Both the position numbers and the translations under genes were made by a program. 64,000 bases of DNA from Candidatus Obscuribacterales bacterium (GTDB lineage Bacteria > Cyanobacteriota > Vampirovibrionia > Obscuribacterales > Obscuribacteraceae): positions 620,001 to 684,000 of the forward strand of contig JAIETZ010000002.1 in the NCBI GenBank assembly GCA_019744775.1, given 5' to 3'. Below, in pieces: positions 1-64,000 of the stretch (position 1 is the stretch's first letter; every line of letters starts with the position of its first letter). Below the pieces are notes generated by a model. It was not told the DNA's origin. It made no database searches and was given only the letters and a program-made list of their open reading frames with translations.

Positions 1-454
1 TGACAGCAACATCAGGTCGGTGACGCTGAATGGTGCCTACACGTTCATCGAGTCCCAGAAAAAGATCCGTAGCTCGCGGCAGAATAACAATTGCACCTTT
101 TTCCTCAAGCACCTTGCGGTACATGAGTACGAATTGCAACGTGAGATCCTTTTCCAAAACCCCACCGCGCTGGGCGCCCGAATCGCTGCCGCCGTGTCCT
201 GCGTCAAGGAGAACGGATTTCGCATTCGAGAATTTCCATTCCGCCTCATCGACGAAAACACTTTTCAGCGTGAGCTCGGGGCGCTTGTCCTTACCGGCAC
301 CACACACATTGGGATTTGTGCAGGGCGGCAGCTGGTCCAGTGGTACGGGTTTGTTTTTAGGTGAGGTGTCTGCGGCAGCTTGTGATGACTGAGACAGAAC
401 ATACGATGCGAACAATGCCATCAAGATGGCGGCTAGTTGTAGTTTGTTTTTCAT
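1..454 (-). CDS. N-acetylmuramoyl-L-alanine amidase (Amidase_3), 3' part outside window
   Basis: Reading leftward from an ATG at 454-452, preceded by a GGAGG ribosome site, the frame is open to the window edge (151 codons visible). The N-terminus is a signal peptide ending near SSQAAAD. It is followed by a segment with the Amidase_3 hallmark VLLDAGHGGSDSGA, where the His of DAGHGG is a zinc ligand, then a catalytic-domain continuation with EKDLTLQFV. Such enzymes cut the amide bond between MurNAc and L-Ala in the periplasm, for cell separation or wall recycling. The C-terminal zinc ligands lie outside the window, so activity cannot be judged. Confidence 0.85.
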   Translation of the reverse strand, partial: MKNKLQLAAILMALFASYVLSQSSQAAADTSPKNKPVPLDQLPPCTNPNVCGAGKDKRPELTLKSVFVDEAEWKFSNAKSVLLDAGHGGSDSGAQRGGVLEKDLTLQFVLMYRKVLEEKGAIVILPRATDLFLGLDERVGTIQRHRPDVAV

Positions 455-490
455 GGACCGTGCCTCCGGTAAATGCGTAGAAAAGAAAAA

Positions 491-513
491 GGGCGCATGC
501 AATGCGCCCCTAC
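491..513. repeat. Dispersed palindromic repeat, copy 1
   Basis: Copy of the 23-bp inverted repeat with core GGGCGCATGCAATGCGCCC followed by CTAC. The arms GGGCGCAT and ATGCGCCC are separated by GCA. It lies between the amidase start and the end of the next minus-strand gene. The CTAC end faces right. Confidence 0.9.
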
Positions 514-569
514 AAAATGTGTGAGCCCGATGGCTATATCCGGAGAGGAACCATCAGGTTCGTCTGTGG

Positions 570-1067
570 CTAGATCGGGAATGATGGATCCATTGGGTCG
601 TGCGGGTAGTCAGGCTCTCGCCATTCACCAACAAATGTCGAAACTCGGAAAGTCATTCTGACTATGTGTTTACGCCAGAAAAACCCAACGAAGCACTCAG
701 ACTTTTCTTCTGGAAAATTGCAGGCGCCAATTGTATTGCCGGGTAGAGCAAAATATAGCGCGCAATGATCAGCAGCTGACGCCGAGAGATGCGCAATTGC
801 CTCATCGAGATCGATTGGCTCATCGTGCACTTTGCGCGCTTTAGTGATCCGCATTGTCACTGAAGCTTTGAGATAAAGTCCACCGTCTCTGTACCGAATG
901 TACAACGGCAACTCCTGCTCGCCTTCGTAAGGTTTTCGTCGGACAATGGGGTATTCGGGTAATCCGGTTGGTTCAATGCATTGCTTGACCGCCCAGCGAA
1001 ATGCCCTAGCAATTACCGAACGCATTGATTCCTGATCTAGCGTTGATTCCGCTAATTCTTCAGACAT
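570..1067 (-). CDS. Hypothetical protein, 165 aa
   Basis: Unrecognised soluble protein with no signal peptide or membrane segment. The N-terminal third is predicted helical; the middle is rich in Tyr/Arg and may form beta strands (LPLYIRYRDGGLYLKASVTMRI); three Cys lie in the last 60 residues. Its ATG abuts the stop codon of the upstream 85-aa gene with no gap, so the two are probably co-translated. No function is inferred. Confidence 0.6.
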   Translation of the reverse strand: MSEELAESTLDQESMRSVIARAFRWAVKQCIEPTGLPEYPIVRRKPYEGEQELPLYIRYRDGGLYLKASVTMRITKARKVHDEPIDLDEAIAHLSASAADHCALYFALPGNTIGACNFPEEKSECFVGFFWRKHIVRMTFRVSTFVGEWREPDYPHDPMDPSFPI

Positions 1068-1325
1068 CTAGACAGTCTCCGGATTTGGCGACTCTTGCAG
1101 GTGTCTGACATGTTTGAGCTGTTTCATCTCACTGCATTTGTGGTCGATACAATACTGTCTGTCCGGACTGTTCTTAACCACAGCCTGGGCAAGTTCGGCT
1201 TCGAGCTTTTTCTTCTGAGCCAATAAAGCTTCCCTTTCTTTCTCGGAAAGTTGACCGGCCAACTTGGCTTGAATGCGGTACAAAGCGTCGCGCTTTTTGT
1301 ATAGATTTTGGTTGTTGTTAGACAT
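1068..1325 (-). CDS. Small coiled-coil hypothetical protein, 85 aa
   Basis: Charged, helix-forming protein. Residues about 8-50 form a probable coiled coil (LYRIQAKLAGQLSEKEREALLAQKKKLEAEL in sense, with regular Leu spacing), and a Cys pair follows at the C-terminal end (YCIDHKC). An AGAGGA ribosome site precedes the ATG. It is directly adjacent to the downstream 165-aa gene. Family not recognised. Confidence 0.6.
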   Translation of the reverse strand: MSNNNQNLYKKRDALYRIQAKLAGQLSEKEREALLAQKKKLEAELAQAVVKNSPDRQYCIDHKCSEMKQLKHVRHLQESPNPETV

Positions 1326-1590
1326 TGGATTGTCCTCTTGGTTTTTTGAGTAACAAATTGACAGCGTGGTACCACCCCCTCAGCGACAATTGGCTGAGAG
1401 AAGGGCACTAACGCTTATCAGGAAAAGTTTTTCGGTGTTTAAACGAGCTATAAATCAAAAGACAAATATACGTTCACAACATACTTGTTTTTTATATATA
1501 GACTCAACTAAGAAGCGTGTCACAAGGGGCTATTTTTCGGCACCCGTGGCGTTTCCGCATCTAGCGCAGCTAGCGCACAAAACGTGAGCA
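1326..1590. other. Intergenic region with TAGCGC direct repeat
   Basis: AT-rich gap between two minus-strand genes. It ends with two TAGCGC units spaced 9 bp apart (1561-1576), the same arrangement found at 23614-23629 and 39070-39085. No open frame here has a ribosome site that I trust. It probably holds the promoter for the 85-aa gene. Confidence 0.5.
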
Positions 1591-2694
1591 CTACTTAAGA
1601 CTTGTCCAATATTGAGAAAAGTGGTGGCGAAGCTCTGAAATTCTTGCGTCCACCGCAAACGGCTCGCTGTCTTCGGTGACAGGAAGGAGCAAACTGGTTT
1701 GCGTATTGATTAGCACCTCACCGGCATTGACACCTTCCGGTCGAGGTGAATTCAGAACATTCATTGTTGCAAGTACTGAATTCGCTAGCGCCTTGGTGTT
1801 GTAGCCACCTTCTAAGAAGCAGACTACCTTTGCGTCAGCATCCTTTGAAAGTTCACAGACCCTCTGAGTCATCAATGCAAATCCGGAAGTGGAAACATTC
1901 TGCATTGCCAGAGGATCAGATCGGTGAGCATCGTATCCTGCCGATACCATAATTAACCGTGGCTTATATTGCCGACATATCGGTGTAACAATTTCGTCCC
2001 AAGCTTTGAGGTAGCCTCTATCGCCAGTTCCTGCTGGAAGAGGAACATTGATGTTGTAGCCTTTGCCTTCACCCTTGCCGTCATCTTTGTACCAGCCGGA
2101 GTTTGGCGGCCAAAACGGAAATTGATGCATAGAAAGGAAGCAAATACTTGGATCGTCATAAAACAAATCTTGCGTGCCATTGCCGTGATGAACGTCCCAG
2201 TCAATAACCATCACACGCTCAATGCCAAGTTTCTTTTGCGCGTATCGAGCAGCCACTGCCAAATTATTGAACAAACAAAACCCCATTGCCCTGCCTGCAA
2301 GCGCGTGGTGACCAGGTGGACGCACAGCGACAAAAGCACTGTCGTAATCGCCGGCAATGCTGTCGACACCAACAAGACCGGCACCAGCAGCCAATTTGGC
2401 AATATCGTAAGTCTCCGGGCTCATCCACGTGTCAGCATCAATCGGAATAAGCTTATCGCCTTGTTTAGCTTGCGCTTCGTAGTCGAGTAATCCTTCGATG
2501 TAACTATCTTTGTGAACACGAACCAGCTCATCTTCTGTCGCCGGACGCGGGCGGAAGTGATCGAGCGTTTCATCCATCTTATTGACGCGAAGCGCTTCGT
2601 CAATTGCCGCCAAACGCTGCGGCGACTCCGGATGCATCTGCGGCGTCAGATGATCTTGGAATTTGTCATCGCGAACTACAGCAAGTCTCGACAT
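1591..2694 (-). CDS. Histone deacetylase family / acetylpolyamine amidohydrolase-like protein
   Basis: A 367-residue zinc hydrolase of the arginase/deacetylase fold, predicted to remove acetyl groups from acetyl-lysine or acetyl-polyamines in the cytoplasm. Visible signatures are the His pair in PPGHH (129-130), the DxH metal site in DWDVHHGNGTQ (D167, H169), SMHQFPFWP, AGYDAHRSDP carrying the further metal Asp, and FLEGGYN near the end. The start is set at MSRLAV because an AGGAGGAGG sits just upstream and overlaps a weaker ATG 18 bp earlier. Length is normal for bacterial class II-like members (AcuC/HdaH type). The exact substrate cannot be told from sequence. Confidence 0.9.
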   Translation of the reverse strand: MSRLAVVRDDKFQDHLTPQMHPESPQRLAAIDEALRVNKMDETLDHFRPRPATEDELVRVHKDSYIEGLLDYEAQAKQGDKLIPIDADTWMSPETYDIAKLAAGAGLVGVDSIAGDYDSAFVAVRPPGHHALAGRAMGFCLFNNLAVAARYAQKKLGIERVMVIDWDVHHGNGTQDLFYDDPSICFLSMHQFPFWPPNSGWYKDDGKGEGKGYNINVPLPAGTGDRGYLKAWDEIVTPICRQYKPRLIMVSAGYDAHRSDPLAMQNVSTSGFALMTQRVCELSKDADAKVVCFLEGGYNTKALANSVLATMNVLNSPRPEGVNAGEVLINTQTSLLLPVTEDSEPFAVDARISELRHHFSQYWTSLK

Positions 2695-2721
2695 TGCATC
2701 CTCCTCCTGCATTGTATCTCC

Positions 2722-2772
2722 TTGTCATTTCGAATTGCGTTCCGTCATTCTTCGGTTTGCTCAGAATGACAA
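2722..2772. repeat. Short inverted-repeat element related to the TGTCATT family
   Basis: The segment begins TTGTCATT (2722-2729) and ends with its complement AATGACAA (2765-2772). Its interior (TTCGGTTTGCTCAGAATGAC) is of the type often dispersed in environmental bacterial genomes. Similar ends bound the larger element at 4597-4784, and a half copy lies near 28247-28275. Confidence 0.55.
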
Positions 2773-2807
2773 AATACCTACTACCATCACTCGTAGCTTA
2801 TCACGAA

Positions 2808-2842
2808 GGAAAAAGCGAAGAAGTGCATTCTTCGCTTTTTCC
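2808..2842. terminator. Bidirectional hairpin terminator
   Basis: Perfect 15-bp arms (GGAAAAAGCGAAGAA and complement) around a GTGCA loop. Runs of A and T within the arms give a U-rich tail in either direction. It lies just past the stop of the minus-strand membrane protein gene at 2846. Confidence 0.8.
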
Positions 2843-2845
2843 CAG

Positions 2846-3181
2846 CTATTTCTCCGCCGGCGGTGAGCGGAAGATGCGGTTTAGAGTTGCAAGCGTGTCT
2901 TTTCCTGGTGTTGTCCGTCGCTCGCGAGCTGCGTCTTCTTCTTTCTTCTCCGCGTGGAGAATAAATGGAACAGCTACGACGAGCAACCCAGTAAATAAGG
3001 CCGCTAGCATTGCCATACCTTCGCGCCCTTCAAACTTCAGGTCGTGAAATACCACGCCAAAAACTGTACCGGCAATCAAGAAAAAGAAACTCTTTCGAGC
3101 ACTACCTTGCGTTAATACCGCAAACGCCAATAAACCGCCGGCAATGAATCCTGCCACCAAAAAATTGTTATTTATTTCCAT
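2846..3181 (-). CDS. Small integral membrane protein, 111 aa
   Basis: Three hydrophobic stretches (about residues 7-24, 30-46 and 56-74), followed by a charged cytoplasmic-type tail with many Lys, Glu and Arg. A GAGGAGA ribosome site sits before the ATG. A strong hairpin terminator follows the stop. Family not recognised. Confidence 0.65.
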   Translation of the reverse strand: MEINNNFLVAGFIAGGLLAFAVLTQGSARKSFFFLIAGTVFGVVFHDLKFEGREGMAMLAALFTGLLVVAVPFILHAEKKEEDAARERRTTPGKDTLATLNRIFRSPPAEK

Positions 3182-3218
3182 GCTGTGATTCTCCTCGCTC
3201 GGCCGGCGAGCAGCCTAT

Positions 3219-3458
3219 CTATCTCGCTATGACTGGTTCCTTTTCTTCCGATGGTTGCTCCTGAGCCGTTTCAATCGGCTGTCTATGGAAAACAACTCGG
3301 TAATAAGGTTGTTCGGACTCTCCGTCGCGTCGACTGCGCTTGCTAATAGTCTTAATGCTGCGCAAGTCATAACCTTTTTCCAGGTGTTCGTTTAGTTCAC
3401 GCTCGAGATCTTCTTGCCAGATGTTTTTGCGTACAACGTTCTTATTTTTCATTCTCAT
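3219..3458 (-). CDS. Small hypothetical protein, DUF4177-like
   Basis: A 79-residue protein whose pattern LERELNEHLEKGYDLRSI...YYRVVFHRQ resembles the DUF4177 style of short alpha-beta proteins; this match is by eye only. The start at 3458 is chosen because GGAG precedes that ATG, whereas the longer frame lacks a ribosome site. The C-terminus is rich in Glu and Pro. Confidence 0.5.
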   Translation of the reverse strand: MRMKNKNVVRKNIWQEDLERELNEHLEKGYDLRSIKTISKRSRRDGESEQPYYRVVFHRQPIETAQEQPSEEKEPVIAR

Positions 3459-3557
3459 GACTCTAACTCCGTGAACAAAACCCAACCTCAACAATCCACT
3501 GCGAGCAGATCTCGAAAAACCTGCTCGCACGGATGGTAATTTCAGAACGTATCAGCT

Positions 3558-4487
3558 TTAGCGCTTGAAGAAGGGACGCCCGACAGAGCGAACGAGCGAC
3601 TTCAACGCGTTGAGCGGAGCTGTCAGAAATTTGTTGAAGTATTTGGGTCCTGTTACGGATTTGACATTCTCGCCTTCACGGATGCCGGGGACGTAAATGC
3701 CTCCGCCTTCCTGAACGCAATACTGCTTTCCGTCAACAGTAACTGTGCAGCAATTGCCACTCCATTTTCCTTTGACGTCTTCGCGAGTTGTCCAGCACAC
3801 ACGCTGCGGAGGCTGTCCGGGGCTGCCGCCGACCCATGTACATTGCTGACGTGTCACTTGAACCGTGCACTCCTCGCCAGGCTTGCGATCGGTATTAGCC
3901 GAGCAACACACAGGCAAAGCAAGAATGACTTTCTCGAAAGAAGTCACTGGCTCGCCATCAACTGTCAGAGTGGAGTTCTTCGTGGGTTTGGTTACCACAG
4001 TAAGCGATTTGACAACGAAGCCTTTATCGCCAGGCAGAAGGCCAGGAATGTAGATACTGCCGCCTTTTTGAACGCAGTATTGTCTCCCGTCAACTTGAAC
4101 CTGGCAGCATTTTCCGTCAGTGCTTGGTGTTCCTTTCACATCTTCATGTGTTTTAAAACACTGCCTGATGGGACCAGAAGGTGGCACATAGATGATGCGA
4201 CAGATTTCTCTATCAACACCAACTGTGCAGGTTCCTTCATCGGCCGTCATCGTGATTTTCTCGGAGACTTCAGTGACGTTCTTGCACTTGTCGCACTGGG
4301 AACCGCATTGAGTCTTCGAGCAATCACAATCACCAATTGCCTTATTCAAGCACTGGCTTTCGATTGATTGAGTTGCGGCAGCCGGCGCTACCGGAGCAGC
4401 ATCCTTGCAACAAGCAAAGCTCGGCGCACAACTCATTACGGTGAAGACAAATGCCATCACCCATCGAACAAAAGTACTGTATTTCAT
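3558..4487 (-). CDS. Secreted Cys-rich protein with two internal repeats
   Basis: A 309-residue exported protein. A signal peptide (about residues 1-25, ending PSFACC) is followed by a Cys-dense stretch (CDCSKTQCGSQCDKC). Two related repeats then occur at about 87-165 and 207-280. Each contains a CTV-x-V start, a xCWTTREDVKG or CFKTHEDVKG segment, a CC pair, VDG-K/R-QYCVQ, and GG-x-IY-x-PG. Each repeat has matching Cys positions, suggesting a disulfide-bonded fold. A basic C-terminal tail follows. A GAGGAGG ribosome site supports the start. I do not recognise the repeat family. Confidence 0.65.
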   Translation of the reverse strand: MKYSTFVRWVMAFVFTVMSCAPSFACCKDAAPVAPAAATQSIESQCLNKAIGDCDCSKTQCGSQCDKCKNVTEVSEKITMTADEGTCTVGVDREICRIIYVPPSGPIRQCFKTHEDVKGTPSTDGKCCQVQVDGRQYCVQKGGSIYIPGLLPGDKGFVVKSLTVVTKPTKNSTLTVDGEPVTSFEKVILALPVCCSANTDRKPGEECTVQVTRQQCTWVGGSPGQPPQRVCWTTREDVKGKWSGNCCTVTVDGKQYCVQEGGGIYVPGIREGENVKSVTGPKYFNKFLTAPLNALKSLVRSVGRPFFKR

Positions 4488-4596
4488 AAGAGTATCCTCC
4501 TCTTACATCACGCTTTCGCGCTGTGAAAAAACTCGACCTCACTAGCGCTGAGTCCTGCGCCGGGGTCCTGTCAAAATCTTTTTGGTAACATCAACA

Positions 4597-4784
4597 TTTG
4601 TCATTTCGACCGGAGGCGCGCGGAAGCGCGCCGAAGTGGAGAAATCTTCCACTACTCAACGCCGTTCGTGTCGTAAGACTCGTGACCTCGTTGACGTGCG
4701 GCAGAGAATCCGACGGCACATTTAGTGCCGTCTCCCCCCTCCACGCGCTGCGCTTTCAGCGCGCAGCTTGGTCGAAATGACAAA
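4597..4784. mobile_element. MITE-like element with 15-bp terminal inverted repeats
   Basis: 188 bp bounded by perfect inverted repeats (TTTGTCATTTCGACC at 4597-4611 and its complement at 4770-4784). The interior has two GC-rich subterminal hairpins (GGCGCGCGGAAGCGCGCC and GCGCTGCGCTTTCAGCGCGC) and no open frame of its own. It looks like a non-autonomous element or a dispersed structured repeat. No clear target duplication was seen. Confidence 0.6.
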
Positions 4785-4789
4785 GTGAA

Positions 4790-5677
4790 CTACGACTGCG
4801 TTTCAGCGGACTGCGCCTCGGTAGCGGATTCGCTGGAAGCTTGTGTCACCACAGCCTTCGGTTTGCGATTCCGCGGGCGGCGCCTGCGCTTTTTCTTCGT
4901 TTCCGAAGTTGCGGGCGCATCGGCAGACGCGGTTGCTTCAGGAGCTGGAGTCGCGGTTTGCACAGTCGGCGAGATGGCAGCTGCACCACCTTTCCGTCCA
5001 CGCTTGCGTCTGCGCTTCTTGCCGGGCTTGGCTTCGGCGGACTTCTCCGTCTCCACTTTCGCTTTCGGCTTCGGTGCAGGCACGGCGGTCGCTTTGAGGA
5101 CGCCGAGTTCAACACCCAGCTTTTCCAGCTGCGCAGTTTTTGCCGAATCGCCCTTCGCAGCTTCCAGTTGAGCAAGGAAGTTGGCTTCCACTTGCTTGCC
5201 CAATTCAACTGCGTCCGACAACTTCTTCGGCAATGCCGTCAGCGTCACACCAATATCGCTCAAGACGATATCGCGGACTAATTGATAGCGCTGCACGCGC
5301 TTTTTGCTGCGGCTGTCGAAACCGAACAACACCACTTCGGAGCCGGCGATGTTGACCAACTTGTGCAGATCGCGGTTGTCTCGCACATACTGCAGAATGC
5401 CACGTTCGCGAAGCACGCGATTGTAGGCAACGAGCGCAAGACGCACTTGCTCACCGGTTTCCACAAGTCCAGCAAGACTTGCTTCAAAGATGACCGTGCC
5501 GTCGGCGCGGGTGATTACACCTTTGCCCGACTTCACGTCATACCGCGGCTTTGCTTCGCCGTCCTTCAACAACACTCTGCCGAATTGCAGCATGCTGTTG
5601 AGTCTTTCGCGAAGAGCCAAACGAGCGAGATCGTGATCGCCATATTTTCCAATTTTCAACACTTGATTATTTTTCAT
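4790..5677 (-). CDS. Basic-tailed hypothetical protein, paralogue of the 5779-6384 product
   Basis: 295 residues. The N-terminal 200 residues share a pattern with the upstream neighbour: a GKGxI segment, then E-x-G-x-Q-x-RLA, then a strand-rich block around VVLFGFDSRSKKRVQRY. The last 100 residues are low complexity, Ala/Pro/Glu-rich, and contain two Lys/Arg clusters (KKRRRKRGRKGG and KKKRRRRPRNRKPK) that would bind nucleic acid or another polyanion. The start at 5677 has a GGGGAAG site; the longer frame would run into a dispersed repeat at 5720-5742. Family unknown. Confidence 0.6.
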   Translation of the reverse strand: MKNNQVLKIGKYGDHDLARLALRERLNSMLQFGRVLLKDGEAKPRYDVKSGKGVITRADGTVIFEASLAGLVETGEQVRLALVAYNRVLRERGILQYVRDNRDLHKLVNIAGSEVVLFGFDSRSKKRVQRYQLVRDIVLSDIGVTLTALPKKLSDAVELGKQVEANFLAQLEAAKGDSAKTAQLEKLGVELGVLKATAVPAPKPKAKVETEKSAEAKPGKKRRRKRGRKGGAAAISPTVQTATPAPEATASADAPATSETKKKRRRRPRNRKPKAVVTQASSESATEAQSAETQS

Positions 5678-5719
5678 GAGCACTTCCCCTATCAAAACAT
5701 TGGTGTAAAACTCGAACAC

Positions 5720-5742
5720 GGGCGCATGCAATGCGCCCCTAC
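5720..5742. repeat. Dispersed palindromic repeat, copy 2
   Basis: Same core and flank as the copy at 491-513, CTAC end to the right. It lies between two paralogous minus-strand genes, in the leader of the downstream one. Confidence 0.9.
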
Positions 5743-5778
5743 AGAACCAACGGCATACAATGCGTCCTTGGAACGCCT

Positions 5779-6384
5779 TCAGTCCGAGTAAGCGAGACTT
5801 CGCTTTACCGAAGAATGCGCAACACAGGCATCTTCAGTCGACTTTCTTTTGACCAAACCAAGCTGCTCCCCTACTCGCACAAGCGGTTGTGAAACCTGCT
5901 TTCGATCGGCAAGCCTGTTCGTTACGTTGAGATAAAGCTGTTCAATCGCTTCGCCTTGTGCAGCCAGAAGCCACAACCGACGATGCAACCTGTAACGCTT
6001 ATCGATTTCTTTGTTGGAGAGTCTTCGTCCACCGCTTGTTGCTTCAAAAACAAACACTCGACGGATGCCGTCAAACGACCACCAAAAACTCACTCTTTTA
6101 CTTTCATCCGGCTCTTGTGACGGCTTGGGATATTGCCCAACCCTCAACCAGATTGCCGCTTCAGCCAGGCGAAGTTGCCGGCCTATTTCGATCCATTTGG
6201 CGATAGGCTTTCTCGAGCCACCAACTTCAGCCTCATTCTCATCGAGTATGAAGCCCTTGCCATTCTCAACTTTCCACTTAAACCGACGCTCATTGCGCTT
6301 ACCGGTTAATTGCCGAGAGAGAAACCAGGTAGTGTGATCTAAAGCCCTAATCGCACTATCCAAATCACCTGCGGTATTGCTCAT
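5779..6384 (-). CDS. Hypothetical protein, paralogue of the 4790-5677 product
   Basis: 201 residues. It shares with its downstream neighbour the order ENGKGFILDENE, then IGRQLRLAEAAI, then a strand-rich stretch (FWWSFDGIRRVFVFEA), and ends without the basic low-complexity tail. The ATG at 6384 is preferred because GGAGG lies 8 bases before it and itself overlaps the earlier ATG. Family not recognised; arrangement suggests a tandem duplication in which one copy gained or lost a tail. Confidence 0.55.
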   Translation of the reverse strand: MSNTAGDLDSAIRALDHTTWFLSRQLTGKRNERRFKWKVENGKGFILDENEAEVGGSRKPIAKWIEIGRQLRLAEAAIWLRVGQYPKPSQEPDESKRVSFWWSFDGIRRVFVFEATSGGRRLSNKEIDKRYRLHRRLWLLAAQGEAIEQLYLNVTNRLADRKQVSQPLVRVGEQLGLVKRKSTEDACVAHSSVKRSLAYSD

Positions 6385-6844
6385 AAACAGGTCCTCCATT
6401 CACCACGCCAGCATGCGTTTCACGCGACGAAAACGTCGGCGATCCAGACACGGTATTGCGGTGAAAAACTTATGTAACGGGGTGAAACCAGGTCATGCCA
6501 AACAACCCGACGCTCAGCAGCACTGCTTGCAGTGCTTTACGAAATAACCAAATTTGGTATCAGCTGGACGCTTCGGGGTCTGAGGTACTGGTTCCTAAAA
6601 AAGATAATTGAAACTTACATCACACCCTAGATGATGCCAATAGCTAGAAGCAACTGTTTATTTGAGGCAATTAACCACCAATTGATATCTATACTGGAGA
6701 ATTGTTGGAATCGTAATCACAATGCTCCCAACAACAGCTAGCGAAGCTGGCAAAGCGAGAGCGACAAGGGCGCATGCAATGCGCCCCTACAATCGAGTGC
6801 TACACTTACATTACTTCGAGTTAAATTAACCAGGAATCACAATC
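6385..6844. other. Long divergent intergenic region
   Basis: 460 bp between divergent genes, without a convincing small gene. It contains a hairpin with arms AGCACTG/CAGTGCT (6519-6536), a 12-bp palindrome ACCAAATTTGGT (6547-6558), an AGCTAGCG motif (6736-6743) and a dispersed palindromic repeat (6768-6790). It presumably holds both promoters; no RNA family could be identified. Confidence 0.5.
6768..6790. repeat. Dispersed palindromic repeat, copy 3
   Basis: Same core as the other copies, CTAC end to the right, 54 bp before the btpA-like start. Confidence 0.9.
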
Positions 6845-7678
6845 ATGTCCGCAACCACAAACATGCTGGAAGAAGTCTTCGGCACAGCCAAACCGGTAAT
6901 TGGTGTCATTCACCTTTTGCCCTTGCCCGGATCACCCAATTGGGATGGGCAAATGGAGCCGATGCTATTGCGGGCAGAACAAGAAGCTGCATCTCTGGCA
7001 TCCGGCGGCGCACACGGAATCATCATCGAAAACTTCTTCGATGCACCTTTTGCAAAAAACCATGTTGATACGGCAACTGCTTGCGCGATGACCCTGGCTG
7101 CTAAACGCGTCATGTCCGTCTGTCAATTACCGATTGGCATAAACGTCTTGCGCAATGATGGAATGACAGCACTTGCAGTGGCTGCAACAGTAGGCGCCAA
7201 ATTTATCCGTGTTAACGTCTTCACCGGCGCAATGCTTACTGATCAAGGACTTATCGAAGGACAAGCGCACGAGCTTCTCAACTACAGACGCCATCTCGCC
7301 TCAAAGACCATCAAAATATTTGCAGACGTCATGGTCAAACACGCAAGTCCCGTAACACCATTGGCCAACATCGGACAAATGGCAGCTGAAGCCGCCTATC
7401 GCGGACATGCCGATGCACTTATCGTAAGCGGCGTTGCAACCGGATCTGCTCCGGCTATCACCAGCGTCACCTCAGTACGCGAAGCCGTCGCCGACAAACC
7501 ACTCTTAATCGGCAGTGGAGCAAACAGAGAAAATGCAGCAACTTTACTCGCCTCAGCAGACGGCGTGATTGTCGGTTCATCACTCAAACGCCAAGGCAAA
7601 ATCGAAAACCCAATCGACGTTGAGCGCGTCCGCTCATTCGTCAACGCAACAAACCGCCAACCCGCCCAACAATCCTAG
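6845..7678 (+). CDS. BtpA/SgcQ family TIM-barrel protein
   Basis: 277 residues with the BtpA pattern from end to end: GVIHLLPLPGSP near the N-terminus, GGAHGIIIENFFDAPF, LPIGINVLRNDG, GAKFIRVNVFTGA, IFADVMVKHASP, ADALIVSG, and a C-terminal phosphate-binding type ADGVIVGSSLK. In Synechocystis, BtpA is needed to stabilise photosystem I. Relatives in non-photosynthetic bacteria and archaea (SgcQ) have no settled function, and no photosystem gene is seen here. An AGGAA site precedes the ATG. It stands alone, transcribed rightward. Confidence 0.85.
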   Translation: MSATTNMLEEVFGTAKPVIGVIHLLPLPGSPNWDGQMEPMLLRAEQEAASLASGGAHGIIIENFFDAPFAKNHVDTATACAMTLAAKRVMSVCQLPIGINVLRNDGMTALAVAATVGAKFIRVNVFTGAMLTDQGLIEGQAHELLNYRRHLASKTIKIFADVMVKHASPVTPLANIGQMAAEAAYRGHADALIVSGVATGSAPAITSVTSVREAVADKPLLIGSGANRENAATLLASADGVIVGSSLKRQGKIENPIDVERVRSFVNATNRQPAQQS

Positions 7679-7690
7679 TTGACCCTACGT

Positions 7691-7729
7691 TACTGGCGCT
7701 TTGTACTGGTGCTTTGTACTGGTGCTTTG
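7691..7729. repeat. Three 13-bp tandem repeats
   Basis: Three head-to-tail units of TACTGGYGCTTTG lie just after the btpA-like stop and run directly into the dispersed palindromic repeat at 7729. Confidence 0.85.
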
Positions 7730-7751
7730 TAGGGGCGCATTGCATGCGCCC
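7729..7751. repeat. Dispersed palindromic repeat, copy 4
   Basis: Copy in the opposite orientation (GTAG end to the left), fused to the preceding 13-bp tandem repeats. Confidence 0.9.
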
Positions 7752-7774
7752 GTTCCGATGGCTCACGGTGACAA

Positions 7775-7966
7775 CTATTTGTCTTTCTCCAACTGCCCAA
7801 CAATTTTCTCAAAGTCGGCATCAGCCTGATACATCCACATCTTCGCTTTGTCAGCCCAAATGACCAAGTCCGCAATCGCTTTGGCCACATTGGGATTTTC
7901 CTGCCGCAACCGCGCAGCCACCCAAGCTGGTATTTCCACACTTTCCATTTCGTGATCATCTGCCAT
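7775..7966 (-). CDS. Small acidic hypothetical protein, 63 aa
   Basis: Helical sequence MADDHEME...IPAWVAARLRQ...ALADLVIWADKAKMWMYQADADFEKIVGQLEK-type pattern with no recognised domain. The upstream GGGATC stretch is only a weak ribosome site. Coding character is plausible because the longer overlapping frame is of poor composition. Confidence 0.45.
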   Translation of the reverse strand: MADDHEMESVEIPAWVAARLRQENPNVAKAIADLVIWADKAKMWMYQADADFEKIVGQLEKDK

Positions 7967-8039
7967 CGCCGGATCCCGCTTAAATTAATGACCTCAGTAT
8001 ACGCGATATGTTGATGTCTCTGCTTAAAAAAACCAAGAA

Positions 8040-8084
8040 TCAACCTTGCAATTCTGGATCATGATTCCAGAATTGCAAGGTTGA
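8040..8084. repeat. Perfect 19-bp inverted repeat
   Basis: Arms TCAACCTTGCAATTCTGGA and complement around a 7-base loop (TCATGAT). No T-tract follows on either strand close by, so it is not a classic terminator. It may be an mRNA-stabilising hairpin or protein-binding site. Confidence 0.75.
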
Positions 8085-8269
8085 ATGCGGCTTTCATAAA
8101 AAAACTCGCCGATTAGCCATGGTGTCTCCAACAAATGTCACTCAACGCCCCTTATGTTTCATGAACTGCAGAAAGGCTCACGGGATAAGGTTTTGATGGT
8201 CTTACATGCAATAGTAGAATAATTTCAAGAGTAAGGACGCCGGAAAGTGGCATCCTTACTGGGTTTGCA

Positions 8270-8575
8270 CTAAACGGACACAGATGAGTCAGTCACAACC
8301 GAAACATCACTTAGCACCGTTTTAACGAGACCGGCAAGCTCAACACGAATCGTGTGGCCTGTTGTCATCTTTTGATCATCAATAACAACATCAACTTCAC
8401 CGACAGAAAGTGCTCCATAACAGAGTTGAAACTTTCCGGCGTCACCGCGCTCGATCCGAATGAGGAGGTCGCGCCTGTATGTAAGTTGCTCTTGTGTGAG
8501 AAAGTAAAGCCAGTCCTTACCTGTTGAGCTTTGGACAATTCGAATCACGTCTGTCAATATTTCCTTTATGTTCAT
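8270..8575 (-). CDS. Small hypothetical protein, 101 aa
   Basis: MNIKEILTDVIRIVQ start preceded by AAGGAG at 7-base spacing, which rules out the longer frame. The sequence alternates short strands and charged turns (GEVDVVIDDQKMTTGHTIRVELAGLV). No signal peptide. It is the last of a run of small minus-strand genes (8270-11081), each with its own hairpin and ribosome site. Function unknown. Confidence 0.55.
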   Translation of the reverse strand: MNIKEILTDVIRIVQSSTGKDWLYFLTQEQLTYRRDLLIRIERGDAGKFQLCYGALSVGEVDVVIDDQKMTTGHTIRVELAGLVKTVLSDVSVVTDSSVSV

Positions 8576-8622
8576 TCGCTTGCTCCTTATACATAGGGAA
8601 TAGAAATGGGCAACACACAAGC

Positions 8623-8654
8623 TGCACCAGTAGCGGTTTATCACTACTGGTGCA
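8623..8654. terminator. Hairpin between small minus-strand genes
   Basis: Arms TGCACCAGTAG/CTACTGGTGCA with a 10-base loop, between the stop of the 158-aa gene and the start of the 101-aa gene. The U-tract is missing, so it could act in mRNA processing or attenuation instead of simple termination. Confidence 0.5.
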
Positions 8655-8690
8655 ACATAATGCGCATTAGCTGCCATGGTTTGGATGCAA

Positions 8691-9167
8691 TCACACATCC
8701 GTGCCATCAGGTAGCGGTAAAGTTATATGTTGGGTTGCTTCCAACTTTAGGCGGAATGCTTCAGGCGGGTTGAACTTGCAGGGATCAAGAAACTCCAACA
8801 CCTTATCTCCTGAGTCTGTCGACAACACTTTGGCTTGAGACTTTACGATTATGAGAAACGGTATGCCAACATAAAACTTGTTGGGTGTAATGAATACCGG
8901 CGTTGCAGTCACCGTTGCGCTGCGCAGGGCATCCCGCAAAGTTTGTATCACCGGAAGCCCATCTTTGCTGACTATGAAATCATAAACGTCATTGAGACCA
9001 TCGACGGACTCTGTTTCAAACACTTCCATTTTGAAACGGTTGGTACGTTTAAGTTGCTCATAGTCTGATTTAATTACCCGCTGAGTATCCTCGTTCAGAG
9101 ATTCCGGACATCTTAGTTTCAGCAAGCGAACGAGTTTTCGCTTGGTCATATTAGCTATCTTTTTCAT
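8691..9167 (-). CDS. Hypothetical protein, 158 aa
   Basis: Begins MKKIANMTKRKLVRLLKLRCPESLNED, a basic helical N-terminus, and continues with alpha-beta sequence (VTATPVFITPNKFYVGIPFLIIVKSQAKVLS). A GGAG site nine bases before the ATG fixes the start. Its leader (9177-9252) is a near copy of the leader at 10656-10730. No family recognised. Confidence 0.55.
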   Translation of the reverse strand: MKKIANMTKRKLVRLLKLRCPESLNEDTQRVIKSDYEQLKRTNRFKMEVFETESVDGLNDVYDFIVSKDGLPVIQTLRDALRSATVTATPVFITPNKFYVGIPFLIIVKSQAKVLSTDSGDKVLEFLDPCKFNPPEAFRLKLEATQHITLPLPDGTDV

Positions 9168-9176
9168 AACTATATT

Positions 9177-9252
9177 CTCCAATTGGTGTGTGAATGACGT
9201 TGTACACGCTGACTGAGAACAAACAACCCGCAAGTTGTCTGTTCTCAATAGC
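9177..9252 (-). repeat. Duplicated 5' leader with conserved hairpin, copy A
   Basis: About 76 bp, roughly 80% identical to 10656-10730. It holds a hairpin with lower stem GAGAACA/TGTTCTC and conserved loop-side ACAACCCGCA. Copy B has GAGGACA/TGTCCTC in the stem, a paired A-T to G-C change. It lies directly before the ribosome site of the 158-aa gene. Confidence 0.7.
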
Positions 9253-9266
9253 TTGATGCAAACTTG

Positions 9267-9282
9267 CGTGTGTGTGTGTGTG
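9267..9282. repeat. (GT)8 microsatellite
   Basis: Eight GT dinucleotides between two small genes. Such tracts can vary in length by slippage; here it is outside coding sequence. Confidence 0.8.
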
Positions 9283-9314
9283 TAGTTTGTCCAAATAATT
9301 ATCTTCGTTCAAGA

Positions 9315-9512
9315 CTACTCGTACGTAGCGTGCGATTCGAATTGGCCGTTTTGATCGAATTTGAAATCGACACCAACTAGAGTTACGACGAAAGAGCCAT
9401 CAGCCTCGGTTCTGACTGCGTACACTTGGTCTTCAATATAGTGATCCTTGTAAGACACCTCATGCTTTCCGAATTCCTGTAGCAATGCAATAAATTTATC
9501 CTTGTGTGACAT
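9315..9512 (-). CDS. Small hypothetical protein, 65 aa
   Basis: Start at MSHKDKF chosen because GGGAGA lies eight bases before. The sequence has a helical N-terminal half (FIALLQEFGKHEV) and a strand-rich C-terminal half (QVYAVRTEADGSFVVTLVGVDFKFDQNGQF). Acidic. Member of the small-gene run; function unknown. Confidence 0.5.
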   Translation of the reverse strand: MSHKDKFIALLQEFGKHEVSYKDHYIEDQVYAVRTEADGSFVVTLVGVDFKFDQNGQFESHATYE

Positions 9513-9596
9513 GTTTCTATTCTCCCGAGTAAGTAAAACCAACGATAGAAGAGCATGGACAAGACTTGACTCCTGCCCATGCCTTCAGTCAACCGA

Positions 9597-10337
9597 CTAT
9601 TCGTCGTCGTCATCCGCACCAATTGCGCGGTCGAGCTGAATGTCGGTTACATCAAGTCCAGCCCTGAGCATGACGACTTCCACTAGGTCCTGCACCGTTT
9701 TGTCATAGACGGACTTCGCCGCCTTAAGCCTAGCGTTTAGCTTTTCCCTATGCGGTCTGAGCGCAGCGCCTAGCTGACTGTCGATTGCATAGGCGGCCTT
9801 CTGACGCTTATCCGAGAGATCACGTTCTGGCTTATACAAAGCCTTCTGAGTCTCCCAGTCAGCGTCAGACATCGAAGGCACTAGGCGCTTTTCAATGTTG
9901 TATTCAGCAATTTCTACCGGTCCAACCATTGCGCCTAAATCCTGCTCTTTGGCTTCATCGTAGCGAACAGCTTCGCCATTTAAGCCGTCAAAAAGCGGTG
10001 CCGGCAATCGGTTTTCAATCGACTGCATAAGCTCCTGTATTTGAGCGCTCAAAGATTTGGTCACCGAGTGAATTTTGTCTTCGAGAGGCTTTACAGCCTG
10101 GTGATGTCGCTCAAGCGGAGTCTGCACTTCATCCAATACCTGCTTAGCCGCTCTAAATTCTGCCCAGAGTTTCTGCCTCTTCTCTTCGGCTTCACTTTCA
10201 ATTGGTGCGGCAGCGTGATCGTATTCTTGCTGAGCAGCAGCAGCTTCAGCAACGACTGTTTCAAATGCCTGCTTAAGTGCAGATTTTTCTTCTGCTGTCA
10301 GTTCAAACAGTACGATGTCGCTAACGTTATTTTCCAT
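9597..10337 (-). CDS. Coiled-coil hypothetical protein, 246 aa
   Basis: Almost wholly helical, rich in Ala, Glu, Lys and Gln with long heptad stretches (about residues 14-115 and 170-230), ending in an acidic DDDDE tail. No signal peptide or membrane segment is seen. GAGG before the ATG is the likely ribosome site. It is the largest member of the small-gene run. It could be a structural or scaffolding protein; no family recognised. Confidence 0.6.
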   Translation of the reverse strand: MENNVSDIVLFELTAEEKSALKQAFETVVAEAAAAQQEYDHAAAPIESEAEEKRQKLWAEFRAAKQVLDEVQTPLERHHQAVKPLEDKIHSVTKSLSAQIQELMQSIENRLPAPLFDGLNGEAVRYDEAKEQDLGAMVGPVEIAEYNIEKRLVPSMSDADWETQKALYKPERDLSDKRQKAAYAIDSQLGAALRPHREKLNARLKAAKSVYDKTVQDLVEVVMLRAGLDVTDIQLDRAIGADDDDE

Positions 10338-10382
10338 GGTTAAGGCCTCATGAGATTTGGGAACACAATCGAAAGTAAAGTC

Positions 10383-10646
10383 CTACTGAGTGCGCATGTA
10401 AGTGATCAGCTCGGTCTCGTAGACACCAGGCATTTGTTTTACTTCGCGCATTATCCTTCGCCGCGAGCGTCCATCGCTGACAACAACTTTGAGGCGCGCA
10501 ACGCGCTTCTCATCGCTCAAGTCCACGCTCTGCACTTTTGGAAGCTTGCCGATAGAGCTTGCGATGTCCTTTCGTTTTTCGACAGCAAGCCCGTCATCAA
10601 AAAGTACAATGAATGATCGGCGGTCGTCATTTTGTTTTTTATTCAT
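10383..10646 (-). CDS. Small hypothetical protein, 87 aa
   Basis: Pattern of strand-helix-strand-strand-helix-strand (RSFIVLFDDG, RKDIASSIGKLPKVQSVDL, ARLKVVVSD, RRRIMREVKQMPGVYETEL) suggests a ferredoxin-like fold of the kind seen in NapD or metal chaperones, but no Cys motif is present. GGAG lies before the ATG. The leader duplicates that of the 158-aa gene. Confidence 0.5.
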   Translation of the reverse strand: MNKKQNDDRRSFIVLFDDGLAVEKRKDIASSIGKLPKVQSVDLSDEKRVARLKVVVSDGRSRRRIMREVKQMPGVYETELITYMRTQ

Positions 10647-10655
10647 AGTTTTGTT

Positions 10656-10730
10656 CTCCAGTTGGTGTGTGAATCAAATTGCACGCGCCACTGAGGACAA
10701 ACAACCCGCAGGCTGGCTGTCCTCAATAGC
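10656..10730 (-). repeat. Duplicated 5' leader with conserved hairpin, copy B
   Basis: Partner of 9177-9252. It sits just before the ribosome site of the 87-aa gene, and the hairpin's lower stem is kept by compensating bases. Confidence 0.7.
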
Positions 10731-10737
10731 AAGGTGC

Positions 10738-10971
10738 TTAGTACTTGTGCTTCTCCCAGATACCGAGAAGTGTAGTCAACTTGAATAGCAACTCATTCTG
10801 TGTGTTCAAGTCCTCGGGCTCGCTCTCGATATTAGCTCGAAGTTCTTTCAGCAATTGCTCGAACTCCCCTGGCTTGGCAGCGGCAAGCGCTGGATATTGA
10901 TCCCTCGATTGCTCAATATCATCAAGGCTACGTAACTTCCTGGCACGGTCCAGTTTCTCAATATGGTCCAT
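10738..10971 (-). CDS. Small hypothetical protein, 77 aa
   Basis: Acidic helical protein (LRSLDDIEQSRDQYPALAAAKPGEFEQLLKEL). GGAGG nine bases before the ATG supports the start. It overlaps, in another frame, the end of a second possible gene (10848-11081). Function unknown. Confidence 0.5.
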   Translation of the reverse strand: MDHIEKLDRARKLRSLDDIEQSRDQYPALAAAKPGEFEQLLKELRANIESEPEDLNTQNELLFKLTTLLGIWEKHKY

Positions 10972-11081
10972 TTGCGCTTTCCTCCGGTTGAGACGTGTGG
11001 GACAAGGTGCTTTCCTAATTGTTGCGCTCTCTCTCCTGCTTGGTTCAATCGTTTGCTTTTCTTGGCATTCGAATTTGTCAT
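10848..11081 (-). CDS. Possible small basic protein overlapping the next gene
   Basis: MTNSNAKKSKRLNQAGERAQQLGKHL start with a good AAGGAGA site. Its first 45 residues are basic and plausible, but the last 40 are out of keeping and overlap the 77-aa gene by 124 bp. It is either a true overlapping gene or a short gene whose reading frame was altered near 10975. Confidence 0.3.
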   Translation of the reverse strand: MTNSNAKKSKRLNQAGERAQQLGKHLVPHVSTGGKRKWTILRNWTVPGSYVALMILSNRGINIQRLPLPSQGSSSNC

Positions 11082-11313
11082 AGATAGTCTCCTTGGTAAT
11101 GAACTCAGCTCAACAGTAGACGGCACTTCCTCGGTCTGCGCCGAAAGGGAAATGCTTGTGGTGGTATCTAGGTTTGCTTTCGCCTAATTAAAAATCTGAT
11201 TGAACTGAGGAATGTGTTACTTCAACTTACGAAGTTCTATTTAGTAATAGAAAGATATTTAGTGGGGTATTTCCCATGCGCGAAGTTAGCGGAGTCTCTA
11301 ATGTTTCTCTTCT

Positions 11314-12537
11314 TCAGATCAGCCGCTCCCGATTTGCTTCAACCATTGCACTAATTTTCTTCATAGTTTGAGTTCTAATTGGAAGATTCTCCACAAAGTC
11401 GGTGAAACCATCCGCAACGGTAGTAATTCGTTCTATTACTTCCGTTGCTGCTTCCTTAGTAACACCAGTCTTGCTTGCAAGTTCTAGTAAATGTCGGCGG
11501 GATGGATTTCTGGATTCGCCGCAAATATCCATCTGATGCTCCCCACGCGGTCCCTCACTGAATGTCAGATCGTAGACTGGTGAAACCCTCCATCTACCAT
11601 CCTTATCCATCAAGAAAGAGAAGTTTTTCGAGTGGTCGTCGCGATTGTTAAACACCACATTGAATACACATCGCTCAAAAGCCTCCAAGACCTCGCGTGT
11701 ATCATGTGTCATCAACTGAGTTAATCGCAAAAGAGAAACATAGTCCAGTTGTGGGATACGGAAATTCACATGTGCTGCTCCGGCGGCTGTGTGCATTGGT
11801 ATACGCATGCCATTTAAGCGGTCGAAACGTTCGATGCCAAATGCCGAAAGCTCCTTATTAAGATCAAAATACTCGGTAACAGGTATTCGAATTCCACAAG
11901 TGTCCGCAATCCGACTATACATTGCTTCCATCGCACAGACTTCTTTGTGCTCGTACCGTGCGGGAAATTTCACCATAACAGGAATCCCGGCACCGCTTGC
12001 TGAATTGGACATGCGATTATTTTCGCGGTCGAAATTTACCAAGACCTTTGGACGAGCACCATGCGGCGAACCGCCCATCATTGCAAGTTGACGCAACAGC
12101 AATTCGCTTTCACCTTCCAGTACATGGCGGACATCTTCTGCAAGATCCAATAGTTGCACATCCTTTTTTGTTAATGTCTCAGTTTCGGACGGTTCAAAAC
12201 CTAGCGCACCCATCGCTCTGTCCCCAATAAATGCAAGACGATCTAATGGCGAGATATTAGCCGGGTTTCTACCTTCCTTACGAAACAGGCGATCCATCAA
12301 CAGCATTCCCCAGCCATCCGGCAAGGCGTCACTTACAAGTCCAGGCAAGCGAAGCTGATGTTCCGGAAAATCACCATAAGTATTCGCGCTAAGCGGCAAT
12401 TTGTATGGAGAAAGCTCAAGTCCACGCTTTATCGCCTCAGCAGTATATTCAAAAAGCAGGCTTTTGCCATCGTCAGCCAGCACACCTAATTGAAATCGCT
12501 CTCCCCAGCCCAAGTAAATTACATTCAGCTTCTTCAT
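11314..12537 (-). CDS. hipA: HipA-family toxin kinase
   Basis: 407 residues matching HipA Ser/Thr kinases: an N-terminal subdomain (LGVLADDGKSLLFEYTAEAI), RLPGLVSDALPDGWG, MGGSPHGARPKVLV (phosphate-binding loop), MVKFPARYEHKEVCAMEAMYSRIADTCGI in outline, and the catalytic NRDDHSKNFSF with DLTFSEG metal site. In E. coli, HipA phosphorylates glutamyl-tRNA synthetase to cause dormancy; HipA relatives may have other targets. Its start overlaps the hipB stop by 4 bp (ATGA), a coupled pair. Complete and apparently active. Confidence 0.92.
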   Translation of the reverse strand: MKKLNVIYLGWGERFQLGVLADDGKSLLFEYTAEAIKRGLELSPYKLPLSANTYGDFPEHQLRLPGLVSDALPDGWGMLLMDRLFRKEGRNPANISPLDRLAFIGDRAMGALGFEPSETETLTKKDVQLLDLAEDVRHVLEGESELLLRQLAMMGGSPHGARPKVLVNFDRENNRMSNSASGAGIPVMVKFPARYEHKEVCAMEAMYSRIADTCGIRIPVTEYFDLNKELSAFGIERFDRLNGMRIPMHTAAGAAHVNFRIPQLDYVSLLRLTQLMTHDTREVLEAFERCVFNVVFNNRDDHSKNFSFLMDKDGRWRVSPVYDLTFSEGPRGEHQMDICGESRNPSRRHLLELASKTGVTKEAATEVIERITTVADGFTDFVENLPIRTQTMKKISAMVEANRERLI

Positions 12538-12842
12538 TCGGATTGTCTCCGTGACGCTCGCCGGCGCTGTCGGCTGGCTTTCTCCATGTCTTTGATGGAT
12601 TTTGTCCTTAGCTCAAACACGCCTGCCATAGAGTCAATAACCCCGAGCGCCATCGCGACACGCAATAGCACCTCAAAGGAAACTCGCCCAGAATGCTCCA
12701 GTTCGACTAACGTCCTGGTAGATATGCCGGCACGAGCCGCCACCTCACTTTGCTGAAGGTTCTGCGACAATCTCTGAGCCCGGAGCCTACTGCCGATCTC
12801 GCAAGCAATCTCATCTACGGTAGCTAATCTAAAATGCAACAT
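12534..12842 (-). CDS. hipB: HipB-family XRE antitoxin
   Basis: 102 residues with a helix-turn-helix of the XRE type (IGSRLRAQRLSQNLQQSEVAARAGIS-style, split around TRTLVELEHSGR) and a basic tail (RQRRRASRRQSE). Start chosen at MLHFRLAT because upstream in-frame ATGs lie inside the promoter and operator. Predicted to bind HipA and repress its own operon through the inverted repeat at 12871-12894. Confidence 0.88.
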   Translation of the reverse strand: MLHFRLATVDEIACEIGSRLRAQRLSQNLQQSEVAARAGISTRTLVELEHSGRVSFEVLLRVAMALGVIDSMAGVFELRTKSIKDMEKASRQRRRASRRQSE

Positions 12843-12870
12843 ATTGCCTATTATATCCATTTTAGGTCTA

Positions 12871-12894
12871 TAATACGCATTTTCTTGCGTATTA
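12871..12894. promoter_or_regulatory. Predicted HipB operator over the hipBA promoter
   Basis: Perfect 9-bp arms TAATACGCA and TGCGTATTA separated by 6 bases. TATTAT and TATAAT -10-like boxes lie between this site and the hipB start. Position and symmetry fit autoregulation by the antitoxin. Confidence 0.65.
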
Positions 12895-12959
12895 ATTGCG
12901 TAGACCAATTCACAACGCCGACTGAGTACTATTGGCTATAGCACTTTTGCGAGCAAAAA

Positions 12960-12990
12960 AAAGGAAAGCCCGGAAGCTGGGCTTTCCTTT
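12960..12990 (-). terminator. Rho-independent terminator
   Basis: Perfect 12-bp arms AAAGGAAAGCCC/GGGCTTTCCTTT with a 7-base loop, followed on the minus strand by nine T. It ends the transcript of the 84-aa gene at 13009-13263. Confidence 0.9.
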
Positions 12991-13008
12991 CGAAAGTCTC
13001 GACATAAA

Positions 13009-13263
13009 TTACTCCTCTAAATTACTCGTACGCTGATTGCGATACTTGTTCAAATCCTTTTTGGATTTTTTTCGAGCGCGTTTCTTCTGCGCGTCCACAG
13101 TACCGCCATGAGCTCCGCCGCCCTGAAAGGCTGGGTCATAGCCTTGCGCAATGCGTTCATCACGATCGGCTTCTTTCTCCAGCTTGCGCAGCTTATTTTT
13201 TGAAATGACGAGCTTTTTGGACTTCTTTTCGCCCTTGGTCTCGTGCATTTTCTGTTTAGGCAT
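13009..13263 (-). CDS. Small Lys-rich hypothetical protein, 84 aa
   Basis: Highly charged: MPKQKMHETKGEKKSKKLV, a helical middle and a Gly-rich turn (FQGGGAHGG), then more Lys/Arg. A strong AGGAGG site sits before the ATG and a strong terminator follows. Composition suggests nucleic acid or ribosome binding. Family not recognised. Confidence 0.6.
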   Translation of the reverse strand: MPKQKMHETKGEKKSKKLVISKNKLRKLEKEADRDERIAQGYDPAFQGGGAHGGTVDAQKKRARKKSKKDLNKYRNQRTSNLEE

Positions 13264-13385
13264 TATTTTTACCTCCTGGATACATTATGAGCCAAACCAA
13301 TTTTTTGGGATATACTTGTCTTTCACCCGCCAGCAGGCTTGTCAAGCCTCGGATTGGTCGCGGGACTTTTGATGGGATATAGAAA

Positions 13386-14852
13386 ATGGAAGTTAAGGAC
13401 ACGGATAACGCTCAAGAGACATTTGAAGAAGAAAAAGGCAAAGACGCCGAGCGCTCGCGCTGGTACACCGACGTGGTGACAGGTGCCGAGCTTGCCGACT
13501 ATTCACCCGTCAAAGGTTGCATGGTTATTCGTCCCTACGGCTATGCGCTTTGGGAAAACCTCCAGCGTGCTCTTGATCAAATGATCAAAGACACCGGTCA
13601 CCAGAATGCTTACTTCCCGATGTTCATTCCGGAGTCATTTCTCAACAAAGAGAAAGAACACGTCGAAGGCTTCGCTCCTGAGTGCGCCATCGTCACGCAT
13701 GGCGGCGGCAAGAAGCTGGATGAGCCACTTGTTGTTCGTCCGACATCAGAAACAATCATCAACCATATGTTTGCCAAATGGGTGCAGTCTTGGCGCGATC
13801 TGCCGATTCTCATCAACCAGTGGGCAAACGTTGTACGTTGGGAAATGCGTACACGTATGTTTTTGCGTACAACCGAATTCCTCTGGCAAGAAGGGCATAC
13901 TGCACACGCAACCGAAGAAGAAGCAGAAAAAGAAGCGCGTGTGGCATTAGAAATGTACAGAGTGCTTGCCGAAGAATGGATGGCATTGCCTGTTATCACC
14001 GGTGAAAAAACAGAAGCTGAGCGTTTTGCCGGCGCTGTAAGAACATATTGTATTGAAGCAATGATGCGCGATGGAAAAGCATTGCAAGCAGGAACATCAC
14101 ACTTCCTCGGACAAAACTTCGCCAAAGCATTCGACATTCAATTCCAAGCACCGGAAGGTGGACTTGAGCACGCCTGGCAAACAAGCTGGGGAGTTTCAAC
14201 AAGACTCATTGGCGCCATCATCATGGGACACGGCGACGAGAAAGGCTTGATATTGCCGCCGAAGCTAGCGCCAATACAAGTTGTAATCGTGCCTATCTAC
14301 AAGAAGGAAGACGAGAAAGCACGTGTTCTGGATCGCTGCCGTCAAATTGCTGCCGAGTTGAAGCCGACAATGCGCGTATTCTTAGATGATCGCGATACAC
14401 AAACTCCTGGTTGGAAATTCAACCATTGGGAGCAGAAGGGTGTGCCGTTGCGTCTCAACATCGGACCGCGTGACGTCGACAGCAACGTCGTCGAAATTGC
14501 TCGCCGCGACACCGGCGAAAAATTGCGCGGCGTAAGCCAAGACGGACTCGCTGCCGAGTTGGGTAAACTTCTCGAGACTATTCAAAAAGCAATCTTCGAA
14601 CGTGCTGTGCAATTCCGCAAGGAGCATAGTGTCACCATCGACAACTACGATGACTTCTGCGCCAAGCTAGACGAAGGCAACTACTTCATCGAAGCTCACT
14701 GGTGTAAGTCCGGTCAGTGCGAAGCCCAAATCAAACAAGACACCAAAGCAACAATCCGCGTAATTCCATTCGACTGGAAACCACAACCAGGGAAATGTAT
14801 CCGCTGCGGTACCGCGTCGGATACAAAGGTAATCTTCGCGAAGGCGTACTAA
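13386..14852 (+). CDS. proS: Prolyl-tRNA synthetase, archaeal/eukaryotic type
   Basis: 488 residues, class II synthetase. The N-terminal catalytic core shows motif 1 ([15 protein letters not shown]), motif 2 ([23 protein letters not shown]) and motif 3 ([20 protein letters not shown]). An anticodon-binding domain follows ([15 protein letters not shown]), and the C-terminal zinc-type domain carries WCKSGQCE and KCIRCG. The editing insert of the long bacterial form is absent. It charges tRNA-Pro with proline in the cytoplasm. The ATG follows GGGATATAGAAA, a weak site. Confidence 0.95.
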
Positions 14853-14853
14853 G

Positions 14854-15672
14854 CTGAGCCAACCCGAACTCCAACCACAAGAGAAAAAGAAACCCGCCGC
14901 CGGACCGATTGCCGGAGTCGTAGGTGTTCTCGGGCTTATTCTCCTGAAATTCAAGGGCGCGGCCCTCATTGCCCTCAATGCTCTGTCACTAGTCAAACTC
15001 GGCTGGCTGCTCAAGGGCTTCTCCACGATGGCATTAAGCCTCGGCATCTACACAATGATGTTCGGCTGGAAGTACGCCATCACAATTATTGTCTTACTCT
15101 ACATCCACGAGATGGGGCACTTCATCGTGATGCACTTCTACGGACTCAAACCGAAAGCCCCCGTCTTCGTCCCGTTCGTCGGAGCATACACCGCCATGTC
15201 TACAGTCCCTGGCGATCTTGCAACGCACGCTTGGGTAGCCTACGCAGGTCCATTCATCGGCGGACTAGCCGCCTTCGCCTCTTTCCTCCTCGGCGTCACC
15301 ACCGGCAACACCTGGCTCATCGCAGCCGCCAACACAGGCGCCATTCTCAATCTCTTACAACTTGTCCCCATCAAACCATTCGACGGCGGCTTCATCGCAC
15401 AAAGCATCACGAAGTGGTTATTCATCCCTGGAGCAATTCTGCTCGGCTACCTTGCTTTGACTCTTCGCTCACCCCTGCTCATCATCATCGCCGTCGCATC
15501 AATCTTCGTCATGTTTTCCCAATTCCGCAAAGGCGCCGATCCAGAAGCTGAGCGTTACCCTGCAACCCCCATACAACGCATCTTCATCAGCCTAAGTTAC
15601 ATTGGCTTAGCAATCGCGCTCACCTATCTCTTCATGCATTCACATATCAGAGCACCATACGGACACCCTTAA
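14854..15672 (+). CDS. Site-2 protease family (M50) membrane zinc peptidase, probable non-ATG start
   Basis: Intramembrane metalloprotease: zinc motif HEMGH, second motif NLLQLVPIKPFDGG, and at least five hydrophobic segments. The first ATG is at 15028, but the frame is open back to a CTG at 14854, two bases past the proS stop. Those 58 extra codons encode plausible family sequence: a Pro/Lys-rich start, then hydrophobic GVVGVLGLILLKFKGAALIA. No ATG, GTG or TTG lies between. A GAAGG in the proS end could serve the CTG. Probably co-transcribed with proS. Substrate unknown; such proteases often release anti-sigma factors. Confidence 0.8.
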   Translation: MSQPELQPQEKKKPAAGPIAGVVGVLGLILLKFKGAALIALNALSLVKLGWLLKGFSTMALSLGIYTMMFGWKYAITIIVLLYIHEMGHFIVMHFYGLKPKAPVFVPFVGAYTAMSTVPGDLATHAWVAYAGPFIGGLAAFASFLLGVTTGNTWLIAAANTGAILNLLQLVPIKPFDGGFIAQSITKWLFIPGAILLGYLALTLRSPLLIIIAVASIFVMFSQFRKGADPEAERYPATPIQRIFISLSYIGLAIALTYLFMHSHIRAPYGHP

Positions 15673-15784
15673 AGGTAAAAAATTGTCCGTGTCTCGTTGC
15701 CCTCGCAGAAGCGCATTGCAAAGCAACTTCCCTCCTCCTCCGTAGGGGCGCATTGCATGCGCCCGTGCCCTTAAAGGTAAAAAA
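15666..15784. repeat. 17-bp direct repeats flanking a palindromic repeat
   Basis: CCCTTAAAGGTAAAAAA occurs at 15666-15682 and again at 15768-15784, 102 bp apart. The second copy follows the palindromic repeat (15742-15764) after 3 bases. Confidence 0.8.
15742..15764. repeat. Dispersed palindromic repeat, copy 5
   Basis: Same core as the others with the GTAG end to the left; lies between convergent genes. Confidence 0.9.
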
Positions 15785-15798
15785 GTGCCAAAAAGCTA

Positions 15799-15826
15799 AA
15801 AAAGGGAGTGAGATCACTCCCTTTTT
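15799..15826. terminator. Terminator hairpin between convergent genes
   Basis: Arms AAAAAGGGAGTG/CACTCCCTTTTT with AGAT loop; A/T-rich arm ends give a U-tail in both directions. Confidence 0.85.
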
Positions 15827-15834
15827 CTTAGCCC

Positions 15835-16395
15835 TTACCTGTCCGGCTCGACTTTATAAATTGATTTCAGATCTTCACCAGCAATATCACATGCCGACTC
15901 GAACTCATACGAAGCCAATCGCATCATATAGTCAATTCGTTCAGCCATATTTTCTTCGTGAGCGACATAGAGATCGCGAGACGTCTTCACACTATCCTTG
16001 GCATGTTGCAAAAGCTGTTTGACTCTTGCCAAACGCGGAGTCTTCACGCTAAGGCGCGATTCCAATATGGCGATTCTCCCTTCTAGATGAACCATTGCCA
16101 CCGTAAGCCCGTGATCAGTCATGTCGGTTCGCAAATTCGCATCTGACTGTTCTTCAGGTTGCGATTCCGCTTGCTGATCTGTGGATGCTTGCTGCTCCAT
16201 GTTTCCCTCAGATGACGACTCATTGAAACTCTCTGGCTCGGCCTTCTCTGTTGCGATAGTACTCGAAACACTTGGGGCCATATTGGTGTTTATATCCGCA
16301 TCCACATGGGCACTCCGCTGATGACAATTCCAGCCAACAAATCCCAAAACCAATGCTGCACTTATCACCATACCCCCGATTAAGTTGATTTTCAT
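15835..16395 (-). CDS. Membrane-anchored Glu/Ser-rich coiled-coil protein
   Basis: 186 residues. An N-terminal membrane anchor or signal (INLIGGMVISAALVLGFVGWN) is followed by an acidic low-complexity linker (about 45-105), then a helical C-terminal half with coiled-coil character. GGAGGAA before the ATG at 16395 fixes the start; it overlaps the stop of the upstream gene by 4 bp, so the two are coupled. Probably periplasmic; family not recognised. Confidence 0.6.
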   Translation of the reverse strand: MKINLIGGMVISAALVLGFVGWNCHQRSAHVDADINTNMAPSVSSTIATEKAEPESFNESSSEGNMEQQASTDQQAESQPEEQSDANLRTDMTDHGLTVAMVHLEGRIAILESRLSVKTPRLARVKQLLQHAKDSVKTSRDLYVAHEENMAERIDYMMRLASYEFESACDIAGEDLKSIYKVEPDR

Positions 16396-16694
16396 TTCAG
16401 TTCCTCCAAATGATCTGATTCGTCTTTCTTCCAGCCTCCGGGCGGCAAGCAACGCTTACCGGGGAGTCCTTCCATTGCTTCGATTTTGGTGATTCTTCCA
16501 TCGTCGGTATAAGGCACAGCCTGCACCTTTTCCAAAACCGAGTCGATGCAACATCCAGGCAATTTGCCGAACCACTTACGCACAGCATCTACGCATGCCG
16601 CAGATTCGTCCTTTGCATATACGTCAACGGGTGCATTTTGGCTGCCTGTGTTATCCAACACACGAAACCACTTTCCTATTTCTTGTGTGCTCAT
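16392..16694 (-). CDS. Hypothetical protein, 100 aa
   Basis: MSTQEIGKWFRVLDNTGSQNAPVDV start with GGAGA site. A compact sequence with a CC pair (LPGCCIDSV) and Cys at two other positions, and a GWKKDESDHLEELK tail. No signal peptide. Coupled by 4-bp overlap to the downstream membrane-anchored gene. Function unknown. Confidence 0.55.
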   Translation of the reverse strand: MSTQEIGKWFRVLDNTGSQNAPVDVYAKDESAACVDAVRKWFGKLPGCCIDSVLEKVQAVPYTDDGRITKIEAMEGLPGKRCLPPGGWKKDESDHLEELK

Positions 16695-16775
16695 ATTTTT
16701 TCTCCAGGTGTAGTAATACGTTGTTCCAGAGTTCGACAATTGAAGACAATCTCCGGCAAACGCTGAAGGACTCAT

Positions 16776-17219
16776 TTCCCCTAGCGCTTATTTCAAAATA
16801 CTTACTGGTCTTAAGTTTCCGGCTGAGATTTCTCGAATTATCAAATGCTGATACAAATACAAATTTGAAACTAACAAAGATCAATTTCTAATTTCTTGTA
16901 GTCATAAGGTATTAACTAGTAATTGCCGCACAATTGATTGAGGCGCAGCTAGCGCTAACCCGATGCGGGCGCATGCAATGCGCCCCTACAAAACCACTTG
17001 CACAAGCTAGCGCTAGCAGATATCGACGTAATTCCCCCACTATATTCTTGGCCAGTTATTTGTTATTTGAACTTCTCAATTGCTAGGGTACTTACATAAC
17101 TGTCTTATAGATTTTGGTAATTAAAGCATCGTAAACGCTTAACCACCCAACCTTTTCCTTAACCGCCTTGAGAGCTACCGGCTTTCGGGGCGGTTCGCTT
17201 TTGATACACAGGAGCAGCA
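16776..17219. other. Long divergent intergenic region with repeats
   Basis: Carries GGCGCAGCTAGCGC (16942-16955), a dispersed palindromic repeat (16967-16989) and a perfect 12-bp palindrome GCTAGCGCTAGC (17006-17017). AT-rich sequence follows, up to the ribosome site of the coaE-like gene. No gene seen. Confidence 0.5.
16967..16989. repeat. Dispersed palindromic repeat, copy 6
   Basis: Same core; CTAC end to the right; sits between two TAGCGC-type motifs. Confidence 0.9.
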
Positions 17220-18035
17220 ATGAACAGAAAAACAAGAGCCGAACTCAGCCAACACATAGGTGACCGCATCGGCAATAGCATTTTTGCAATCGAGACTAAT
17301 TTCGACACGCTAGCTCGACGTCTTGAGCGCGGTGAAATCGACAAAGTCAAAGAACTTATCCCCGCCATTCAGCGCGGCATGGAAAACGCCAAAGAGCGCA
17401 AACGGGAAATCTGCCGGGAGTTAAATGCGCCTATAAGAATTGGCATAACCGGCGGCATTGCTTGCGGCAAAAGCTCCGTTAGCCAGGTCCTGAAAAGCAA
17501 AGGAGCGCTAGTCATCGACACTGATGAAATTGCGCATGCATTGCTCGCCGGACCAAATCCAACTTACGATGCCGTGCTTGCTCGATTCGGTGAAGACATC
17601 GCGACTCATCCCGGCGGTCCCATTGATCGCAAGCGGCTAGGTCAGATTGTCTTCAGCGATCCGCAAGCCAAACGTGACTTGGAAGAAATCACTCATCCAG
17701 CCATTGACGCAAACATGCTTGAGGCAATGGCACAACACTCACCAGGACAAGTCGTAGCCGTTCAGATTCCACTCTTATTCGAGTGCAATATCGACAAGCG
17801 CGGCTACTTCGATGAAATCTGGGCAATCACAGTCGACCCGGTAACACAGCTGGAAAGACTGATGAAGCGCAACAACCTGACACAAGAGGACGCACTTAGG
17901 CGCATCAACTCACAGATGAGCCAATTTGAAAAAGCCCGGCGTTCTACGCGTGTCATAGACAACAGCGGCACCCCGATGCAAACACGAAAGCTCGTCTTGA
18001 AACGACTACGTTCAGTCAAAGAGAAATTCCAATAG
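17220..18035 (+). CDS. coaE: Dephospho-CoA kinase with N-terminal helical extension
   Basis: 271 residues. Residues about 72-268 are a complete CoaE: P-loop GITGGIACGKSS (K84), VIDTDEIAHAL, a lid region with PIDRKRLGQIVFSDP, ITHPAI, VQIPLLFE and VDPVTQLERLMKRN. It phosphorylates dephospho-CoA with ATP, the last step of CoA synthesis. The first 70 residues are an added, charged helical segment with no recognised domain (typical CoaE is about 200 aa). The ATG follows AGGAG. The small gene after it begins 34 bp downstream. Confidence 0.92.
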   Translation: MNRKTRAELSQHIGDRIGNSIFAIETNFDTLARRLERGEIDKVKELIPAIQRGMENAKERKREICRELNAPIRIGITGGIACGKSSVSQVLKSKGALVIDTDEIAHALLAGPNPTYDAVLARFGEDIATHPGGPIDRKRLGQIVFSDPQAKRDLEEITHPAIDANMLEAMAQHSPGQVVAVQIPLLFECNIDKRGYFDEIWAITVDPVTQLERLMKRNNLTQEDALRRINSQMSQFEKARRSTRVIDNSGTPMQTRKLVLKRLRSVKEKFQ

Positions 18036-18069
18036 TAGTTCGTCTTTTTCGACCCAAGGAGACTCCGTT

Positions 18070-18378
18070 ATGGAAACACAATCCATCCTAATTGTCAGCG
18101 TCGCACTGGTAATCCTGGCTGTTGCCTTCATTGCCAAATCGATCATCAAACGACACAACAACAAACGTGCATGGCATGACTATTGGTCCGACAAGGGCAC
18201 CTTTGGCCATTGTGGACAAAACATCAAATGTCATTGCATGCGCCCTGGGAAACCTTCGGGACCCTGGGACCTCTCCTATTTCTTCAGCAAAGAAGAGAAT
18301 GACGAGATGGACCGGATTATAAAAAGATGCGCACAACTAAACACCGTAAATTTTGAAGGGGGTAAAAATGAAAAATGA
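18070..18378 (+). CDS. Small single-pass membrane protein with Cys/His cluster
   Basis: 102 residues. The N-terminal hydrophobic helix (ILIVSVALVILAVAFIA) anchors a soluble part with FGHCGQNIKCHCMRPG, a Cys/His-rich stretch that may bind metal. AAGGAG precedes the ATG. Bases 18232-18245, which encode part of this cluster, are identical to 14 bp of the dispersed palindromic repeat. Overlaps the next gene by 11 bp. Family unknown. Confidence 0.55.
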   Translation: METQSILIVSVALVILAVAFIAKSIIKRHNNKRAWHDYWSDKGTFGHCGQNIKCHCMRPGKPSGPWDLSYFFSKEENDEMDRIIKRCAQLNTVNFEGGKNEK

Positions 18379-18559
18379 AATCAACCGGCGCAATAGTCAG
18401 AAATTGAGAAGTATCCCTGGAAAACTCATCTTGAGCTTCGCCGGCAACAAGAAGTCTCGCAAGCCGCAATTAATGCGCTGGATCGGCGCTAAATGCGATT
18501 GCTGCGGCGTAGGTCCCAACTTCGTGGCGACAAATCTGAAGTTAAACGCAGTGTCATAA
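18368..18559 (+). CDS. Small basic protein with CxCC motif
   Basis: 63 residues, rich in Lys, Arg and Asn, with AKCDCCGVGP near the C-terminus. A GGGGG stretch seven bases upstream acts as ribosome site. Overlaps the preceding gene by 11 bp, suggesting co-expression. Function unknown. Confidence 0.45.
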   Translation: MKNEINRRNSQKLRSIPGKLILSFAGNKKSRKPQLMRWIGAKCDCCGVGPNFVATNLKLNAVS

Positions 18560-18578
18560 CACACATGGAGAAATCACA

Positions 18579-19100
18579 ATGGCTTTGATAGGAAGAATAA
18601 ATCGAGAATCTTATCGCAAGACTCGGAGAAGAAAACGTTCACGCACTGAATTCCGCCTTCCCGAGCGCCAACGTATCACTACAGTCGAGAAGTACGCCAG
18701 AAACGGATACGAACACATTCTCTCCGCGCAATACGTTGACGGAACACGCCGAGCCAGTCGACTAGAACTCTATTCGGGCAAACGTCTTGCCGTGATCGAG
18801 CTAGAAAATGACTCGTACAAAATCACATATGCACATCCAACGCCGTACACACGGAAAGTGGTTGAACTCAAATTCAATCAACGAATCGGCACCCTTACCT
18901 GGCACGAATTGGAAGATGACGGCACGGTAGGTCCGAAACAGAAATGCACTATTGAAGAGCCCCTTCTGTCCACTGCCTTTCTGCTTCTTCTCTTTCCAAT
19001 TGGCTGGTGCATCCTGCCATTCCGTTCACAGTTGAGCAGCATTTCTCAAAGCTGGAATTCGCTGCTTGATTCGGTCGCTGACGCATACAGCGAACGCTAG
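18579..19100 (+). CDS. Hypothetical protein with one membrane segment, 173 aa
   Basis: Very basic N-terminus (RESYRKTRRRKRSR), a strand-rich middle (RLELYSGKRLAVIELENDSYKITYA), one hydrophobic helix near 128-147 (LLSTAFLLLLFPIGWCILPF), and a soluble C-terminal tail. GGAG before the ATG. Family not recognised; position suggests membership of the same short operon as the two preceding genes. Confidence 0.5.
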   Translation: MALIGRINRESYRKTRRRKRSRTEFRLPERQRITTVEKYARNGYEHILSAQYVDGTRRASRLELYSGKRLAVIELENDSYKITYAHPTPYTRKVVELKFNQRIGTLTWHELEDDGTVGPKQKCTIEEPLLSTAFLLLLFPIGWCILPFRSQLSSISQSWNSLLDSVADAYSER

Positions 19101-19125
19101 TTTATCCCGTTATCCCTAAAACAAT

Positions 19126-19551
19126 TTGCTCGACAGGTCTATGTACGACCCCTTCGCCTACTTCAGCATGTTTAACCTCGGCCTTCCAGAGTACCTGGAA
19201 GTGCTGCCAAGCAAGCTGTACAACTTGGTCTTCATCTTTGACAGACTACCCTGGGTGAATGACGGCATCAGACATGAAGGTGACAAATTTGCGAAAGCAA
19301 TCGAGCCGTTTTTCAAGAGCAACTACACCCACCGCGGCGTAGATCTCATCCACGTGCCTGTCTTCACATTCACCGAAGATGATCTTACCGATGATGAGTT
19401 ACAAAAATTGTCGAAAGAAACAGACTACGAAACTCGTCAAGCTAATCTCAAACAAGTACTCATCGACAAATCCATCGCCAAGCGTGGGCAATACATCATT
19501 GGCAAAATAAAAGCCAATTTCCCGGAAGTCGAACTTCCAGCAGGAGTGTAA
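19126..19551 (+). CDS. AAA_28-like ATPase, C-terminal part only
   Basis: 141 residues from a TTG (or 136 from the ATG at 19141). The segment DRSMYDPFAYFSMFNLGLP, then YNLVFIFDRLPWVNDGIRHEG, then YTHRGVDLIHVPVF resembles the second half of NadR/Ttd14-like AAA_28 proteins, in which the P-loop would lie about 80 residues earlier. No P-loop is present here or in nearby frames, so this looks like a truncated remnant or a family that lost its N-terminal half. Assignment is by pattern only. Confidence 0.4.
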   Translation: MLDRSMYDPFAYFSMFNLGLPEYLEVLPSKLYNLVFIFDRLPWVNDGIRHEGDKFAKAIEPFFKSNYTHRGVDLIHVPVFTFTEDDLTDDELQKLSKETDYETRQANLKQVLIDKSIAKRGQYIIGKIKANFPEVELPAGV

Positions 19552-19608
19552 CAACACTCTGACCAACAGGCGGCGCAGACACGAGTCTGTGCCGCTGTCT
19601 TAGAACAC

Positions 19609-19631
19609 GGGCGCATGCAATGCGCCCCTAC
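19609..19631. repeat. Dispersed palindromic repeat, copy 7
   Basis: Same core with flank ACAC on the left and CTAC on the right, between convergent genes. Confidence 0.9.
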
Positions 19632-19707
19632 AACTGCCCGACGAAAATGTCGCCATCGTCATAAAACTTGAGATGACTAATTAGTACTCTCCTGAAGAGG
19701 CAGCTAC

Positions 19708-20118
19708 TCAGCCCGCCTCTTCAAGTTTATCTACGCGATTTTCCAAAGACGTAATTCGTGTGTCAGTCCTATCAGCTCGATCGCTCAGAGCGATTGAGCT
19801 GGCAGACTGCACATGTACCAAAGTATCCAACTGTTGATTAGTCTTTTCCAACTGTCGCTCTACATTGCTGAGCCTGGTATTGGTTTGATCCAGCCTGTCA
19901 TTGGTTTGATCCAGCCTGTCATTGATTCCATCTATCCGCTCGCCCAAACTGGCTTCAACTGAACCCAACCTTACATTGGTTGCATCTATCCGCGCCCCCA
20001 AGCTAGCTTCGACTGAACCTAGCCTCATATTAGTTTCGCCGATCTGCCCGGCAAGCAACTGAAACCCAGTGTCGAGCTTATCCCTAATTGACTCCAACAG
20101 TTTAATCTCTGTGCTCAT
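19708..20118 (-). CDS. Heptad-repeat coiled-coil protein, 136 aa
   Basis: Nearly the whole protein is a coiled coil with internal repeats: RLGSVEASLGARID and RLGSVEASLGERID, then RLDQTN units repeated three times. Starts MSTEIKLLESIRDKLDTGF. No membrane anchor. The repeats are also visible as DNA repeats (about 19880-20040). It probably oligomerises; no specific function inferred. Confidence 0.6.
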   Translation of the reverse strand: MSTEIKLLESIRDKLDTGFQLLAGQIGETNMRLGSVEASLGARIDATNVRLGSVEASLGERIDGINDRLDQTNDRLDQTNTRLSNVERQLEKTNQQLDTLVHVQSASSIALSDRADRTDTRITSLENRVDKLEEAG

Positions 20119-20362
20119 TTATTAGCGCTCCTTGCATTTGTCTTGCTACTAATAAAGACGGAAAAACTAGTAAAAAGTTCAATACCTTTACAGCCATTCT
20201 ATCAAAATTAACCGACTGACAAATACGCCTATTTTTTGAATATTTACTACTATTTCATGTAGCATATACAAGAAAAACCAATTTTGTATTGAGTACATAT
20301 GGAACAATGGTGATAAGTAGCCGTCGATATCAACCGTGTATTACTACCTGGCGGGTTGTTTC
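20119..20362. other. AT-rich divergent intergenic region
   Basis: Separates a leftward from a rightward gene. Very AT-rich with no dispersed repeat and no gene. Likely promoter region for both sides. Confidence 0.4.
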
Positions 20363-20983
20363 ATGCACAAGTCTCTAATATTAACTGCCATGTTTTTGCT
20401 ATCCTCGCCGGCTTTCGGGCAGGACTCGCCCATAATGTTGCAGGGCAAGGCTGAGAAGAAACACCACGCCAAACATTACGATGCCGATGAGCCGTCGTTG
20501 GATGCCTATTCATTTAACAAACAGACTAATGCAGCGACCAACGCCATAGGTGTTGAAGATCAGGCGATGATGATCGAGTGGGACAAATGGCGCAATAGAT
20601 TCTCGCGCAAAGTGTGGCTAAAGCTAAATGAAGAATTGACCGGAGGATTTTGTATTAATTTCGGCGGCATTTTACTAAGCACGGGCGAGGGTTCGGGTTA
20701 TCGCTTCCGCAAAGGAATTCAAGTTACCTTTATGTGTGACGTCACAAACGACAGGCGCATTCGGAATCTACATGTCACTGACCCATCAGGCGACCCTACA
20801 TACGATAATCTGGTACTCGCTTGCGTACAATCACTTGATGGCAAACATTCGCTGAAATTTCCGGAAGGTTCGAGACGAACAAAGGTACGAACAGCGGCAA
20901 CTCTAAGAATCGGCAAAGCCTTTTTCCATGAGACAAAATACAACGACAATGAAGTTGTAAAACTACCAAGTGGGAATGACTAG
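20363..20983 (+). CDS. Exported protein with TonB-C-like domain
   Basis: 206 residues. Signal peptide (MHKSLILTAMFLLSSPAFGQD), a His/Lys-rich linker, then a C-terminal domain with WDKWRNRFSRKVWLKL, IQVTFMCDVTNDRRIRNLHVTDPSG, YDNLVLACVQSLDGKHSLKFPEGS, the pattern of TonB C-terminal-type domains. Predicted periplasmic. A GTG start 27 bp upstream is possible, but the signal peptide fits the ATG. Confidence 0.6.
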   Translation: MHKSLILTAMFLLSSPAFGQDSPIMLQGKAEKKHHAKHYDADEPSLDAYSFNKQTNAATNAIGVEDQAMMIEWDKWRNRFSRKVWLKLNEELTGGFCINFGGILLSTGEGSGYRFRKGIQVTFMCDVTNDRRIRNLHVTDPSGDPTYDNLVLACVQSLDGKHSLKFPEGSRRTKVRTAATLRIGKAFFHETKYNDNEVVKLPSGND

Positions 20984-21038
20984 TACTTTGTGATAAGGTA
21001 AAAATAGGACTCCCTATAAACAAATGGAGGGCACGACT

Positions 21039-21248
21039 ATGCATCAATCAAGAAAATTCGACACAGCGCGCCACTTTAGAATTCCCAGAGATCCATATCC
21101 TGGTAGTAGGGAAATAAATTCACTAGATGATATCCCGGATTTTCAAACCTCAGAAGACGAATGCAGATTCTGGAAAAACTTCCACATGAGCCAAGACATG
21201 CTGGACGATGTGCCGCATTCTTTCGATGATGAAGAAGGTGCAACTTAG
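21039..21248 (+). CDS. CopG/BrnA-like antitoxin, no toxin seen
   Basis: 69 residues. The central IPDFQTSEDECRFWKNFHMSQDMLDD matches the conserved start of CopG-type antitoxins (IPxFxSExExxxFWxxHD). GGAGGG lies just before the ATG at 21039 and overlaps the earlier one. The usual C-terminal ribbon-helix-helix is not evident; the protein ends in an acidic tail. A terminator follows directly, with no toxin frame on either side. Confidence 0.5.
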   Translation: MHQSRKFDTARHFRIPRDPYPGSREINSLDDIPDFQTSEDECRFWKNFHMSQDMLDDVPHSFDDEEGAT

Positions 21249-21273
21249 TGCGCGAAGCCGCATCACGGCGAAG

Positions 21274-21308
21274 CGAAGATCTCACATGTTAAAGACGTGA
21301 GATCTTCG
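21274..21308. terminator. Hairpin terminator
   Basis: 12-bp arms CGAAGATCTCAC/GTGAGATCTTCG, between convergent genes. Confidence 0.7.
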
Positions 21309-21335
21309 ACTGTCGCCTCAGAATAACGAAACCAC

Positions 21336-22208
21336 CTATTTCAAAACCAGCTTGCTTCTTCTCTCTTCCAACATCGCAGCTGCAATCGCCTTAGCTCTGT
21401 TGCTGCAATCCTCAATTGCTGCTACAAGAACAGCCTTAGCTTCGTTCTCATCGTGTGGCAATGCCGCCATCACTATTGGTTCGCCGATAACTAAGACGGC
21501 TGCAACGTTGTGCACCATCTCGCCCCGACGAGCTGATTTTCTACCAACCTCATTGAAATAGCGGCGAAGACCACCGACCGTTTCGTCTTGGACATACGCA
21601 ACCGCCATGGGAATTCCGGCAAGAGTTGCATCGTTTGTTCTTTCCACAACGGCTTTGGCAATACGCAATGCACCAGGTTTAAAATCCGCATCAGAAATCA
21701 CATTGTTGCGTACAAGTTTTCCTTGCATGAAAATCGTAAACGCAGCACGCTGGCCGTCACGCACCATTGCTTCGATTGCTGCTTCCAGCGCACCACCACG
21801 TGATTGTCTTTTCTTGTTATCTACGGCAAGCGCACCGGTAAACGCGGCAAGGCGTTTTCTAATGCCAGTTAGCTGATCACGAGCCGCCATATAACGCGTT
21901 GGTCGTCTCAATTCAGGAAAGACAACGGACCAGTCCGCTTCATCGACGTGCGACGGCAAAAATATCACGCGCTGGTCTTTGACTTTGTCGATGTTTTCTC
22001 TGCCGACGATGGTGCATTTACCGGCTAACAGGAATCTTCCGATGTAAGACGAAAAAGCCATGACTTTTGTCGCACGAAGTCCTGGAGTTGGCGGTATGTA
22101 GCCGTCTTTGGAATGCAATTTACGCCCGTGATAATTCCAGTAACCGTACCACCAAAGAAGAACCACCCCGATAAAGACGAGGGTAAGTGAAATCGCTAAG
22201 CTGTTCAT
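21336..22208 (-). CDS. Membrane-anchored PlsC-like acyltransferase
   Basis: 290 residues with an N-terminal membrane helix (ISLTLVFIGVVLLWWYGYW). The acyltransferase HX4D motif is H87-VDEA-D92. Further blocks are RRPTRYMAARDQL and FTIFMQGKLVRNN, where the last would be the PEG-type motif III but lacks the Glu. It probably transfers an acyl chain to a lipid or glycerol phosphate at the membrane. Its ATG overlaps the upstream stop by 4 bp. The altered motif III means the acceptor may differ from lysophosphatidate. Confidence 0.7.
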   Translation of the reverse strand: MNSLAISLTLVFIGVVLLWWYGYWNYHGRKLHSKDGYIPPTPGLRATKVMAFSSYIGRFLLAGKCTIVGRENIDKVKDQRVIFLPSHVDEADWSVVFPELRRPTRYMAARDQLTGIRKRLAAFTGALAVDNKKRQSRGGALEAAIEAMVRDGQRAAFTIFMQGKLVRNNVISDADFKPGALRIAKAVVERTNDATLAGIPMAVAYVQDETVGGLRRYFNEVGRKSARRGEMVHNVAAVLVIGEPIVMAALPHDENEAKAVLVAAIEDCSNRAKAIAAAMLEERRSKLVLK

Positions 22209-22558
22209 TTGTCCCCTCCTTTCAGGGTATTGCTGATAAAGGCTAGAAGGTCAGTTGCGGTTAGAAGTTGTCCGGGTTTTTCCGCTAAACGTTGATAGTT
22301 TTTGGCGCAGCCCAAGGATAACTTATACGTGGGTGGCAAAACATCACTTAGTTTACCCTCTTCCACTTTTTGGATGGTGGATATCCAGGTTTCCAAACGA
22401 ATCGATGTGCCCGTTGCTTGGAAAAGCTTTTCAAGCTCTTCGATAGATCGTCTGCACTCAGCATGATGGCGAGGACCAACCTCGCATGCGAGAAATAGAA
22501 ATACAGAACTCTCCGTCCCATGCCCACACGCGGGCAGGGACACTGGTAATTGTGTCAT
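22205..22558 (-). CDS. Hypothetical protein, 117 aa
   Basis: Sequence begins MTQLPVSLPACGHGTESSVFLFLACEVGPRHHAECRR, with Cys and His clustered near the N-terminus, followed by a helical C-terminus. AGGAG before the start. Coupled to the downstream acyltransferase by a 4-bp overlap. Family not recognised. Confidence 0.5.
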   Translation of the reverse strand: MTQLPVSLPACGHGTESSVFLFLACEVGPRHHAECRRSIEELEKLFQATGTSIRLETWISTIQKVEEGKLSDVLPPTYKLSLGCAKNYQRLAEKPGQLLTATDLLAFISNTLKGGDK

Positions 22559-22577
22559 AGGGATTATCTCCTAAAAA

Positions 22578-23414
22578 TTACGGTGGGTTGGCACGCCCGT
22601 AGATGGCGTGTTGTGACTTACCGCCATTCATAACCCACATTTGGGTTCCATAATCGTAGTGCCACCACTCGTAGGGATAGTTGGTGAATCCCACAGCGAT
22701 CATCGCACTATATAAAAGTCGTCGATTGCGCCTTGCTTCGGCAAAGCTGGCGCTGTTAGACGGTCCTAAATTTTTCTCGTAGTAATCCGAGTTGCTAACC
22801 TCCGATGCATCATCGAAAATTCCACCCATAAATACCTCTCTCTGCGAGCCAATCTCACGCAGAGTTAGATCAACTGCACCGCCTGTGATGTGAGTCGGCC
22901 AAGTGTGCCAATCATCTTTTTTGAATGGTCCGGGATTTGAGCAAAATTTACCGGCAAATTCGACACATGCTTCCTCAGACGGATTGTTCAGAACTTGCTT
23001 TGCTTTACCCAGAAAATAACTCCAGAGTTCACGTTGCAGCTCAATCGGTCGATATCCATCGAGGAGCACAATCTCTACACCGTTCGGCTTGAGAATTTTG
23101 TTGACTTCGGTAAGTTTCTTCGCCACGCCCTGTCGAACAAATACTTTGTTCAGTGCCGAACTGAATTTATGAAAGTAAGGCGGGTTGAGTTTGTCTTGTG
23201 CGTAATAGCTTCTTGCAGCAAGGCCAATCTTACTCACATCTACCAATGGCTCATTTGAACCTGCCATATTGTCAATGGGTATGTTGCGATAATTGAGGGC
23301 AGTGGGCGCATCTTTCATCAACGGAATGGCTTGCTCGTCTGCGAAACAAGGCGAAAGACAAAGCAAAGTCATTGACAACAACGCACAATCACTGAGTCGC
23401 CAAGAGATCTTCAA
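22578..23414 (-). CDS. D-alanyl-D-alanine dipeptidase (VanX/DdpX, M15D)
   Basis: 278 residues with a signal peptide (to about residue 25, ending CFADE). Family signatures are DGYRP (R122 contacts substrate), HITGGAVDLTL (zinc ligands H175 and D182) and EWWHYDYG (catalytic E249, zinc H252). Predicted to split D-Ala-D-Ala in the periplasm for cell wall recycling; glycopeptide resistance would need partner ligase genes, none of which are here. AAGGAGGG sits about 11 bases before the ATG. Confidence 0.88.
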   Translation of the reverse strand: MKISWRLSDCALLSMTLLCLSPCFADEQAIPLMKDAPTALNYRNIPIDNMAGSNEPLVDVSKIGLAARSYYAQDKLNPPYFHKFSSALNKVFVRQGVAKKLTEVNKILKPNGVEIVLLDGYRPIELQRELWSYFLGKAKQVLNNPSEEACVEFAGKFCSNPGPFKKDDWHTWPTHITGGAVDLTLREIGSQREVFMGGIFDDASEVSNSDYYEKNLGPSNSASFAEARRNRRLLYSAMIAVGFTNYPYEWWHYDYGTQMWVMNGGKSQHAIYGRANPP

Positions 23415-23908
23415 CGTCGCCCTCCTTCGAAAGTACGAACTTATCCCAGTTGCTTTGGAAGAGCAACTAGAAGAGAAATAGAAAGTACCACTTGATTTGT
23501 AAGACTTAGTGCCTAAAGAAGTTCAATTTGAAATTGCATAAGAACACTAGTTGAAACTCCTAGTGCAAAACAACAGTTGTAAGTTGAATGAGTTAGAGTC
23601 AACCTTTCTCCTCTTAGCGCAATTAGCGCAATCACAAAAATCCACGCATTCAAAGGCTCACAGGCTCTCGTTAGACAGAATTGCCCCAATTGCCAAGTTG
23701 ACAAGATTGATTTGAAGTTCAATTTCAAATAGTTTTTGTTTGTATTTAAGTAATTACTTCTTACTGGTTTTTCAATTAGACCTCAGCCCGAAATTCACGC
23801 GCAATTAAAGCTTCAAGATTTCCATGCAATAAATTTGCCTGGTGGATTTTCAAGAGACCAAACGAAACATGTCCGTGGTCTAATATTTCCTATAAAAGGA
23901 AATACCAA
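23415..23908. other. Long divergent intergenic region
   Basis: About 490 bp between vanX-like and tldD. It has two TTAGCGC units spaced 9 bp (23614-23629), and two AT-rich stretches (TTCAATTTGAAATTGCAT near 23521 and TTCAATTTCAAATAG near 23716). No dispersed palindromic repeat and no gene with a ribosome site. Confidence 0.5.
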
Positions 23909-25363
23909 ATGAAGGAACTAGCTGAACAAGCTCTTGATGTTGCTACCGGTTTGGGCGCAAGTTATTGCGACGTGCGCATCATCGATTCGGAAGCTCAATT
24001 TATCGAAACCAAAAACTTGCGCGTGTCAGCCGTAAATTTCGGCTCGAGTTTGGGCGCAGGCATTCGCGTGCTCTACAACGGCGGTTGGGGATTTGCTTCT
24101 ACGCAGGATCTATCGCGCCAAGGCATTGAGCAGGCAATCAAACGTGCAGTAGCAGTTGCCAAAGCAAGCTCGCAAGTCATGGAAAAACCCATTGTATTGG
24201 CACCCGAACCAGTGCATGTGGACACTTGGTCTTCACCGTGCAAACAAGATCCATTCACAATTAGCCTAGAGCAAAAACTCGCCGTGTTGCTCGATGCGGC
24301 GAAGATTATTACATCCGTCAAGGGTGTAACACTAGCCACAGGCAGCATGGCTTTCATCAAGGACAAGAAATTTTTTGCCTCGACGGAAGGCAGTCGAATT
24401 GAACAAAACTTCGTTCGTTCGTCGTGCGGCGTTGTCGCTAACGCAACCGATGACCACGACAGACAAAGACGGTCATATCCAAGTTCGTTCGGTGGACAGT
24501 GGGAATTAGCCGGTTGGGAAATGGTCGGCAAATGGGATTTGCCCGGGCACGCTCAACAAACAGCCGAAGAAGCAGTGGCATTGCTCACCGCTCCCGTTTG
24601 TCCGCAGGGAACCAAAGACTTGATTCTTGGTTCGTCGCAATTGGCACTGCAAATTCACGAGAGCACCGGTCACCCGACAGAGCTTGATCGCGCACTCGGG
24701 CAAGAAATCAATTACGCCGGCGCATCTTTTCTCACGCCCGACAAATTAGGCAAATTGAAGTACGGCTCGCCAATGGTCAATCTAGTTGCAGATGCAACGA
24801 CCAAAGGCTCACTGGGGTCATTTGGCTATGACGACGAAGGCGTACAGGCTCAGTGCGTGGACTTAGTCAAAGACGGCATCTTCACTGGGTACTTAAGCTC
24901 GCGTGATACAGCCGAACTCATTGGATTAAAACGCTCCGGCGGATGCATGCGTTCAGAGTCCTGGAATAGAACACCCATCATTCGCATGACGACAATTTCT
25001 CTTTTGCCGGGTGACTCTGGTGAACTAGACAACATCATCTCCGACACAAAAGACGGCATCTACATGGAGACCAACAAAAGCTGGTCTATCGATCAACTCC
25101 GCTACAACTTCCAATTCTCGACGGAAATCGGCTGGGAAATTAAGGACGGCAAGCGCGGTCGCATGTTCAAAAATCCAAGCTATGGCGGCATCACGCCAGA
25201 GTTTTGGAATAGCTGCGATGCTATTGCCGGCGAATCCGAGTTCATCACTTGGGGTGTTCCCAACTGCGGCAAAGGTCAGCCGTCCCAAACAATGTGGACA
25301 GGACACGGCGCCGCACCAGCACGTTTTCGCAATGTCAAAGTCGGCATAGCCACCAAAGTATAA
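23909..25363 (+). CDS. tldD: TldD-family metalloprotease
   Basis: 484 residues. The HExxxH-type motif of the family is in IHESTGHPTELDRA (H250). Other family blocks are SYCDVRI, GAGIRVLYNGGWGFAS, LVADATTKGSLGSFGYDDEGV and SESWNRTPIIRMTTIS. Together with TldE it forms a heterodimeric zinc peptidase known to trim unfolded peptides, for example maturation of microcin B17 and breakdown of CcdA. Followed 23 bp later by tldE. Confidence 0.93.
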   Translation: MKELAEQALDVATGLGASYCDVRIIDSEAQFIETKNLRVSAVNFGSSLGAGIRVLYNGGWGFASTQDLSRQGIEQAIKRAVAVAKASSQVMEKPIVLAPEPVHVDTWSSPCKQDPFTISLEQKLAVLLDAAKIITSVKGVTLATGSMAFIKDKKFFASTEGSRIEQNFVRSSCGVVANATDDHDRQRRSYPSSFGGQWELAGWEMVGKWDLPGHAQQTAEEAVALLTAPVCPQGTKDLILGSSQLALQIHESTGHPTELDRALGQEINYAGASFLTPDKLGKLKYGSPMVNLVADATTKGSLGSFGYDDEGVQAQCVDLVKDGIFTGYLSSRDTAELIGLKRSGGCMRSESWNRTPIIRMTTISLLPGDSGELDNIISDTKDGIYMETNKSWSIDQLRYNFQFSTEIGWEIKDGKRGRMFKNPSYGGITPEFWNSCDAIAGESEFITWGVPNCGKGQPSQTMWTGHGAAPARFRNVKVGIATKV

Positions 25364-25386
25364 ACTCACGACACAATAGGTCTTCA

Positions 25387-26736
25387 ATGCTCACCGAACA
25401 ACAGCTAAAAACCTTGATTAACACAGCACTTGATCACGCTCGCGGCAAGACTGATGGTGCTGAGGTGCATGTCTTTTCCTCGGACTATGCAACATCGCGT
25501 TTTGCCAACAACAGCATGACGCAAAATCAAGCACCTTTGCATACGTCCGTATCAGTACGTGTGCTGGTCGACGGTAAGCAAGCGAGACTGACAACAGACA
25601 AGCTTGATCCGGACAACATTCGCAATGTAGTCGACAAAGCAATTGTCGTAGCCAAACTCTTGGAAAACGATCCAAAGCTTTTGCCTGTTCTTTCCCCGTC
25701 TGGTTTGCCGCCAATAAAGCCGGTAGATCGATACGACGAAAAAACCGGCAAACTTTCGCCAGAAGATCGCGCCAAGGCGGTTACTTCAATCATCAATGTC
25801 GGCAAACCAAAGACTCTAAAAGCGGCTGGAACATATTCCTCCGGCGTGCACATGCAAGCTATGGGCAATTCCGCCGGACTATATCGCTATCACCAGGAAA
25901 CAGGTGCAGGTTGTTCACTGACAATGTGCGCCAGTGATTCAACCGGCTGGGCGAAACAAGAACAGCCTCATGTTGCATCACTGCATCAAGTAGACATGGC
26001 ACAAAGCGCAGCTTCAAAAGCTGTCGGTAGTGCAGATCCACACGAGATTGACCCTGGTCATTACACAGTTATTCTTGAACCATCAGCCGTGTTGGATATG
26101 CTGGGGATGCTCTGGCATGACTTCACAGGCACGAGTTACACCGATAAGCTTTCATGTTTTCTAGACAAACTAAACACGAAAGTATTCGGCGATAACATTA
26201 CTATCCACGACGATGTCTATCATCCCTTGCAGGCAGGCGCGCCGTTTGACGGCGAAGGCGTACCACGCAAGAAAGTGACTCTCGTAGAAAAAGGAGTTGT
26301 GAAAAATCTTGTCCATGGTAGGCGCAGCGCCAAAGAATTCGGCGTTGAACCAACCGGACACGGACTAATGGAACCAACCAGTCAGGGAGAGTATCCGGTC
26401 AACATAGTGGTAGAAGGTGGGGATACATCTGTGGAAGAAATGATACGTACAACAGACCGTGGAATTTTGCTTACACGAGTTTGGTACGTACGTGAAGTTG
26501 ATCCGACAACTAAGATCGTGACGGGCATGACCCGAGACGGCACTTTTCTCGTAGAAAACGGACAAGTAAAGCACGGCGTAAAAAACTTACGCTTCAACGA
26601 AAGCATCATCGAGATGCTCAATCGTGTCATTGCACTTGGCCCATCAGTGCGCATAGCCGGCGAGGAATCATTCCCCGCAGTTGTGCCCCCGATGAAAGTT
26701 GCCTACTTCAACTTCGAATCAACAACGAAATTTTAA
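25387..26736 (+). CDS. pmbA: TldE/PmbA-family subunit
   Basis: 449 residues from MLTEQQLKTLI, the partner of TldD: AEVHVFSSDYATSRFANNSMTQNQ, HEIDPGHYTVILEPSAVLDMLGML, FDGEGVPRKKVTLVEKGVVKNLVHGR and VTGMTRDGTFLVENGQV. As usual for TldE, no HExxxH site is present. A longer frame upstream overlaps tldD and is not used. The start follows AGGTCTTCA, a weak site, suggesting coupling to tldD. Confidence 0.92.
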   Translation: MLTEQQLKTLINTALDHARGKTDGAEVHVFSSDYATSRFANNSMTQNQAPLHTSVSVRVLVDGKQARLTTDKLDPDNIRNVVDKAIVVAKLLENDPKLLPVLSPSGLPPIKPVDRYDEKTGKLSPEDRAKAVTSIINVGKPKTLKAAGTYSSGVHMQAMGNSAGLYRYHQETGAGCSLTMCASDSTGWAKQEQPHVASLHQVDMAQSAASKAVGSADPHEIDPGHYTVILEPSAVLDMLGMLWHDFTGTSYTDKLSCFLDKLNTKVFGDNITIHDDVYHPLQAGAPFDGEGVPRKKVTLVEKGVVKNLVHGRRSAKEFGVEPTGHGLMEPTSQGEYPVNIVVEGGDTSVEEMIRTTDRGILLTRVWYVREVDPTTKIVTGMTRDGTFLVENGQVKHGVKNLRFNESIIEMLNRVIALGPSVRIAGEESFPAVVPPMKVAYFNFESTTKF

Positions 26737-26835
26737 ACTAACAACAGTGTAACAACAGAGCGCCCCGGCGCTCGTTTTGTGCTGCTTGCGGTGCGGTGTA
26801 TGCCGTGCCGTTGGCACTGCCACGGAGGTGTGGCT

Positions 26836-27759
26836 ATGAAAAAGAAAAATTCCAAAGGAGCAAAATTCACAAAGCGACAGCCCCCAAAAGAAGCGATTGA
26901 AGTCGTTTACGGCGGAGGCGGTATCAAAGGCTTTGGACACATTGGTCTAATAGCGGCACTTGAGGAACACAATGTTGACACCGGCGTACATACTGGTGTT
27001 TCCATTGGTTCGGTGATCGCAACATTGGTCGCTAATGGCTACAAAGCCAGAGAAATCGAGACCATATTCCTCAAAGAATTTGGCAATATCGATCCGGATT
27101 TGCTTGGAAAAACTCTGCGCTGGCGCGGACTCAAACGCTTCTTAAAAGCTGGCGGCTTAATTGACTTCAGCGAACTGCTGAAAGACATCTGCCAACGCTA
27201 CGACTTGAAGCCACAACCCAACTTGCGCATCATCGCTTTCAACGTTCGCACCTGCGAGGCCGTTGTTTTCGAAGGCACCGACTACTGCTTGCATGAAGCT
27301 CTTACAGCATCATGCTCGATTCCCGGTATCATGCGCCCGGTTTGGTATGGTCGCAACTGCCACACCACCGACGAAGATATGAGCCACAAACCAGTCGATG
27401 TACTGGTGGACGGTGGACTTCACCACCCAAATCCAGGCAACTTCTCGGAGCATCCGGCAATCATCAGCGCGCTCGGCTTTGCCAGCAAGCTGCCCAGTCG
27501 TTTGCTATCGCCTGCCGATTTCCTATTTCACATGATTGAGCTTTTCGGTGCGGCATTGTTTCAGTGGTGCTTCGCTGATCTCGAACCTGATCACATCGTA
27601 ATCAAAGTCGGTGCGCCCAACGTCGGTATCGTTACTGCCGGTCTCACTCTAAAAGAGTGCCGCAAGCTTATCGACCACGGCTACAAAGTCGCCAACAAAG
27701 AGATCAAGAGAGCGATTCAACAAAAGCTAATCCCCATCAAAAAATCAAAGGAGTGCTAG
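26836..27759 (+). CDS. Patatin-like phospholipase
   Basis: 307 residues. Oxyanion loop GGGGIKGFGHIG, nucleophile GVSIGS (S56), and the dyad Asp in DVLVDGGLHH. Ser-Asp dyad lipid acyl hydrolase, expected to cut acyl chains from phospholipids or similar esters. No signal peptide, so it acts inside or is exported another way. GGAGG before the ATG at 26836. Two bases separate it from the thioesterase gene. Confidence 0.88.
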   Translation: MKKKNSKGAKFTKRQPPKEAIEVVYGGGGIKGFGHIGLIAALEEHNVDTGVHTGVSIGSVIATLVANGYKAREIETIFLKEFGNIDPDLLGKTLRWRGLKRFLKAGGLIDFSELLKDICQRYDLKPQPNLRIIAFNVRTCEAVVFEGTDYCLHEALTASCSIPGIMRPVWYGRNCHTTDEDMSHKPVDVLVDGGLHHPNPGNFSEHPAIISALGFASKLPSRLLSPADFLFHMIELFGAALFQWCFADLEPDHIVIKVGAPNVGIVTAGLTLKECRKLIDHGYKVANKEIKRAIQQKLIPIKKSKEC

Positions 27760-27761
27760 TC

Positions 27762-28211
27762 ATGGCTTCCAAAAGAATACCCATTCATAGAAAACGGATG
27801 AGATCAGAAAACGCCAACGACTCGAGCAATCGAGTCTTTGGCGGACACATTCTGGCTGAGATTGACGAAGCCGCAGTATTCGCTGCCGAACAGCTATCGC
27901 CGTCTCAGCAGTTTGTGACGGTCGCATTCGATCGCGTCATCTTCAAAAAGAAAGTGCTTGTCAGAGACATCTTGCTTTTCTACACGACAATAACCCACAT
28001 CGGCAATTCGTCGGTAAAGGTGCATGTCGAAGTACAGACGAAGCGCGACGGCGCAACTATCGTCGTAACAACCGCCGATGTCACAATGGTTGCAATCGAC
28101 GAGAATGAAGAATCCACACGGGTGGTGACTAATCAACGCAAGCGCATCAACAAGCAACACCTAGACGAGCACTGCGCACCCGTCCCCAAGTGTCCGCCGA
28201 CTCAGTCCTGA
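27762..28211 (+). CDS. Hotdog-fold acyl-CoA thioesterase (YciA-like)
   Basis: 149 residues. The helix motif NRVFGGHILAEIDEAAVFAA is typical of YciA-type thioesterases, followed by strands VTVAFDRVIFKKKVLV and VKVHVEVQTKRDGATIVVTTADVTMVAID. Hydrolyses acyl-CoA to free acid and CoA. AAGGAG sits at the end of the patatin gene, with the start 3 bp past that stop. Paired with the phospholipase, it could handle acyl groups released from lipids. Confidence 0.85.
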   Translation: MASKRIPIHRKRMRSENANDSSNRVFGGHILAEIDEAAVFAAEQLSPSQQFVTVAFDRVIFKKKVLVRDILLFYTTITHIGNSSVKVHVEVQTKRDGATIVVTTADVTMVAIDENEESTRVVTNQRKRINKQHLDEHCAPVPKCPPTQS

Positions 28212-28214
28212 ACC

Positions 28215-28237
28215 GTAGGGGCGCATTGCATGCGCCC
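28215..28237. repeat. Dispersed palindromic repeat, copy 8
   Basis: GTAG end to the left, starting 4 bp past the thioesterase stop. A half copy of the TGTCATTC-type repeat follows at about 28247-28275. Confidence 0.9.
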
Positions 28238-28322
28238 TTTCCCTTTGTCATTCTTCGCTTCGCTCAGAATTACTTTTTTTGATCGCTTCTACGACTTTCT
28301 ATAGTATATCTCAACAAAGAAA

Positions 28323-28354
28323 ATTGGGAGCAGAGTAGTTACTCCGTTCCCAAT
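28323..28354 (-). terminator. Terminator of the 193-aa gene
   Basis: Outer arms ATTGGGA/TCCCAAT and an imperfect inner stem with AGTT loop. On the minus strand it is followed by TTTCTTT. Confidence 0.65.
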
Positions 28355-28367
28355 TCCCAAGCGCTGG

Positions 28368-28949
28368 TTACTGGCCCAAGCCAGCCGCGAGTGCACGCAG
28401 CTCAGCAGCTCGTTTATCGGAGTTGATGCGTTCATAGGCATCAGCCAGCAAAACGAGCGACCGTTCTATACCGGCCCTATCATTGGAGCCTGCAAGTTGC
28501 TTTTTCAAATCACGCTTGATCGCAGCACGCAGCGCCAGAAGCGCGCACGTTATTGCAAGGCCATAACCGCGATCTTGCGCCAGCTGAAGCTTGCAAGTTT
28601 CGGTGTATAGCGCTTCAAACATGTCTGTCGCCATGTCATAGCCTGGTTCCAATTTAGTTTGGACTTGCTGCAAGATGTCTCCTACATCTGTTCCTTCGAA
28701 TTGGCATTTTTGTGACATAACAACTAGCACTTGCCGCAACGACGCGAGGTTGTCTTCAGTTATCTCAGAATCGCCGAGGCGATCAACGACATCCAGAGCT
28801 TTCAATGCGGCTTGTCGTTTTTCACTGATCAAATCAATGTTGTCCACTCTCAGCAAATGACGACCGATTTGATCCGGACACACATGCCGATAGTTGAGAA
28901 TCTCGCGCTCTTCGCGTCGTTTTGTTTCTATCGTGAATTTAGTTGCCAT
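28368..28949 (-). CDS. Hypothetical helical protein, 193 aa
   Basis: All-helical prediction, with Leu/Ala-rich helices through residues 40-190 (ALKALDVVDRLGD, SLVLLADAYERINSDKRAAELRALAAGL). Two Cys occur in the middle. GGAGGAG before the ATG. Resembles helical repeat proteins in composition only; no family recognised. Confidence 0.55.
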   Translation of the reverse strand: MATKFTIETKRREEREILNYRHVCPDQIGRHLLRVDNIDLISEKRQAALKALDVVDRLGDSEITEDNLASLRQVLVVMSQKCQFEGTDVGDILQQVQTKLEPGYDMATDMFEALYTETCKLQLAQDRGYGLAITCALLALRAAIKRDLKKQLAGSNDRAGIERSLVLLADAYERINSDKRAAELRALAAGLGQ

Positions 28950-29075
28950 TACAACTCCTCCATTTGTTTTTCAACTGTCGAATTATTTGCGCATATCCCT
29001 TCAAGCACCCAAACGGCATCGACCAATCGTCTGGAATTGAATATTCCAGGCGATTGGCGTCCGATGTTAATCAGC

Positions 29076-29675
29076 CTATTGCTGGTCGATGGCACCTGCG
29101 AAAATTAGAGAATTATCCGCACTACTGATCGTTAGACGATACGCACAACAATTGCCGATTTTAGGCATTTGACCGGGATAATTGACACAGGAGCGCAGTA
29201 GCGTCTTAATGACAGCGCTATGCGTTGCTACACCTATTTGACTGTACTTGTGCTTCCAAAGAAATTGAAGCAATGCGGAACTTGCCCGTTCATGAACTGC
29301 AGCAACCGTTTCCACAAATGGTAAGGTTTGACTGAAGTCGTCATCATCCATCTCAGGCAGCTTTTTGAATCCTAACTTACTTTCAATTTCAGCAACAGTT
29401 AGCCCTTCTGCCTTCCCGGCATCAAATTCGCGTAAATGTGGGGTGCGAAATATTGATATGTGTAGCCTTTCAGCAACTGCCTCTGCTGTTTCCACAGCTC
29501 GAAGTAGATCGCTGCTAACAATGCACTCTATTTTAGTGTCCGCCAACAGACCAGCCAGCAACTTCGCTTGCTCTCTGCCTAAGTCATTCAAAGGTATATC
29601 AGCATGCCCTTGCCATCTGCCAGCTTTATTCCAGTCTGTTTGACCATGTCGAAAAAGAATCAATTGATGTTGCAT
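29076..29675 (-). CDS. Histidine phosphatase (phosphoglycerate mutase-like)
   Basis: 199 residues. RHGQTDWN is the phosphohistidine motif, with H10 the likely nucleophile. Further blocks are GHADIPLNDLGREQA, SSDLLRAVETAEAVAE, LREFDAGKAEGL with the acid residue, and GVATHSAVIKTLL with the second His. Acts on a soluble phosphate ester; candidates include alpha-ribazole phosphate or sugar phosphates. Divergent from the 2H phosphoesterase gene. Confidence 0.85.
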   Translation of the reverse strand: MQHQLILFRHGQTDWNKAGRWQGHADIPLNDLGREQAKLLAGLLADTKIECIVSSDLLRAVETAEAVAERLHISIFRTPHLREFDAGKAEGLTVAEIESKLGFKKLPEMDDDDFSQTLPFVETVAAVHERASSALLQFLWKHKYSQIGVATHSAVIKTLLRSCVNYPGQMPKIGNCCAYRLTISSADNSLIFAGAIDQQ

Positions 29676-29783
29676 ATGCCTACCTAGCCATATAACCTAG
29701 TCTAAACGATTGCCGCTCATAGAGTTATAATTACTCATCTTCATCATTCAGGAAGTGATTAAGAATTATCCAGAGGAACACGA

Positions 29784-30353
29784 ATGGGACAGACAAATAA
29801 CGAAAGCTACCTTCCGAAAGTTGGTGTTGGAATTCTATACCCCACTAATTTTTACAATCAGGCTAGAAAACTGCAGTTGCAAATTGCACAATCCACATCC
29901 AATTGTGACGGATTGACTCAAAGTCCTCACGTCACCATCAAACGTCCCTTTCGTGTGGATAACATGGTCGGTGCTTTAGATGCAATCAGAGAAGTTCTAA
30001 GTAATCAAAAAGCAATAACATTGTCTGCCAATGGCTTAGGAAGCTTTCCCACTGGAGCAGTCTTTCTCAAGATCAACCCCACTGATGAACTAAACATGCT
30101 GCATCACAAGCTTCTATCAATCCTGAAACCGTTCGGAGTAGAGCCCGACCAGTTTGAGGGAGCGAATATGCTGTTCCACACATCGCTAGCCCTCAATCTA
30201 AAAGGAGAACAATTATCACAGACCTTGGACCTCCTGCACGGAATGGAAGAGTTGCTTCGATTTGAACTTTCCTCTCCGGATTTTGGTCTATTCTATGAAC
30301 TGTCCCACAATCGGGGTTGGTCGATTGGAGAAAAAATCTCCTCACATACCTAG
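29784..30353 (+). CDS. 2H phosphoesterase (LigT-like)
   Basis: 189 residues with both HxS/T motifs of the 2H family: PHVTIK (H49-V-T51) and FHTSLAL (H132-T-S134), about 80 residues apart as expected. Relatives open cyclic phosphates (1''-2'' ADP-ribose, 2',3'-cyclic RNA ends) or join RNA 2'-5'. No signal peptide. GAGG before the ATG. Its 3' end overlaps the convergent PLP-enzyme gene by 12 bp. Confidence 0.75.
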   Translation: MGQTNNESYLPKVGVGILYPTNFYNQARKLQLQIAQSTSNCDGLTQSPHVTIKRPFRVDNMVGALDAIREVLSNQKAITLSANGLGSFPTGAVFLKINPTDELNMLHHKLLSILKPFGVEPDQFEGANMLFHTSLALNLKGEQLSQTLDLLHGMEELLRFELSSPDFGLFYELSHNRGWSIGEKISSHT

Positions 30354-32606
30354 ACTTCTCATTTTGAGAGAGCTGAGCAATTCGGCGGCGGAATCAATTG
30401 GCAGCTCCTGTGCTCGCAAGATAGAGGCTATGTTTTCGATTACTTTGGGATAATTTTTATAACCCAAGTAATCTTCACCTGTTGCTCCATCCGTGCCAGC
30501 GAGAAGGGCCGACATCCTGTTCTCAAACGTGGGCAAAAGCGATCGACTGGCACAAAGATCGTAAGACAGAAGGCTAAGGTTTTGCTGGGCAGCAAAAACA
30601 AAACCCTCAGCCGCCAATGTGCCACCAGTTACATGGGGTGTGGTCAACGCATTAAACAACAGACGATGTCTGATTTGAATGGACCCTAAGAACTCTTTTG
30701 ATTTCTTAACCGGCGGAATCTCTATAGATCCATGGGCGCCAAGTTGAAGTCCAGACAGGTTAACGGCTGCGCGCAAATCGTCCAAGCTTACACAGAGCTT
30801 GTTTCGAAAAGGCACTTCGTTATCTATCGTCAAGCCATTTCCATTATGAAAGGCTCGGACTGTTTTTCCAATCAAATTGGTCAGTGCTTTTGTCACTTTA
30901 GGTACAGCGACAAAGACATCAATGTCAGAACTGCGACGTTGTGCACCGTATGCCATTGAGCCATAAACGCAGACAAAGTAAGGTGTTTTATCCCCAATCG
31001 CCGCGTCAATTTGCCGCAGCAATGAAGCGATAAGCGGATTGTATTCGCTGGCACTTAGGGTGCCCTCTTGTAACGGCGCAAACGAATTGCCTAATCCTGC
31101 CGACAGGGCGCTCACCACCTGGCGAGATTGCTTTTCGGATTCCTGTCGACATAGCAAGCGCACGTACTCAACCATTGCGTCAATTTCCGATTCTGTGGTC
31201 AAGGGATTACCGCACATGAATCTAAGCGGATAAATGACGGCTCCCGGACATATAACTCCATCATCAGGAATACTGAATTGATGAAGATGATATTTGCCTT
31301 CTTGCAATATTCGCTTATGTACAGCCCTGCTAATCGCATTCATCTCTGCCACCGTTCCAAGTGCACCGTTGCCATCGTAAATAAAGGCAACAGCGTTAAT
31401 CTCAGGCTCGTTCAGAGTAATGAAATCTTTGTCCTCTTTTAACTTGCCATGAAGATATTTTGCAAGTGCGCATCGACGCTCAATAAGCTCCGCCAATCCA
31501 CTCTTGCCGAAGTTCTTCATCATAAACCACAATTTCAAAGAGTTCCAACTGCGACTGCCCAGGAATGGTGTAATCTGCCCGAACGCAAAATCTTCCGACA
31601 TGATCAAGTCCGAAGTAGTCGTTATCAACTGCATCTTCTGCGGTTCTCGCACGAGCAGCGTGCTTACAACATACGGCGTCAGCAGAACCTTGTGAGGATC
31701 CGTCGTCACACTGTCGAATTTCTCGATACCGCGAATTCGCTCTTTCAGAACAGGACTAAATCCGAGAGAGAATCCGTGACAAGCATCAGCATGCAGCCAA
31801 ATGCCAGGGTCGATATCACGAACTAAATCATGCACGGATTCAAAATCCTCCACTGTCATCGTTCTGCTGTCACCAGCATAGGCAACAACAGCCATGATTT
31901 GCCCCTTATGCGCTTTCAAAGTCTGCTCGAGAGACTTCAGGTCGTATTTGTAACCGTTCGTTTTTACCTGAAGCAACTGATTGCCACAGCCAAGCCAACG
32001 TTGTGCTGCACGAACAGAATAATGTCCAATGCCTTCAGGAATAACAATACGAAACCGCGATCCGGGTGAGACGCCCTTATTCATGACGTCTTCACCATGC
32101 GCCTCTCGTGCAAGCATCATAGCCAAAGCATTACTGAGAGTGCCACCAGATGTGACTACCCCTCCGACATCCCAAATGTTGCCTATAGGATAAGTATCGT
32201 ACCCAACGGCTTCTCTAAGCCACTGCAGCACAGCGATTTCAACAAATGTTGCTGACGGCCCACAGAAACTTTGGTTTATCAAATTCTGCTGCAAAAAGTC
32301 CGCAATGACAGCTCCGGAAATTGATGCCACTGAATTTGCGGCATCAGGGAAACCCATGAATCGGGGGCTGGCAAAATTCGTGCAAAATGGCAAAACCAAT
32401 TCCTCGAATTCCCTGAACAAATCATCCATTGATGCCGGATCTCTATCAAGCGTGGTTATGATGCGAGACACGTCATCTGCTGAAATTGACTTTGACGCTA
32501 CAGATTCCTGCAACTTGAAATTCATGCCAATTTCGACAGCGCGTTGAAGATTTTTCAAAGCCTCCGCTTTATTATTTGGTCCCAGTATAAATTTCTCAGT
32601 ATCCAT
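30342..32606 (-). CDS. PLP-dependent decarboxylase fused to a nucleotidyltransferase domain
   Basis: 754 residues. Residues about 1-485 are a group II amino acid decarboxylase (glutamate/aromatic type): H195, D274 in LHADACHG, and the PLP lysine K306 in DPHK. A second domain at about 500-754 has the nucleotidyltransferase signature GSMAYGAQRRSSDIDVFV (G549-S550, D561, D563), followed by a helical tail as in MNT/KNTase-type enzymes. Start chosen at 32606 for its AAGGAG. The ordinary decarboxylase ends near residue 490, so this is a genuine fusion. The substrate is unknown; aminoacid-to-amine followed by nucleotidylation is one possibility. Confidence 0.8.
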   Translation of the reverse strand: MDTEKFILGPNNKAEALKNLQRAVEIGMNFKLQESVASKSISADDVSRIITTLDRDPASMDDLFREFEELVLPFCTNFASPRFMGFPDAANSVASISGAVIADFLQQNLINQSFCGPSATFVEIAVLQWLREAVGYDTYPIGNIWDVGGVVTSGGTLSNALAMMLAREAHGEDVMNKGVSPGSRFRIVIPEGIGHYSVRAAQRWLGCGNQLLQVKTNGYKYDLKSLEQTLKAHKGQIMAVVAYAGDSRTMTVEDFESVHDLVRDIDPGIWLHADACHGFSLGFSPVLKERIRGIEKFDSVTTDPHKVLLTPYVVSTLLVREPQKMQLITTTSDLIMSEDFAFGQITPFLGSRSWNSLKLWFMMKNFGKSGLAELIERRCALAKYLHGKLKEDKDFITLNEPEINAVAFIYDGNGALGTVAEMNAISRAVHKRILQEGKYHLHQFSIPDDGVICPGAVIYPLRFMCGNPLTTESEIDAMVEYVRLLCRQESEKQSRQVVSALSAGLGNSFAPLQEGTLSASEYNPLIASLLRQIDAAIGDKTPYFVCVYGSMAYGAQRRSSDIDVFVAVPKVTKALTNLIGKTVRAFHNGNGLTIDNEVPFRNKLCVSLDDLRAAVNLSGLQLGAHGSIEIPPVKKSKEFLGSIQIRHRLLFNALTTPHVTGGTLAAEGFVFAAQQNLSLLSYDLCASRSLLPTFENRMSALLAGTDGATGEDYLGYKNYPKVIENIASILRAQELPIDSAAELLSSLKMRSLGM

Positions 32607-32623
32607 AATATCTCCTTTGCACA

Positions 32624-32655
32624 AACGACCCCACTTCATATGAAGTGGGGTCGTT
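32624..32655. terminator. Perfect 32-bp palindrome before the decarboxylase ribosome site
   Basis: Half-site AACGACCCCACTTCAT and its exact complement with no spacer. It lies between the metG-like stop and the next ribosome site. No T-tract, so it may be an operator or an mRNA processing hairpin. Confidence 0.65.
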
Positions 32656-32677
32656 GCTACTGATTAATGTTTCCAAC

Positions 32678-34297
32678 TTACAAACTCACCTTGCTGAACA
32701 GCGGCTTTATTTCACCAACTACCAATTGATCAATCGGAGCTGGATACTCCCAATCAAGCTTCTCGAGTCCCACAAGTGGACCTAAGTAAGCTGCAGAAGT
32801 TGGAATAAACGGTTCAGCAATGATTGTTAGGGCTCTCACAACCTGTATAGCCACAGCGAGGTCGTTGCCCGCTTGTGCTCTATCGCTAGTGACAGTCTTC
32901 CACGGTTGTTGTACCGTCAGAAATCTGTTGGTCGATTGAACCAGTTCCAGAAAAACACGGATGGACTTCTTGAAGTTGCCGGCTTCGACATGCCGCCCAA
33001 CATCATTAAAAGAACTCTCCGCTTCATTAATCAGGGCCGATTGCGCATCACTAAGAGATACCGGGTATGGCAATCCGTCAGCAAAATGTCTCCTGGCCAA
33101 ACTTGCCACTCGATTTACCAGGTTGCCAAATTTTCCAATTAGATCAACATCCAGAATCTCAGCTACTCGTTTTAGGGAAAACTCCGTGTCCGACTGTTCC
33201 GGTCCGTAGGCCAAAAGAAAATACCTCAAGACATCGGCAGGAAACAGTTGCAACGCGGTTGCGCCATCGATTCCATTAGTAGAGCTTTTGGAAAACTTCG
33301 CCTCGCCGGAAAGCAGATATTCCGTAGAGAGAATTCGGTCCGGGAGATGCAAGTTTCCCAAACCAATTAAGATCGCCGGCCATATTACCGTGTGAAAGAA
33401 CACATTGTCCTTTCCATGGAAATATGAATGCTGGGAAGAATCATTACACCAAAATTCTTTCCACAATTCCGGCTGCCCGATGCTCTGTCCATACTGCATG
33501 GACGCAGAGATATATCCCAGTACAGCTTCAAACCAGACATATATCCGTTTTTTCTCAAAGCCGGGGACTGGGACTTCCACACCCCACTGCAAGTCACGTG
33601 TCACCGCCCGATCTTCAAATCCTTCTTTTGCGAATTTAAGAGCGGTAGCTATCGCATTCGGCCTCCATTGTGCCGAACTAGCAGCAATCCACTCAGCCAC
33701 TTCACTTTGCAAAGCAGACAAACGCAGGAAGTAGTGCTCGGAAGTTTTCCATTCTGGCTTGCTTCCACACACCTTGCAGTATGGATTTACCAACTCCTCA
33801 GACGTAAACGTAGCGGTGCAATCATCACATTGATCGCCTTTCGCTAATTTACTCCGGCAGCCAGGACAAGTTCCCAAGAGCAGTCTGTCCGGCACAAAGC
33901 GAACACACTTAGCGCAATAAGGCAGACTTTGTAGACTAGGCACCAACAGCTTTCTTTCAACCAACTCCAGAAAGAACTTCTGGACTACGCGTTTATGCAA
34001 GTCCGAGCTCGTTGCGGAGTAAATATCGAAGCTGAAATTCAGTTGGTCAATAAGAGTCTTGCGAAACTCCTCGTGATACCGACTGGCAATTTCTGCCGGG
34101 TCAACTCCTTCCTTCTCAGCTCTAACCGTAATTGGTGTACCGTGGCAATCAGTACCAGACACAAATAACACACGGTCTCCTTTAGCTCGGTGATAACGAG
34201 CCAGGACATCAGATCCAACCAAGGCAGCTATATGCCCTAAGTGGAGCGAACCGTTGCCATATGGCCACGCCGCACCAATAAATATGTTCTTGTTCAT
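32678..34297 (-). CDS. metG: Methionyl-tRNA synthetase
   Basis: 539 residues, class I synthetase. HIGH-type signature HLGH (19-22), a knuckle region with four CxxC pairs (CAKC, CPGC, CDDC, CKVC), and KMSKS-type signature KFSKS (334-338), followed by an anticodon-binding helical domain (about 360-500). It attaches Met to tRNA-Met. The C-terminal tRNA-binding extension of many bacterial MetRS is missing. It lies among accessory genes, so it may be a second copy rather than the housekeeping one; that cannot be told here. GAGGT before the ATG. Confidence 0.93.
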   Translation of the reverse strand: MNKNIFIGAAWPYGNGSLHLGHIAALVGSDVLARYHRAKGDRVLFVSGTDCHGTPITVRAEKEGVDPAEIASRYHEEFRKTLIDQLNFSFDIYSATSSDLHKRVVQKFFLELVERKLLVPSLQSLPYCAKCVRFVPDRLLLGTCPGCRSKLAKGDQCDDCTATFTSEELVNPYCKVCGSKPEWKTSEHYFLRLSALQSEVAEWIAASSAQWRPNAIATALKFAKEGFEDRAVTRDLQWGVEVPVPGFEKKRIYVWFEAVLGYISASMQYGQSIGQPELWKEFWCNDSSQHSYFHGKDNVFFHTVIWPAILIGLGNLHLPDRILSTEYLLSGEAKFSKSSTNGIDGATALQLFPADVLRYFLLAYGPEQSDTEFSLKRVAEILDVDLIGKFGNLVNRVASLARRHFADGLPYPVSLSDAQSALINEAESSFNDVGRHVEAGNFKKSIRVFLELVQSTNRFLTVQQPWKTVTSDRAQAGNDLAVAIQVVRALTIIAEPFIPTSAAYLGPLVGLEKLDWEYPAPIDQLVVGEIKPLFSKVSL

Positions 34298-34389
34298 GTT
34301 TCTATACCTCTAAAAAATGGCAATTTCTCCAATACAAAAGTGAAGACTGGAGGCATCTGCGACCAGACACTGCTTTTGTTTTTTTCGTC

Positions 34390-35025
34390 CTATGAGTTGT
34401 GAGCCTGGTTCTGAAGCTTCTCCTCAATCACCGTGATATACGGCAAAAGCGATGGTGGATCGGAGTCCAGATCTCTCAGCTGCTCAATCGCCCAGCTATC
34501 GCACAAGACAAAGTGCCTATCGGCCAATGATTTGTGCGCAGCCGTCCAATACTCGTAATTGCTCGGCAACTTAAGTCCGAGCCCCTGGAGTTTGGTGATG
34601 GAGCGCAATTCGATATCATTGTTCAAGTCAGCATCGTCGATTAAGACGAAATACTTTGGTCTTGGGATGCAGCTAGTCGTGTATTGAAGCTTTCGCTTGT
34701 CGTAGTGTTTGCGACCAAGGACTTGCAGGAAATACTGCGAGAGTCCCAATTGGTCAATAACTTTTGCCTGATACGGGTGCGGACCTCGCGTCAGAATGAA
34801 CAGTTGATAGCCTTTTGCAGTTAACTCTTTGAGAAACTGCTCAGCATCAGGACGTAGCCAATGCGTTATGCCTTCAACCAATATTCCAGGACGAGGAAAT
34901 GACAAGCCAAGCTTCGTTGCTTTTTGCCTTTCATTCCACATCAGACTCGTTATCAATGTTTCGTTCAAATCAATGAACACGGTTGGTTTGTCCTTGTCGT
35001 AATCGACAATTCGCAATTTGCTCAT
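34390..35025 (-). CDS. HAD-superfamily protein with altered motif I
   Basis: 211 residues. FIDLNETLI is HAD motif I with Asn in place of the second Asp; ILTRGPHPYQAKVI is motif II; VLIDDADLNND supplies motif IV. Overall closest to the CTD/NLI-type phosphatases in layout. The D-to-N change removes the usual acid/base residue, so phosphatase activity is doubtful. The ATG at 35025 is preferred because the GTG at 35034 is too near the AAGGAGG. Confidence 0.65.
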   Translation of the reverse strand: MSKLRIVDYDKDKPTVFIDLNETLITSLMWNERQKATKLGLSFPRPGILVEGITHWLRPDAEQFLKELTAKGYQLFILTRGPHPYQAKVIDQLGLSQYFLQVLGRKHYDKRKLQYTTSCIPRPKYFVLIDDADLNNDIELRSITKLQGLGLKLPSNYEYWTAAHKSLADRHFVLCDSWAIEQLRDLDSDPPSLLPYITVIEEKLQNQAHNS

Positions 35026-35047
35026 CTTGCTCACCTCCTTTGGTGTG

Positions 35048-35359
35048 TTAGCGCGGATACAGCTTTCTGATCACCTGGCGCATTCTCTCCACGCCGACAG
35101 GATTGGAGCTGACTATTTCGATATGTGCAGGAAGATATTGAGGAAACTCTTCGAGCCAGCACATAACGTCATAGCCAGTCCATTCTTTTTTGTTTTCAGG
35201 TCGCCGGACTAGATGGGAGCCCGTGAAGTCGGCCAAGTCGTGGTCTAGATAAAGGACATCCCAGCCACCTTCCGTGAGCGCCCGAATTCCGTCGTGGAAT
35301 GTACGAGCGACTCGGGTGGCTTCGATTTCTCTTTTGTCGTCAATTAGCAGAGTTTTCAT
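35048..35359 (-). CDS. Receiver-like protein resembling cyclic-phosphate processing receivers
   Basis: 103 residues. TLLIDDKRE, then DVLYLDHDLADF, WTGYDVMCWLEEF, and IEIVSSNPVGVERMRQVI correspond to strands of a receiver fold without a kinase partner. This matches the small family named cyclic-phosphate processing receiver (cREC), seen in predicted RNA repair operons. AAGGAGGG precedes the ATG at 35359, which overlaps the upstream stop by 4 bp. Confidence 0.65.
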   Translation of the reverse strand: MKTLLIDDKREIEATRVARTFHDGIRALTEGGWDVLYLDHDLADFTGSHLVRRPENKKEWTGYDVMCWLEEFPQYLPAHIEIVSSNPVGVERMRQVIRKLYPR

Positions 35360-36078
35360 GTCCCCCTCCTTTCCTGATGGCTGCACCCGCACCGGGACTG
35401 CTCGTCAGCAGTCCCTTCATTTTTCTTCTTTTCAGAGAAGTCACGAACACGGGCAGCGAGTGATTCCTTGCCAAGCTTCTTCAAAACGTATCGAAGGTTC
35501 TGCAAAGAAATCTGTGTGAATGGATGTGATGCCGAGCGCCATGCCTGAATGCTGGCAACGTAGGCAGTCTTAGCTACCTTTTCGGCTTCGCTCCATGCTT
35601 CATCATCGATGAGCATTTCGACGCAGTTGTTCAACTGGTTTGCCACATTCTGATATTGGCTTGAGTACTTCGACAATTCCTTGCAAAGTACGTCATAAAG
35701 CGCAGCGGCAGTCTTGCGATCACTTTGTTGTTCCAAAACGCGAATTTGACCTTCGAGACAACGGACGGCACCCGGCGTTCCGGCTAGACCAACCTTTCTC
35801 CAAAGCTTTTCGGCAACCTGATAGCGACGCAAAGCCTGTCTCAGGAGGGCAACACGTCTCAGCTCGTGGATTTCACGCTCAACCGCTAGAAGATCGAAAT
35901 CATCAGCTTGATCGATTGTTTGCGCATTGCATTCAATTCGATAAGCGAGTTGTCTCAAGTAGACAAAATCACCGTCTTGACTAATGTCATTGATGACAGC
36001 TTCAATGCCTTCCTGATCATTTTGCTCCATCATGAAATTGAGGAGCAGGTAATATCTGTTCAAATCATCGAGAACCAT
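35356..36078 (-). CDS. TPR-like helical protein, 240 aa
   Basis: Helical repeats resembling tetratricopeptides (YQVAEKLWRKVGL, AAALYDVLCKELSKYSSQYQNVANQLNNC, EAEKVAKTAYVASIQAWRS in outline), followed by a charged tail with Cys-x-Cys (RCGCSH). Start fixed by AAGGAGGTGA. It is coupled by 4 bp to the receiver-like gene, so they likely work together. No enzymatic domain. Confidence 0.6.
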   Translation of the reverse strand: MVLDDLNRYYLLLNFMMEQNDQEGIEAVINDISQDGDFVYLRQLAYRIECNAQTIDQADDFDLLAVEREIHELRRVALLRQALRRYQVAEKLWRKVGLAGTPGAVRCLEGQIRVLEQQSDRKTAAALYDVLCKELSKYSSQYQNVANQLNNCVEMLIDDEAWSEAEKVAKTAYVASIQAWRSASHPFTQISLQNLRYVLKKLGKESLAARVRDFSEKKKNEGTADEQSRCGCSHQERRGT

Positions 36079-36101
36079 CGCCCTCACCTCCTTCAAAAAC
36101 A

Positions 36102-36128
36102 AAGAGGTGAAGACTTGCCTCACCTCTT
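36102..36128 (-). terminator. Hairpin terminator
   Basis: Arms AAGAGGTGA/TCACCTCTT with a 9-base loop; TGTTTTT follows on the minus strand. It lies 24 bp before the start of the 240-aa gene, so transcription would stop or be attenuated there. Confidence 0.7.
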
Positions 36129-36163
36129 AAGATTGATCAATTTCCAACTAAAATTCATTGCCC

Positions 36164-36355
36164 CTAGTGACGGGACGGCTCGTAATGCTGCGTGCATTGC
36201 GTCTTCTTCGCTTGGGTCAGTTCCTCGGCTTTTGCCTTGAGCGCTATCGAAACAGCCTGTGCGGGCGTGCAACCCAGCAGCCGACTTATGACTTCGATGT
36301 ATTGAAAGTCTTCGCTATTTTTAGGTTTTTCGTTTGAGTCTTGCGAGTTTGACAT
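36164..36355 (-). CDS. Small hypothetical protein, 63 aa
   Basis: Starts MSNSQDSNEKPKNSEDF, then a helical segment (EVISRLLGCTPAQAVSIALKAKAEEL) that looks like a helix-turn-helix or ribbon-type unit. AGGGAG before the ATG. No family recognised. Confidence 0.5.
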   Translation of the reverse strand: MSNSQDSNEKPKNSEDFQYIEVISRLLGCTPAQAVSIALKAKAEELTQAKKTQCTQHYEPSRH

Positions 36356-36381
36356 TCGTTTACTCCCTTGTATTTTGTGTC

Positions 36382-37116
36382 CTACTGCTCTTGTTGATTG
36401 GCTTGCAGAGCCTGCTCAGCCATTTTGGCTGCTGCTTCTGGATCGTATGGTCGTCCCCAACAGTTTCTCGTGTAGTACCTGCACACACGATCGATTTCAT
36501 CTGATGGATACGCTGTGTACTGTTCGTACAGGAACAGAGTTCTGTTGCAGAGTCTCTCGTACTCTTTGTATCGCTTGTCGCGCTTATCAATGTCACGCAG
36601 CTTATCTTGCATGTTAGAACCATCGTCAATGCCCAATATGAATCCCAGCAATAGGGATTTGTTGTGGTAGGCATGAATGATCGTATGCAAGTATTCCAAT
36701 GGAACACCCGATTTCAGACACTGTCTGTGTCCGCGTACACGGGAAAGATTCTTCGCTTTGAGCATGTGAAACACTACCTGTTCAATGGGTGCGAGATGCG
36801 CTATTACCAGGTGATTTAAATACTCAAATGGAGGAATCGCTTGATGGATTCTGTCTCTATCGAGAGGCATTACATCAATGTACCGACTGAGCTCATTGCA
36901 AAACATCAGCTCAAACGTCTCGACGGTAGCACCGCCTTTGCCTTGTAAGGCATCAACTGGATTTTGACCATCGGGTTCTTGATAGTTTCTGACCTTAGCC
37001 ATCAATTGACTAGTGATTGTCTTCGCCCAGCCCGGCAAGCCGTGCTGTTGACACAGTTTGGCCACTTTGGCAAGGTCAACTAGAACATTTGTTTTTACTT
37101 CGTGAGTAAATACCAT
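36382..37116 (-). CDS. Hypothetical protein, 244 aa
   Basis: AAGGAG before MVFTHEVKTN selects this start. Helical protein with scattered Cys and His (LCQQHG, MFCNELSRYIDV, IHAYHNKSLLLGFILGIDDG); no signal peptide or membrane helix. No catalytic motif I can name. Part of the minus-strand run 34390-38701. Confidence 0.5.
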   Translation of the reverse strand: MVFTHEVKTNVLVDLAKVAKLCQQHGLPGWAKTITSQLMAKVRNYQEPDGQNPVDALQGKGGATVETFELMFCNELSRYIDVMPLDRDRIHQAIPPFEYLNHLVIAHLAPIEQVVFHMLKAKNLSRVRGHRQCLKSGVPLEYLHTIIHAYHNKSLLLGFILGIDDGSNMQDKLRDIDKRDKRYKEYERLCNRTLFLYEQYTAYPSDEIDRVCRYYTRNCWGRPYDPEAAAKMAEQALQANQQEQ

Positions 37117-37143
37117 TCGTTCTCCTTTGTATTTGAAAGGGAA

Positions 37144-37170
37144 AACCCCAGCGTCAGCGACGCCGGGGTT
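37144..37170 (-). terminator. Hairpin terminator between HAD gene and the 244-aa gene
   Basis: AACCCC-x-GCGTC stem with AGC loop and one mismatch; TTTT follows on the minus strand. It overlaps the last codons of the HAD gene. Confidence 0.7.
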
Positions 37171-37954
37171 TGAGTCCTTCAACCAGTTCAGACAAAGTCT
37201 TGATCACAGGAATATCCGCCACCATTGCCAACAGCTCGGGTTTGAGAACTCTGCCTTCGCGTTCAATGCGCACTACGTCGATGCCCAGAGCGCGAGCGGC
37301 AAGTAGGTTCAACGGCTGATCGTCAACGAAGAGGAATTCCTCTGGTTTAATGCCGAGATCTTTCAGCACTGCTTTGAAGTAGGCCGGCTCTGGTTTTGCC
37401 AAACCCAGCTCATACGACCAATAGACTTTGTCTATGTCCTGACCCATCACACTACCCAGGTACTTCTCGCTGTTGAATTGCGATTGGTTAGGCATAAGAG
37501 CCAACGTATAACCCTGCTCCTTGAGCGCTTCGAGCGCACCCGGCACATCGGGGAAAACGTGGAAATCTTTTCTTTCCTGAGTCGTGATCTGTTTCAGCTT
37601 CTTTATCGCGGCGGGTGTCACCTTACATTCAACTTCGAGGAATTGAAGACTTTGCGCGAGTTTCTCGAGAAAAGCTTTTTCATCGCCTTTGACGTAGGCC
37701 GTACACCAGAAGTAGATGAGCCACGCATCAATTTGTTCTTGTTTCGACGCCAGCGCCGGAATTGAAAGCCCTAGTTCAGCTTTGAGCAACAGCAAGGGTT
37801 CTACTACGCCCCTTACGTCTGCTTTATTCCAAAACTCACTTTCGCGAACAATTTTTGCAAGCGTCCACCACATATCAAGGCCGATGGCCTTGTGTTGTTG
37901 TCCACCCCTAGCTTGCTTTCCATAAGCAAACGGGGCGTCGTTTGATGTATCCAT
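37154..37954 (-). CDS. HAD-superfamily hydrolase with altered motif I
   Basis: 266 residues. HAD blocks are visible: GLDMWWTLAKI as motif I (nucleophile Asp kept, second Asp replaced by Trp), LALMPNQSQF as motif II, GLAKPEPAYF with the motif III Lys, and FLFVDDQPLNLLAA as motif IV. The overall order is that of subfamily IA. The Trp at position +2 argues against ordinary phosphatase chemistry. ATG at 37954 with GGGAG; the TTG before it is ignored. Confidence 0.7.
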   Translation of the reverse strand: MDTSNDAPFAYGKQARGGQQHKAIGLDMWWTLAKIVRESEFWNKADVRGVVEPLLLLKAELGLSIPALASKQEQIDAWLIYFWCTAYVKGDEKAFLEKLAQSLQFLEVECKVTPAAIKKLKQITTQERKDFHVFPDVPGALEALKEQGYTLALMPNQSQFNSEKYLGSVMGQDIDKVYWSYELGLAKPEPAYFKAVLKDLGIKPEEFLFVDDQPLNLLAARALGIDVVRIEREGRVLKPELLAMVADIPVIKTLSELVEGLKPRRR

Positions 37955-37966
37955 AAACAACTCCCA

Positions 37967-37991
37967 GCGGGGCCATTCAAGAGGGCCCCGC
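37967..37991. terminator. GC-rich hairpin just before the HAD ribosome site
   Basis: Arms GCGGGGCC/GGCCCCGC with a 9-base loop. No T-tract. It sits 5 bp upstream of the GGGAG of the next gene. Confidence 0.6.
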
Positions 37992-38023
37992 GATAAGAGC
38001 GCAAACGATTCATCGATGAAGAG

Positions 38024-38701
38024 TTACATACCCTTCTCGATTCTCGCCCTGATCCCCTTGCGCACAGTCTTCACTGTGCCGTCGGGATGCGTGTAATTGC
38101 GCTCATGTCCTTTCCAAAAGACGATGTGCGCGTAGCTCTGATCTGGAATTGCCGGAATTGCTTCCGTAAACATCCAGCCATTAGCAAGCAACTTCTCTGC
38201 CGCATGAAATTCTTCATCGCCGAGAGTTCCGATATATGCTTCAACCAAATCACGGTTAAATGGAACACCTAATGGTGTAACTTGCTCTGCAGCTTCCCGG
38301 TCACGTGTGTTTACAGTCATGTGCAAACCGCCGGAAAACTCCAGATGCATATAGTCATACCAGGTCGGGTCTACCCCATCACCGTCCATAAATTCAGCAT
38401 TTTTGGTGTGCTGATCCATGTTGTTCCTATGGCGAACCAAGGACAACGGACGGTAACTTGGTGAAGCAATTTCGCCACTGATAAAGCTTGCTATCAGTAC
38501 GCGTGCTCCGTCGACCTCTTCGAAGACACCTGCACAATCAGCCGGGATTGCGGTCGAATACCGCTCGCATCCGTAGCAGACGTATAGGTCCTCGGAGAGT
38601 TGTTGAACATTGCAGGGCTTCTGACTGCCACTTGCGCCAGTTAACTGGGCAAACGAACACTGCTGAACCCCGATATTCGATTTTTCTTTTGATGCTGACA
38701 T
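38024..38701 (-). CDS. Hypothetical protein, 225 aa
   Basis: GAGGAAGAGG before MSASKEKS fixes the start. The sequence has six Cys, four of them in the first half (QQLSEDLYVCYGCERY and nearby), a possible metal site, and ends in a strand-rich part (AHIVFWKGHERNY). No signal peptide. Family unknown. First gene of the run that continues through the HAD genes. Confidence 0.5.
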   Translation of the reverse strand: MSASKEKSNIGVQQCSFAQLTGASGSQKPCNVQQLSEDLYVCYGCERYSTAIPADCAGVFEEVDGARVLIASFISGEIASPSYRPLSLVRHRNNMDQHTKNAEFMDGDGVDPTWYDYMHLEFSGGLHMTVNTRDREAAEQVTPLGVPFNRDLVEAYIGTLGDEEFHAAEKLLANGWMFTEAIPAIPDQSYAHIVFWKGHERNYTHPDGTVKTVRKGIRARIEKGM

Positions 38702-39125
38702 TAACCTCTTCCTCGATTGCACAGCAAAACCAAGAGTCGCCAAAGCGACCCTCGATCAACACCGCGCAACCAGCTGTGAGTTACTGTGTGGGCTAGGCAA
38801 CGCAAACACTGTTGCGCCACCCGCAAATAAAAAAGCCCCAACCCAAAACAACGGCAAAGTCCACGCAGCTAATTAATTGCTACTTGGACTTGTTATTGCT
38901 CTAGAGCTGAGGCTTTACGTTATTTGCTAGGTAAATCTTTGAAATGAAAAAGAAACACTTGTTTCCACCATATACAAATAGAATGAATACAAGCAATAGT
39001 GCTTGAAATGCAATTTGAGAGCAATTTCAAATTAATGGGGAATTACCCCACTTTTCACTCACAAAAGTCTTAGCGCGGTTAGCGCTCCGTCTAATATTCG
39101 ACTGGCGACATCGACATTTGTCCTA

Positions 39126-39148
39126 GTAGGGGCGCATTGCATGCGCCC
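39126..39148. repeat. Dispersed palindromic repeat, copy 9
   Basis: GTAG end to the left, 41 bp beyond the TTAGCGC repeats. Confidence 0.9.
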
Positions 39149-39407
39149 GTTTCACAGACCCAACATTAGAATCCACGCTAGCTTCGCGAGAGCATCCTCG
39201 CCGCTGCAATTGATATTTCTACGAAAAATTCAATTGAAAATAGAACGTCAAAAGAGAGAAGTTCTAAGCATCGTTTCCAATAGATCTTTCTTTCAAGCAA
39301 CAGCTATAGCACCCATTCAATAGCTAATTCCGAATCTAACTGAAGTTCTTCTCGAACTTCGGGGAAACACGTTTTTTCACCCAACTCAGTTAATTAAAGC
39401 TCGTTAC

Positions 39408-39434
39408 AGGCTCAAGGCAATTTGCTTTGAGCCT
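39408..39434 (+). terminator. Leader hairpin of the acyltransferase gene
   Basis: AGGCTCAA/TTGAGCCT stem extended by GGC/GCT-type pairs, followed by TTTC. It lies about 48 bp before the start at 39482, so it could be an attenuator. Confidence 0.5.
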
Positions 39435-39481
39435 TTCGAGTTTGCAATTAAACGCACCCCATTCACATGAGGAAAATGAAC

Positions 39482-40813
39482 ATGTCACAGAACAAATCTG
39501 TTCGTCGCCCCGTTAAGCCTTTCAAGTCTGTCGCAGAAGCTCGTGAACTTCGGACCACTCTCATGGATTTTCGTCCTCCCAAGGACAGCCGTTTTCTAAA
39601 ATTCCTGGCTCGCTTCTTCGTACCATTTAGGCTGAAGAACGACTTCAGCGTTATGGACGTCCGACTCACCGAAGGCAGCCTTCAGCGATTGAAGGATCTA
39701 AAAGGCAAGCGTTGCATCCTGCCGTTCAACCATCCCAGCCGAAAAGATCCCGAAGTTGCATTCACAGTCGGTTTGATGGCTGGAGAATACTTCAATTATT
39801 TGGCTGCCCGCGAAGTCTTCGATGAAGATAAAGGCAAGCGGGGCGAAATGATGCAGAACGTGGGATGTTATTCGGTTGTGCGCGGAGCTGCCGACCGTGA
39901 GTCATTCGACTGCACAGTGAAACTTCTGGTCGACAACAAGCAAAAGCTAGTCATTTATCGCGAAGGCGAAATCAACAGCAAGAATGACGAGCCACTCGAT
40001 TGTGAGCCAGGGTGGATTCGCCTAGCTTTCTGGGCTCTGCAACAGCTGGACAAGGAAGGAAGACTCGAGCCCATCTACATCCCTCGAGTTGGCACTAAAT
40101 TCCGCAACCTAGACGACAATCAGCCTGCTTATGAACAATCTCTTCAAAGCTTGGAAGCAAATCTTGGTCTTCCTTCCGAAGGCGATTTGTATACAAGACT
40201 GCGTACGGTATGTCTCCACACCCTGGCGATCTTGCAAAAAGTCTACAAGGTGGCTCCGAAAGAAGGGGAAAACTCCATGGAGCAAATATCCTTTCTGCGC
40301 AACAAAATCCTTGCAGATGTAGGTCGCATACTGGACGTTGAAGTGCCAGAGGTCGCAACCATCGATCGACTACGCTTCGTGAGAAACGCTATTGACACCC
40401 GCATTTTCCAAAATGAGGAAAAAATGTGCGCTTACGAGTGTTCTCTCGATAGACGACAAGCAGAAGCTATGTCCTGTGTTTACGAAATGATGAGAACCGT
40501 ACAACTGTTCATCGATATTCGTGACGGCTACGTCAAAGAAAACATGACACAGGAGCGGTTCGGCGAAGTTCTCGATACTTTAGAGTTAGAGCACTTCGGA
40601 GCAATCAGCGTTAAAGGCAAGAGCATTGCATTCGTGCACATCGGCGAGCCAATCAATTTGCTCGATTGGTATCCGCAATACAAAGCAGCAGGCAGCAAAG
40701 GTAAGAAGGAAATTCTCAACAAATTAGCTGCCGAAATATCGCAAGGCGGACGTGACGCTATCAAACTAGCTGATGAAGCAAGCGCCTATATCCCGCATCG
40801 AACAATCAAATAG
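39482..40813 (+). CDS. PlsC-type acyltransferase, 443 aa
   Basis: Acyltransferase motif LPFNHPSRKD (HX4D) near residue 87, and YREGEINSKNDEPLD as the motif with the catalytic-site Glu-Gly. An extended helical region follows (residues 190-443) that ordinary PlsC lacks. There is no clear membrane helix. GAGG lies nine bases before the ATG at 39482. It likely transfers an acyl group to a glycerophosphate-type acceptor; the long C-terminal part may set specificity. Confidence 0.75.
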   Translation: MSQNKSVRRPVKPFKSVAEARELRTTLMDFRPPKDSRFLKFLARFFVPFRLKNDFSVMDVRLTEGSLQRLKDLKGKRCILPFNHPSRKDPEVAFTVGLMAGEYFNYLAAREVFDEDKGKRGEMMQNVGCYSVVRGAADRESFDCTVKLLVDNKQKLVIYREGEINSKNDEPLDCEPGWIRLAFWALQQLDKEGRLEPIYIPRVGTKFRNLDDNQPAYEQSLQSLEANLGLPSEGDLYTRLRTVCLHTLAILQKVYKVAPKEGENSMEQISFLRNKILADVGRILDVEVPEVATIDRLRFVRNAIDTRIFQNEEKMCAYECSLDRRQAEAMSCVYEMMRTVQLFIDIRDGYVKENMTQERFGEVLDTLELEHFGAISVKGKSIAFVHIGEPINLLDWYPQYKAAGSKGKKEILNKLAAEISQGGRDAIKLADEASAYIPHRTIK

Positions 40814-40825
40814 TCATATACACAC

Positions 40826-40869
40826 GCAGACAAAAGAGAAGTGCATCTAGTGCATTCCTCTTTGTCTGC
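40826..40869 (+). terminator. Hairpin terminator
   Basis: About 20-bp imperfect stem (GCAGACAAA/TTTGTCTGC outer part) with a TCTAG loop after the acyltransferase stop, 22 bp before the next ATG. Confidence 0.7.
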
Positions 40870-40890
40870 CTTCATCTCAGGAGTCGCTAG

Positions 40891-41289
40891 ATGTCAAAAC
40901 AACACAAAGACAATTGGCTGGAAGAGCAGCTTGCCGAAATCAAAAAAACCGCCGACCTCAGACACAACTGGGACGGACTCGAATCTGATCCTCCAAATCC
41001 TTGGGCTCAAAATTGGATTGAAAAGATAGTTCGTTTTCAGCACAGCATTGGTTTTTGCAAAGGCATTGTTACGCCTGACCATGAAGGCGGACTCAAGATC
41101 GGCATCCAGGAAGGCAACATATACGCTGACATCTGCGTACTCAACCGGGGGGAGATTCTACCTCTCACAGACGAAGGCAAAGAAGGTATCGAAGGACTCG
41201 AGTGCTGGAACATCGAGCCAAACGAAGCCGATATCCAAAAGGCGGTTCGACAGATCAAATCCTTTCTCAAGCACGGGAGGAGGTCGTAA
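40891..41289 (+). CDS. Small WDG-type hypothetical protein, 132 aa
   Basis: Early HNWDGLESDPPNPWAQNW and later HEGGLKIGIQEGNIYADICVL recall a widespread family of small proteins with a WDGxxAxPP start and a later beta-strand block, often near toxin or phage genes. CAGGAG precedes the ATG. Possibly co-transcribed with the methyltransferase 6 bp downstream. Function unknown. Confidence 0.55.
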   Translation: MSKQHKDNWLEEQLAEIKKTADLRHNWDGLESDPPNPWAQNWIEKIVRFQHSIGFCKGIVTPDHEGGLKIGIQEGNIYADICVLNRGEILPLTDEGKEGIEGLECWNIEPNEADIQKAVRQIKSFLKHGRRS

Positions 41290-41294
41290 TCATT

Positions 41295-41909
41295 ATGCAA
41301 AACGACAACGAAAAAGACTGGGGAGAACTCTACTGCACAGCCGTAAGTCAACAACAACCGAGTCCTGCACTCCTACAAACCATTCAACTTCTCTATGAAG
41401 AAACAACTGTATCACTTCCAGGTCACGCAATTGATTTAGGTTGCGGATTTGGACGTGATACTAAAAGGCTGCTTGCAGAAGAATTCAGTGTCCTTGCTGT
41501 TGATGCCAATGAATATGTCATCGACAAATTGCGCGCCTCAACAGACAGCAAGTTGCTGCGCGCCCAGGTGGCGTCGTTTGAAAATACCGACTGGTCACCA
41601 ACAACACTTATCAACGCGGCACTAGCTCTGCCCTATTGTCCACGTGAACATTTCGTCTTTGTCTGGTCGCAAATTCTCGCCTCGCTTATTCCGCAAGGAG
41701 TACTCGTCGCAGATTTCTTTCTTTTGCTGCCGGGACAATCACGAGATGAGCCGATGGTTCTGTCATTCAGCAAAGAGGAGTTGACTAACTTTCTCTCTCC
41801 GCTGAATGTCGCGTTCTATCAAGAATGGCAGAGCACATTCGTTAATGCCGCAGGCGATCACGTCCAACGCTTAGCCTGCACCGTCATCGCACAACGCACA
41901 CGATATTAA
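41295..41909 (+). CDS. Class I SAM-dependent methyltransferase
   Basis: 204 residues. SAM-binding motif I HAIDLGCGFGRDTKRLL, acidic end of strand 2 in VLAVDANEYVID, and later WSQILASLIPQGVLVADFFLLLPG as post-motif strands. The acceptor-binding part shows no signature. The ATG at 41295 follows a distant GGAGGAGG. Substrate unknown. Confidence 0.8.
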   Translation: MQNDNEKDWGELYCTAVSQQQPSPALLQTIQLLYEETTVSLPGHAIDLGCGFGRDTKRLLAEEFSVLAVDANEYVIDKLRASTDSKLLRAQVASFENTDWSPTTLINAALALPYCPREHFVFVWSQILASLIPQGVLVADFFLLLPGQSRDEPMVLSFSKEELTNFLSPLNVAFYQEWQSTFVNAAGDHVQRLACTVIAQRTRY

Positions 41910-41928
41910 TTACAACCAAATCAATAAC

Positions 41929-41955
41929 AAGCCCTGGGTCTCAGACTCGGGGCTT
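41929..41955 (+). terminator. Hairpin between methyltransferase and HERGH gene
   Basis: AAGCCC/GGGCTT stem, TTCTGT after it. It is immediately ahead of the ribosome site of the next gene. Confidence 0.6.
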
Positions 41956-41992
41956 TCTGTTGCCGAGATTTTCACAAAAGAGGAAAAACATT

Positions 41993-43858
41993 ATGTCACA
42001 ACGCAATCAACCACGCCGCCGCAACAGAATCTTCCTCGGTGACTACACACCAAAACAAGGAAGCAAGCCGTCAGATGAACTAAAAGCAAAAGGAGATGCT
42101 TACATAGTCGAGCACGACGGCACGGAAATCATCTATGGCTTTGACGGACGCATCGAAGAAATTATCAATCACAAGGGATTGCCCTATCGAGCAAACTCAC
42201 CTGAAGAGTTGCTTAATATCGTTGCTAACGACGCGACAATTCGTGACCTTTGCCAACTCGATAGTCCAGGAGCAATTACGACCATGCGTGCTTTGCCTCT
42301 CTTCAAAGAGCAAGGCAATTTAGGTACCTACGCCGGCGCTCAACAGGTGGACAGAAACAGGCTGGTTCACGGTGGTAAATTCGCTATCAACGCAAATGAA
42401 AATAGCGATGGCACTTGGACCGCCTGGCGAATTGTAGACAACACTGAAAAGTTGCCTCTGGACACAACAGCATCGCTTTCTCTTAGCAAACGACTTGCTA
42501 TTAAGAAAGCCGAGAAAGCTGCGCGCAAAGGACTGAAGCTCAAAGACAAGCGCATTCGTTGCGAACTGGCTGAAGATGAAGGTGGCTATCAAGTCCAATT
42601 GAATTCTCCACCCGGAGAAGACATGCTCAAGCCGATTCAACGTATCTTCCTGCGATTCATTGATCCACTTCAACCGGATATATCAATTCCTGTTGAGGTG
42701 ATTATCGATTCACACGGGAAAGCCGTCTTCGGTCAGGATCTCAACTACTACATGCACGTGAAGGGCTTTTTGATGGAGCCAACCGCAGGCAACGTACAAG
42801 AAGCGATTCTGCAGACTCGTGTATTTGAGCTTCCCGACACCATGTTCGAAAAGGATGAAAAAACGGGTAAAGCCAAGCTGGCTAACAAGAAGGTTGAGAT
42901 CTACTACGATCCAAAAGATCAAGGTAATGCCAACACAATATTGCAAGCCACCAATAATGGATTGATCCACGAGCTTGGTTCTTCAGAACAGGCAGCCGTG
43001 ATTGCATTCTACGCACTTAACTCGTGCGCAGAACGTCACGCGCTTACTGGCAGTCCTGTACCGGACAAACTAACCAAAGCTTACATCGGTCTGAAGGAAA
43101 TGTTTAGGCAGAATATCACAGATAATGCTGCCTATTTTCCATCGGCCGGAGTAATTGGCTTTGGATTGCGTGTCCGCAATGTCGTGGCCAACGGGCGCCA
43201 CCTTTTGGTTATTCAACATGTGATCTACCACGAAAGAGGTCACAAGGAAGATGACCAAATCCAAAAAGCCAAAGGCAAGCGTATCACCGGCTCATTCATG
43301 GCAGGAGTCGGCGAACACGACGGTGACGTGGATGCGTTCTGCTTCACCATCTTGGATATGCTGGACACCATGGAGAAGTTGCCACCTGGCGACAAGCTTC
43401 GTGTTGAACTCACGCCTGAAACCTTTTTCGGCATGAAGGGTGAACTCGCCAAACTCGCTTTTGGTGAACCCATTCGAGTGATGGAAAACGAGTGGACTTA
43501 CCCAATGGACGAGAGCACAGAAGAGCACGACATCGGCGAAAAGCTGGATGCCTTGACACTTCACACACTCAAAGCCTGGGTGAAAGGCGAATACGAAAAG
43601 TCCATCACTCCGGAAATGAGCACTGCCGCAAAGCATCTCATTTTCCGTAAAGTTCTTCGAGAAGTATGCCTTGCCATGGTGACCATCCGCAAGATTGTCA
43701 TCAGCATCCTCAAAGAGAACAGACCAAATCTGCTCGACTTGTACCGCGCGTACAAGCTCGTAGCAAGGAGGAACTATGGTGACACTGTTGAGTCGTACTT
43801 CCATTACGGCTACACAGTAAAACACGGTGTTCCCGACACCGCTACAGCGGAAGCTTAG
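41993..43858 (+). CDS. Large hypothetical protein with HExxH zincin motif
   Basis: 621 residues. A basic N-terminus (MSQRNQPRRRNRIFLGD) and a helical Lys-rich stretch near 160-190 precede a central block containing IQHVIYHERGHKEDD: H413-E-R-G-H417 fits the HExxH zinc motif on a hydrophobic helix. GEHDGDVDAFCFTILDMLD about 30 residues later could give a third ligand. No signal peptide or lipobox. GAGG before the ATG at 41993, a terminator after the stop. No named family; a possible metallopeptidase by motif alone. Confidence 0.55.
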   Translation: MSQRNQPRRRNRIFLGDYTPKQGSKPSDELKAKGDAYIVEHDGTEIIYGFDGRIEEIINHKGLPYRANSPEELLNIVANDATIRDLCQLDSPGAITTMRALPLFKEQGNLGTYAGAQQVDRNRLVHGGKFAINANENSDGTWTAWRIVDNTEKLPLDTTASLSLSKRLAIKKAEKAARKGLKLKDKRIRCELAEDEGGYQVQLNSPPGEDMLKPIQRIFLRFIDPLQPDISIPVEVIIDSHGKAVFGQDLNYYMHVKGFLMEPTAGNVQEAILQTRVFELPDTMFEKDEKTGKAKLANKKVEIYYDPKDQGNANTILQATNNGLIHELGSSEQAAVIAFYALNSCAERHALTGSPVPDKLTKAYIGLKEMFRQNITDNAAYFPSAGVIGFGLRVRNVVANGRHLLVIQHVIYHERGHKEDDQIQKAKGKRITGSFMAGVGEHDGDVDAFCFTILDMLDTMEKLPPGDKLRVELTPETFFGMKGELAKLAFGEPIRVMENEWTYPMDESTEEHDIGEKLDALTLHTLKAWVKGEYEKSITPEMSTAAKHLIFRKVLREVCLAMVTIRKIVISILKENRPNLLDLYRAYKLVARRNYGDTVESYFHYGYTVKHGVPDTATAEA

Positions 43859-43866
43859 CGTCCAAC

Positions 43867-43900
43867 GAAAGGATAGGGGTGGCAACACTCCTATCCTTTC
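43867..43900. terminator. Hairpin terminator
   Basis: Arms GAAAGGATAGG/CCTATCCTTTC, just after the 621-aa gene. Confidence 0.75.
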
Positions 43901-43923
43901 ACCGCGTTCCGAGAATGACAAAA

Positions 43924-43946
43924 GGGCGCATGCAATGCGCCCCTAC
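43924..43946. repeat. Dispersed palindromic repeat, copy 10
   Basis: CTAC end to the right, between convergent genes. Confidence 0.9.
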
Positions 43947-43998
43947 GCAGTACTTTCTTTTTCGCTGTTGCTACATTCGATAGTATATTACAGAACAG

Positions 43999-44029
43999 AG
44001 AAAGAGGAAGTGGTTCACTTCCTCTTTCT
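43999..44029. terminator. Hairpin terminator
   Basis: Perfect 14-bp arms AGAAAGAGGAAGTG/CACTTCCTCTTTCT with GTT loop, at the end of the glutamate synthase-like gene. Confidence 0.85.
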
Positions 44030-44034
44030 TGTGC

Positions 44035-45768
44035 CTATTGCTTGATTTGATCAAGCAAATCGATATCCGGGCTTTCGCCGTCATCATGAGGATGCACGAT
44101 GTCTGCTTGTCTGGCAAGGTTGACTGCGTCAGTTGCCAATCTCTTCAGATTGTCGGCAACGGTCAATTGCTTTTCTTTTTCAAGCAGCTCATCAAGACGC
44201 GATTCGAGTTCCGCCTGAGTGGGAATGTCGATGGTCTCAGTGATTTTCCATCTAGCTCGATACTCCTCAAGATTGTCGATAGTCACCATGTTACGTGGAC
44301 CATCTGCTCCAATTGGGTATGGATGCAGGTGTACACTGTCGAATCGTCTCACCTCGCCAGGTGCGGTGACCATGACGAGCATTCGCCGATTCATTTGCCA
44401 CGTTTCCCTGACTCCGCATACTGCCATCAGCAACCGCAATTCCTTGGCTAGTCCATCTGCGTAGTTAAAGGCACGAATGCCCTTGCTTTCCGGATCAAGT
44501 CCTCGGCGCAACCACTTATTTTGCGTAGTGATGCCTGTTGGACAGTGGTTGTTATGACATTTGCGAGCCTGAATACAACCAATAGAAAGCAAAAAGGCGC
44601 GCGCAATGTGCACCAGATCGGCGCCCAACGCTAAGTGTCTAGCAACATCTGCAGGAGTTGCGACTTTACCAGAGGAAATGAGGGTCACTTCGTCTCTGAT
44701 GCCGAGCTTGCGGAAGATGTTATCCACAATCGGCAGAGCATGTTCGATTGACATGCCGACATAATCGGCAAGCATCATTGGAGCAGCGCCCGTGCCACCT
44801 TCACCACCGTCGATGATGATGTAATCCGGACCTTTTCCTGTGAGCTTCATGTACATAGCCAGCAACTCAACATAGCGTTTGTTGCCGACTACTATCTTTA
44901 TGCCGACTGGTTTGCCTGTTTCCTCTTGCAGCATCGTTAGCATTTCGCAGAGGCTAACGATGTCGGAGAATTCTTCCCAAGTATTTGGCGAGATGCAGTC
45001 TACACCCTTGCGAATTCCACGGATTCGAGCAATCTCTTCCGTGATTTTTTCTTTGGGCAGCATGCCACCGGCCCCAGGTTTTGCTCCTTGAGCCAGCTTC
45101 AGGTGGAGGCTTACGACTTGCTTGAGGGCGGCAACCTTGCGCACTTTGTCCATACACAACTTGCCATCGAGAGTTCGATAACCAAATTTTGCCGGACCGA
45201 TTTCGGCCATCACAAGTCCGTCCTCATCCAAATGGTAGTCGGTCAAGCCTCCTTCACCGGTACACATGTGAATACCAGCTAATGTCGCGCCCTTTCTCAA
45301 AGCCATGACGGCTTCTTGTGAAAGTGCTCCGAAGCTCATATCTGCAACACCAATTCTGGAAGTGCAGAAGTATGGATTGCGCCGCTTGGGACCAATTACG
45401 ATTGGTGTAAAAGTTTTTGGCATTTTTGCTTCCGCGATGGGAAACATACTCGGCAAGAACTGCACTTCGCCAGGGGCTGTGTAATCTCGCTGGGTGCCAA
45501 AACCGATTTTGTTGTTCTGACCTTTGGCGGTGGCATAAACATACGATCTGGTGACTCGGTCAAACGGCCTCTCCTCACGGTCGCCCATGTAGAGATATTG
45601 CCTTAGCTCCGGTCCCAGCATTTCAAAAATCCAACGAGCACGACCAATAACAGGGAAGTTGCGGCGAATAGTGTGTTCTGTCTGAATTAGGTCGTACCCA
45701 GCGATCAAGCTAAGCGAAAATGCGCCATACACCGCGGGGTGAAGGTGCAGTAAATCTACCGGAAACAT
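44035..45768 (-). CDS. FMN-binding glutamate synthase-like protein
   Basis: 577 residues, single-domain glutamate synthase core (GltB central/FMN domain) without the amidotransferase domain. FMN-site blocks are MSFGALSQEAVMAL, GEGGLTDYHL, KPGAGGMLPKEKI and IDGGEGGTGAAP. The 3Fe-4S cysteines are in GCIQARKCHNNHCPTG. Such proteins use glutamine-derived or free ammonia, or act as other FMN oxidoreductases; the ferredoxin partner is not seen. The C-terminus adds a helical, Glu/Lys-rich tail. A GAGGAGG site sits eight bases before the ATG. Confidence 0.9.
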   Translation of the reverse strand: MFPVDLLHLHPAVYGAFSLSLIAGYDLIQTEHTIRRNFPVIGRARWIFEMLGPELRQYLYMGDREERPFDRVTRSYVYATAKGQNNKIGFGTQRDYTAPGEVQFLPSMFPIAEAKMPKTFTPIVIGPKRRNPYFCTSRIGVADMSFGALSQEAVMALRKGATLAGIHMCTGEGGLTDYHLDEDGLVMAEIGPAKFGYRTLDGKLCMDKVRKVAALKQVVSLHLKLAQGAKPGAGGMLPKEKITEEIARIRGIRKGVDCISPNTWEEFSDIVSLCEMLTMLQEETGKPVGIKIVVGNKRYVELLAMYMKLTGKGPDYIIIDGGEGGTGAAPMMLADYVGMSIEHALPIVDNIFRKLGIRDEVTLISSGKVATPADVARHLALGADLVHIARAFLLSIGCIQARKCHNNHCPTGITTQNKWLRRGLDPESKGIRAFNYADGLAKELRLLMAVCGVRETWQMNRRMLVMVTAPGEVRRFDSVHLHPYPIGADGPRNMVTIDNLEEYRARWKITETIDIPTQAELESRLDELLEKEKQLTVADNLKRLATDAVNLARQADIVHPHDDGESPDIDLLDQIKQ

Positions 45769-45822
45769 AAAGCCTCCTCAGCGACTGCAAACCTGCAATC
45801 GTTTGAATATCGGGATAACTAA

Positions 45823-45851
45823 AAAGGCCCGGCAGCACCCGAGGGCTAACC
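45823..45851 (-). promoter_or_regulatory. Terminator-like leader hairpin of the glutamate synthase-like gene
   Basis: On the minus strand: GCC-CT-CGG, a GTGCTG loop and CCG-GGC, followed by TTTTT. It lies about 55 bp before the start codon, so it may attenuate expression. It does not match the glnA or other glutamine riboswitch motifs I know. Confidence 0.4.
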
Positions 45852-46079
45852 AGACCTTGAAACTTTTTTGAAAACTAACTACTGGATTTGCTTTTCAGCT
45901 AAATACGTTGTGTTGAAACCAAATGAAAAACTACGTGTAAGTACTTATAACTTCGCTCAATTTCCCATTTAATATCAATGCAATTTTTTATAAGCAGGCA
46001 GACAGCGGTGCATTTGTTTGTTCTCGCAGTTAGCGCGCCAGTGTAGATTTGCGGCTAAATGATCGATCGCTCATCAGTC

Positions 46080-46102
46080 GTAGGGGCGCATTGCATGCGC
46101 CC
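46080..46102. repeat. Dispersed palindromic repeat, copy 11
   Basis: GTAG end to the left, 44 bp beyond a TTAGCGC motif. Last copy; none occurs from here to 64000. Confidence 0.9.
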
Positions 46103-46346
46103 TTGTCCTAACATCTCCTTCCGCAAGCTGCGCTAGGTTGTCAGCATGGTGTTTGCCCCACCCTGCAAGTTTAATTGTCCTAGTACTTCTAGTTAAGGTG
46201 AAACTCACGTACATATCAATTTGAATTTTCAATTCAAGGCTTTAACAGACAAGTAGCAATCTAAGCAACTCATACAAAACCCTAACTGACGGCACGATGC
46301 CGCCAGGCGTTGCACTTACTAACGTTTTCAACATAGGAAGATGTAA

Positions 46347-46871
46347 ATGAAACATCAAACATCAAAGGAACTCGTCCCCCTCTTGCGACGAGGTTGGCTG
46401 GAAGTAACCAAGGCTGACGTCGAGATCAAGAATACGACAGATGACCAGCTCCTACTCTGGCTCGCGTCAGACGCACTTGTCGAAGCTGAGCACGATCTTA
46501 AATTGGCAATTGAATATGCCAGTAGCCTGAAGACAGCAACTTCCAACCAACAGCTTGCCTTGCGCATGCAGCTGATTGCAGTGGTAATGCTGAAAAAGCA
46601 TCTTGCACTATTGAGCCGTGTCCATCCACAACTGTTTGTGTTGCCACTGTGGGTGACGCAAGTGTCGTTGATGTGGATTGGAACGTACTGGTTCTTCTTC
46701 GTTTTTCATCTCAACTACTGGTTGGTTATGCCTTTCATCATTTTCAACCTGGTCACTTTCCCATTTGTGATGCGCATTCCAGACAGGCACGTCATTTGGG
46801 TACTCGACTGCGTCAAAAACTTGGCTAACTCGGCTCACGAAAATCTTCTATCCATTGAAGGAAATAACTAA
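46347..46871 (+). CDS. Hypothetical membrane protein, 174 aa
   Basis: Residues 1-95 helical and soluble; two adjacent membrane helices at about 98-142 (LFVLPLWVTQVSLMWIGTYW and YWLVMPFIIFNLVTFPFVM), then a short tail. AGGAAG before the ATG. Stop and the next start overlap by one base (TAATG). Confidence 0.6.
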   Translation: MKHQTSKELVPLLRRGWLEVTKADVEIKNTTDDQLLLWLASDALVEAEHDLKLAIEYASSLKTATSNQQLALRMQLIAVVMLKKHLALLSRVHPQLFVLPLWVTQVSLMWIGTYWFFFVFHLNYWLVMPFIIFNLVTFPFVMRIPDRHVIWVLDCVKNLANSAHENLLSIEGNN

Positions 46872-47269
46872 TGAACAAAGATCAAGTCATGCAACAGTTG
46901 CGCGATCAATACCCCGGAAAGGAAATCATTTGCCTACCGGAAGAAGATCCAACGGAAATCATTTGCGAAATAGGTCCCATCGAAGGCGGCAGTCGAGCGA
47001 TAGCCGTCATCGATGCGTCAGTTTTGCACTTCCATCTTCGGACAACCGAAGTCTACACAGTGCTCAAAGGACAACTGACTATTGAGTACGACAACTCTGA
47101 TAAGTCCTGCGTTCTCAACCTCAAGGAAAAAGTCCTTACCGAAGGCGAGACATTCAAAGTTCACCCAGGTACTTTGCACAAAGCGAAAGGTGATGCCGCC
47201 TGGATTGAAGTAGATGCCTTCCCCGCATGGACACCTGAAGACCATCATATAGTCGACTGCGAACAATAA
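46871..47269 (+). CDS. Cupin-fold protein
   Basis: 132 residues. The cupin barrel is marked by LHFHLRTTEVYTVLKGQLTIEY (first motif, His and Glu ligands) and GETFKVHPGTLHKAKGDA (second motif). Small single-domain cupin; substrate not inferable. It probably binds one metal. Coupled to the preceding membrane protein by a one-base overlap; a strong terminator follows. Confidence 0.8.
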   Translation: MNKDQVMQQLRDQYPGKEIICLPEEDPTEIICEIGPIEGGSRAIAVIDASVLHFHLRTTEVYTVLKGQLTIEYDNSDKSCVLNLKEKVLTEGETFKVHPGTLHKAKGDAAWIEVDAFPAWTPEDHHIVDCEQ

Positions 47270-47282
47270 GTTCTGCAAGTTG

Positions 47283-47317
47283 CCCACTCTCAGTCGTACA
47301 GCCAGACCGAGAGTGGG
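47283..47317 (+). terminator. Rho-independent terminator
   Basis: Arms CCCACTCTC/GAGAGTGGG with an inner GTC/GAC stem, followed by CTCTTTTTTT. Confidence 0.92.
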
Positions 47318-47382
47318 CTCTTTTTTTGAAGTATTTCTACTATCTTTGCTAGTATTCCAAGAAAGCAAAATCCAATGTCCAA

Positions 47383-48591
47383 TTAATAGACTCGCAGCAT
47401 GGTTTGAAAAATTCGCCTCATAACTACTTCGATGCCAGGGGCAAACGTGACCGGATACAAAGGAAGTAATAACGGCAAACGAAGAGAAAGGACACGAACC
47501 GCCTGCAACATTCCCACTTTTTCGCTTCGAATTGAAACGGTAAGTCCGTTGTTTGAATCAGCACTTCCACTCTTTAGTTGAGTCAAATGAAAAACATCGA
47601 GGCGACGGACTGTTTCTGCTAATCGGCTAGCCACTGCAGATTTATCGTCGTAAGCAACCCGTACCTTTTCTCCAAATATATTGCCGACTAAAGATCTTAC
47701 GAGATCAAACATGCGTCCAAAATCCTTAGCCTCAATAAATGGAAGATATCCGGCCATCATCACGGGCTGAAATAGCGGTATAACCATTGCCCAATCTAAT
47801 CCGGCATGAAAGAGAGCGCCTACAAAGAGAAGCGGATAGCGCAACTCCTTAACCCAAATTAGAAACGGGAATGACAACTCAAAAGCTAGTGTCCCCAAGC
47901 TCAGCAGACTACACAACCACAATTGATCCAATAGCGGAGAAGTAAAACGTTGAAATTGTGTTAGATGCGCTGCGTAGTAAACAGCAGTACCATCCATCCA
48001 AGAAGCGCCATGAAGCTTGCATGATCCAGCGCTCCAATAGACAAGTGCCATTTGCACCTGCATCAAGCGCAGAGCAAAGACACTACCATCCCTGGCCGGA
48101 CCAAAATCAGGGTTCTTCTTCCGCCAGACGCTCGCAATTCTCTTGAACGATAAGGCTTCACCACAACGAGAGAATACAAGAAAGAGAGTCATCACAATCA
48201 TGATTTTGATACCGGTGTTTAATACGAAGTGATTGCGACTGTCAAAGGCCAGCATAATCAAATAAACAATTAGAGCGTTCAATCTTGAGAAAACGCCGAG
48301 AATCAAACAAATTCCGGATAAAGCCAATAAGTTGAGCGCTGCACTAATCCAATAATCATCCTTTGGCAAAAGGGACAACACATCAAATTGAGGACTGCCC
48401 ATCCAATGCGCTACAGTGCTCGATTGCACTATTCGGTGCAATCCCAAAAATTGTGTCGCTTCCGGGGAGATCCACCAGCAAAAGATGAGTACCAAAACAC
48501 CAATAGCTATCCGAAACACGGCTAATGGCATTGGAGACCCTGGGGCAAACCAAAATTCATTCCAAGCAAGCCATAATTCGCGAAGAGTCAT
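47383..48591 (-). CDS. HTTM membrane protein with degenerate DCC (DUF393-like) C-terminus
   Basis: 402 residues, last gene of a coupled six-gene run. Residues about 1-300 are a polytopic HTTM domain, related to vitamin K-dependent gamma-carboxylase: AWNEFWFAPGSPMPLAVFRI at the N-terminus, QVQMALVYWSAGSCKLHG, then ASWMDGTAVYYAAH. From residue 310, VRVAYDDKSAVASRLAETVRRLD, VSIRSEKVGMLQA and LRLPLLLPLYP follow the layout of DCC thiol-disulfide proteins, but the usual DxxC is missing (DDKSA instead). So a fusion with a probably inactive DCC unit. Its start overlaps the partner gene's stop by 4 bp. Confidence 0.8.
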   Translation of the reverse strand: MTLRELWLAWNEFWFAPGSPMPLAVFRIAIGVLVLIFCWWISPEATQFLGLHRIVQSSTVAHWMGSPQFDVLSLLPKDDYWISAALNLLALSGICLILGVFSRLNALIVYLIMLAFDSRNHFVLNTGIKIMIVMTLFLVFSRCGEALSFKRIASVWRKKNPDFGPARDGSVFALRLMQVQMALVYWSAGSCKLHGASWMDGTAVYYAAHLTQFQRFTSPLLDQLWLCSLLSLGTLAFELSFPFLIWVKELRYPLLFVGALFHAGLDWAMVIPLFQPVMMAGYLPFIEAKDFGRMFDLVRSLVGNIFGEKVRVAYDDKSAVASRLAETVRRLDVFHLTQLKSGSADSNNGLTVSIRSEKVGMLQAVRVLSLRLPLLLPLYPVTFAPGIEVVMRRIFQTMLRVY

Positions 48592-49160
48592 TTGAGATCC
48601 TCTTCTTGTACGGCATATTTCAAGACTGAATCAGATTTGGCAACACCGGCCCTTTTATCGATTTTTCCAGGCACTGAAATATATTGATAGTCTCTAAATA
48701 TCTCCACCTGCACTGGCTGATTTTTGGGATTTCGATGAATATAGGCAATGTATTTGGCGGCATCGGGTAGCAAAACCGCATTCTGCTGATCCCAAACCAA
48801 GTAGTATTCCCATTCAACCCAAGGCAGTTTGAGCTGCTTCATCACGTCGCTATTTTTATAGTCAACCAAGCTTGGAAAATGCCAGGTAGTCGTCGTACCA
48901 TCACCGAAAGTTACGATTGCCCGAAATTGTTGATTGTACTGAGCGGGATCAGGTGCAAACACACCAAAGTTATTGCATAGTCCAACACAACTAAACAAGG
49001 GTCTGAATAAACTAATCCAAGATAAAGTCAAAGGCGAATAGGGCGAACCGAAAGTAACTCCCAAGATAATAAACATAGCTGCAACACAGCTGAGGGCAAT
49101 GCGCCTTGCTAAATCAAATGAGTAATTAGTGTTTTCTTTCATACACACACATTGCATCAT
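48588..49160 (-). CDS. HTTM partner protein, copy 1
   Basis: 190 residues. One N-terminal membrane helix (about 20-40), then an exported domain with FGVFAPDPAQYN, TFGDGTTTTWHFPSLVDYK, WEYYLVWD, LLPDAAKYIAYI and NQPVQVEIFRDY. The same order of blocks occurs in the two other partner proteins at 53673 and 61234. It always lies directly upstream of an HTTM gene with a 4-bp overlap. A later ATG at 49142 lacks a ribosome site. Overlaps the upstream lipoprotein gene by 35 bp. No named family known to me. Confidence 0.65.
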   Translation of the reverse strand: MMQCVCMKENTNYSFDLARRIALSCVAAMFIILGVTFGSPYSPLTLSWISLFRPLFSCVGLCNNFGVFAPDPAQYNQQFRAIVTFGDGTTTTWHFPSLVDYKNSDVMKQLKLPWVEWEYYLVWDQQNAVLLPDAAKYIAYIHRNPKNQPVQVEIFRDYQYISVPGKIDKRAGVAKSDSVLKYAVQEEDLK

Positions 49161-50760
49161 AAATGCCTGGCCATTGTGGAATGACTACGACATTTTTCAG
49201 TTTCCAATCTTTTGCCAATAACAAAAAGAAGTCTTTGTTTCCGTTGCAACCACCAGGTCCTTCACCGATATAAATAAATGTCTTTCCTTTGTATTTGGAT
49301 AGAGCTTGAAATGCAAAAGGGTCTTCGCCGGGTGGCCAGCAAATAAATAATGTTCTTTCCGGATGCTTTTCTACAACGCTTTCGTCGCCTGCCAAAACTT
49401 CCGACCAGCTTTTCTTGGCTCTAAAATGCCATGCATTATTTTTAGCGGGAACAGGGACAACGTCATACGCAATAATATCCACTCCCATCTTCTTCAGCAG
49501 CGAAGCCCAATACCCTGTTCCTGCGCCAGCTTCTAAAATGGGTTGGTATTTTTTCAATTCAAGTAACGCTTCAGAATTTGGAATTGCCCAAGCATACTCC
49601 TGGGGCATGTGGACACGCTTCTCGTAAAAGTCCTGCAAATGTCTAATGCCGGAAAACTCTGCCAAAAACGGATTGTCAACCTTTTGTAGGCTTGGATTTT
49701 GTTGGCGAAAATGTTCTTCTGCTTCCATAAATCCAGCAGGAGCCTTATGACAAGCATGCCAGCTGCGATAGACTTCCGATATGAAATCATCGCGCTTTAC
49801 CAAAAGATCTTTATCAACTGCCGATACTTGATTGAAAATCTCGATGATTCTGCCGAACAATAATTCAGCCTCTGCATATTTGCCTGCATGACAGTAATAG
49901 TAAGCAAGTTTCTCCAAAGTATTTACGACGTCAGGTCCAATTTCCGCAAGCATTGTTGCCGGTGGGCCGGTGCGTTTGTTAACTGGTCGCAGAAACACTC
50001 CCAGTTTTCCTTGTGGCATCGGCTCTCTTTTCTGTTCGTAAGTCAAGTCGTAGAGTTGTCCCCAATGCCGTTCGGCTTCAAGAGCGAATTTAAGACCACT
50101 CTTGTAACCCTTGCGCTGATTACATAAGTCAGCTTGATCAGATTCCACTTGAGCCAACTGATCAAGAAGAGGATATTTGAAATCGACAAATTGCGGAGTA
50201 CCAATAACTTCATTGGCGAATGCTGCGGACTTACCATACATAAGAGCCGCCGGCTCAAGCTTGTCCAACTTCACAAACGAGTCAGCCAGCTTGCGAGTGC
50301 TGGACACCATACTGATCATCCGTCCTGAGACTTCCGATATATCGGCAGAACGCTTGTAAGCCTCCATGGCTTCCTTGTATTTGCCTTGCTGGTAAAACGT
50401 ATCTCCCAACTCCGACAAATTCCAGGCGAGTCCCAGAAATTCTCCTTTGTGATACTTGTCTTCGATAGCAATTAACTTCTCAAAGTTATGCTGCGCTTCT
50501 TCGTATCGACCAAGATTGCTTTGCAATTGGGCTAAGTTATGCAAAGTCAATGTGTATCTGTAATCTTTCTCTCCATATTTTTCAGAACACGCAAGAGCAT
50601 CACTCCACTTTTTGCTGGCAGCATCGAGTTCTCCTTTTTGCTCAAGTGTCTCGGCTTCGGAGAAGGCGGTGCCCCAGCAATGCGTGGTTGTACTGCAAGA
50701 CATCAGCGGCAGAGCAATAATTGCACAAACCAAAAGCGTTGAAAACAATCGATGTCGCAT
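49126..50760 (-). CDS. Lipoprotein with TPRs and a SAM-methyltransferase-like domain
   Basis: 544 residues. Lipoprotein signal peptide with lipobox LMSC (C22). Residues about 35-340 are tetratricopeptide-like repeats (YTLTLHNLAQLQSNLGRYEEAQHNFEKL in part). Residues 405-540 resemble a small-molecule methyltransferase: ILEAGAGTGYWASLL (motif I), IIAYDVVPVP, TLFICWPPGEDP, FIYIGEGPGGCNG and IPQWPGIYD. SAM is not expected outside the cytoplasm, so an exported version is puzzling. Ten bp separate it from the longer paralogue upstream. Confidence 0.75.
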   Translation of the reverse strand: MRHRLFSTLLVCAIIALPLMSCSTTTHCWGTAFSEAETLEQKGELDAASKKWSDALACSEKYGEKDYRYTLTLHNLAQLQSNLGRYEEAQHNFEKLIAIEDKYHKGEFLGLAWNLSELGDTFYQQGKYKEAMEAYKRSADISEVSGRMISMVSSTRKLADSFVKLDKLEPAALMYGKSAAFANEVIGTPQFVDFKYPLLDQLAQVESDQADLCNQRKGYKSGLKFALEAERHWGQLYDLTYEQKREPMPQGKLGVFLRPVNKRTGPPATMLAEIGPDVVNTLEKLAYYYCHAGKYAEAELLFGRIIEIFNQVSAVDKDLLVKRDDFISEVYRSWHACHKAPAGFMEAEEHFRQQNPSLQKVDNPFLAEFSGIRHLQDFYEKRVHMPQEYAWAIPNSEALLELKKYQPILEAGAGTGYWASLLKKMGVDIIAYDVVPVPAKNNAWHFRAKKSWSEVLAGDESVVEKHPERTLFICWPPGEDPFAFQALSKYKGKTFIYIGEGPGGCNGNKDFFLLLAKDWKLKNVVVIPQWPGIYDAMCVYERKH

Positions 50761-50770
50761 TAACTAACTC

Positions 50771-52744
50771 CTAGGGTCTCGCCGATGAGCGCGGAACGGT
50801 TTCATCGTACCAATGACTAAAATGTTCGATATAACCTTCTTCGTTGGCCGAATTTTTGGATAAATCAATGTATCTCAATACAGCGTCGCGACCACTTTGC
50901 TGATAGGCAGTAAGTAGTTCCTCTGTCGCCTTATCTATCGGCACACCAGCTGCTTTTAACTCTTGCGCCGCCATCAACTCATGTATTACTGCATCCGCTT
51001 CCTGCTCGAAGCCCTGCAAAATGAATTCTTTACGTCCTGTTTTTCCTGGAATAGGGTTATTGGTTGGATTCAGTACGGCATGAGCATATTCGTGAGATAA
51101 AGCCAGAAGTTTGTGACTATCGCTGAATTTTGTTGATACGTAAATCGTCTTGGTTTTTTGATCAAAATAAGCACCGTTACGTTTGACAAATTCAATCTTC
51201 ACTCCACGGCGCAACAGAGTACAAATATCATCAAATACAACCGGAGACTTAGCAGCTATTAGCGCCAGTTTTTCGCCTAGTGGTTTGGACAAATTGCAGG
51301 CGGTGTCGCTTTTCACTGGCACATTGCGTTCATAAACGCTGAGCTGATCATAGACACCGGGCCATTGCGGAATGTCCAGACGCTTAACTAGATGCCATTC
51401 TTTTTTCAACAAGTCGTGAAATTCTTGCGTGCCGGTGCAGCCGCCTTCACCTTCTCCGACGTAAATAAATCGCTTTCCTCTAAATAGTCGCAGCGTGTTG
51501 TATCCACAGCGATTGGTATTCGGAGGCCAACTTAGAAATAATGTCCTATCACTAAAGCGCCTGACGGCTGTTTCATCACCGGGCTGAACATCAAAAAATT
51601 GTTTTCCGGCGGTCATATGCCACTGATTCCCCTTAGATGGAACAGGAGCAACATCAAAAGCAACGATGTCGCCACCGGCATTTTTCACCAGCCCCGCCCA
51701 ATAACCTGTGCCCGCACCAATTTCAACTAGCGGCTGAGCAGACAGCAGAACCTCTATAGCTGCCTCGTCAGGAACAGACCAGGCATAGTTTTGACAAAGA
51801 TTCTGACGATTATCAAAGCAATCCTGTGGGGTTTTCAGAAGCGTGAATTGTTTGAGATACGGATTTTCTTTCGCGTCGGTAGTACTTAAGCTATAGTGCT
51901 TTTTACTCTCGCGCTGACATGACGTACGCAATGTCCACACATGCGAAATGTCCTTTTCGTTCAGCCAGTCATAAAGGAACATTGCATCAAGTGATTTTCC
52001 CGACTGGCAAAGATGCTTCGCAACGGATTCTATGACGGTCTGTTTTTTCGCAACATTGCTCAGATGCATTTGTTTGCGCAACTCCGACCAAATTGAATCA
52101 GCCTGTTTGGCAATGTCTTCGGACTTTGATAATTGCGCCCATTCATCTAGCATCATGGCGTAAGTAACATCAAGGAATGATCGCTTACGTTCAAGCGACG
52201 GCATAGCAATAGACTGCTCGTAATTTTTCTTGGCTTGTTCGAACTTAAGCTTGGCAGTGCTTTCGTCGTTGTCTTTCCAATAGCAAACCGCCAACTTATT
52301 CAACACGTGAATCGTATCTGGAGTACGGGCGTACTCGTACAACTTGTCGAGTGCTTCTTTGTAAGTTGGAATGGCCAATGTCCACTGACCTGCTGCAGCG
52401 TAGAGATCTCCTAACTCTGTCAGATTCCACGCCATGCCGTGGTAAGTGCCGGCTGGTTCGTTCTTCTTTATGTCAATGAATTTGATGTAGTAAGGAATAG
52501 CTTTGTCCGGTTGACCGGCTTCGCGATACACGCGCGCAAGCGCGTAACAGGCGTGCTGAGTCGTAGACCAATCTTTCTTGGCTTCACCTGACATAGCAAT
52601 GTCTGCCAACAACTTCTCCGCGCGAGGTAAGTCGCCGGAAGCTTCCGCCTTTTGCACCTCGGAAAGCGGATCAGCCGGTGGCGCTGGGGTGCAGGAAGTC
52701 AGCAATGCAAGACCAAAGGTGGGTATGACGAACTTGAGTTTCAC
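50771..52744 (-). CDS. Lipoprotein with TPRs, methyltransferase-like domain and C-terminal zincin
   Basis: 657 residues. Lipobox LTSC (C18); TPR-like region about 25-240; methyltransferase-like domain 335-475 with PLVEIGAGTGYWAGLV, IVAFDVAPVPSKGN, LFLSWPPN, YVGEGEGGCTG and IPQWPGVYD, clearly homologous to its neighbour. A further 180 residues contain LLALSHEYAHAVLNP (H551-E-x-x-H555) and QGFEQEADAVIHEL, the HExxH...E layout of gluzincin-type peptidases. Overlaps the upstream HTTM stop by 4 bp. The domain combination is not one I know. Confidence 0.75.
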   Translation of the reverse strand: MKLKFVIPTFGLALLTSCTPAPPADPLSEVQKAEASGDLPRAEKLLADIAMSGEAKKDWSTTQHACYALARVYREAGQPDKAIPYYIKFIDIKKNEPAGTYHGMAWNLTELGDLYAAAGQWTLAIPTYKEALDKLYEYARTPDTIHVLNKLAVCYWKDNDESTAKLKFEQAKKNYEQSIAMPSLERKRSFLDVTYAMMLDEWAQLSKSEDIAKQADSIWSELRKQMHLSNVAKKQTVIESVAKHLCQSGKSLDAMFLYDWLNEKDISHVWTLRTSCQRESKKHYSLSTTDAKENPYLKQFTLLKTPQDCFDNRQNLCQNYAWSVPDEAAIEVLLSAQPLVEIGAGTGYWAGLVKNAGGDIVAFDVAPVPSKGNQWHMTAGKQFFDVQPGDETAVRRFSDRTLFLSWPPNTNRCGYNTLRLFRGKRFIYVGEGEGGCTGTQEFHDLLKKEWHLVKRLDIPQWPGVYDQLSVYERNVPVKSDTACNLSKPLGEKLALIAAKSPVVFDDICTLLRRGVKIEFVKRNGAYFDQKTKTIYVSTKFSDSHKLLALSHEYAHAVLNPTNNPIPGKTGRKEFILQGFEQEADAVIHELMAAQELKAAGVPIDKATEELLTAYQQSGRDAVLRYIDLSKNSANEEGYIEHFSHWYDETVPRSSARP

Positions 52745-53676
52745 AGTACCTCCGCTTTAGAGACGAACTTCGGCTTTACCGCACGCCACAGTTTTTCATA
52801 CGTTGACGGTTCGATGAAGCACATGAGGCTCGCAATCATAATTGTTTGGAATTGCGGAATTATGAGCGTGAAGTCGAAGAAGAGGTGCATGATGATGCCA
52901 CCTATTACAATCGGCAAACGCAAATCCTTGATCCAAATCAAAATACACAGCGCGAATTCACCGACCAACGTAAGCCAACTAAGAATACGCGCAGTCCATA
53001 AATGATCGTACAAATACGGCAGAGCATATTTGTTTTCTTCGATAATATGCGTGATGTAGTAAACAGCAGTTCCATCTATCCACGTCTGCCCACAAATTTT
53101 TGCGGAGTAAGCCGCCCAATAAACTAACGCTATTTGCACCTGCAACAGGCGCAGCGCCCAGGGATTTACTGCGTCAGGCGGCGCCCATAAAGGCTCCTTC
53201 TTCAACCAGCGTTTGATAAGCAAGTCTACCGACAGTGCCTGTCCGCATTGACTGAAGATAAGTAGAAACGACTCGACACGCATTACATTATCCGCGCCTG
53301 TAAAGATGAGTGAGTTGCGGGCATCAATTGAGATCAAGCCCAAGTAAACAATTACGGCACTGAGTCTTGTGCAAAATCCTATAGTCAAACAAAACGCCGC
53401 GACTACAAACACCGCAAAGAGAAATTCGGCAGATGCTGCAGTTGCAGGCAGCCAATCGAAGGCATTGAGGCGCGCGCCACCGTTCCAGGCAATATTTGCT
53501 GCCTGTGAAATAATTGCCTTGGGTCCGAAATACCATTGAAAATCACCGTGCAAGTACCAACTCAATTGCAAAACAATCAATCCAAACAAGATGCGAAAGA
53601 CAGCAGCAGGAATTGGCGACTCCGGCTTAAACCAAAAGTCATTCCAAGCTTTGAAAAACTGTTGCAGTGTAATCAC
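52741..53676 (-). CDS. HTTM membrane protein, copy 2
   Basis: 311 residues, polytopic. AWNDFWFKPESPIPAAVFRI at the N-terminus, LQVQIALVYWAAYSAKICG, QTWIDGTAVYYITH, and LTLVGEFALCILIWIKDLRLPI. Shares about the same conserved residues as the other two HTTM proteins (AWNxFWF, SPxPxAV, QxALVY, WxDGTAVYY). No DCC tail. Overlaps both neighbours by 4 bp. Whether it is an active carboxylase is not shown. Confidence 0.8.
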   Translation of the reverse strand: MITLQQFFKAWNDFWFKPESPIPAAVFRILFGLIVLQLSWYLHGDFQWYFGPKAIISQAANIAWNGGARLNAFDWLPATAASAEFLFAVFVVAAFCLTIGFCTRLSAVIVYLGLISIDARNSLIFTGADNVMRVESFLLIFSQCGQALSVDLLIKRWLKKEPLWAPPDAVNPWALRLLQVQIALVYWAAYSAKICGQTWIDGTAVYYITHIIEENKYALPYLYDHLWTARILSWLTLVGEFALCILIWIKDLRLPIVIGGIIMHLFFDFTLIIPQFQTIMIASLMCFIEPSTYEKLWRAVKPKFVSKAEVL

Positions 53677-54257
53677 AGCTCTCCCGGTTTGATGTGGTAC
53701 GTAAAAAACATGTCTTTTTGCAGAGAGTCGGTTTTAACTTCACCTGTATCTTCTCTACCTGGCAGCAAGGTTCTTTCCGTGACGTTATACAAAACGACTC
53801 TCACAGGCGGGTTTTTCGGATCTGCATTATTCTTGCGCGCAGCAAATAACGCCGCATCAGGCAAAATTTCCGCATTGCCAACCGGATCAAACAGATAGTA
53901 TTTCCATTGATAGTAGCGATGTTTGCTCTGGTGCAAATAGAAGTCTTTTTTGTAGTCTTGGAGTCGAGGAAATTCCCAAGACTTTTCCGTACCGTCGGCA
54001 TACAAAATATCGGCACCGATATGAATGGTATAAACCTTCGGCGGATCAGGAGCATACATCCAAAAGAATTGATAGAGGCCCATATATAGGAAAGGAGGCT
54101 TAATCGCCGCTACCAAAACATCATGGCAAACTGAAGGCGGCGAACACATAATGAAGGCGGCTACTGTCCATACAACTATAAACAGATTGATAAACGCGTA
54201 GCTTAAACTGCGCCGGATATTTTGCACTTGATTCTGTTGGGTCGCTTGAGCCTGCAT
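53673..54257 (-). CDS. HTTM partner protein, copy 2
   Basis: 194 residues. A membrane helix near 20-40, then FFWMYAPDPPKVYTI, ADILYADGTEKSWEFPRLQDYK, YYQWKYYLFD, ILPDAALFAAR and NPPVRVVLYN. Of the three partners it has the longest stretch between the YADGT block and the PDAA block. First gene of the six-gene run; the promoter must lie in 54258-54373, shared with the divergent cytochrome operon. Confidence 0.65.
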   Translation of the reverse strand: MQAQATQQNQVQNIRRSLSYAFINLFIVVWTVAAFIMCSPPSVCHDVLVAAIKPPFLYMGLYQFFWMYAPDPPKVYTIHIGADILYADGTEKSWEFPRLQDYKKDFYLHQSKHRYYQWKYYLFDPVGNAEILPDAALFAARKNNADPKNPPVRVVLYNVTERTLLPGREDTGEVKTDSLQKDMFFTYHIKPGEL

Positions 54258-54373
54258 TGACCCATCTTCTCACAAGCTTGCGCTCTTGCAAATTCCCGCT
54301 TGAAATCCAACCGTTAGCAATGCAGATAAGCGAAACTGATAATATTAATGCTCGTGACATTGAGGTCTGAACA
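54258..54373. promoter_or_regulatory. Divergent promoter region of HTTM operon and cytochrome operon
   Basis: 116 bp with GATAATATTAAT near 54338, a -10-like sequence for the rightward genes, and AT-rich stretches. No strong -35 spacing was seen. The shared position makes coordinated control possible, but this is inference. Confidence 0.35.
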
Positions 54374-55288
54374 ATGAGAGGCTATCGCCTCGGCGCTATT
54401 GGAGTTCTAATACTGTTTTTTGCAGCAGTAGTAGCTACTGTTCTCATGCCGATGATTTTGTTCAATCCAAAACCCACCGGTCACGGCAACATTTACGTTT
54501 CTGAAACAAAAGCTGATCCGATTCGCGGGCGCCAGGTCTACATCCGCGAAGGTTGTTTTTACTGTCACAGTCAAATGACTCGTCTACAGGACAGAGGCAT
54601 GGGTCCACTGGTTGCTGCCGGCGACTATTGCGAAGAAACACCGCACCAATTAGGCACCGCTCGCACCGGACCCGATCTTACAAATGAAGGCGGCAAGCAT
54701 CCTAACGGATGGCAGAAAGCGCACTTAATCAATCCACGTGCATTAAAGCCGGGATCGATAATGCCAAGTTTCAGTTATCTCTCAATTGAAGACATGCGTG
54801 ACTTGGTGGCATATATACAAATTCTTGGCGCGAATCGTCCTGTTGAAAAGTTTGTGCAAGCTCCTGAAGAGTATTCACCTATTTTGGCTGCAAAGAAGGT
54901 CGATACTAATTCCGATGCCGTCGCCAATGTCGGCAAAGGCTTATATGCCCAGAACTGCGCAACCTGCCATGGACTGACGGGGCGTGGCAATGGACCGGAT
55001 GCCTTATCGATGGAGACAAAGCCAGCCAATTTTACGCGGCCTTTCTACAAACAATACGATGATGCTTTCTGGTACTACCGAATTAGTGAAGGCGTACCTG
55101 GCACAAGGATGCCGCATTGGGGCGAAAACCTAACACCGGAACAACGCTGGTACTTAATTGCCTACATCAAACGATTCCCACAAGACCATGAAGAGGTTGT
55201 GGATTCGACCAAACAAATTGATCGAATGCAAATGGAAATGGAACACGTTCAGCACGTCTGGAACCCACCATTCAAGGAAGTTGAATAA
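54374..55288 (+). CDS. Membrane-anchored di-heme cytochrome c, FixO/CcoO-like plus CcoP-like
   Basis: 304 residues. An N-terminal membrane anchor is followed by the CcoO-type heme site EGCFYCHSQMTR (C61-x-x-CH65) with a later GSIMPSF supplying the Met ligand. A second heme domain has NCATCHGLTG (C195-CH199) and GTRMPHW. The first half is typical of cbb3 oxidase subunit II, the second of a small cytochrome c as in CcoP, joined in one chain. No cbb3 catalytic subunit gene is in the window. Confidence 0.85.
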   Translation: MRGYRLGAIGVLILFFAAVVATVLMPMILFNPKPTGHGNIYVSETKADPIRGRQVYIREGCFYCHSQMTRLQDRGMGPLVAAGDYCEETPHQLGTARTGPDLTNEGGKHPNGWQKAHLINPRALKPGSIMPSFSYLSIEDMRDLVAYIQILGANRPVEKFVQAPEEYSPILAAKKVDTNSDAVANVGKGLYAQNCATCHGLTGRGNGPDALSMETKPANFTRPFYKQYDDAFWYYRISEGVPGTRMPHWGENLTPEQRWYLIAYIKRFPQDHEEVVDSTKQIDRMQMEMEHVQHVWNPPFKEVE

Positions 55289-55293
55289 CATAG

Positions 55294-56067
55294 ATGAATC
55301 GCAAATTCTCCCCTATCCTCCTAATTGCAATTACATCTTTGCTCACAGCCTGCACACAGGATCTAAAGCTTGATGGCAGTGAAAAGAAACTTGCCGAAGA
55401 GGAACAATCAAAAAGTCAGCCAGTCATTTTCCCTGACTACAATCCCTCAATTGCCGACGGAAAAGTTGTCTACGAAAGACTTAAATGCGCAGAATGTCAC
55501 GGCGACGGCGGTCATGGCGTAGGCGGGCGAGCCAATCAAGATATGACAGACCCTAACGGGAAACTTGCCGAAGAAACACCAATTTACCAGTACAAATTAT
55601 TGACTTACGGATTGAAGAATTGGGATCACCCGATTCTGGGCACAACGACATCACGACGTGAAATTTGGGACTTGGTTTTTTACATAAGGTCGTTTAACTC
55701 ACCGCCCTTATCCACTGCAGAATTAGCAAGCATCAAAGAAGTATTCGGCGCCAACTGTGCCGATTGCCACGGACTCAAAGGTTATGGCGACGGCCCGCTT
55801 TCGCACAACCTGGATCCCTTGCCGGCCAACTTCCATCAATACAATCGATTTTATGATCGTGATGATCCGATGTTGAAAATCCACATTTCCGAAGGTCTCT
55901 ATCCATCAGCAATGCCGGGATTTCTAGACAGAGAAGACAGCACAAACAATGTTGTTTTTGACGAAGAGTACATTGATAAACTAGCTAGATATGTTCGTCA
56001 CTTCCACATTGCTTACAAATCAAACTATCCTGAAAAATCCAATTCCAATCCGAGCGAGCAAAAGTAA
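55294..56067 (+). CDS. Di-heme cytochrome c lipoprotein
   Basis: 257 residues. Lipobox LLTAC (C20). Two heme sites: CAECHGDGGHG (about residue 67) and CADCHGLKGYG (about 153), each with later Met candidates. Starts 5 bp past the previous stop, so part of the same operon. Periplasmic electron carrier; the donor and acceptor are not evident. Confidence 0.85.
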   Translation: MNRKFSPILLIAITSLLTACTQDLKLDGSEKKLAEEEQSKSQPVIFPDYNPSIADGKVVYERLKCAECHGDGGHGVGGRANQDMTDPNGKLAEETPIYQYKLLTYGLKNWDHPILGTTTSRREIWDLVFYIRSFNSPPLSTAELASIKEVFGANCADCHGLKGYGDGPLSHNLDPLPANFHQYNRFYDRDDPMLKIHISEGLYPSAMPGFLDREDSTNNVVFDEEYIDKLARYVRHFHIAYKSNYPEKSNSNPSEQK

Positions 56068-57294
56068 ATGACACTGCCAACTGCAAAGACAATAATCCTG
56101 CCCATCTCTTTAGCCATGACATTGACGTCAGTTAGTGCCGCCAATCAATTCGACTTAAATCGCACCGAGCAGTTAATTGACTCCGGCAAGCTTGACGGCA
56201 AACAAGCCAGCGAGCTTATTGAATTTGTCCGAACACATCCTAAGAATTTAAAAGCTCATATTATTTTGGGTCGTTATTATTCCATCTACAACCTTGGCGA
56301 ATTAGCAGCAGCGCAATACGAACAAGCTCTCAAAATTGACAATAAGCAGCCGTCCATTTGGCTTTCTTTAGCCAATGAAAAATACCGGCATCGCAAACCG
56401 TCCGAAGCAATGAAAATACTCAATGACGCGGAAAAACGTTTTCCAAAATCTCACGACATAATAATGGGAAAATGCAATTTGCTTTTAAAGCAAAACAATT
56501 TGCCAGAAGCTATTAAATATCTGCCAAAAGCGCAAGCTTCTGATCCAAAAGATCCGGAAGTGTATGTCGCCTACTCGCGCGCTTGCATGTTGTCTCACAA
56601 ATATCCGGAAGCCCTCGAGCAGGCAAATCACGCGTTGAGTTTGAAATCCGACTACAGCGAAGCCTATGCGGCGCAAGCACAAGCACTAGTCGCTCTAGGT
56701 AAAGACAAAGAGGCACTGCATGCTCTCATCAGCGGGTTTAAATACGACTCGCTAAATAAAAGTCTCAATAAGTTGTTAATTCAAGAAGCGGAAAAGTCCG
56801 GGTCCCCCGAATTAGCCTTTGAGGCAGCTCTGGGAATCATCGGGGTCGACGTCAACAACATAAATGAATTGGACGACGACAAGGATAAAGTTATCAGCCT
56901 TATACACGCGGCTCAAAAGTCCGGTGCAACCGACAGTTCAATTTCAAGTTCCATTGAAAAGATATCAAATGAATTAAAAGGTACCGGGCACCAGGCAAAA
57001 TATCTCTTTTGTATTGGCGACATTTACGACAGACTCAAGCAACCTCAAAGGGCTATGACCTTCTACCGCCAGGGTTTAGCAATCGACCCGTCATATGCCC
57101 GCGCATATCTAAGAATCGGCGAAGATTATGAGCTGCTTTATCAAAATGAAAAGGCTCTTGAAAATTATCGAAAAGCCTATACTTTGAAACACTCGGATTT
57201 GGAGATTGTCTCACGCTTGACAGCAATGGAGAAAAAAGTCTCAGAAGAGAAGAATAATGCGCTATTGAAGCTTTTCAACAGCATTCATTTTTGA
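56068..57294 (+). CDS. Exported TPR protein, 408 aa
   Basis: Signal peptide (TIILPISLAMTLTSVSAANQ), then TPR repeats throughout (LKAHIILGRYYSIYNLGELAAAQYEQALKIDNKQPSIWLSLANEK in part, and AYLRIGEDYELLYQNEKALENYRKAY later). Its ATG directly follows the upstream stop. Third gene of the cytochrome operon. A likely scaffold in the periplasm, perhaps for the cytochromes or the lipoproteins encoded divergently; that link is inference. Confidence 0.75.
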   Translation: MTLPTAKTIILPISLAMTLTSVSAANQFDLNRTEQLIDSGKLDGKQASELIEFVRTHPKNLKAHIILGRYYSIYNLGELAAAQYEQALKIDNKQPSIWLSLANEKYRHRKPSEAMKILNDAEKRFPKSHDIIMGKCNLLLKQNNLPEAIKYLPKAQASDPKDPEVYVAYSRACMLSHKYPEALEQANHALSLKSDYSEAYAAQAQALVALGKDKEALHALISGFKYDSLNKSLNKLLIQEAEKSGSPELAFEAALGIIGVDVNNINELDDDKDKVISLIHAAQKSGATDSSISSSIEKISNELKGTGHQAKYLFCIGDIYDRLKQPQRAMTFYRQGLAIDPSYARAYLRIGEDYELLYQNEKALENYRKAYTLKHSDLEIVSRLTAMEKKVSEEKNNALLKLFNSIHF

Positions 57295-57499
57295 GCCACT
57301 TCACATCTAAAGAACCACCCTTGATGAAAACCGCTTAACCTGGTATATTGGCAAGTATGAGAAAAAGTTCACCCAGGGAGCGTTCTTACTAAACGACAGG
57401 GGAAAAGAAAAGCGATTTGCGGCAAATGGCGTTTGTCGTAATTTGTAGGGATCTCGTTTGCGTTTTTATAGATTTGGTTTGTACAGGAGTACTAGCACC

Positions 57500-60289
57500 A
57501 TGAGAAAGAGGCATACTCAGTCTGGCGCGAGCTTACCGCTTGTAATTGCTTTAGCAGTTCTTGTGGTAATCATCGGTCTTGGACTGTTCTACTTCGTGAT
57601 GGTTCAGGGAGGCCAGAAAGAATTCGCCAACGCGGCTGACGCGGGCGCATTGAACGTCGCGAAAACTGTTCTGACGAAACCGTCAATTAAGTTGAGCGAT
57701 GTTTCGCCGGAAGCTGTTTCTTATTTCAAAGGTGTCGGTGACGGCGCTAATAAAGATGAAATCAATTTGCGCAACATCAACTCCGTTTGGGGCGCAGCTC
57801 TATTAGTCGGTCTCAACTACGAAGCAATGGCCAACTCCAAGAACCCTACCTTGCGTGGCTCCGCTGCTGAAGAAGCCAGACAGAATGCCGTTAAGATGGC
57901 AACCGTTGCCGGCGACGTATCGAAAGCTCTCAAAACCAAATTGTCCGATTGTCCCGATTTGAAAACTGCCTTCGTTGACTTCGCTACTGCCAACGAAGCT
58001 CGTGAACTTGGACGTAGCGCAACTCACAGCAAAACTACCAAAGTTACAGGAACATGGGATGTTGCCTATTGCGACAAAGGCAGCTCATCCAATGTTTTCT
58101 TGAAAGATTCGCAAAGACCGGAGGGGCTAACCGATGAAACTTGGAACAAGCTTGGCTTAGGTGCTAACGGCGCCATTCCTGGTTACAAGGACATCGAATT
58201 AAGCTCCGGCTTGAGATACACCTTTGTTCCGCTATCAGGCAAGCCTCACTTGATCTCGCAAAGCGCCTTCAAAGCTAGCGACAAAAACAGCGTAGGCAGC
58301 CAAAACGCGGACAATCTAGTTCCTAATACTTTCATGGTTCAAGCACAACTTGAAGCTAAGAAAGAAGGAGAGAACACTGTTGGCATGGTCGAACTGACCA
58401 GCTACGGTGAATCAGGCGACTTGGATTCACGCTCCGTCAGCATTCCTGGTGTGGTACGCGTAGCTAACTACCGTGCCATGCAGCAAGGCGGTGGTGAATT
58501 TAGAGTTGCATCTGCCCAAACGGTTGCTCGTCCGCAAATTCCACCGCGCGGCTTGCACGCAATTGAATATTTGAATTTTGAAATGCTTTATGCACGCTCA
58601 AACTCAGATGGACCTCCCGGATCGAAAGGCGATGCTATCGTCGCTTTGATGGATAGCCCAGTACTTCTTGTAAAAGACCCGGCAAATCCAAGCAGACCAC
58701 CACTCAAAACTGCAGACAATGCAAGTTTTGTATGGGGCACACAGTTAGCAATTGAAGATACTTATTACAGCAAAATTGCTGATGGTACTGTTCCCGATGC
58801 TGAACCAACCACAGATTTGGGTGGTGGCAATCGTTGGGAGTGTTTGAACGCACCATTGCCAAATTCATATGTAAGCAAAGATGTTACAAACACAGATGAT
58901 TTGAAGAAATATCTGAACCCGAGCAACTGCAAACCAGTTGATCACACAATGATCGGCATACCAAGACCAAACACGGACTTGATTGCTGATGAATGGTACA
59001 CACAGCAGATCAACATATATGGCCCACACGACGACAACAAGACCGTCTACGGAAGCACAGCTCACCCACACATCTGGTCTGCCGGTCCGCTAGTAGCGGA
59101 TGGCAACAACAAGATGGGCGTCAAGTTGTGCCAAAGTGACAGTCAACTTGGATTCAGAAATGGTTGGAATGATCCATTCCAAGCAAATCAGAAACCTCTC
59201 GTTTATGAGTGGTTGAACGACAAGACTCACCCAGCGCAATTGTTCTCCGGAATGATGATGGTCAGAGGACCACGTGGGGTTAAATTGACAATCGGTAATC
59301 CTGCAACCTTCGCCAACGAAGGCACAGTTACTGATTTTCTATTCCCGAATGGTGTTCCAGGTGTAGTTAATGGAGGACCATGGTCTGTTGCTTCAATGGT
59401 AGGCGCAGGTCAACGTAATGAAGAACACAAAATGTACACGGATGCCATCCTATCCAGACTGTTGACACGAATTCACCAGATGGGTCACGGATTGGAATCC
59501 TATACAGCTGAAGACGTCGTAAAAGACCTAACTCAATTTGTGCCAAACAATAATCCGCAACTCCCAATGGGAAGAGCTGTTTATTTTATGGCAGGAACAA
59601 GACCAAACGATCCGACCAAACCAGCGCTTATCTGCAAACTGGATAATGCTCCTGAAGTAAGAGACTATGCGGCACTTAAGCCGGATGGTAAACCGATTGG
59701 TGAAGCGCTCGACAAAGATACGCCGCGTTCGGACAATCCCTTCGACAAGGACACCAACACGGTTGCTTATCTTGGACCCCGCTATCCAAATAGAGAAGGC
59801 ATCTACAACATTGCTGGAGACTGGGGTTACACAACTCCATTCGTCAACCAGCAAACCAACGAGCAGAACGCTACAGACGTTCGCTGGTGGGCAATGTATG
59901 TCTTGACTCCATCAACTGGTTTCAAGGGCGTACTTGGTGAGCTAAGCTTGCGCGAATTCTTCAACCAACCAGACGCATCTGCCGGCTGGAATGGAAAAGG
60001 CTCGCAAGCTAATATGCCTGATCCTTGCGCAACTACACTAAAGGCCGGCATGTATCACGGAGCCAGACCAATTGACTGTCCGTGTGAATGCTTCCCTGAA
60101 GGTGGAGCCGGCGCCTTTGCTCCTGACACAAGCAAGATTCGTCTTGCTCAGGAAAGAGCAGCCAAGCGCCACAAGGGAATCAGCGCTCAACCACACAACG
60201 CAGCGCCGCCTTCGAATAACAATAACAACAATAATAACAACAACGGTGGTAAATGCCACCCGAACTGCAGCCACGGAGGTCCTTGCTAA
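57500..60289 (+). CDS. Very large TadG-like protein with poly-Asn and Cys-rich C-terminus
   Basis: 929 residues. N-terminal pilin-type segment of Tad minor proteins: basic start, GASLPLVIALAVLVVIIGLGLFYF membrane helix and QKEFANAADAGALNVAKTV, as in the putative TadG N-terminal domain. The rest is a long soluble region without a von Willebrand factor domain that I can recognise. It ends in a run of Asn followed by a Cys/His cluster. AGGAG lies ten bases before the ATG at 57500. It faces a TadE-containing operon, separated by a bidirectional terminator. Confidence 0.65.
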   Translation: MRKRHTQSGASLPLVIALAVLVVIIGLGLFYFVMVQGGQKEFANAADAGALNVAKTVLTKPSIKLSDVSPEAVSYFKGVGDGANKDEINLRNINSVWGAALLVGLNYEAMANSKNPTLRGSAAEEARQNAVKMATVAGDVSKALKTKLSDCPDLKTAFVDFATANEARELGRSATHSKTTKVTGTWDVAYCDKGSSSNVFLKDSQRPEGLTDETWNKLGLGANGAIPGYKDIELSSGLRYTFVPLSGKPHLISQSAFKASDKNSVGSQNADNLVPNTFMVQAQLEAKKEGENTVGMVELTSYGESGDLDSRSVSIPGVVRVANYRAMQQGGGEFRVASAQTVARPQIPPRGLHAIEYLNFEMLYARSNSDGPPGSKGDAIVALMDSPVLLVKDPANPSRPPLKTADNASFVWGTQLAIEDTYYSKIADGTVPDAEPTTDLGGGNRWECLNAPLPNSYVSKDVTNTDDLKKYLNPSNCKPVDHTMIGIPRPNTDLIADEWYTQQINIYGPHDDNKTVYGSTAHPHIWSAGPLVADGNNKMGVKLCQSDSQLGFRNGWNDPFQANQKPLVYEWLNDKTHPAQLFSGMMMVRGPRGVKLTIGNPATFANEGTVTDFLFPNGVPGVVNGGPWSVASMVGAGQRNEEHKMYTDAILSRLLTRIHQMGHGLESYTAEDVVKDLTQFVPNNNPQLPMGRAVYFMAGTRPNDPTKPALICKLDNAPEVRDYAALKPDGKPIGEALDKDTPRSDNPFDKDTNTVAYLGPRYPNREGIYNIAGDWGYTTPFVNQQTNEQNATDVRWWAMYVLTPSTGFKGVLGELSLREFFNQPDASAGWNGKGSQANMPDPCATTLKAGMYHGARPIDCPCECFPEGGAGAFAPDTSKIRLAQERAAKRHKGISAQPHNAAPPSNNNNNNNNNNGGKCHPNCSHGGPC

Positions 60290-60329
60290 CAGACCGACCC
60301 ACAAATTATGGCGCTAACCGCCACAATTG

Positions 60330-60359
60330 AAAGAAGGCTCTCAATCGAGAGCCTTCTTT
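60330..60359. terminator. Bidirectional terminator
   Basis: Perfect 13-bp arms AAAGAAGGCTCTC and complement with AATC loop, followed by T-runs both ways. The HTTM stop codon at 60341 lies within it. Confidence 0.92.
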
Positions 60360-61237
60360 TTTAGGAATCGATCCATGTCTTCGGGATAAATGAAGACCAC
60401 CAATGAAGCGATCATTAGCCACTCGAAAATTGGGATGTTCATGGTTACATCAATACCAATGTGCAAAAGAATCGCTGCAGCTAAGACGAAATAGCGGAAC
60501 TTTCGGAACCAGACCAAAGTAAACATCGAGGCTTCGGTGGCGAGCGCTCCCCATGTGAGTATCTTCGATAAAAACAAATTATCGGCGATGAAAGAAACCG
60601 GCATGCGAGCAAATTCATCTACGTGCAACGCATAATAGACCGCCGTCCCATCGAGCCACGTGTCGCCGGCCAGCTTACTGGTAAATGCTATGAAATACAC
60701 TAAAGCCACCTGATACTGCAACAACTTTTGCAGCCACTGACTCTTCATTGGTATTTCAGCCTGTCCATTTCTTTTCGCGTTCCAACGATCAATAGAGAGC
60801 GCCTCTCCAGCATTGGAAAATACAAGGTAGTAAGCTCCCAGCCGGAGCAAAGTGTCTCCACTATTAAGAATTAGTACGTTGCGATGATGAATTCCGATCA
60901 GAGCTATCAATACAAGGAAAGCACTCAGTCTCGTATGCCATCCTAACGTTAGGAGAATGCCGAACACAAACGCACTACTAAACAGTGTTCCTGTATTCCG
61001 TGCCGATTCAAAAAAGTAATTCAAGAAATCGAGACAAGGTCCCTGCACGTACAATCTAGATGTCTCAAAACTCAGTACACCATGTGGTCCATAAAACTCA
61101 TCTGTATACGGCCACAAAAGTACAAGCGTACAAAGTAATATCACACCATAAAAAATACGGTAAACAGCCATAGGTGTCGGCGATTGTTCGGCAAACCAAA
61201 AGTTATTCCAAGCTGATGTGATTCGACTAGCGATCAT
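60341..61237 (-). CDS. HTTM membrane protein, copy 3
   Basis: 298 residues, polytopic. ITSAWNNFWFAEQSPTPMAV, then LLQYQVALVYFIAFTSKLAG and DTWLDGTAVYYALHVDEF. The same conserved positions as the other two HTTM proteins. No DCC tail. Its start overlaps the partner stop by 4 bp. Confidence 0.8.
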   Translation of the reverse strand: MIASRITSAWNNFWFAEQSPTPMAVYRIFYGVILLCTLVLLWPYTDEFYGPHGVLSFETSRLYVQGPCLDFLNYFFESARNTGTLFSSAFVFGILLTLGWHTRLSAFLVLIALIGIHHRNVLILNSGDTLLRLGAYYLVFSNAGEALSIDRWNAKRNGQAEIPMKSQWLQKLLQYQVALVYFIAFTSKLAGDTWLDGTAVYYALHVDEFARMPVSFIADNLFLSKILTWGALATEASMFTLVWFRKFRYFVLAAAILLHIGIDVTMNIPIFEWLMIASLVVFIYPEDMDRFLKKKALD

Positions 61238-61761
61238 TCAAGATCCTTTGGATTGACTTTTGCAGTGTAGATAACTGACGTATGCTCTTCACGCTTCTGA
61301 GCGTTGCCCGGTGCGGGTGTGTCGATTTCGTGCTTGATCAAGGTTATGAATACCGGCGGATTACTCTGACTATTGTGCAATCTGGCAATATAGCGAATGG
61401 CATCCGGCCAAGCTACCGCTTGTTCTGCATCACCAATATTATCGTTGGCCCATTTCCTATAGCGCTCTGCCGGTATTTTTTCCCACCATGTACGTTTTTC
61501 CACTCGAGGAAATTCCCATTCCTTGCTAGTACCATCGGCAAACTCAACATCTGCCGACAGATACGTGCTGCACTTGGGAGGATTCGGCGCAAATACCGTC
61601 CAAGATTGATCAAGACCGCAAAATCTTATGTACGGTAACAATGGCGATACAAGCGCATCTCTAGCAAAAGATGACGGTAGACAATAAGCAGTTAATCCAA
61701 TGATATGAGCAAGTATGAAAGTAGAAAGAGCCGGTTTGCGAATGCGCTGCCATGCATTCAT
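61234..61761 (-). CDS. HTTM partner protein, copy 3
   Basis: 175 residues. One N-terminal membrane helix, then WTVFAPNPPKCSTYL, ADVEFADGTSKEWEFPRVEKR, AWPDAIRYIARL and NPPVFITLI. The block order matches the two other partners. Its ATG overlaps the TadE-like gene's stop by 4 bp, a tie between the HTTM pair and the pilin-like genes. Confidence 0.65.
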   Translation of the reverse strand: MNAWQRIRKPALSTFILAHIIGLTAYCLPSSFARDALVSPLLPYIRFCGLDQSWTVFAPNPPKCSTYLSADVEFADGTSKEWEFPRVEKRTWWEKIPAERYRKWANDNIGDAEQAVAWPDAIRYIARLHNSQSNPPVFITLIKHEIDTPAPGNAQKREEHTSVIYTAKVNPKDLE

Positions 61762-62171
61762 TTCATCGGAATCCCCACAATAGGTTCAGTCTGATGTTGG
61801 CTTAGCGTATAGTCTTGTGGCAAACCAGGAATCGGTACAGGAAATTTCCCTTTCAAATCCAGAGTAACCGTGACACTTTCACCTTTAGGATCAGTCGTGT
61901 TCCAATCAAGCTTTTTCTTTGTTAGCGAAATCAAAAATGGTGTCGGCTTGAAGTCTCTAACCAGTTCGTCCACAGAACTGTTTGCAGCATTAGCGGTTGC
62001 TTGGTTGGCTGCGGAGCGAGCAACGTCTTTAACATAACTGTCGAGCGCTTGTTTAGAGATAGCAAAGACAGCCAGGTCATAAAACAGCAGCAGTATCGGC
62101 ACAAGAATTAGAAAACCAAATGCGAGTTCGGTAATTCCTTGTCCATGTTTTCTTCTAGTTCGATTATTCAC
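61758..62171 (-). CDS. TadE-like pseudopilin
   Basis: 137 residues. GQGITELAFGFLILVPILLLFYDLAVFAI is the TadE type: a Glu just inside a hydrophobic helix after Gly (G-x-x-x-E). The GTG start at 62171 follows CAGGTG. No other pilus gene such as an ATPase or secretin is in the window. It is the second gene of a four-gene coupled run. Confidence 0.75.
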   Translation of the reverse strand: MNNRTRRKHGQGITELAFGFLILVPILLLFYDLAVFAISKQALDSYVKDVARSAANQATANAANSSVDELVRDFKPTPFLISLTKKKLDWNTTDPKGESVTVTLDLKGKFPVPIPGLPQDYTLSQHQTEPIVGIPMK

Positions 62172-62181
62172 AAAGCACCTG

Positions 62182-62652
62182 TCATTGTGTTGCGTAAAGC
62201 GGGTTTTCCATCAACCGTTCGCCAGTAAAGGTGTATTCAATCGGCGCTCCCAAACCAGGGACATTAGCAAGACCGGGAATCGTCATTACTGAATTCGATT
62301 TGACGGTTGTGGTGACTCGAACAGTGTAATCACCATTTACCCGTGACTTGTATTCAACTTTAGCAGTCGGCGGGCTTTGACCCTTGTTGACGAATTGCCC
62401 TGGTCCCGTGCTCATCCAAGCAGTAGTGATGGCGAGCATCTCAGCATCAACTGCGCTCTTCTTAACCATCGCTGCTTGCCGCAATTGAGCGCTTTGCAGA
62501 AGGTATCCCGTGCTATAGGTGAAGCCCATAAACAAAAGGTCTAAACCAGGAAATAGAAGAAGAAGAAATACAATGCCAATCGCAACTGAAAACTCGACGG
62601 TTGCTGCACCCTTTGATCTAACTGTGCTTTTCTGCCGCTTGCAACCGCTCAT
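62182..62652 (-). CDS. TadE-like pseudopilin, 156 aa
   Basis: KGAATVEFSVAIGIVFLLLLFPGLDLLFMGF carries the TadE motif (Glu at the border of the helix). The rest is strand-rich exported sequence. GGGGAG nine bases before the ATG at 62652. First gene of the four-gene run ending with the third HTTM gene. Confidence 0.75.
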   Translation of the reverse strand: MSGCKRQKSTVRSKGAATVEFSVAIGIVFLLLLFPGLDLLFMGFTYSTGYLLQSAQLRQAAMVKKSAVDAEMLAITTAWMSTGPGQFVNKGQSPPTAKVEYKSRVNGDYTVRVTTTVKSNSVMTIPGLANVPGLGAPIEYTFTGERLMENPLYATQ

Positions 62653-62758
62653 TTCTACGAACTCCCCTAAACGATCTAAACCCATTATTGCTTATTTCAA
62701 TGACCGTGCCTAGGTTCTCGGCATGTACCGAAATCCGCAACAGGCTAGACTGTTTAAC

Positions 62759-63250
62759 CTACATTTTTCTGGTAACACTGAGAGTGATATCCGTCTGCGA
62801 TGCAGTACCACGGAGTCCAACTCTGCAGAGCATGCCAGTCTTATAACCTGTAATATTGGCTGCTCCAGCTCCGCCAGGAATCGACTCTTGCAAGCGCCAG
62901 CCTGCTGCCTTGAGAGAGCTGCGGTACCATTCGATAACACGCTCCACATTATCAGGAGCAACAATTTGCAGACTGGATGTCTTACCTAAATCGGAAGTCT
63001 TTTCCGAACCGCCGGCAAAACGACCCTGATAAACAGGAATTGGAAAATCTCTTGGAGCTTCTGTCAGTTCTCTAAATGACTTTGTCTCGGCGAGCTGTGA
63101 GAATTTGACGACTTTCGGCACTATCTTCTGGTACTTCGGCTGCTTGTCACCAGACTCTTTCTTTTGCTGCGCCGAAACAGGCGTATTTAGCGAAGAAACC
63201 ACCAAGGCTGCCACGGCACTCAGACCGAATAATGCTCTAGTAAAGCTCAC
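62759..63250 (-). CDS. Exported hypothetical protein, 163 aa
   Basis: The GTG start at 63250 follows GGGAGGGG. Signal peptide (ALFGLSAVAALVVSSLNTPVSAQ). The mature part ends in a small alpha-beta domain with DNVERVIEWYRSSLKAAGWRL and a strand-rich C-terminus, a layout found in several exported proteins of unknown role. Confidence 0.55.
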   Translation of the reverse strand: MSFTRALFGLSAVAALVVSSLNTPVSAQQKKESGDKQPKYQKIVPKVVKFSQLAETKSFRELTEAPRDFPIPVYQGRFAGGSEKTSDLGKTSSLQIVAPDNVERVIEWYRSSLKAAGWRLQESIPGGAGAANITGYKTGMLCRVGLRGTASQTDITLSVTRKM

Positions 63251-63416
63251 AATGTCCCCTCCCACGGTAGTACTTCCTCAGTATACTTCTCTACTTTAGC
63301 TATATACCGTCTATGAGAGCTGAACTTCACAATTTTCCCTCTAGTTAATCAATAATACGAGGTTATCGGACACTTACTATTTCTTATAGTTAGTCACAAT
63401 TTTAAAAAAAACGGAC

Positions 63417-63454
63417 GAGGAAGTCCATTGGGCGAAAACCCTTTGGACTCCCTC
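63417..63454 (-). terminator. Terminator of the cupin-like gene
   Basis: Arms GAGGAAGTCCA/TGGACTCCCTC with one mismatch and a 16-base loop; eight T follow on the minus strand. Confidence 0.8.
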
Positions 63455-63526
63455 TTGCCGAATGTTTAGGCAGGTGATTTAGCAACACAATACAAGAATG
63501 CCACCATACTCGGCCGACAGCTATTT

Positions 63527-64000
63527 TCAGATTTCATTGAACGTGTTGTAGTTTTGTGTAAACTCGTTGGGATATCTGAAATTTGTGAATGTGAAGGTAA
63601 TGCTCACTTCAAGTCCGGTAACATGGTGCCACCAGCCGACCGGAATGAAGAGGGCTTCTCCTGCTTCGAGTGTGACATCGATTATTTTGACGTGCTTGAG
63701 TTCCGGGAAGCGCTCATAGTCAATGTTATCGAGATCAATATCGCTGTAGCAATGCAAGTTGTTTGCAAGTCGTGGCTGCTGGATTGCATTGATGAGTCTA
63801 ACCCGCTTACTACCAAGCACCTGGACCATGAAGTTGTTGGTCAAGTCATGGTGCAGTGGTGTAACTGTACCGGCAGGACCAAACCAAAGGAAACCAGTAC
63901 TGTTTGGCGCGTTGCCGTCAAGGTAAGGAAGCGTAGGCTGCATGTCTGGTTGCAATGCCTCAAGTAGCGGCCGATTAGACTTCGCCGAATCATTTGCCGT
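63527..64000 (-). CDS. JmjC/cupin-like hydroxylase, 5' end outside window
   Basis: 157 codons visible, open to the right edge. FLWFGPAGTVTPLHHDLTNNFMVQV carries the HxD of the iron site, and EAGEALFIPVGWWHHVTGL the distal His. This is the Cupin_8/JmjC fold of 2-oxoglutarate-dependent oxygenases that hydroxylate protein or small-molecule side chains. The short frame starting at 63955 is only an internal start. Substrate unknown. Confidence 0.8.
   Translation of the reverse strand, partial: TANDSAKSNRPLLEALQPDMQPTLPYLDGNAPNSTGFLWFGPAGTVTPLHHDLTNNFMVQVLGSKRVRLINAIQQPRLANNLHCYSDIDLDNIDYERFPELKHVKIIDVTLEAGEALFIPVGWWHHVTGLEVSITFTFTNFRYPNEFTQNYNTFNEI

What the first reader, a model, noticed from the sequence alone, without database searches (positions are those of the whole stretch)
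47383..54257. Six-gene coupled operon built from a duplicated HTTM/partner/lipoprotein module
Order on the minus strand: partner 2, HTTM 2, TPR-methyltransferase-zincin lipoprotein, TPR-methyltransferase lipoprotein, partner 1, HTTM 1. Overlaps are 4 bp at 53673-53676, 52741-52744 and 48588-48591, and 35 bp at 49126-49160; one junction has a 10-bp gap. Both partners, both HTTM proteins and both lipoproteins are homologous to each other, so the operon is two copies of one module. HTTM proteins are related to the vitamin K-dependent carboxylase. A membrane-embedded enzyme with an exported partner and a periplasmic lipoprotein suggests envelope modification of proteins or lipids. I know of no described system with this composition.
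Basis: partly seen in the sequence, partly recalled or inferred. Interest (0 to 1): 0.88.

Follow-up and report, generated by a model that had tools for sequence, protein, structure and literature searches.

The report
Carboxylase-like pairs with exported methyltransferases
This six-gene operon of an Obscuribacterales bacterium (a non-photosynthetic relative of cyanobacteria) joins two copies of a widespread membrane-enzyme pair, related to the vitamin K-dependent carboxylase, to two lipoproteins with methyltransferase-like domains that appear to sit outside the cytoplasm; the pair is of a known kind, but the combination was found only in two related genera and its chemistry is untested.

Summary
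The six genes, their strand, overlaps and homologies are as described. The partner/HTTM pair is a stable unit: 65 of 70 partner genes in Obscuribacteraceae lie directly upstream of an HTTM gene. It is not unknown: it matches DUF5819/HTTM pairs of Streptomyces and Virgibacillus, and 48 of 50 HTTM proteins hit the SdpB model weakly. The HTTM proteins align with human GGCX (E 7.5e-20) and keep its catalytic Lys218 (48/50) but not His160. The new part is the lipoproteins: TPR repeats fused to a class I methyltransferase domain whose relatives are mostly cytosolic or viral, here with lipobox signal peptides. The exported form is one clade and 11 of 12 members sit in HTTM clusters, in four species of two genera. 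It is not a clean duplicated module: pairs and lipoproteins multiplied separately, and the downstream pair differs between sister species. Elsewhere HTTM pairs lie near TadE-like pseudopilin genes (26 of 60 within 6 kb, 0.41 expected). Most likely an envelope-protein modification cluster; new variant of a known kind.

The parts
53673..54257 (-). partner 2: N-terminal membrane helix plus exported domain with a GLYQFFWMYAPDPP motif; DUF5819-like
   Evidence: partner family is homologous to Streptomyces DUF5819 by hhalign, prob 96%, E 5e-9
52741..53676 (-). HTTM 2, membrane enzyme of the GGCX/SdpB superfamily, Lys193 = GGCX Lys218
50771..52744 (-). TPR-methyltransferase-zincin lipoprotein (lipobox LTSC; GAGTGYW; HEYAH)
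49126..50760 (-). TPR-methyltransferase lipoprotein (lipobox LMSC); model pLDDT 88
48588..49160 (-). partner 1, DUF5819-like
47383..48591 (-). HTTM 1, with a C-terminal extension of about 90 residues
60341..61237 (-). HTTM 3, third pair of the window, outside the operon clade
61234..61761 (-). partner 3, overlaps the TadE-like gene upstream by 4 bp
61758..62171 (-). TadE-like pseudopilin-type gene coupled to the third pair; candidate substrate class
62182..62685 (-). second TadE-like gene

Best explanation
The cluster is an envelope-protein maturation locus. Each HTTM protein is a membrane-embedded, probably quinol-driven enzyme of the GGCX/SdpB superfamily, and its single-pass DUF5819-like partner supplies the exported domain that presents a substrate. 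Judging from the other pairs of this family, the substrates are surface proteins such as TadE/TadG-like pseudopilins and collagen-like proteins. In this lineage the locus has added exported lipoproteins whose TPR superhelix would bind the substrate or the pair, whose methyltransferase-like domain would act on or bind it, and one of which carries a metallopeptidase domain that would trim it. Shown: gene order, coupling, homologies, catalytic Lys, signal peptides, conserved methyltransferase motifs, purifying selection, Tad association of HTTM pairs. Inferred: quinol chemistry, substrate identity, roles of the lipoproteins.
For: Partner directly upstream of HTTM in 65/70 cases. HTTM profile to GGCX PDB 9l20 E 7.5e-20, the Lys aligned with Lys218 kept in 48/50; Lys218 is the base that deprotonates vitamin K hydroquinone in GGCX (PMC12589487). 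DUF5819 homology and same gene order in Streptomyces and Virgibacillus. 26 of 60 HTTM genes in 26 held-out genomes lie within 6 kb of a TadE-like gene, 0.41 expected; 4-bp coupling of pair 3 to a TadE-like gene. Exported TPR-MTases: one clade, 11/12 in HTTM clusters, 8/12 with lipobox and the other 4 with or next to a hydrophobic N-terminus. Same locus, between cytochrome c genes and a glutamate-synthase-like gene, in G000 and G002.
Against: The GGCX glutamate-binding His160 is Gly or Ala here, so Glu carboxylation is unlikely as such. No substrate gene lies inside the six-gene operon. S-adenosylmethionine is not known to be available outside the cytoplasm (general knowledge), so the methyltransferase domain may be a binding domain; one copy (G023) has lost the motif. 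The TadE association is for HTTM pairs in general, not for this operon clade in particular.
Confidence: 0.45

Rival explanations
1. A secreted-toxin maturation array like SdpAB: the pairs process or modify small secreted antimicrobial proteins, and the variable number of pairs reflects rivalry between strains.
For: 48/50 HTTM proteins hit the SdpB model; B. subtilis sdpABC and its paralog yitPOM make secreted toxins and the authors suggest that processing depends on the A and B proteins (PMC6818787); the downstream pair differs between sister species while the rest is 90-96% identical, and arrays grow to 4-5 pairs.
Against: No SdpC match in the genome, no SdpA match to PF17418, SdpB scores far below the cut-off (33-40 against 178 bits), no small secreted precursor ORF seen in the operon.
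Confidence: 0.2
2. The lipoproteins are a co-transcribed but separate system (TPR scaffold with a dead or binding-only methyltransferase fold) and do not work with the HTTM pairs.
For: G010 has such a lipoprotein and no HTTM match of this type in a 98% complete genome; most HTTM pairs have no such neighbour; one copy has lost the motif.
Against: 11 of 12 exported copies are in HTTM clusters with conserved order between two genera; overlapping genes at both junctions with the pairs.
Confidence: 0.2
3. The HTTM/partner pair modifies lipids or quinones of the envelope rather than proteins.
For: HTTM is a membrane-embedded quinone-binding fold in GGCX; the locus lies next to cytochrome c genes.
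Against: Relatives with a known function act on proteins or peptides; Tad-like and collagen-like protein genes are the recurrent neighbours.
Confidence: 0.1

Closest known systems
DUF5819/HTTM gene pairs of Streptomyces and Virgibacillus plasmids
   Same: N-terminal helix plus QNWxxFAPDP motif, directly upstream of HTTM, some with the same 4-bp overlap
   Different: No TPR-methyltransferase lipoproteins nearby; often followed by DCC1/DUF393 proteins; function not known
SdpA/SdpB of Bacillus subtilis (and YitP/YitO)
   Same: HTTM protein with a small partner; weak but consistent SdpB profile match
   Different: Scores far below the cut-off, SdpA model not matched, no SdpC
Vitamin K-dependent gamma-glutamyl carboxylase (GGCX)
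   Same: Same membrane domain, catalytic Lys kept
   Different: No propeptide-binding domain in the same chain; His160 not kept; half the length
phrog_19090 methyltransferases (HGTV-1 gp67, PhiCh1 ORF83, Streptomyces, Chloroflexota)
   Same: Same domain with GAGTGYW and WPP motifs
   Different: Those are mostly single-domain proteins without signal peptide; here fused to TPR and exported
DUF6782 putative metallopeptidase
   Same: HExxH domain, E 6.5e-12
   Different: Usually a stand-alone protein of about 180 aa in this family; here the C-terminus of a lipoprotein

Membership tests
HTTM (PF05090) | Pfam gathering score | tested here: met
   49.7 and 50.9 bits against 27.7
Vitamin K-dependent carboxylase | catalytic Lys218 | tested here: met
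   Lys in 48 of 50 at the aligned position
Vitamin K-dependent carboxylase | His160 that holds the glutamate | tested here: not met
   Gly 37, Ala 5, no His among the commonest residues of 50
Vitamin K-dependent carboxylase | gamma-carboxylation activity | not testable with these tools
   needs an enzyme assay
SdpB family (TIGR04033) | NCBIfam cut-off 178.4 bits | tested here: not met
   33.0 and 39.6 bits
SdpABC toxin system | SdpA (PF17418 / TIGR04034) | tested here: not met
   no match of PF17418 in the genome; only an off-locus E 0.046 for TIGR04034
SdpABC toxin system | SdpC toxin precursor (TIGR04032) | tested here: not met
   no match in the genome; B. subtilis control found
DUF5819 (PF19136) | Pfam gathering score 27.1 bits | tested here: not met
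   partner 1 scores 13.6 bits; 12 of 52 partners match at best E 6e-4; homology holds by profile comparison, E 5e-9
DUF5819/HTTM pair | partner directly upstream of HTTM, same strand | tested here: met
   65 of 70; same order in Streptomyces and Virgibacillus
class I SAM methyltransferase | motif I and Rossmann-like alternation of strands and helices | tested here: met
   GAGTGYW kept; alternating strands and helices from residue 396 with pLDDT near 90
class I SAM methyltransferase | methyl transfer with SAM | not testable with these tools
   needs binding or activity assay
bacterial lipoprotein | signal peptide with lipobox | tested here: met
   LTSC and LMSC after hydrophobic stretches

The most novel reading that the evidence does not exclude
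A SAM-type methyltransferase that works outside the cytoplasm, tethered as a lipoprotein and coupled to a GGCX-like membrane enzyme pair, so that secreted surface proteins receive two successive modifications; this would require a source of SAM, or another cofactor, in the envelope.
Probability: 0.2. Interest if true: 0.85.

Novelty: new variant of a known kind. Interest (0 to 1): 0.56.

Why it matters
Bacterial HTTM proteins are common, and for most of them no substrate is known. This work ties them, in one family, to TadE/TadG-like and collagen-like surface proteins, which gives testable substrates. The exported methyltransferase domain raises a plain biochemical question: what does a SAM-binding fold do where SAM is not expected?

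Tried and rejected
Phage-defence reading: PADLOC found only a generic TPR match. Fold search of the partner model gave no credible match (best Foldseek E 0.92, VIA Z 4.1, pLDDT 71), so its fold is left open. Fold search with the full TPR-MTase model was filled by TPR structures and says little about the methyltransferase part. The zincin has no convincing PDB relative by sequence. One Hymenobacter gene before an HTTM gene is not a detectable partner homolog. Papers on the HTTM-partner pair, on DUF5819, or on extracytoplasmic SAM methyltransferases were not found in the held library; that is absence in this library only. The promoter scan gave no more hits than shuffles.

Full report
Observation. 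Pfam gives HTTM for both membrane proteins, TPR for both lipoproteins, DUF6782 metallopeptidase at the C-terminus of the longer one, and nothing significant for the partners. Pairwise identities inside the operon are 31-37%. The window is at 620001-684000 of contig 2 of a 4.1-Mb genome; contigs of its relatives are titled Candidatus Obscuribacterales. A third HTTM/partner pair is in the same window at 60341-61761, with a 4-bp overlap inside the pair and another with the TadE-like gene before it.

The pair. In 40 genomes around this one, 70 partner genes were found and 65 lie directly upstream of an HTTM gene on the same strand, many with the 4-bp overlap. In the family search 46 of 50 genomes have HTTM proteins of this type. 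The partner is a divergent relative of DUF5819: hhalign probability 96%, E 5e-9 against three Streptomyces proteins and E 4e-8 against one of Virgibacillus, all of which are encoded directly before an HTTM-type gene. So the pair is a known, though functionally undescribed, arrangement. The matches to SdpB are consistent (48 of 50) but far below the cut-off, and SdpA and SdpC were not found; it is SdpAB-like, not a member.

The HTTM enzyme. The profile finds human GGCX in the PDB at E 7.5e-20. The lysine aligned with Lys218, the base that starts the reaction in GGCX (PMC12589487), is kept in 48 of 50, while the glutamate-holding His160 is Gly or Ala in most. A quinol-driven reaction is plausible; Glu carboxylation in its known form is not supported.

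The lipoproteins. Both have a hydrophobic stretch ending in a lipobox (LTSC, LMSC). Their methyltransferase domain belongs to phrog_19090; relatives in haloviruses, Streptomyces and other Actinomycetota, Chloroflexota and others are mostly single-domain proteins without a signal sequence. On the tree the 12 rows of the exported type form one clade (bootstrap 96, SH-aLRT 94) next to non-exported TPR-methyltransferases of the same family. Eight have a lipobox; three have another hydrophobic N-terminus, and one (G002 x2) is a methyltransferase fragment whose TPR part, a separate frame beside it, has one; the three non-exported TPR copies have neither. Eleven of the 12 are in HTTM clusters of G000, G001, G002 and G023; the twelfth, in G010, is in a genome without such HTTM. 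The motifs GAGTGYW, (Y/F)D and WPP are kept in all the operon copies examined but one, G023 P3. The predicted structure of the shorter lipoprotein is confident (pLDDT 88): TPR superhelix, then a Rossmann-like domain.

History of the locus. The order partner, HTTM, TPR-MTase-zincin, TPR-MTase, partner, HTTM is complete in G000 and G023; in G001 and G002 it is seen on broken contigs that agree with it. HTTM proteins of these clusters form one clade (SH-aLRT 98), with separate upstream and downstream groups shared by both genera. Arrays differ in size, with up to four or five pairs and several lipoproteins. Between G000 and G001 the DNA is 88-90% identical through both lipoprotein genes and then alignment stops: the downstream pair is a different one, 45-50% identical in protein. 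So pairs and lipoproteins multiplied and changed as separate units; 'two copies of one module' is too simple. Purifying selection on four of the six genes is clear (dN/dS 0.03-0.09); the downstream pair could not be tested this way.

Substrate clue. Neighbours of HTTM pairs across the family are TadE/TadG-like genes, some with collagen-like GPX tails. With a TadE-like profile, 26 of 60 HTTM genes in 26 genomes not used to build it lie within 6 kb of a hit, against 0.41 expected from hit density. The hit list was cut, so the true count may be higher; the expectation assumes an even spread of genes. G005 and G040 have GPX arrays within a few kb of HTTM genes.

Verdict. A real, conserved locus; an extended version of a known pair. 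The exported methyltransferase lipoproteins are the new part, limited to two genera so far. The mechanism, modification of envelope proteins, is an inference from homology and neighbourhood.

Noticed in passing
window 60341-62685: Third HTTM/partner pair, coupled by a 4-bp overlap to a TadE-like gene; the pair is absent between the same Tad-like genes in G002.
   Followed up: partly
L061 8660-10669, L083 12926-14770: TadE-like proteins with long collagen-like GPGGP(A/S/K) tails next to HTTM pairs.
   Followed up: partly
window 491, 5720, 6768, 7733, 15746, 16967, 19609, 28219, 39130, 43924, 46084: Eleven exact copies, in either orientation, of the near-palindrome GGGCGCATTGCATGCGCCC; a similar one lies between the cytochrome gene and partner 2 in G001.
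   Followed up: no
L146 (G048:C73), also G013:C1, G048:C69, G064:C493, G060:C51: The same methyltransferase domain inside very long open frames; 6,665 codons without a stop were read in L146. For G013 the tool gave 18,420 codons, but my translation of 20 kb showed stops, so that figure is unsure.
   Followed up: partly
G000:C2:58302-58635: Remnant of a further HTTM gene in two short pieces in different frames.
   Followed up: no
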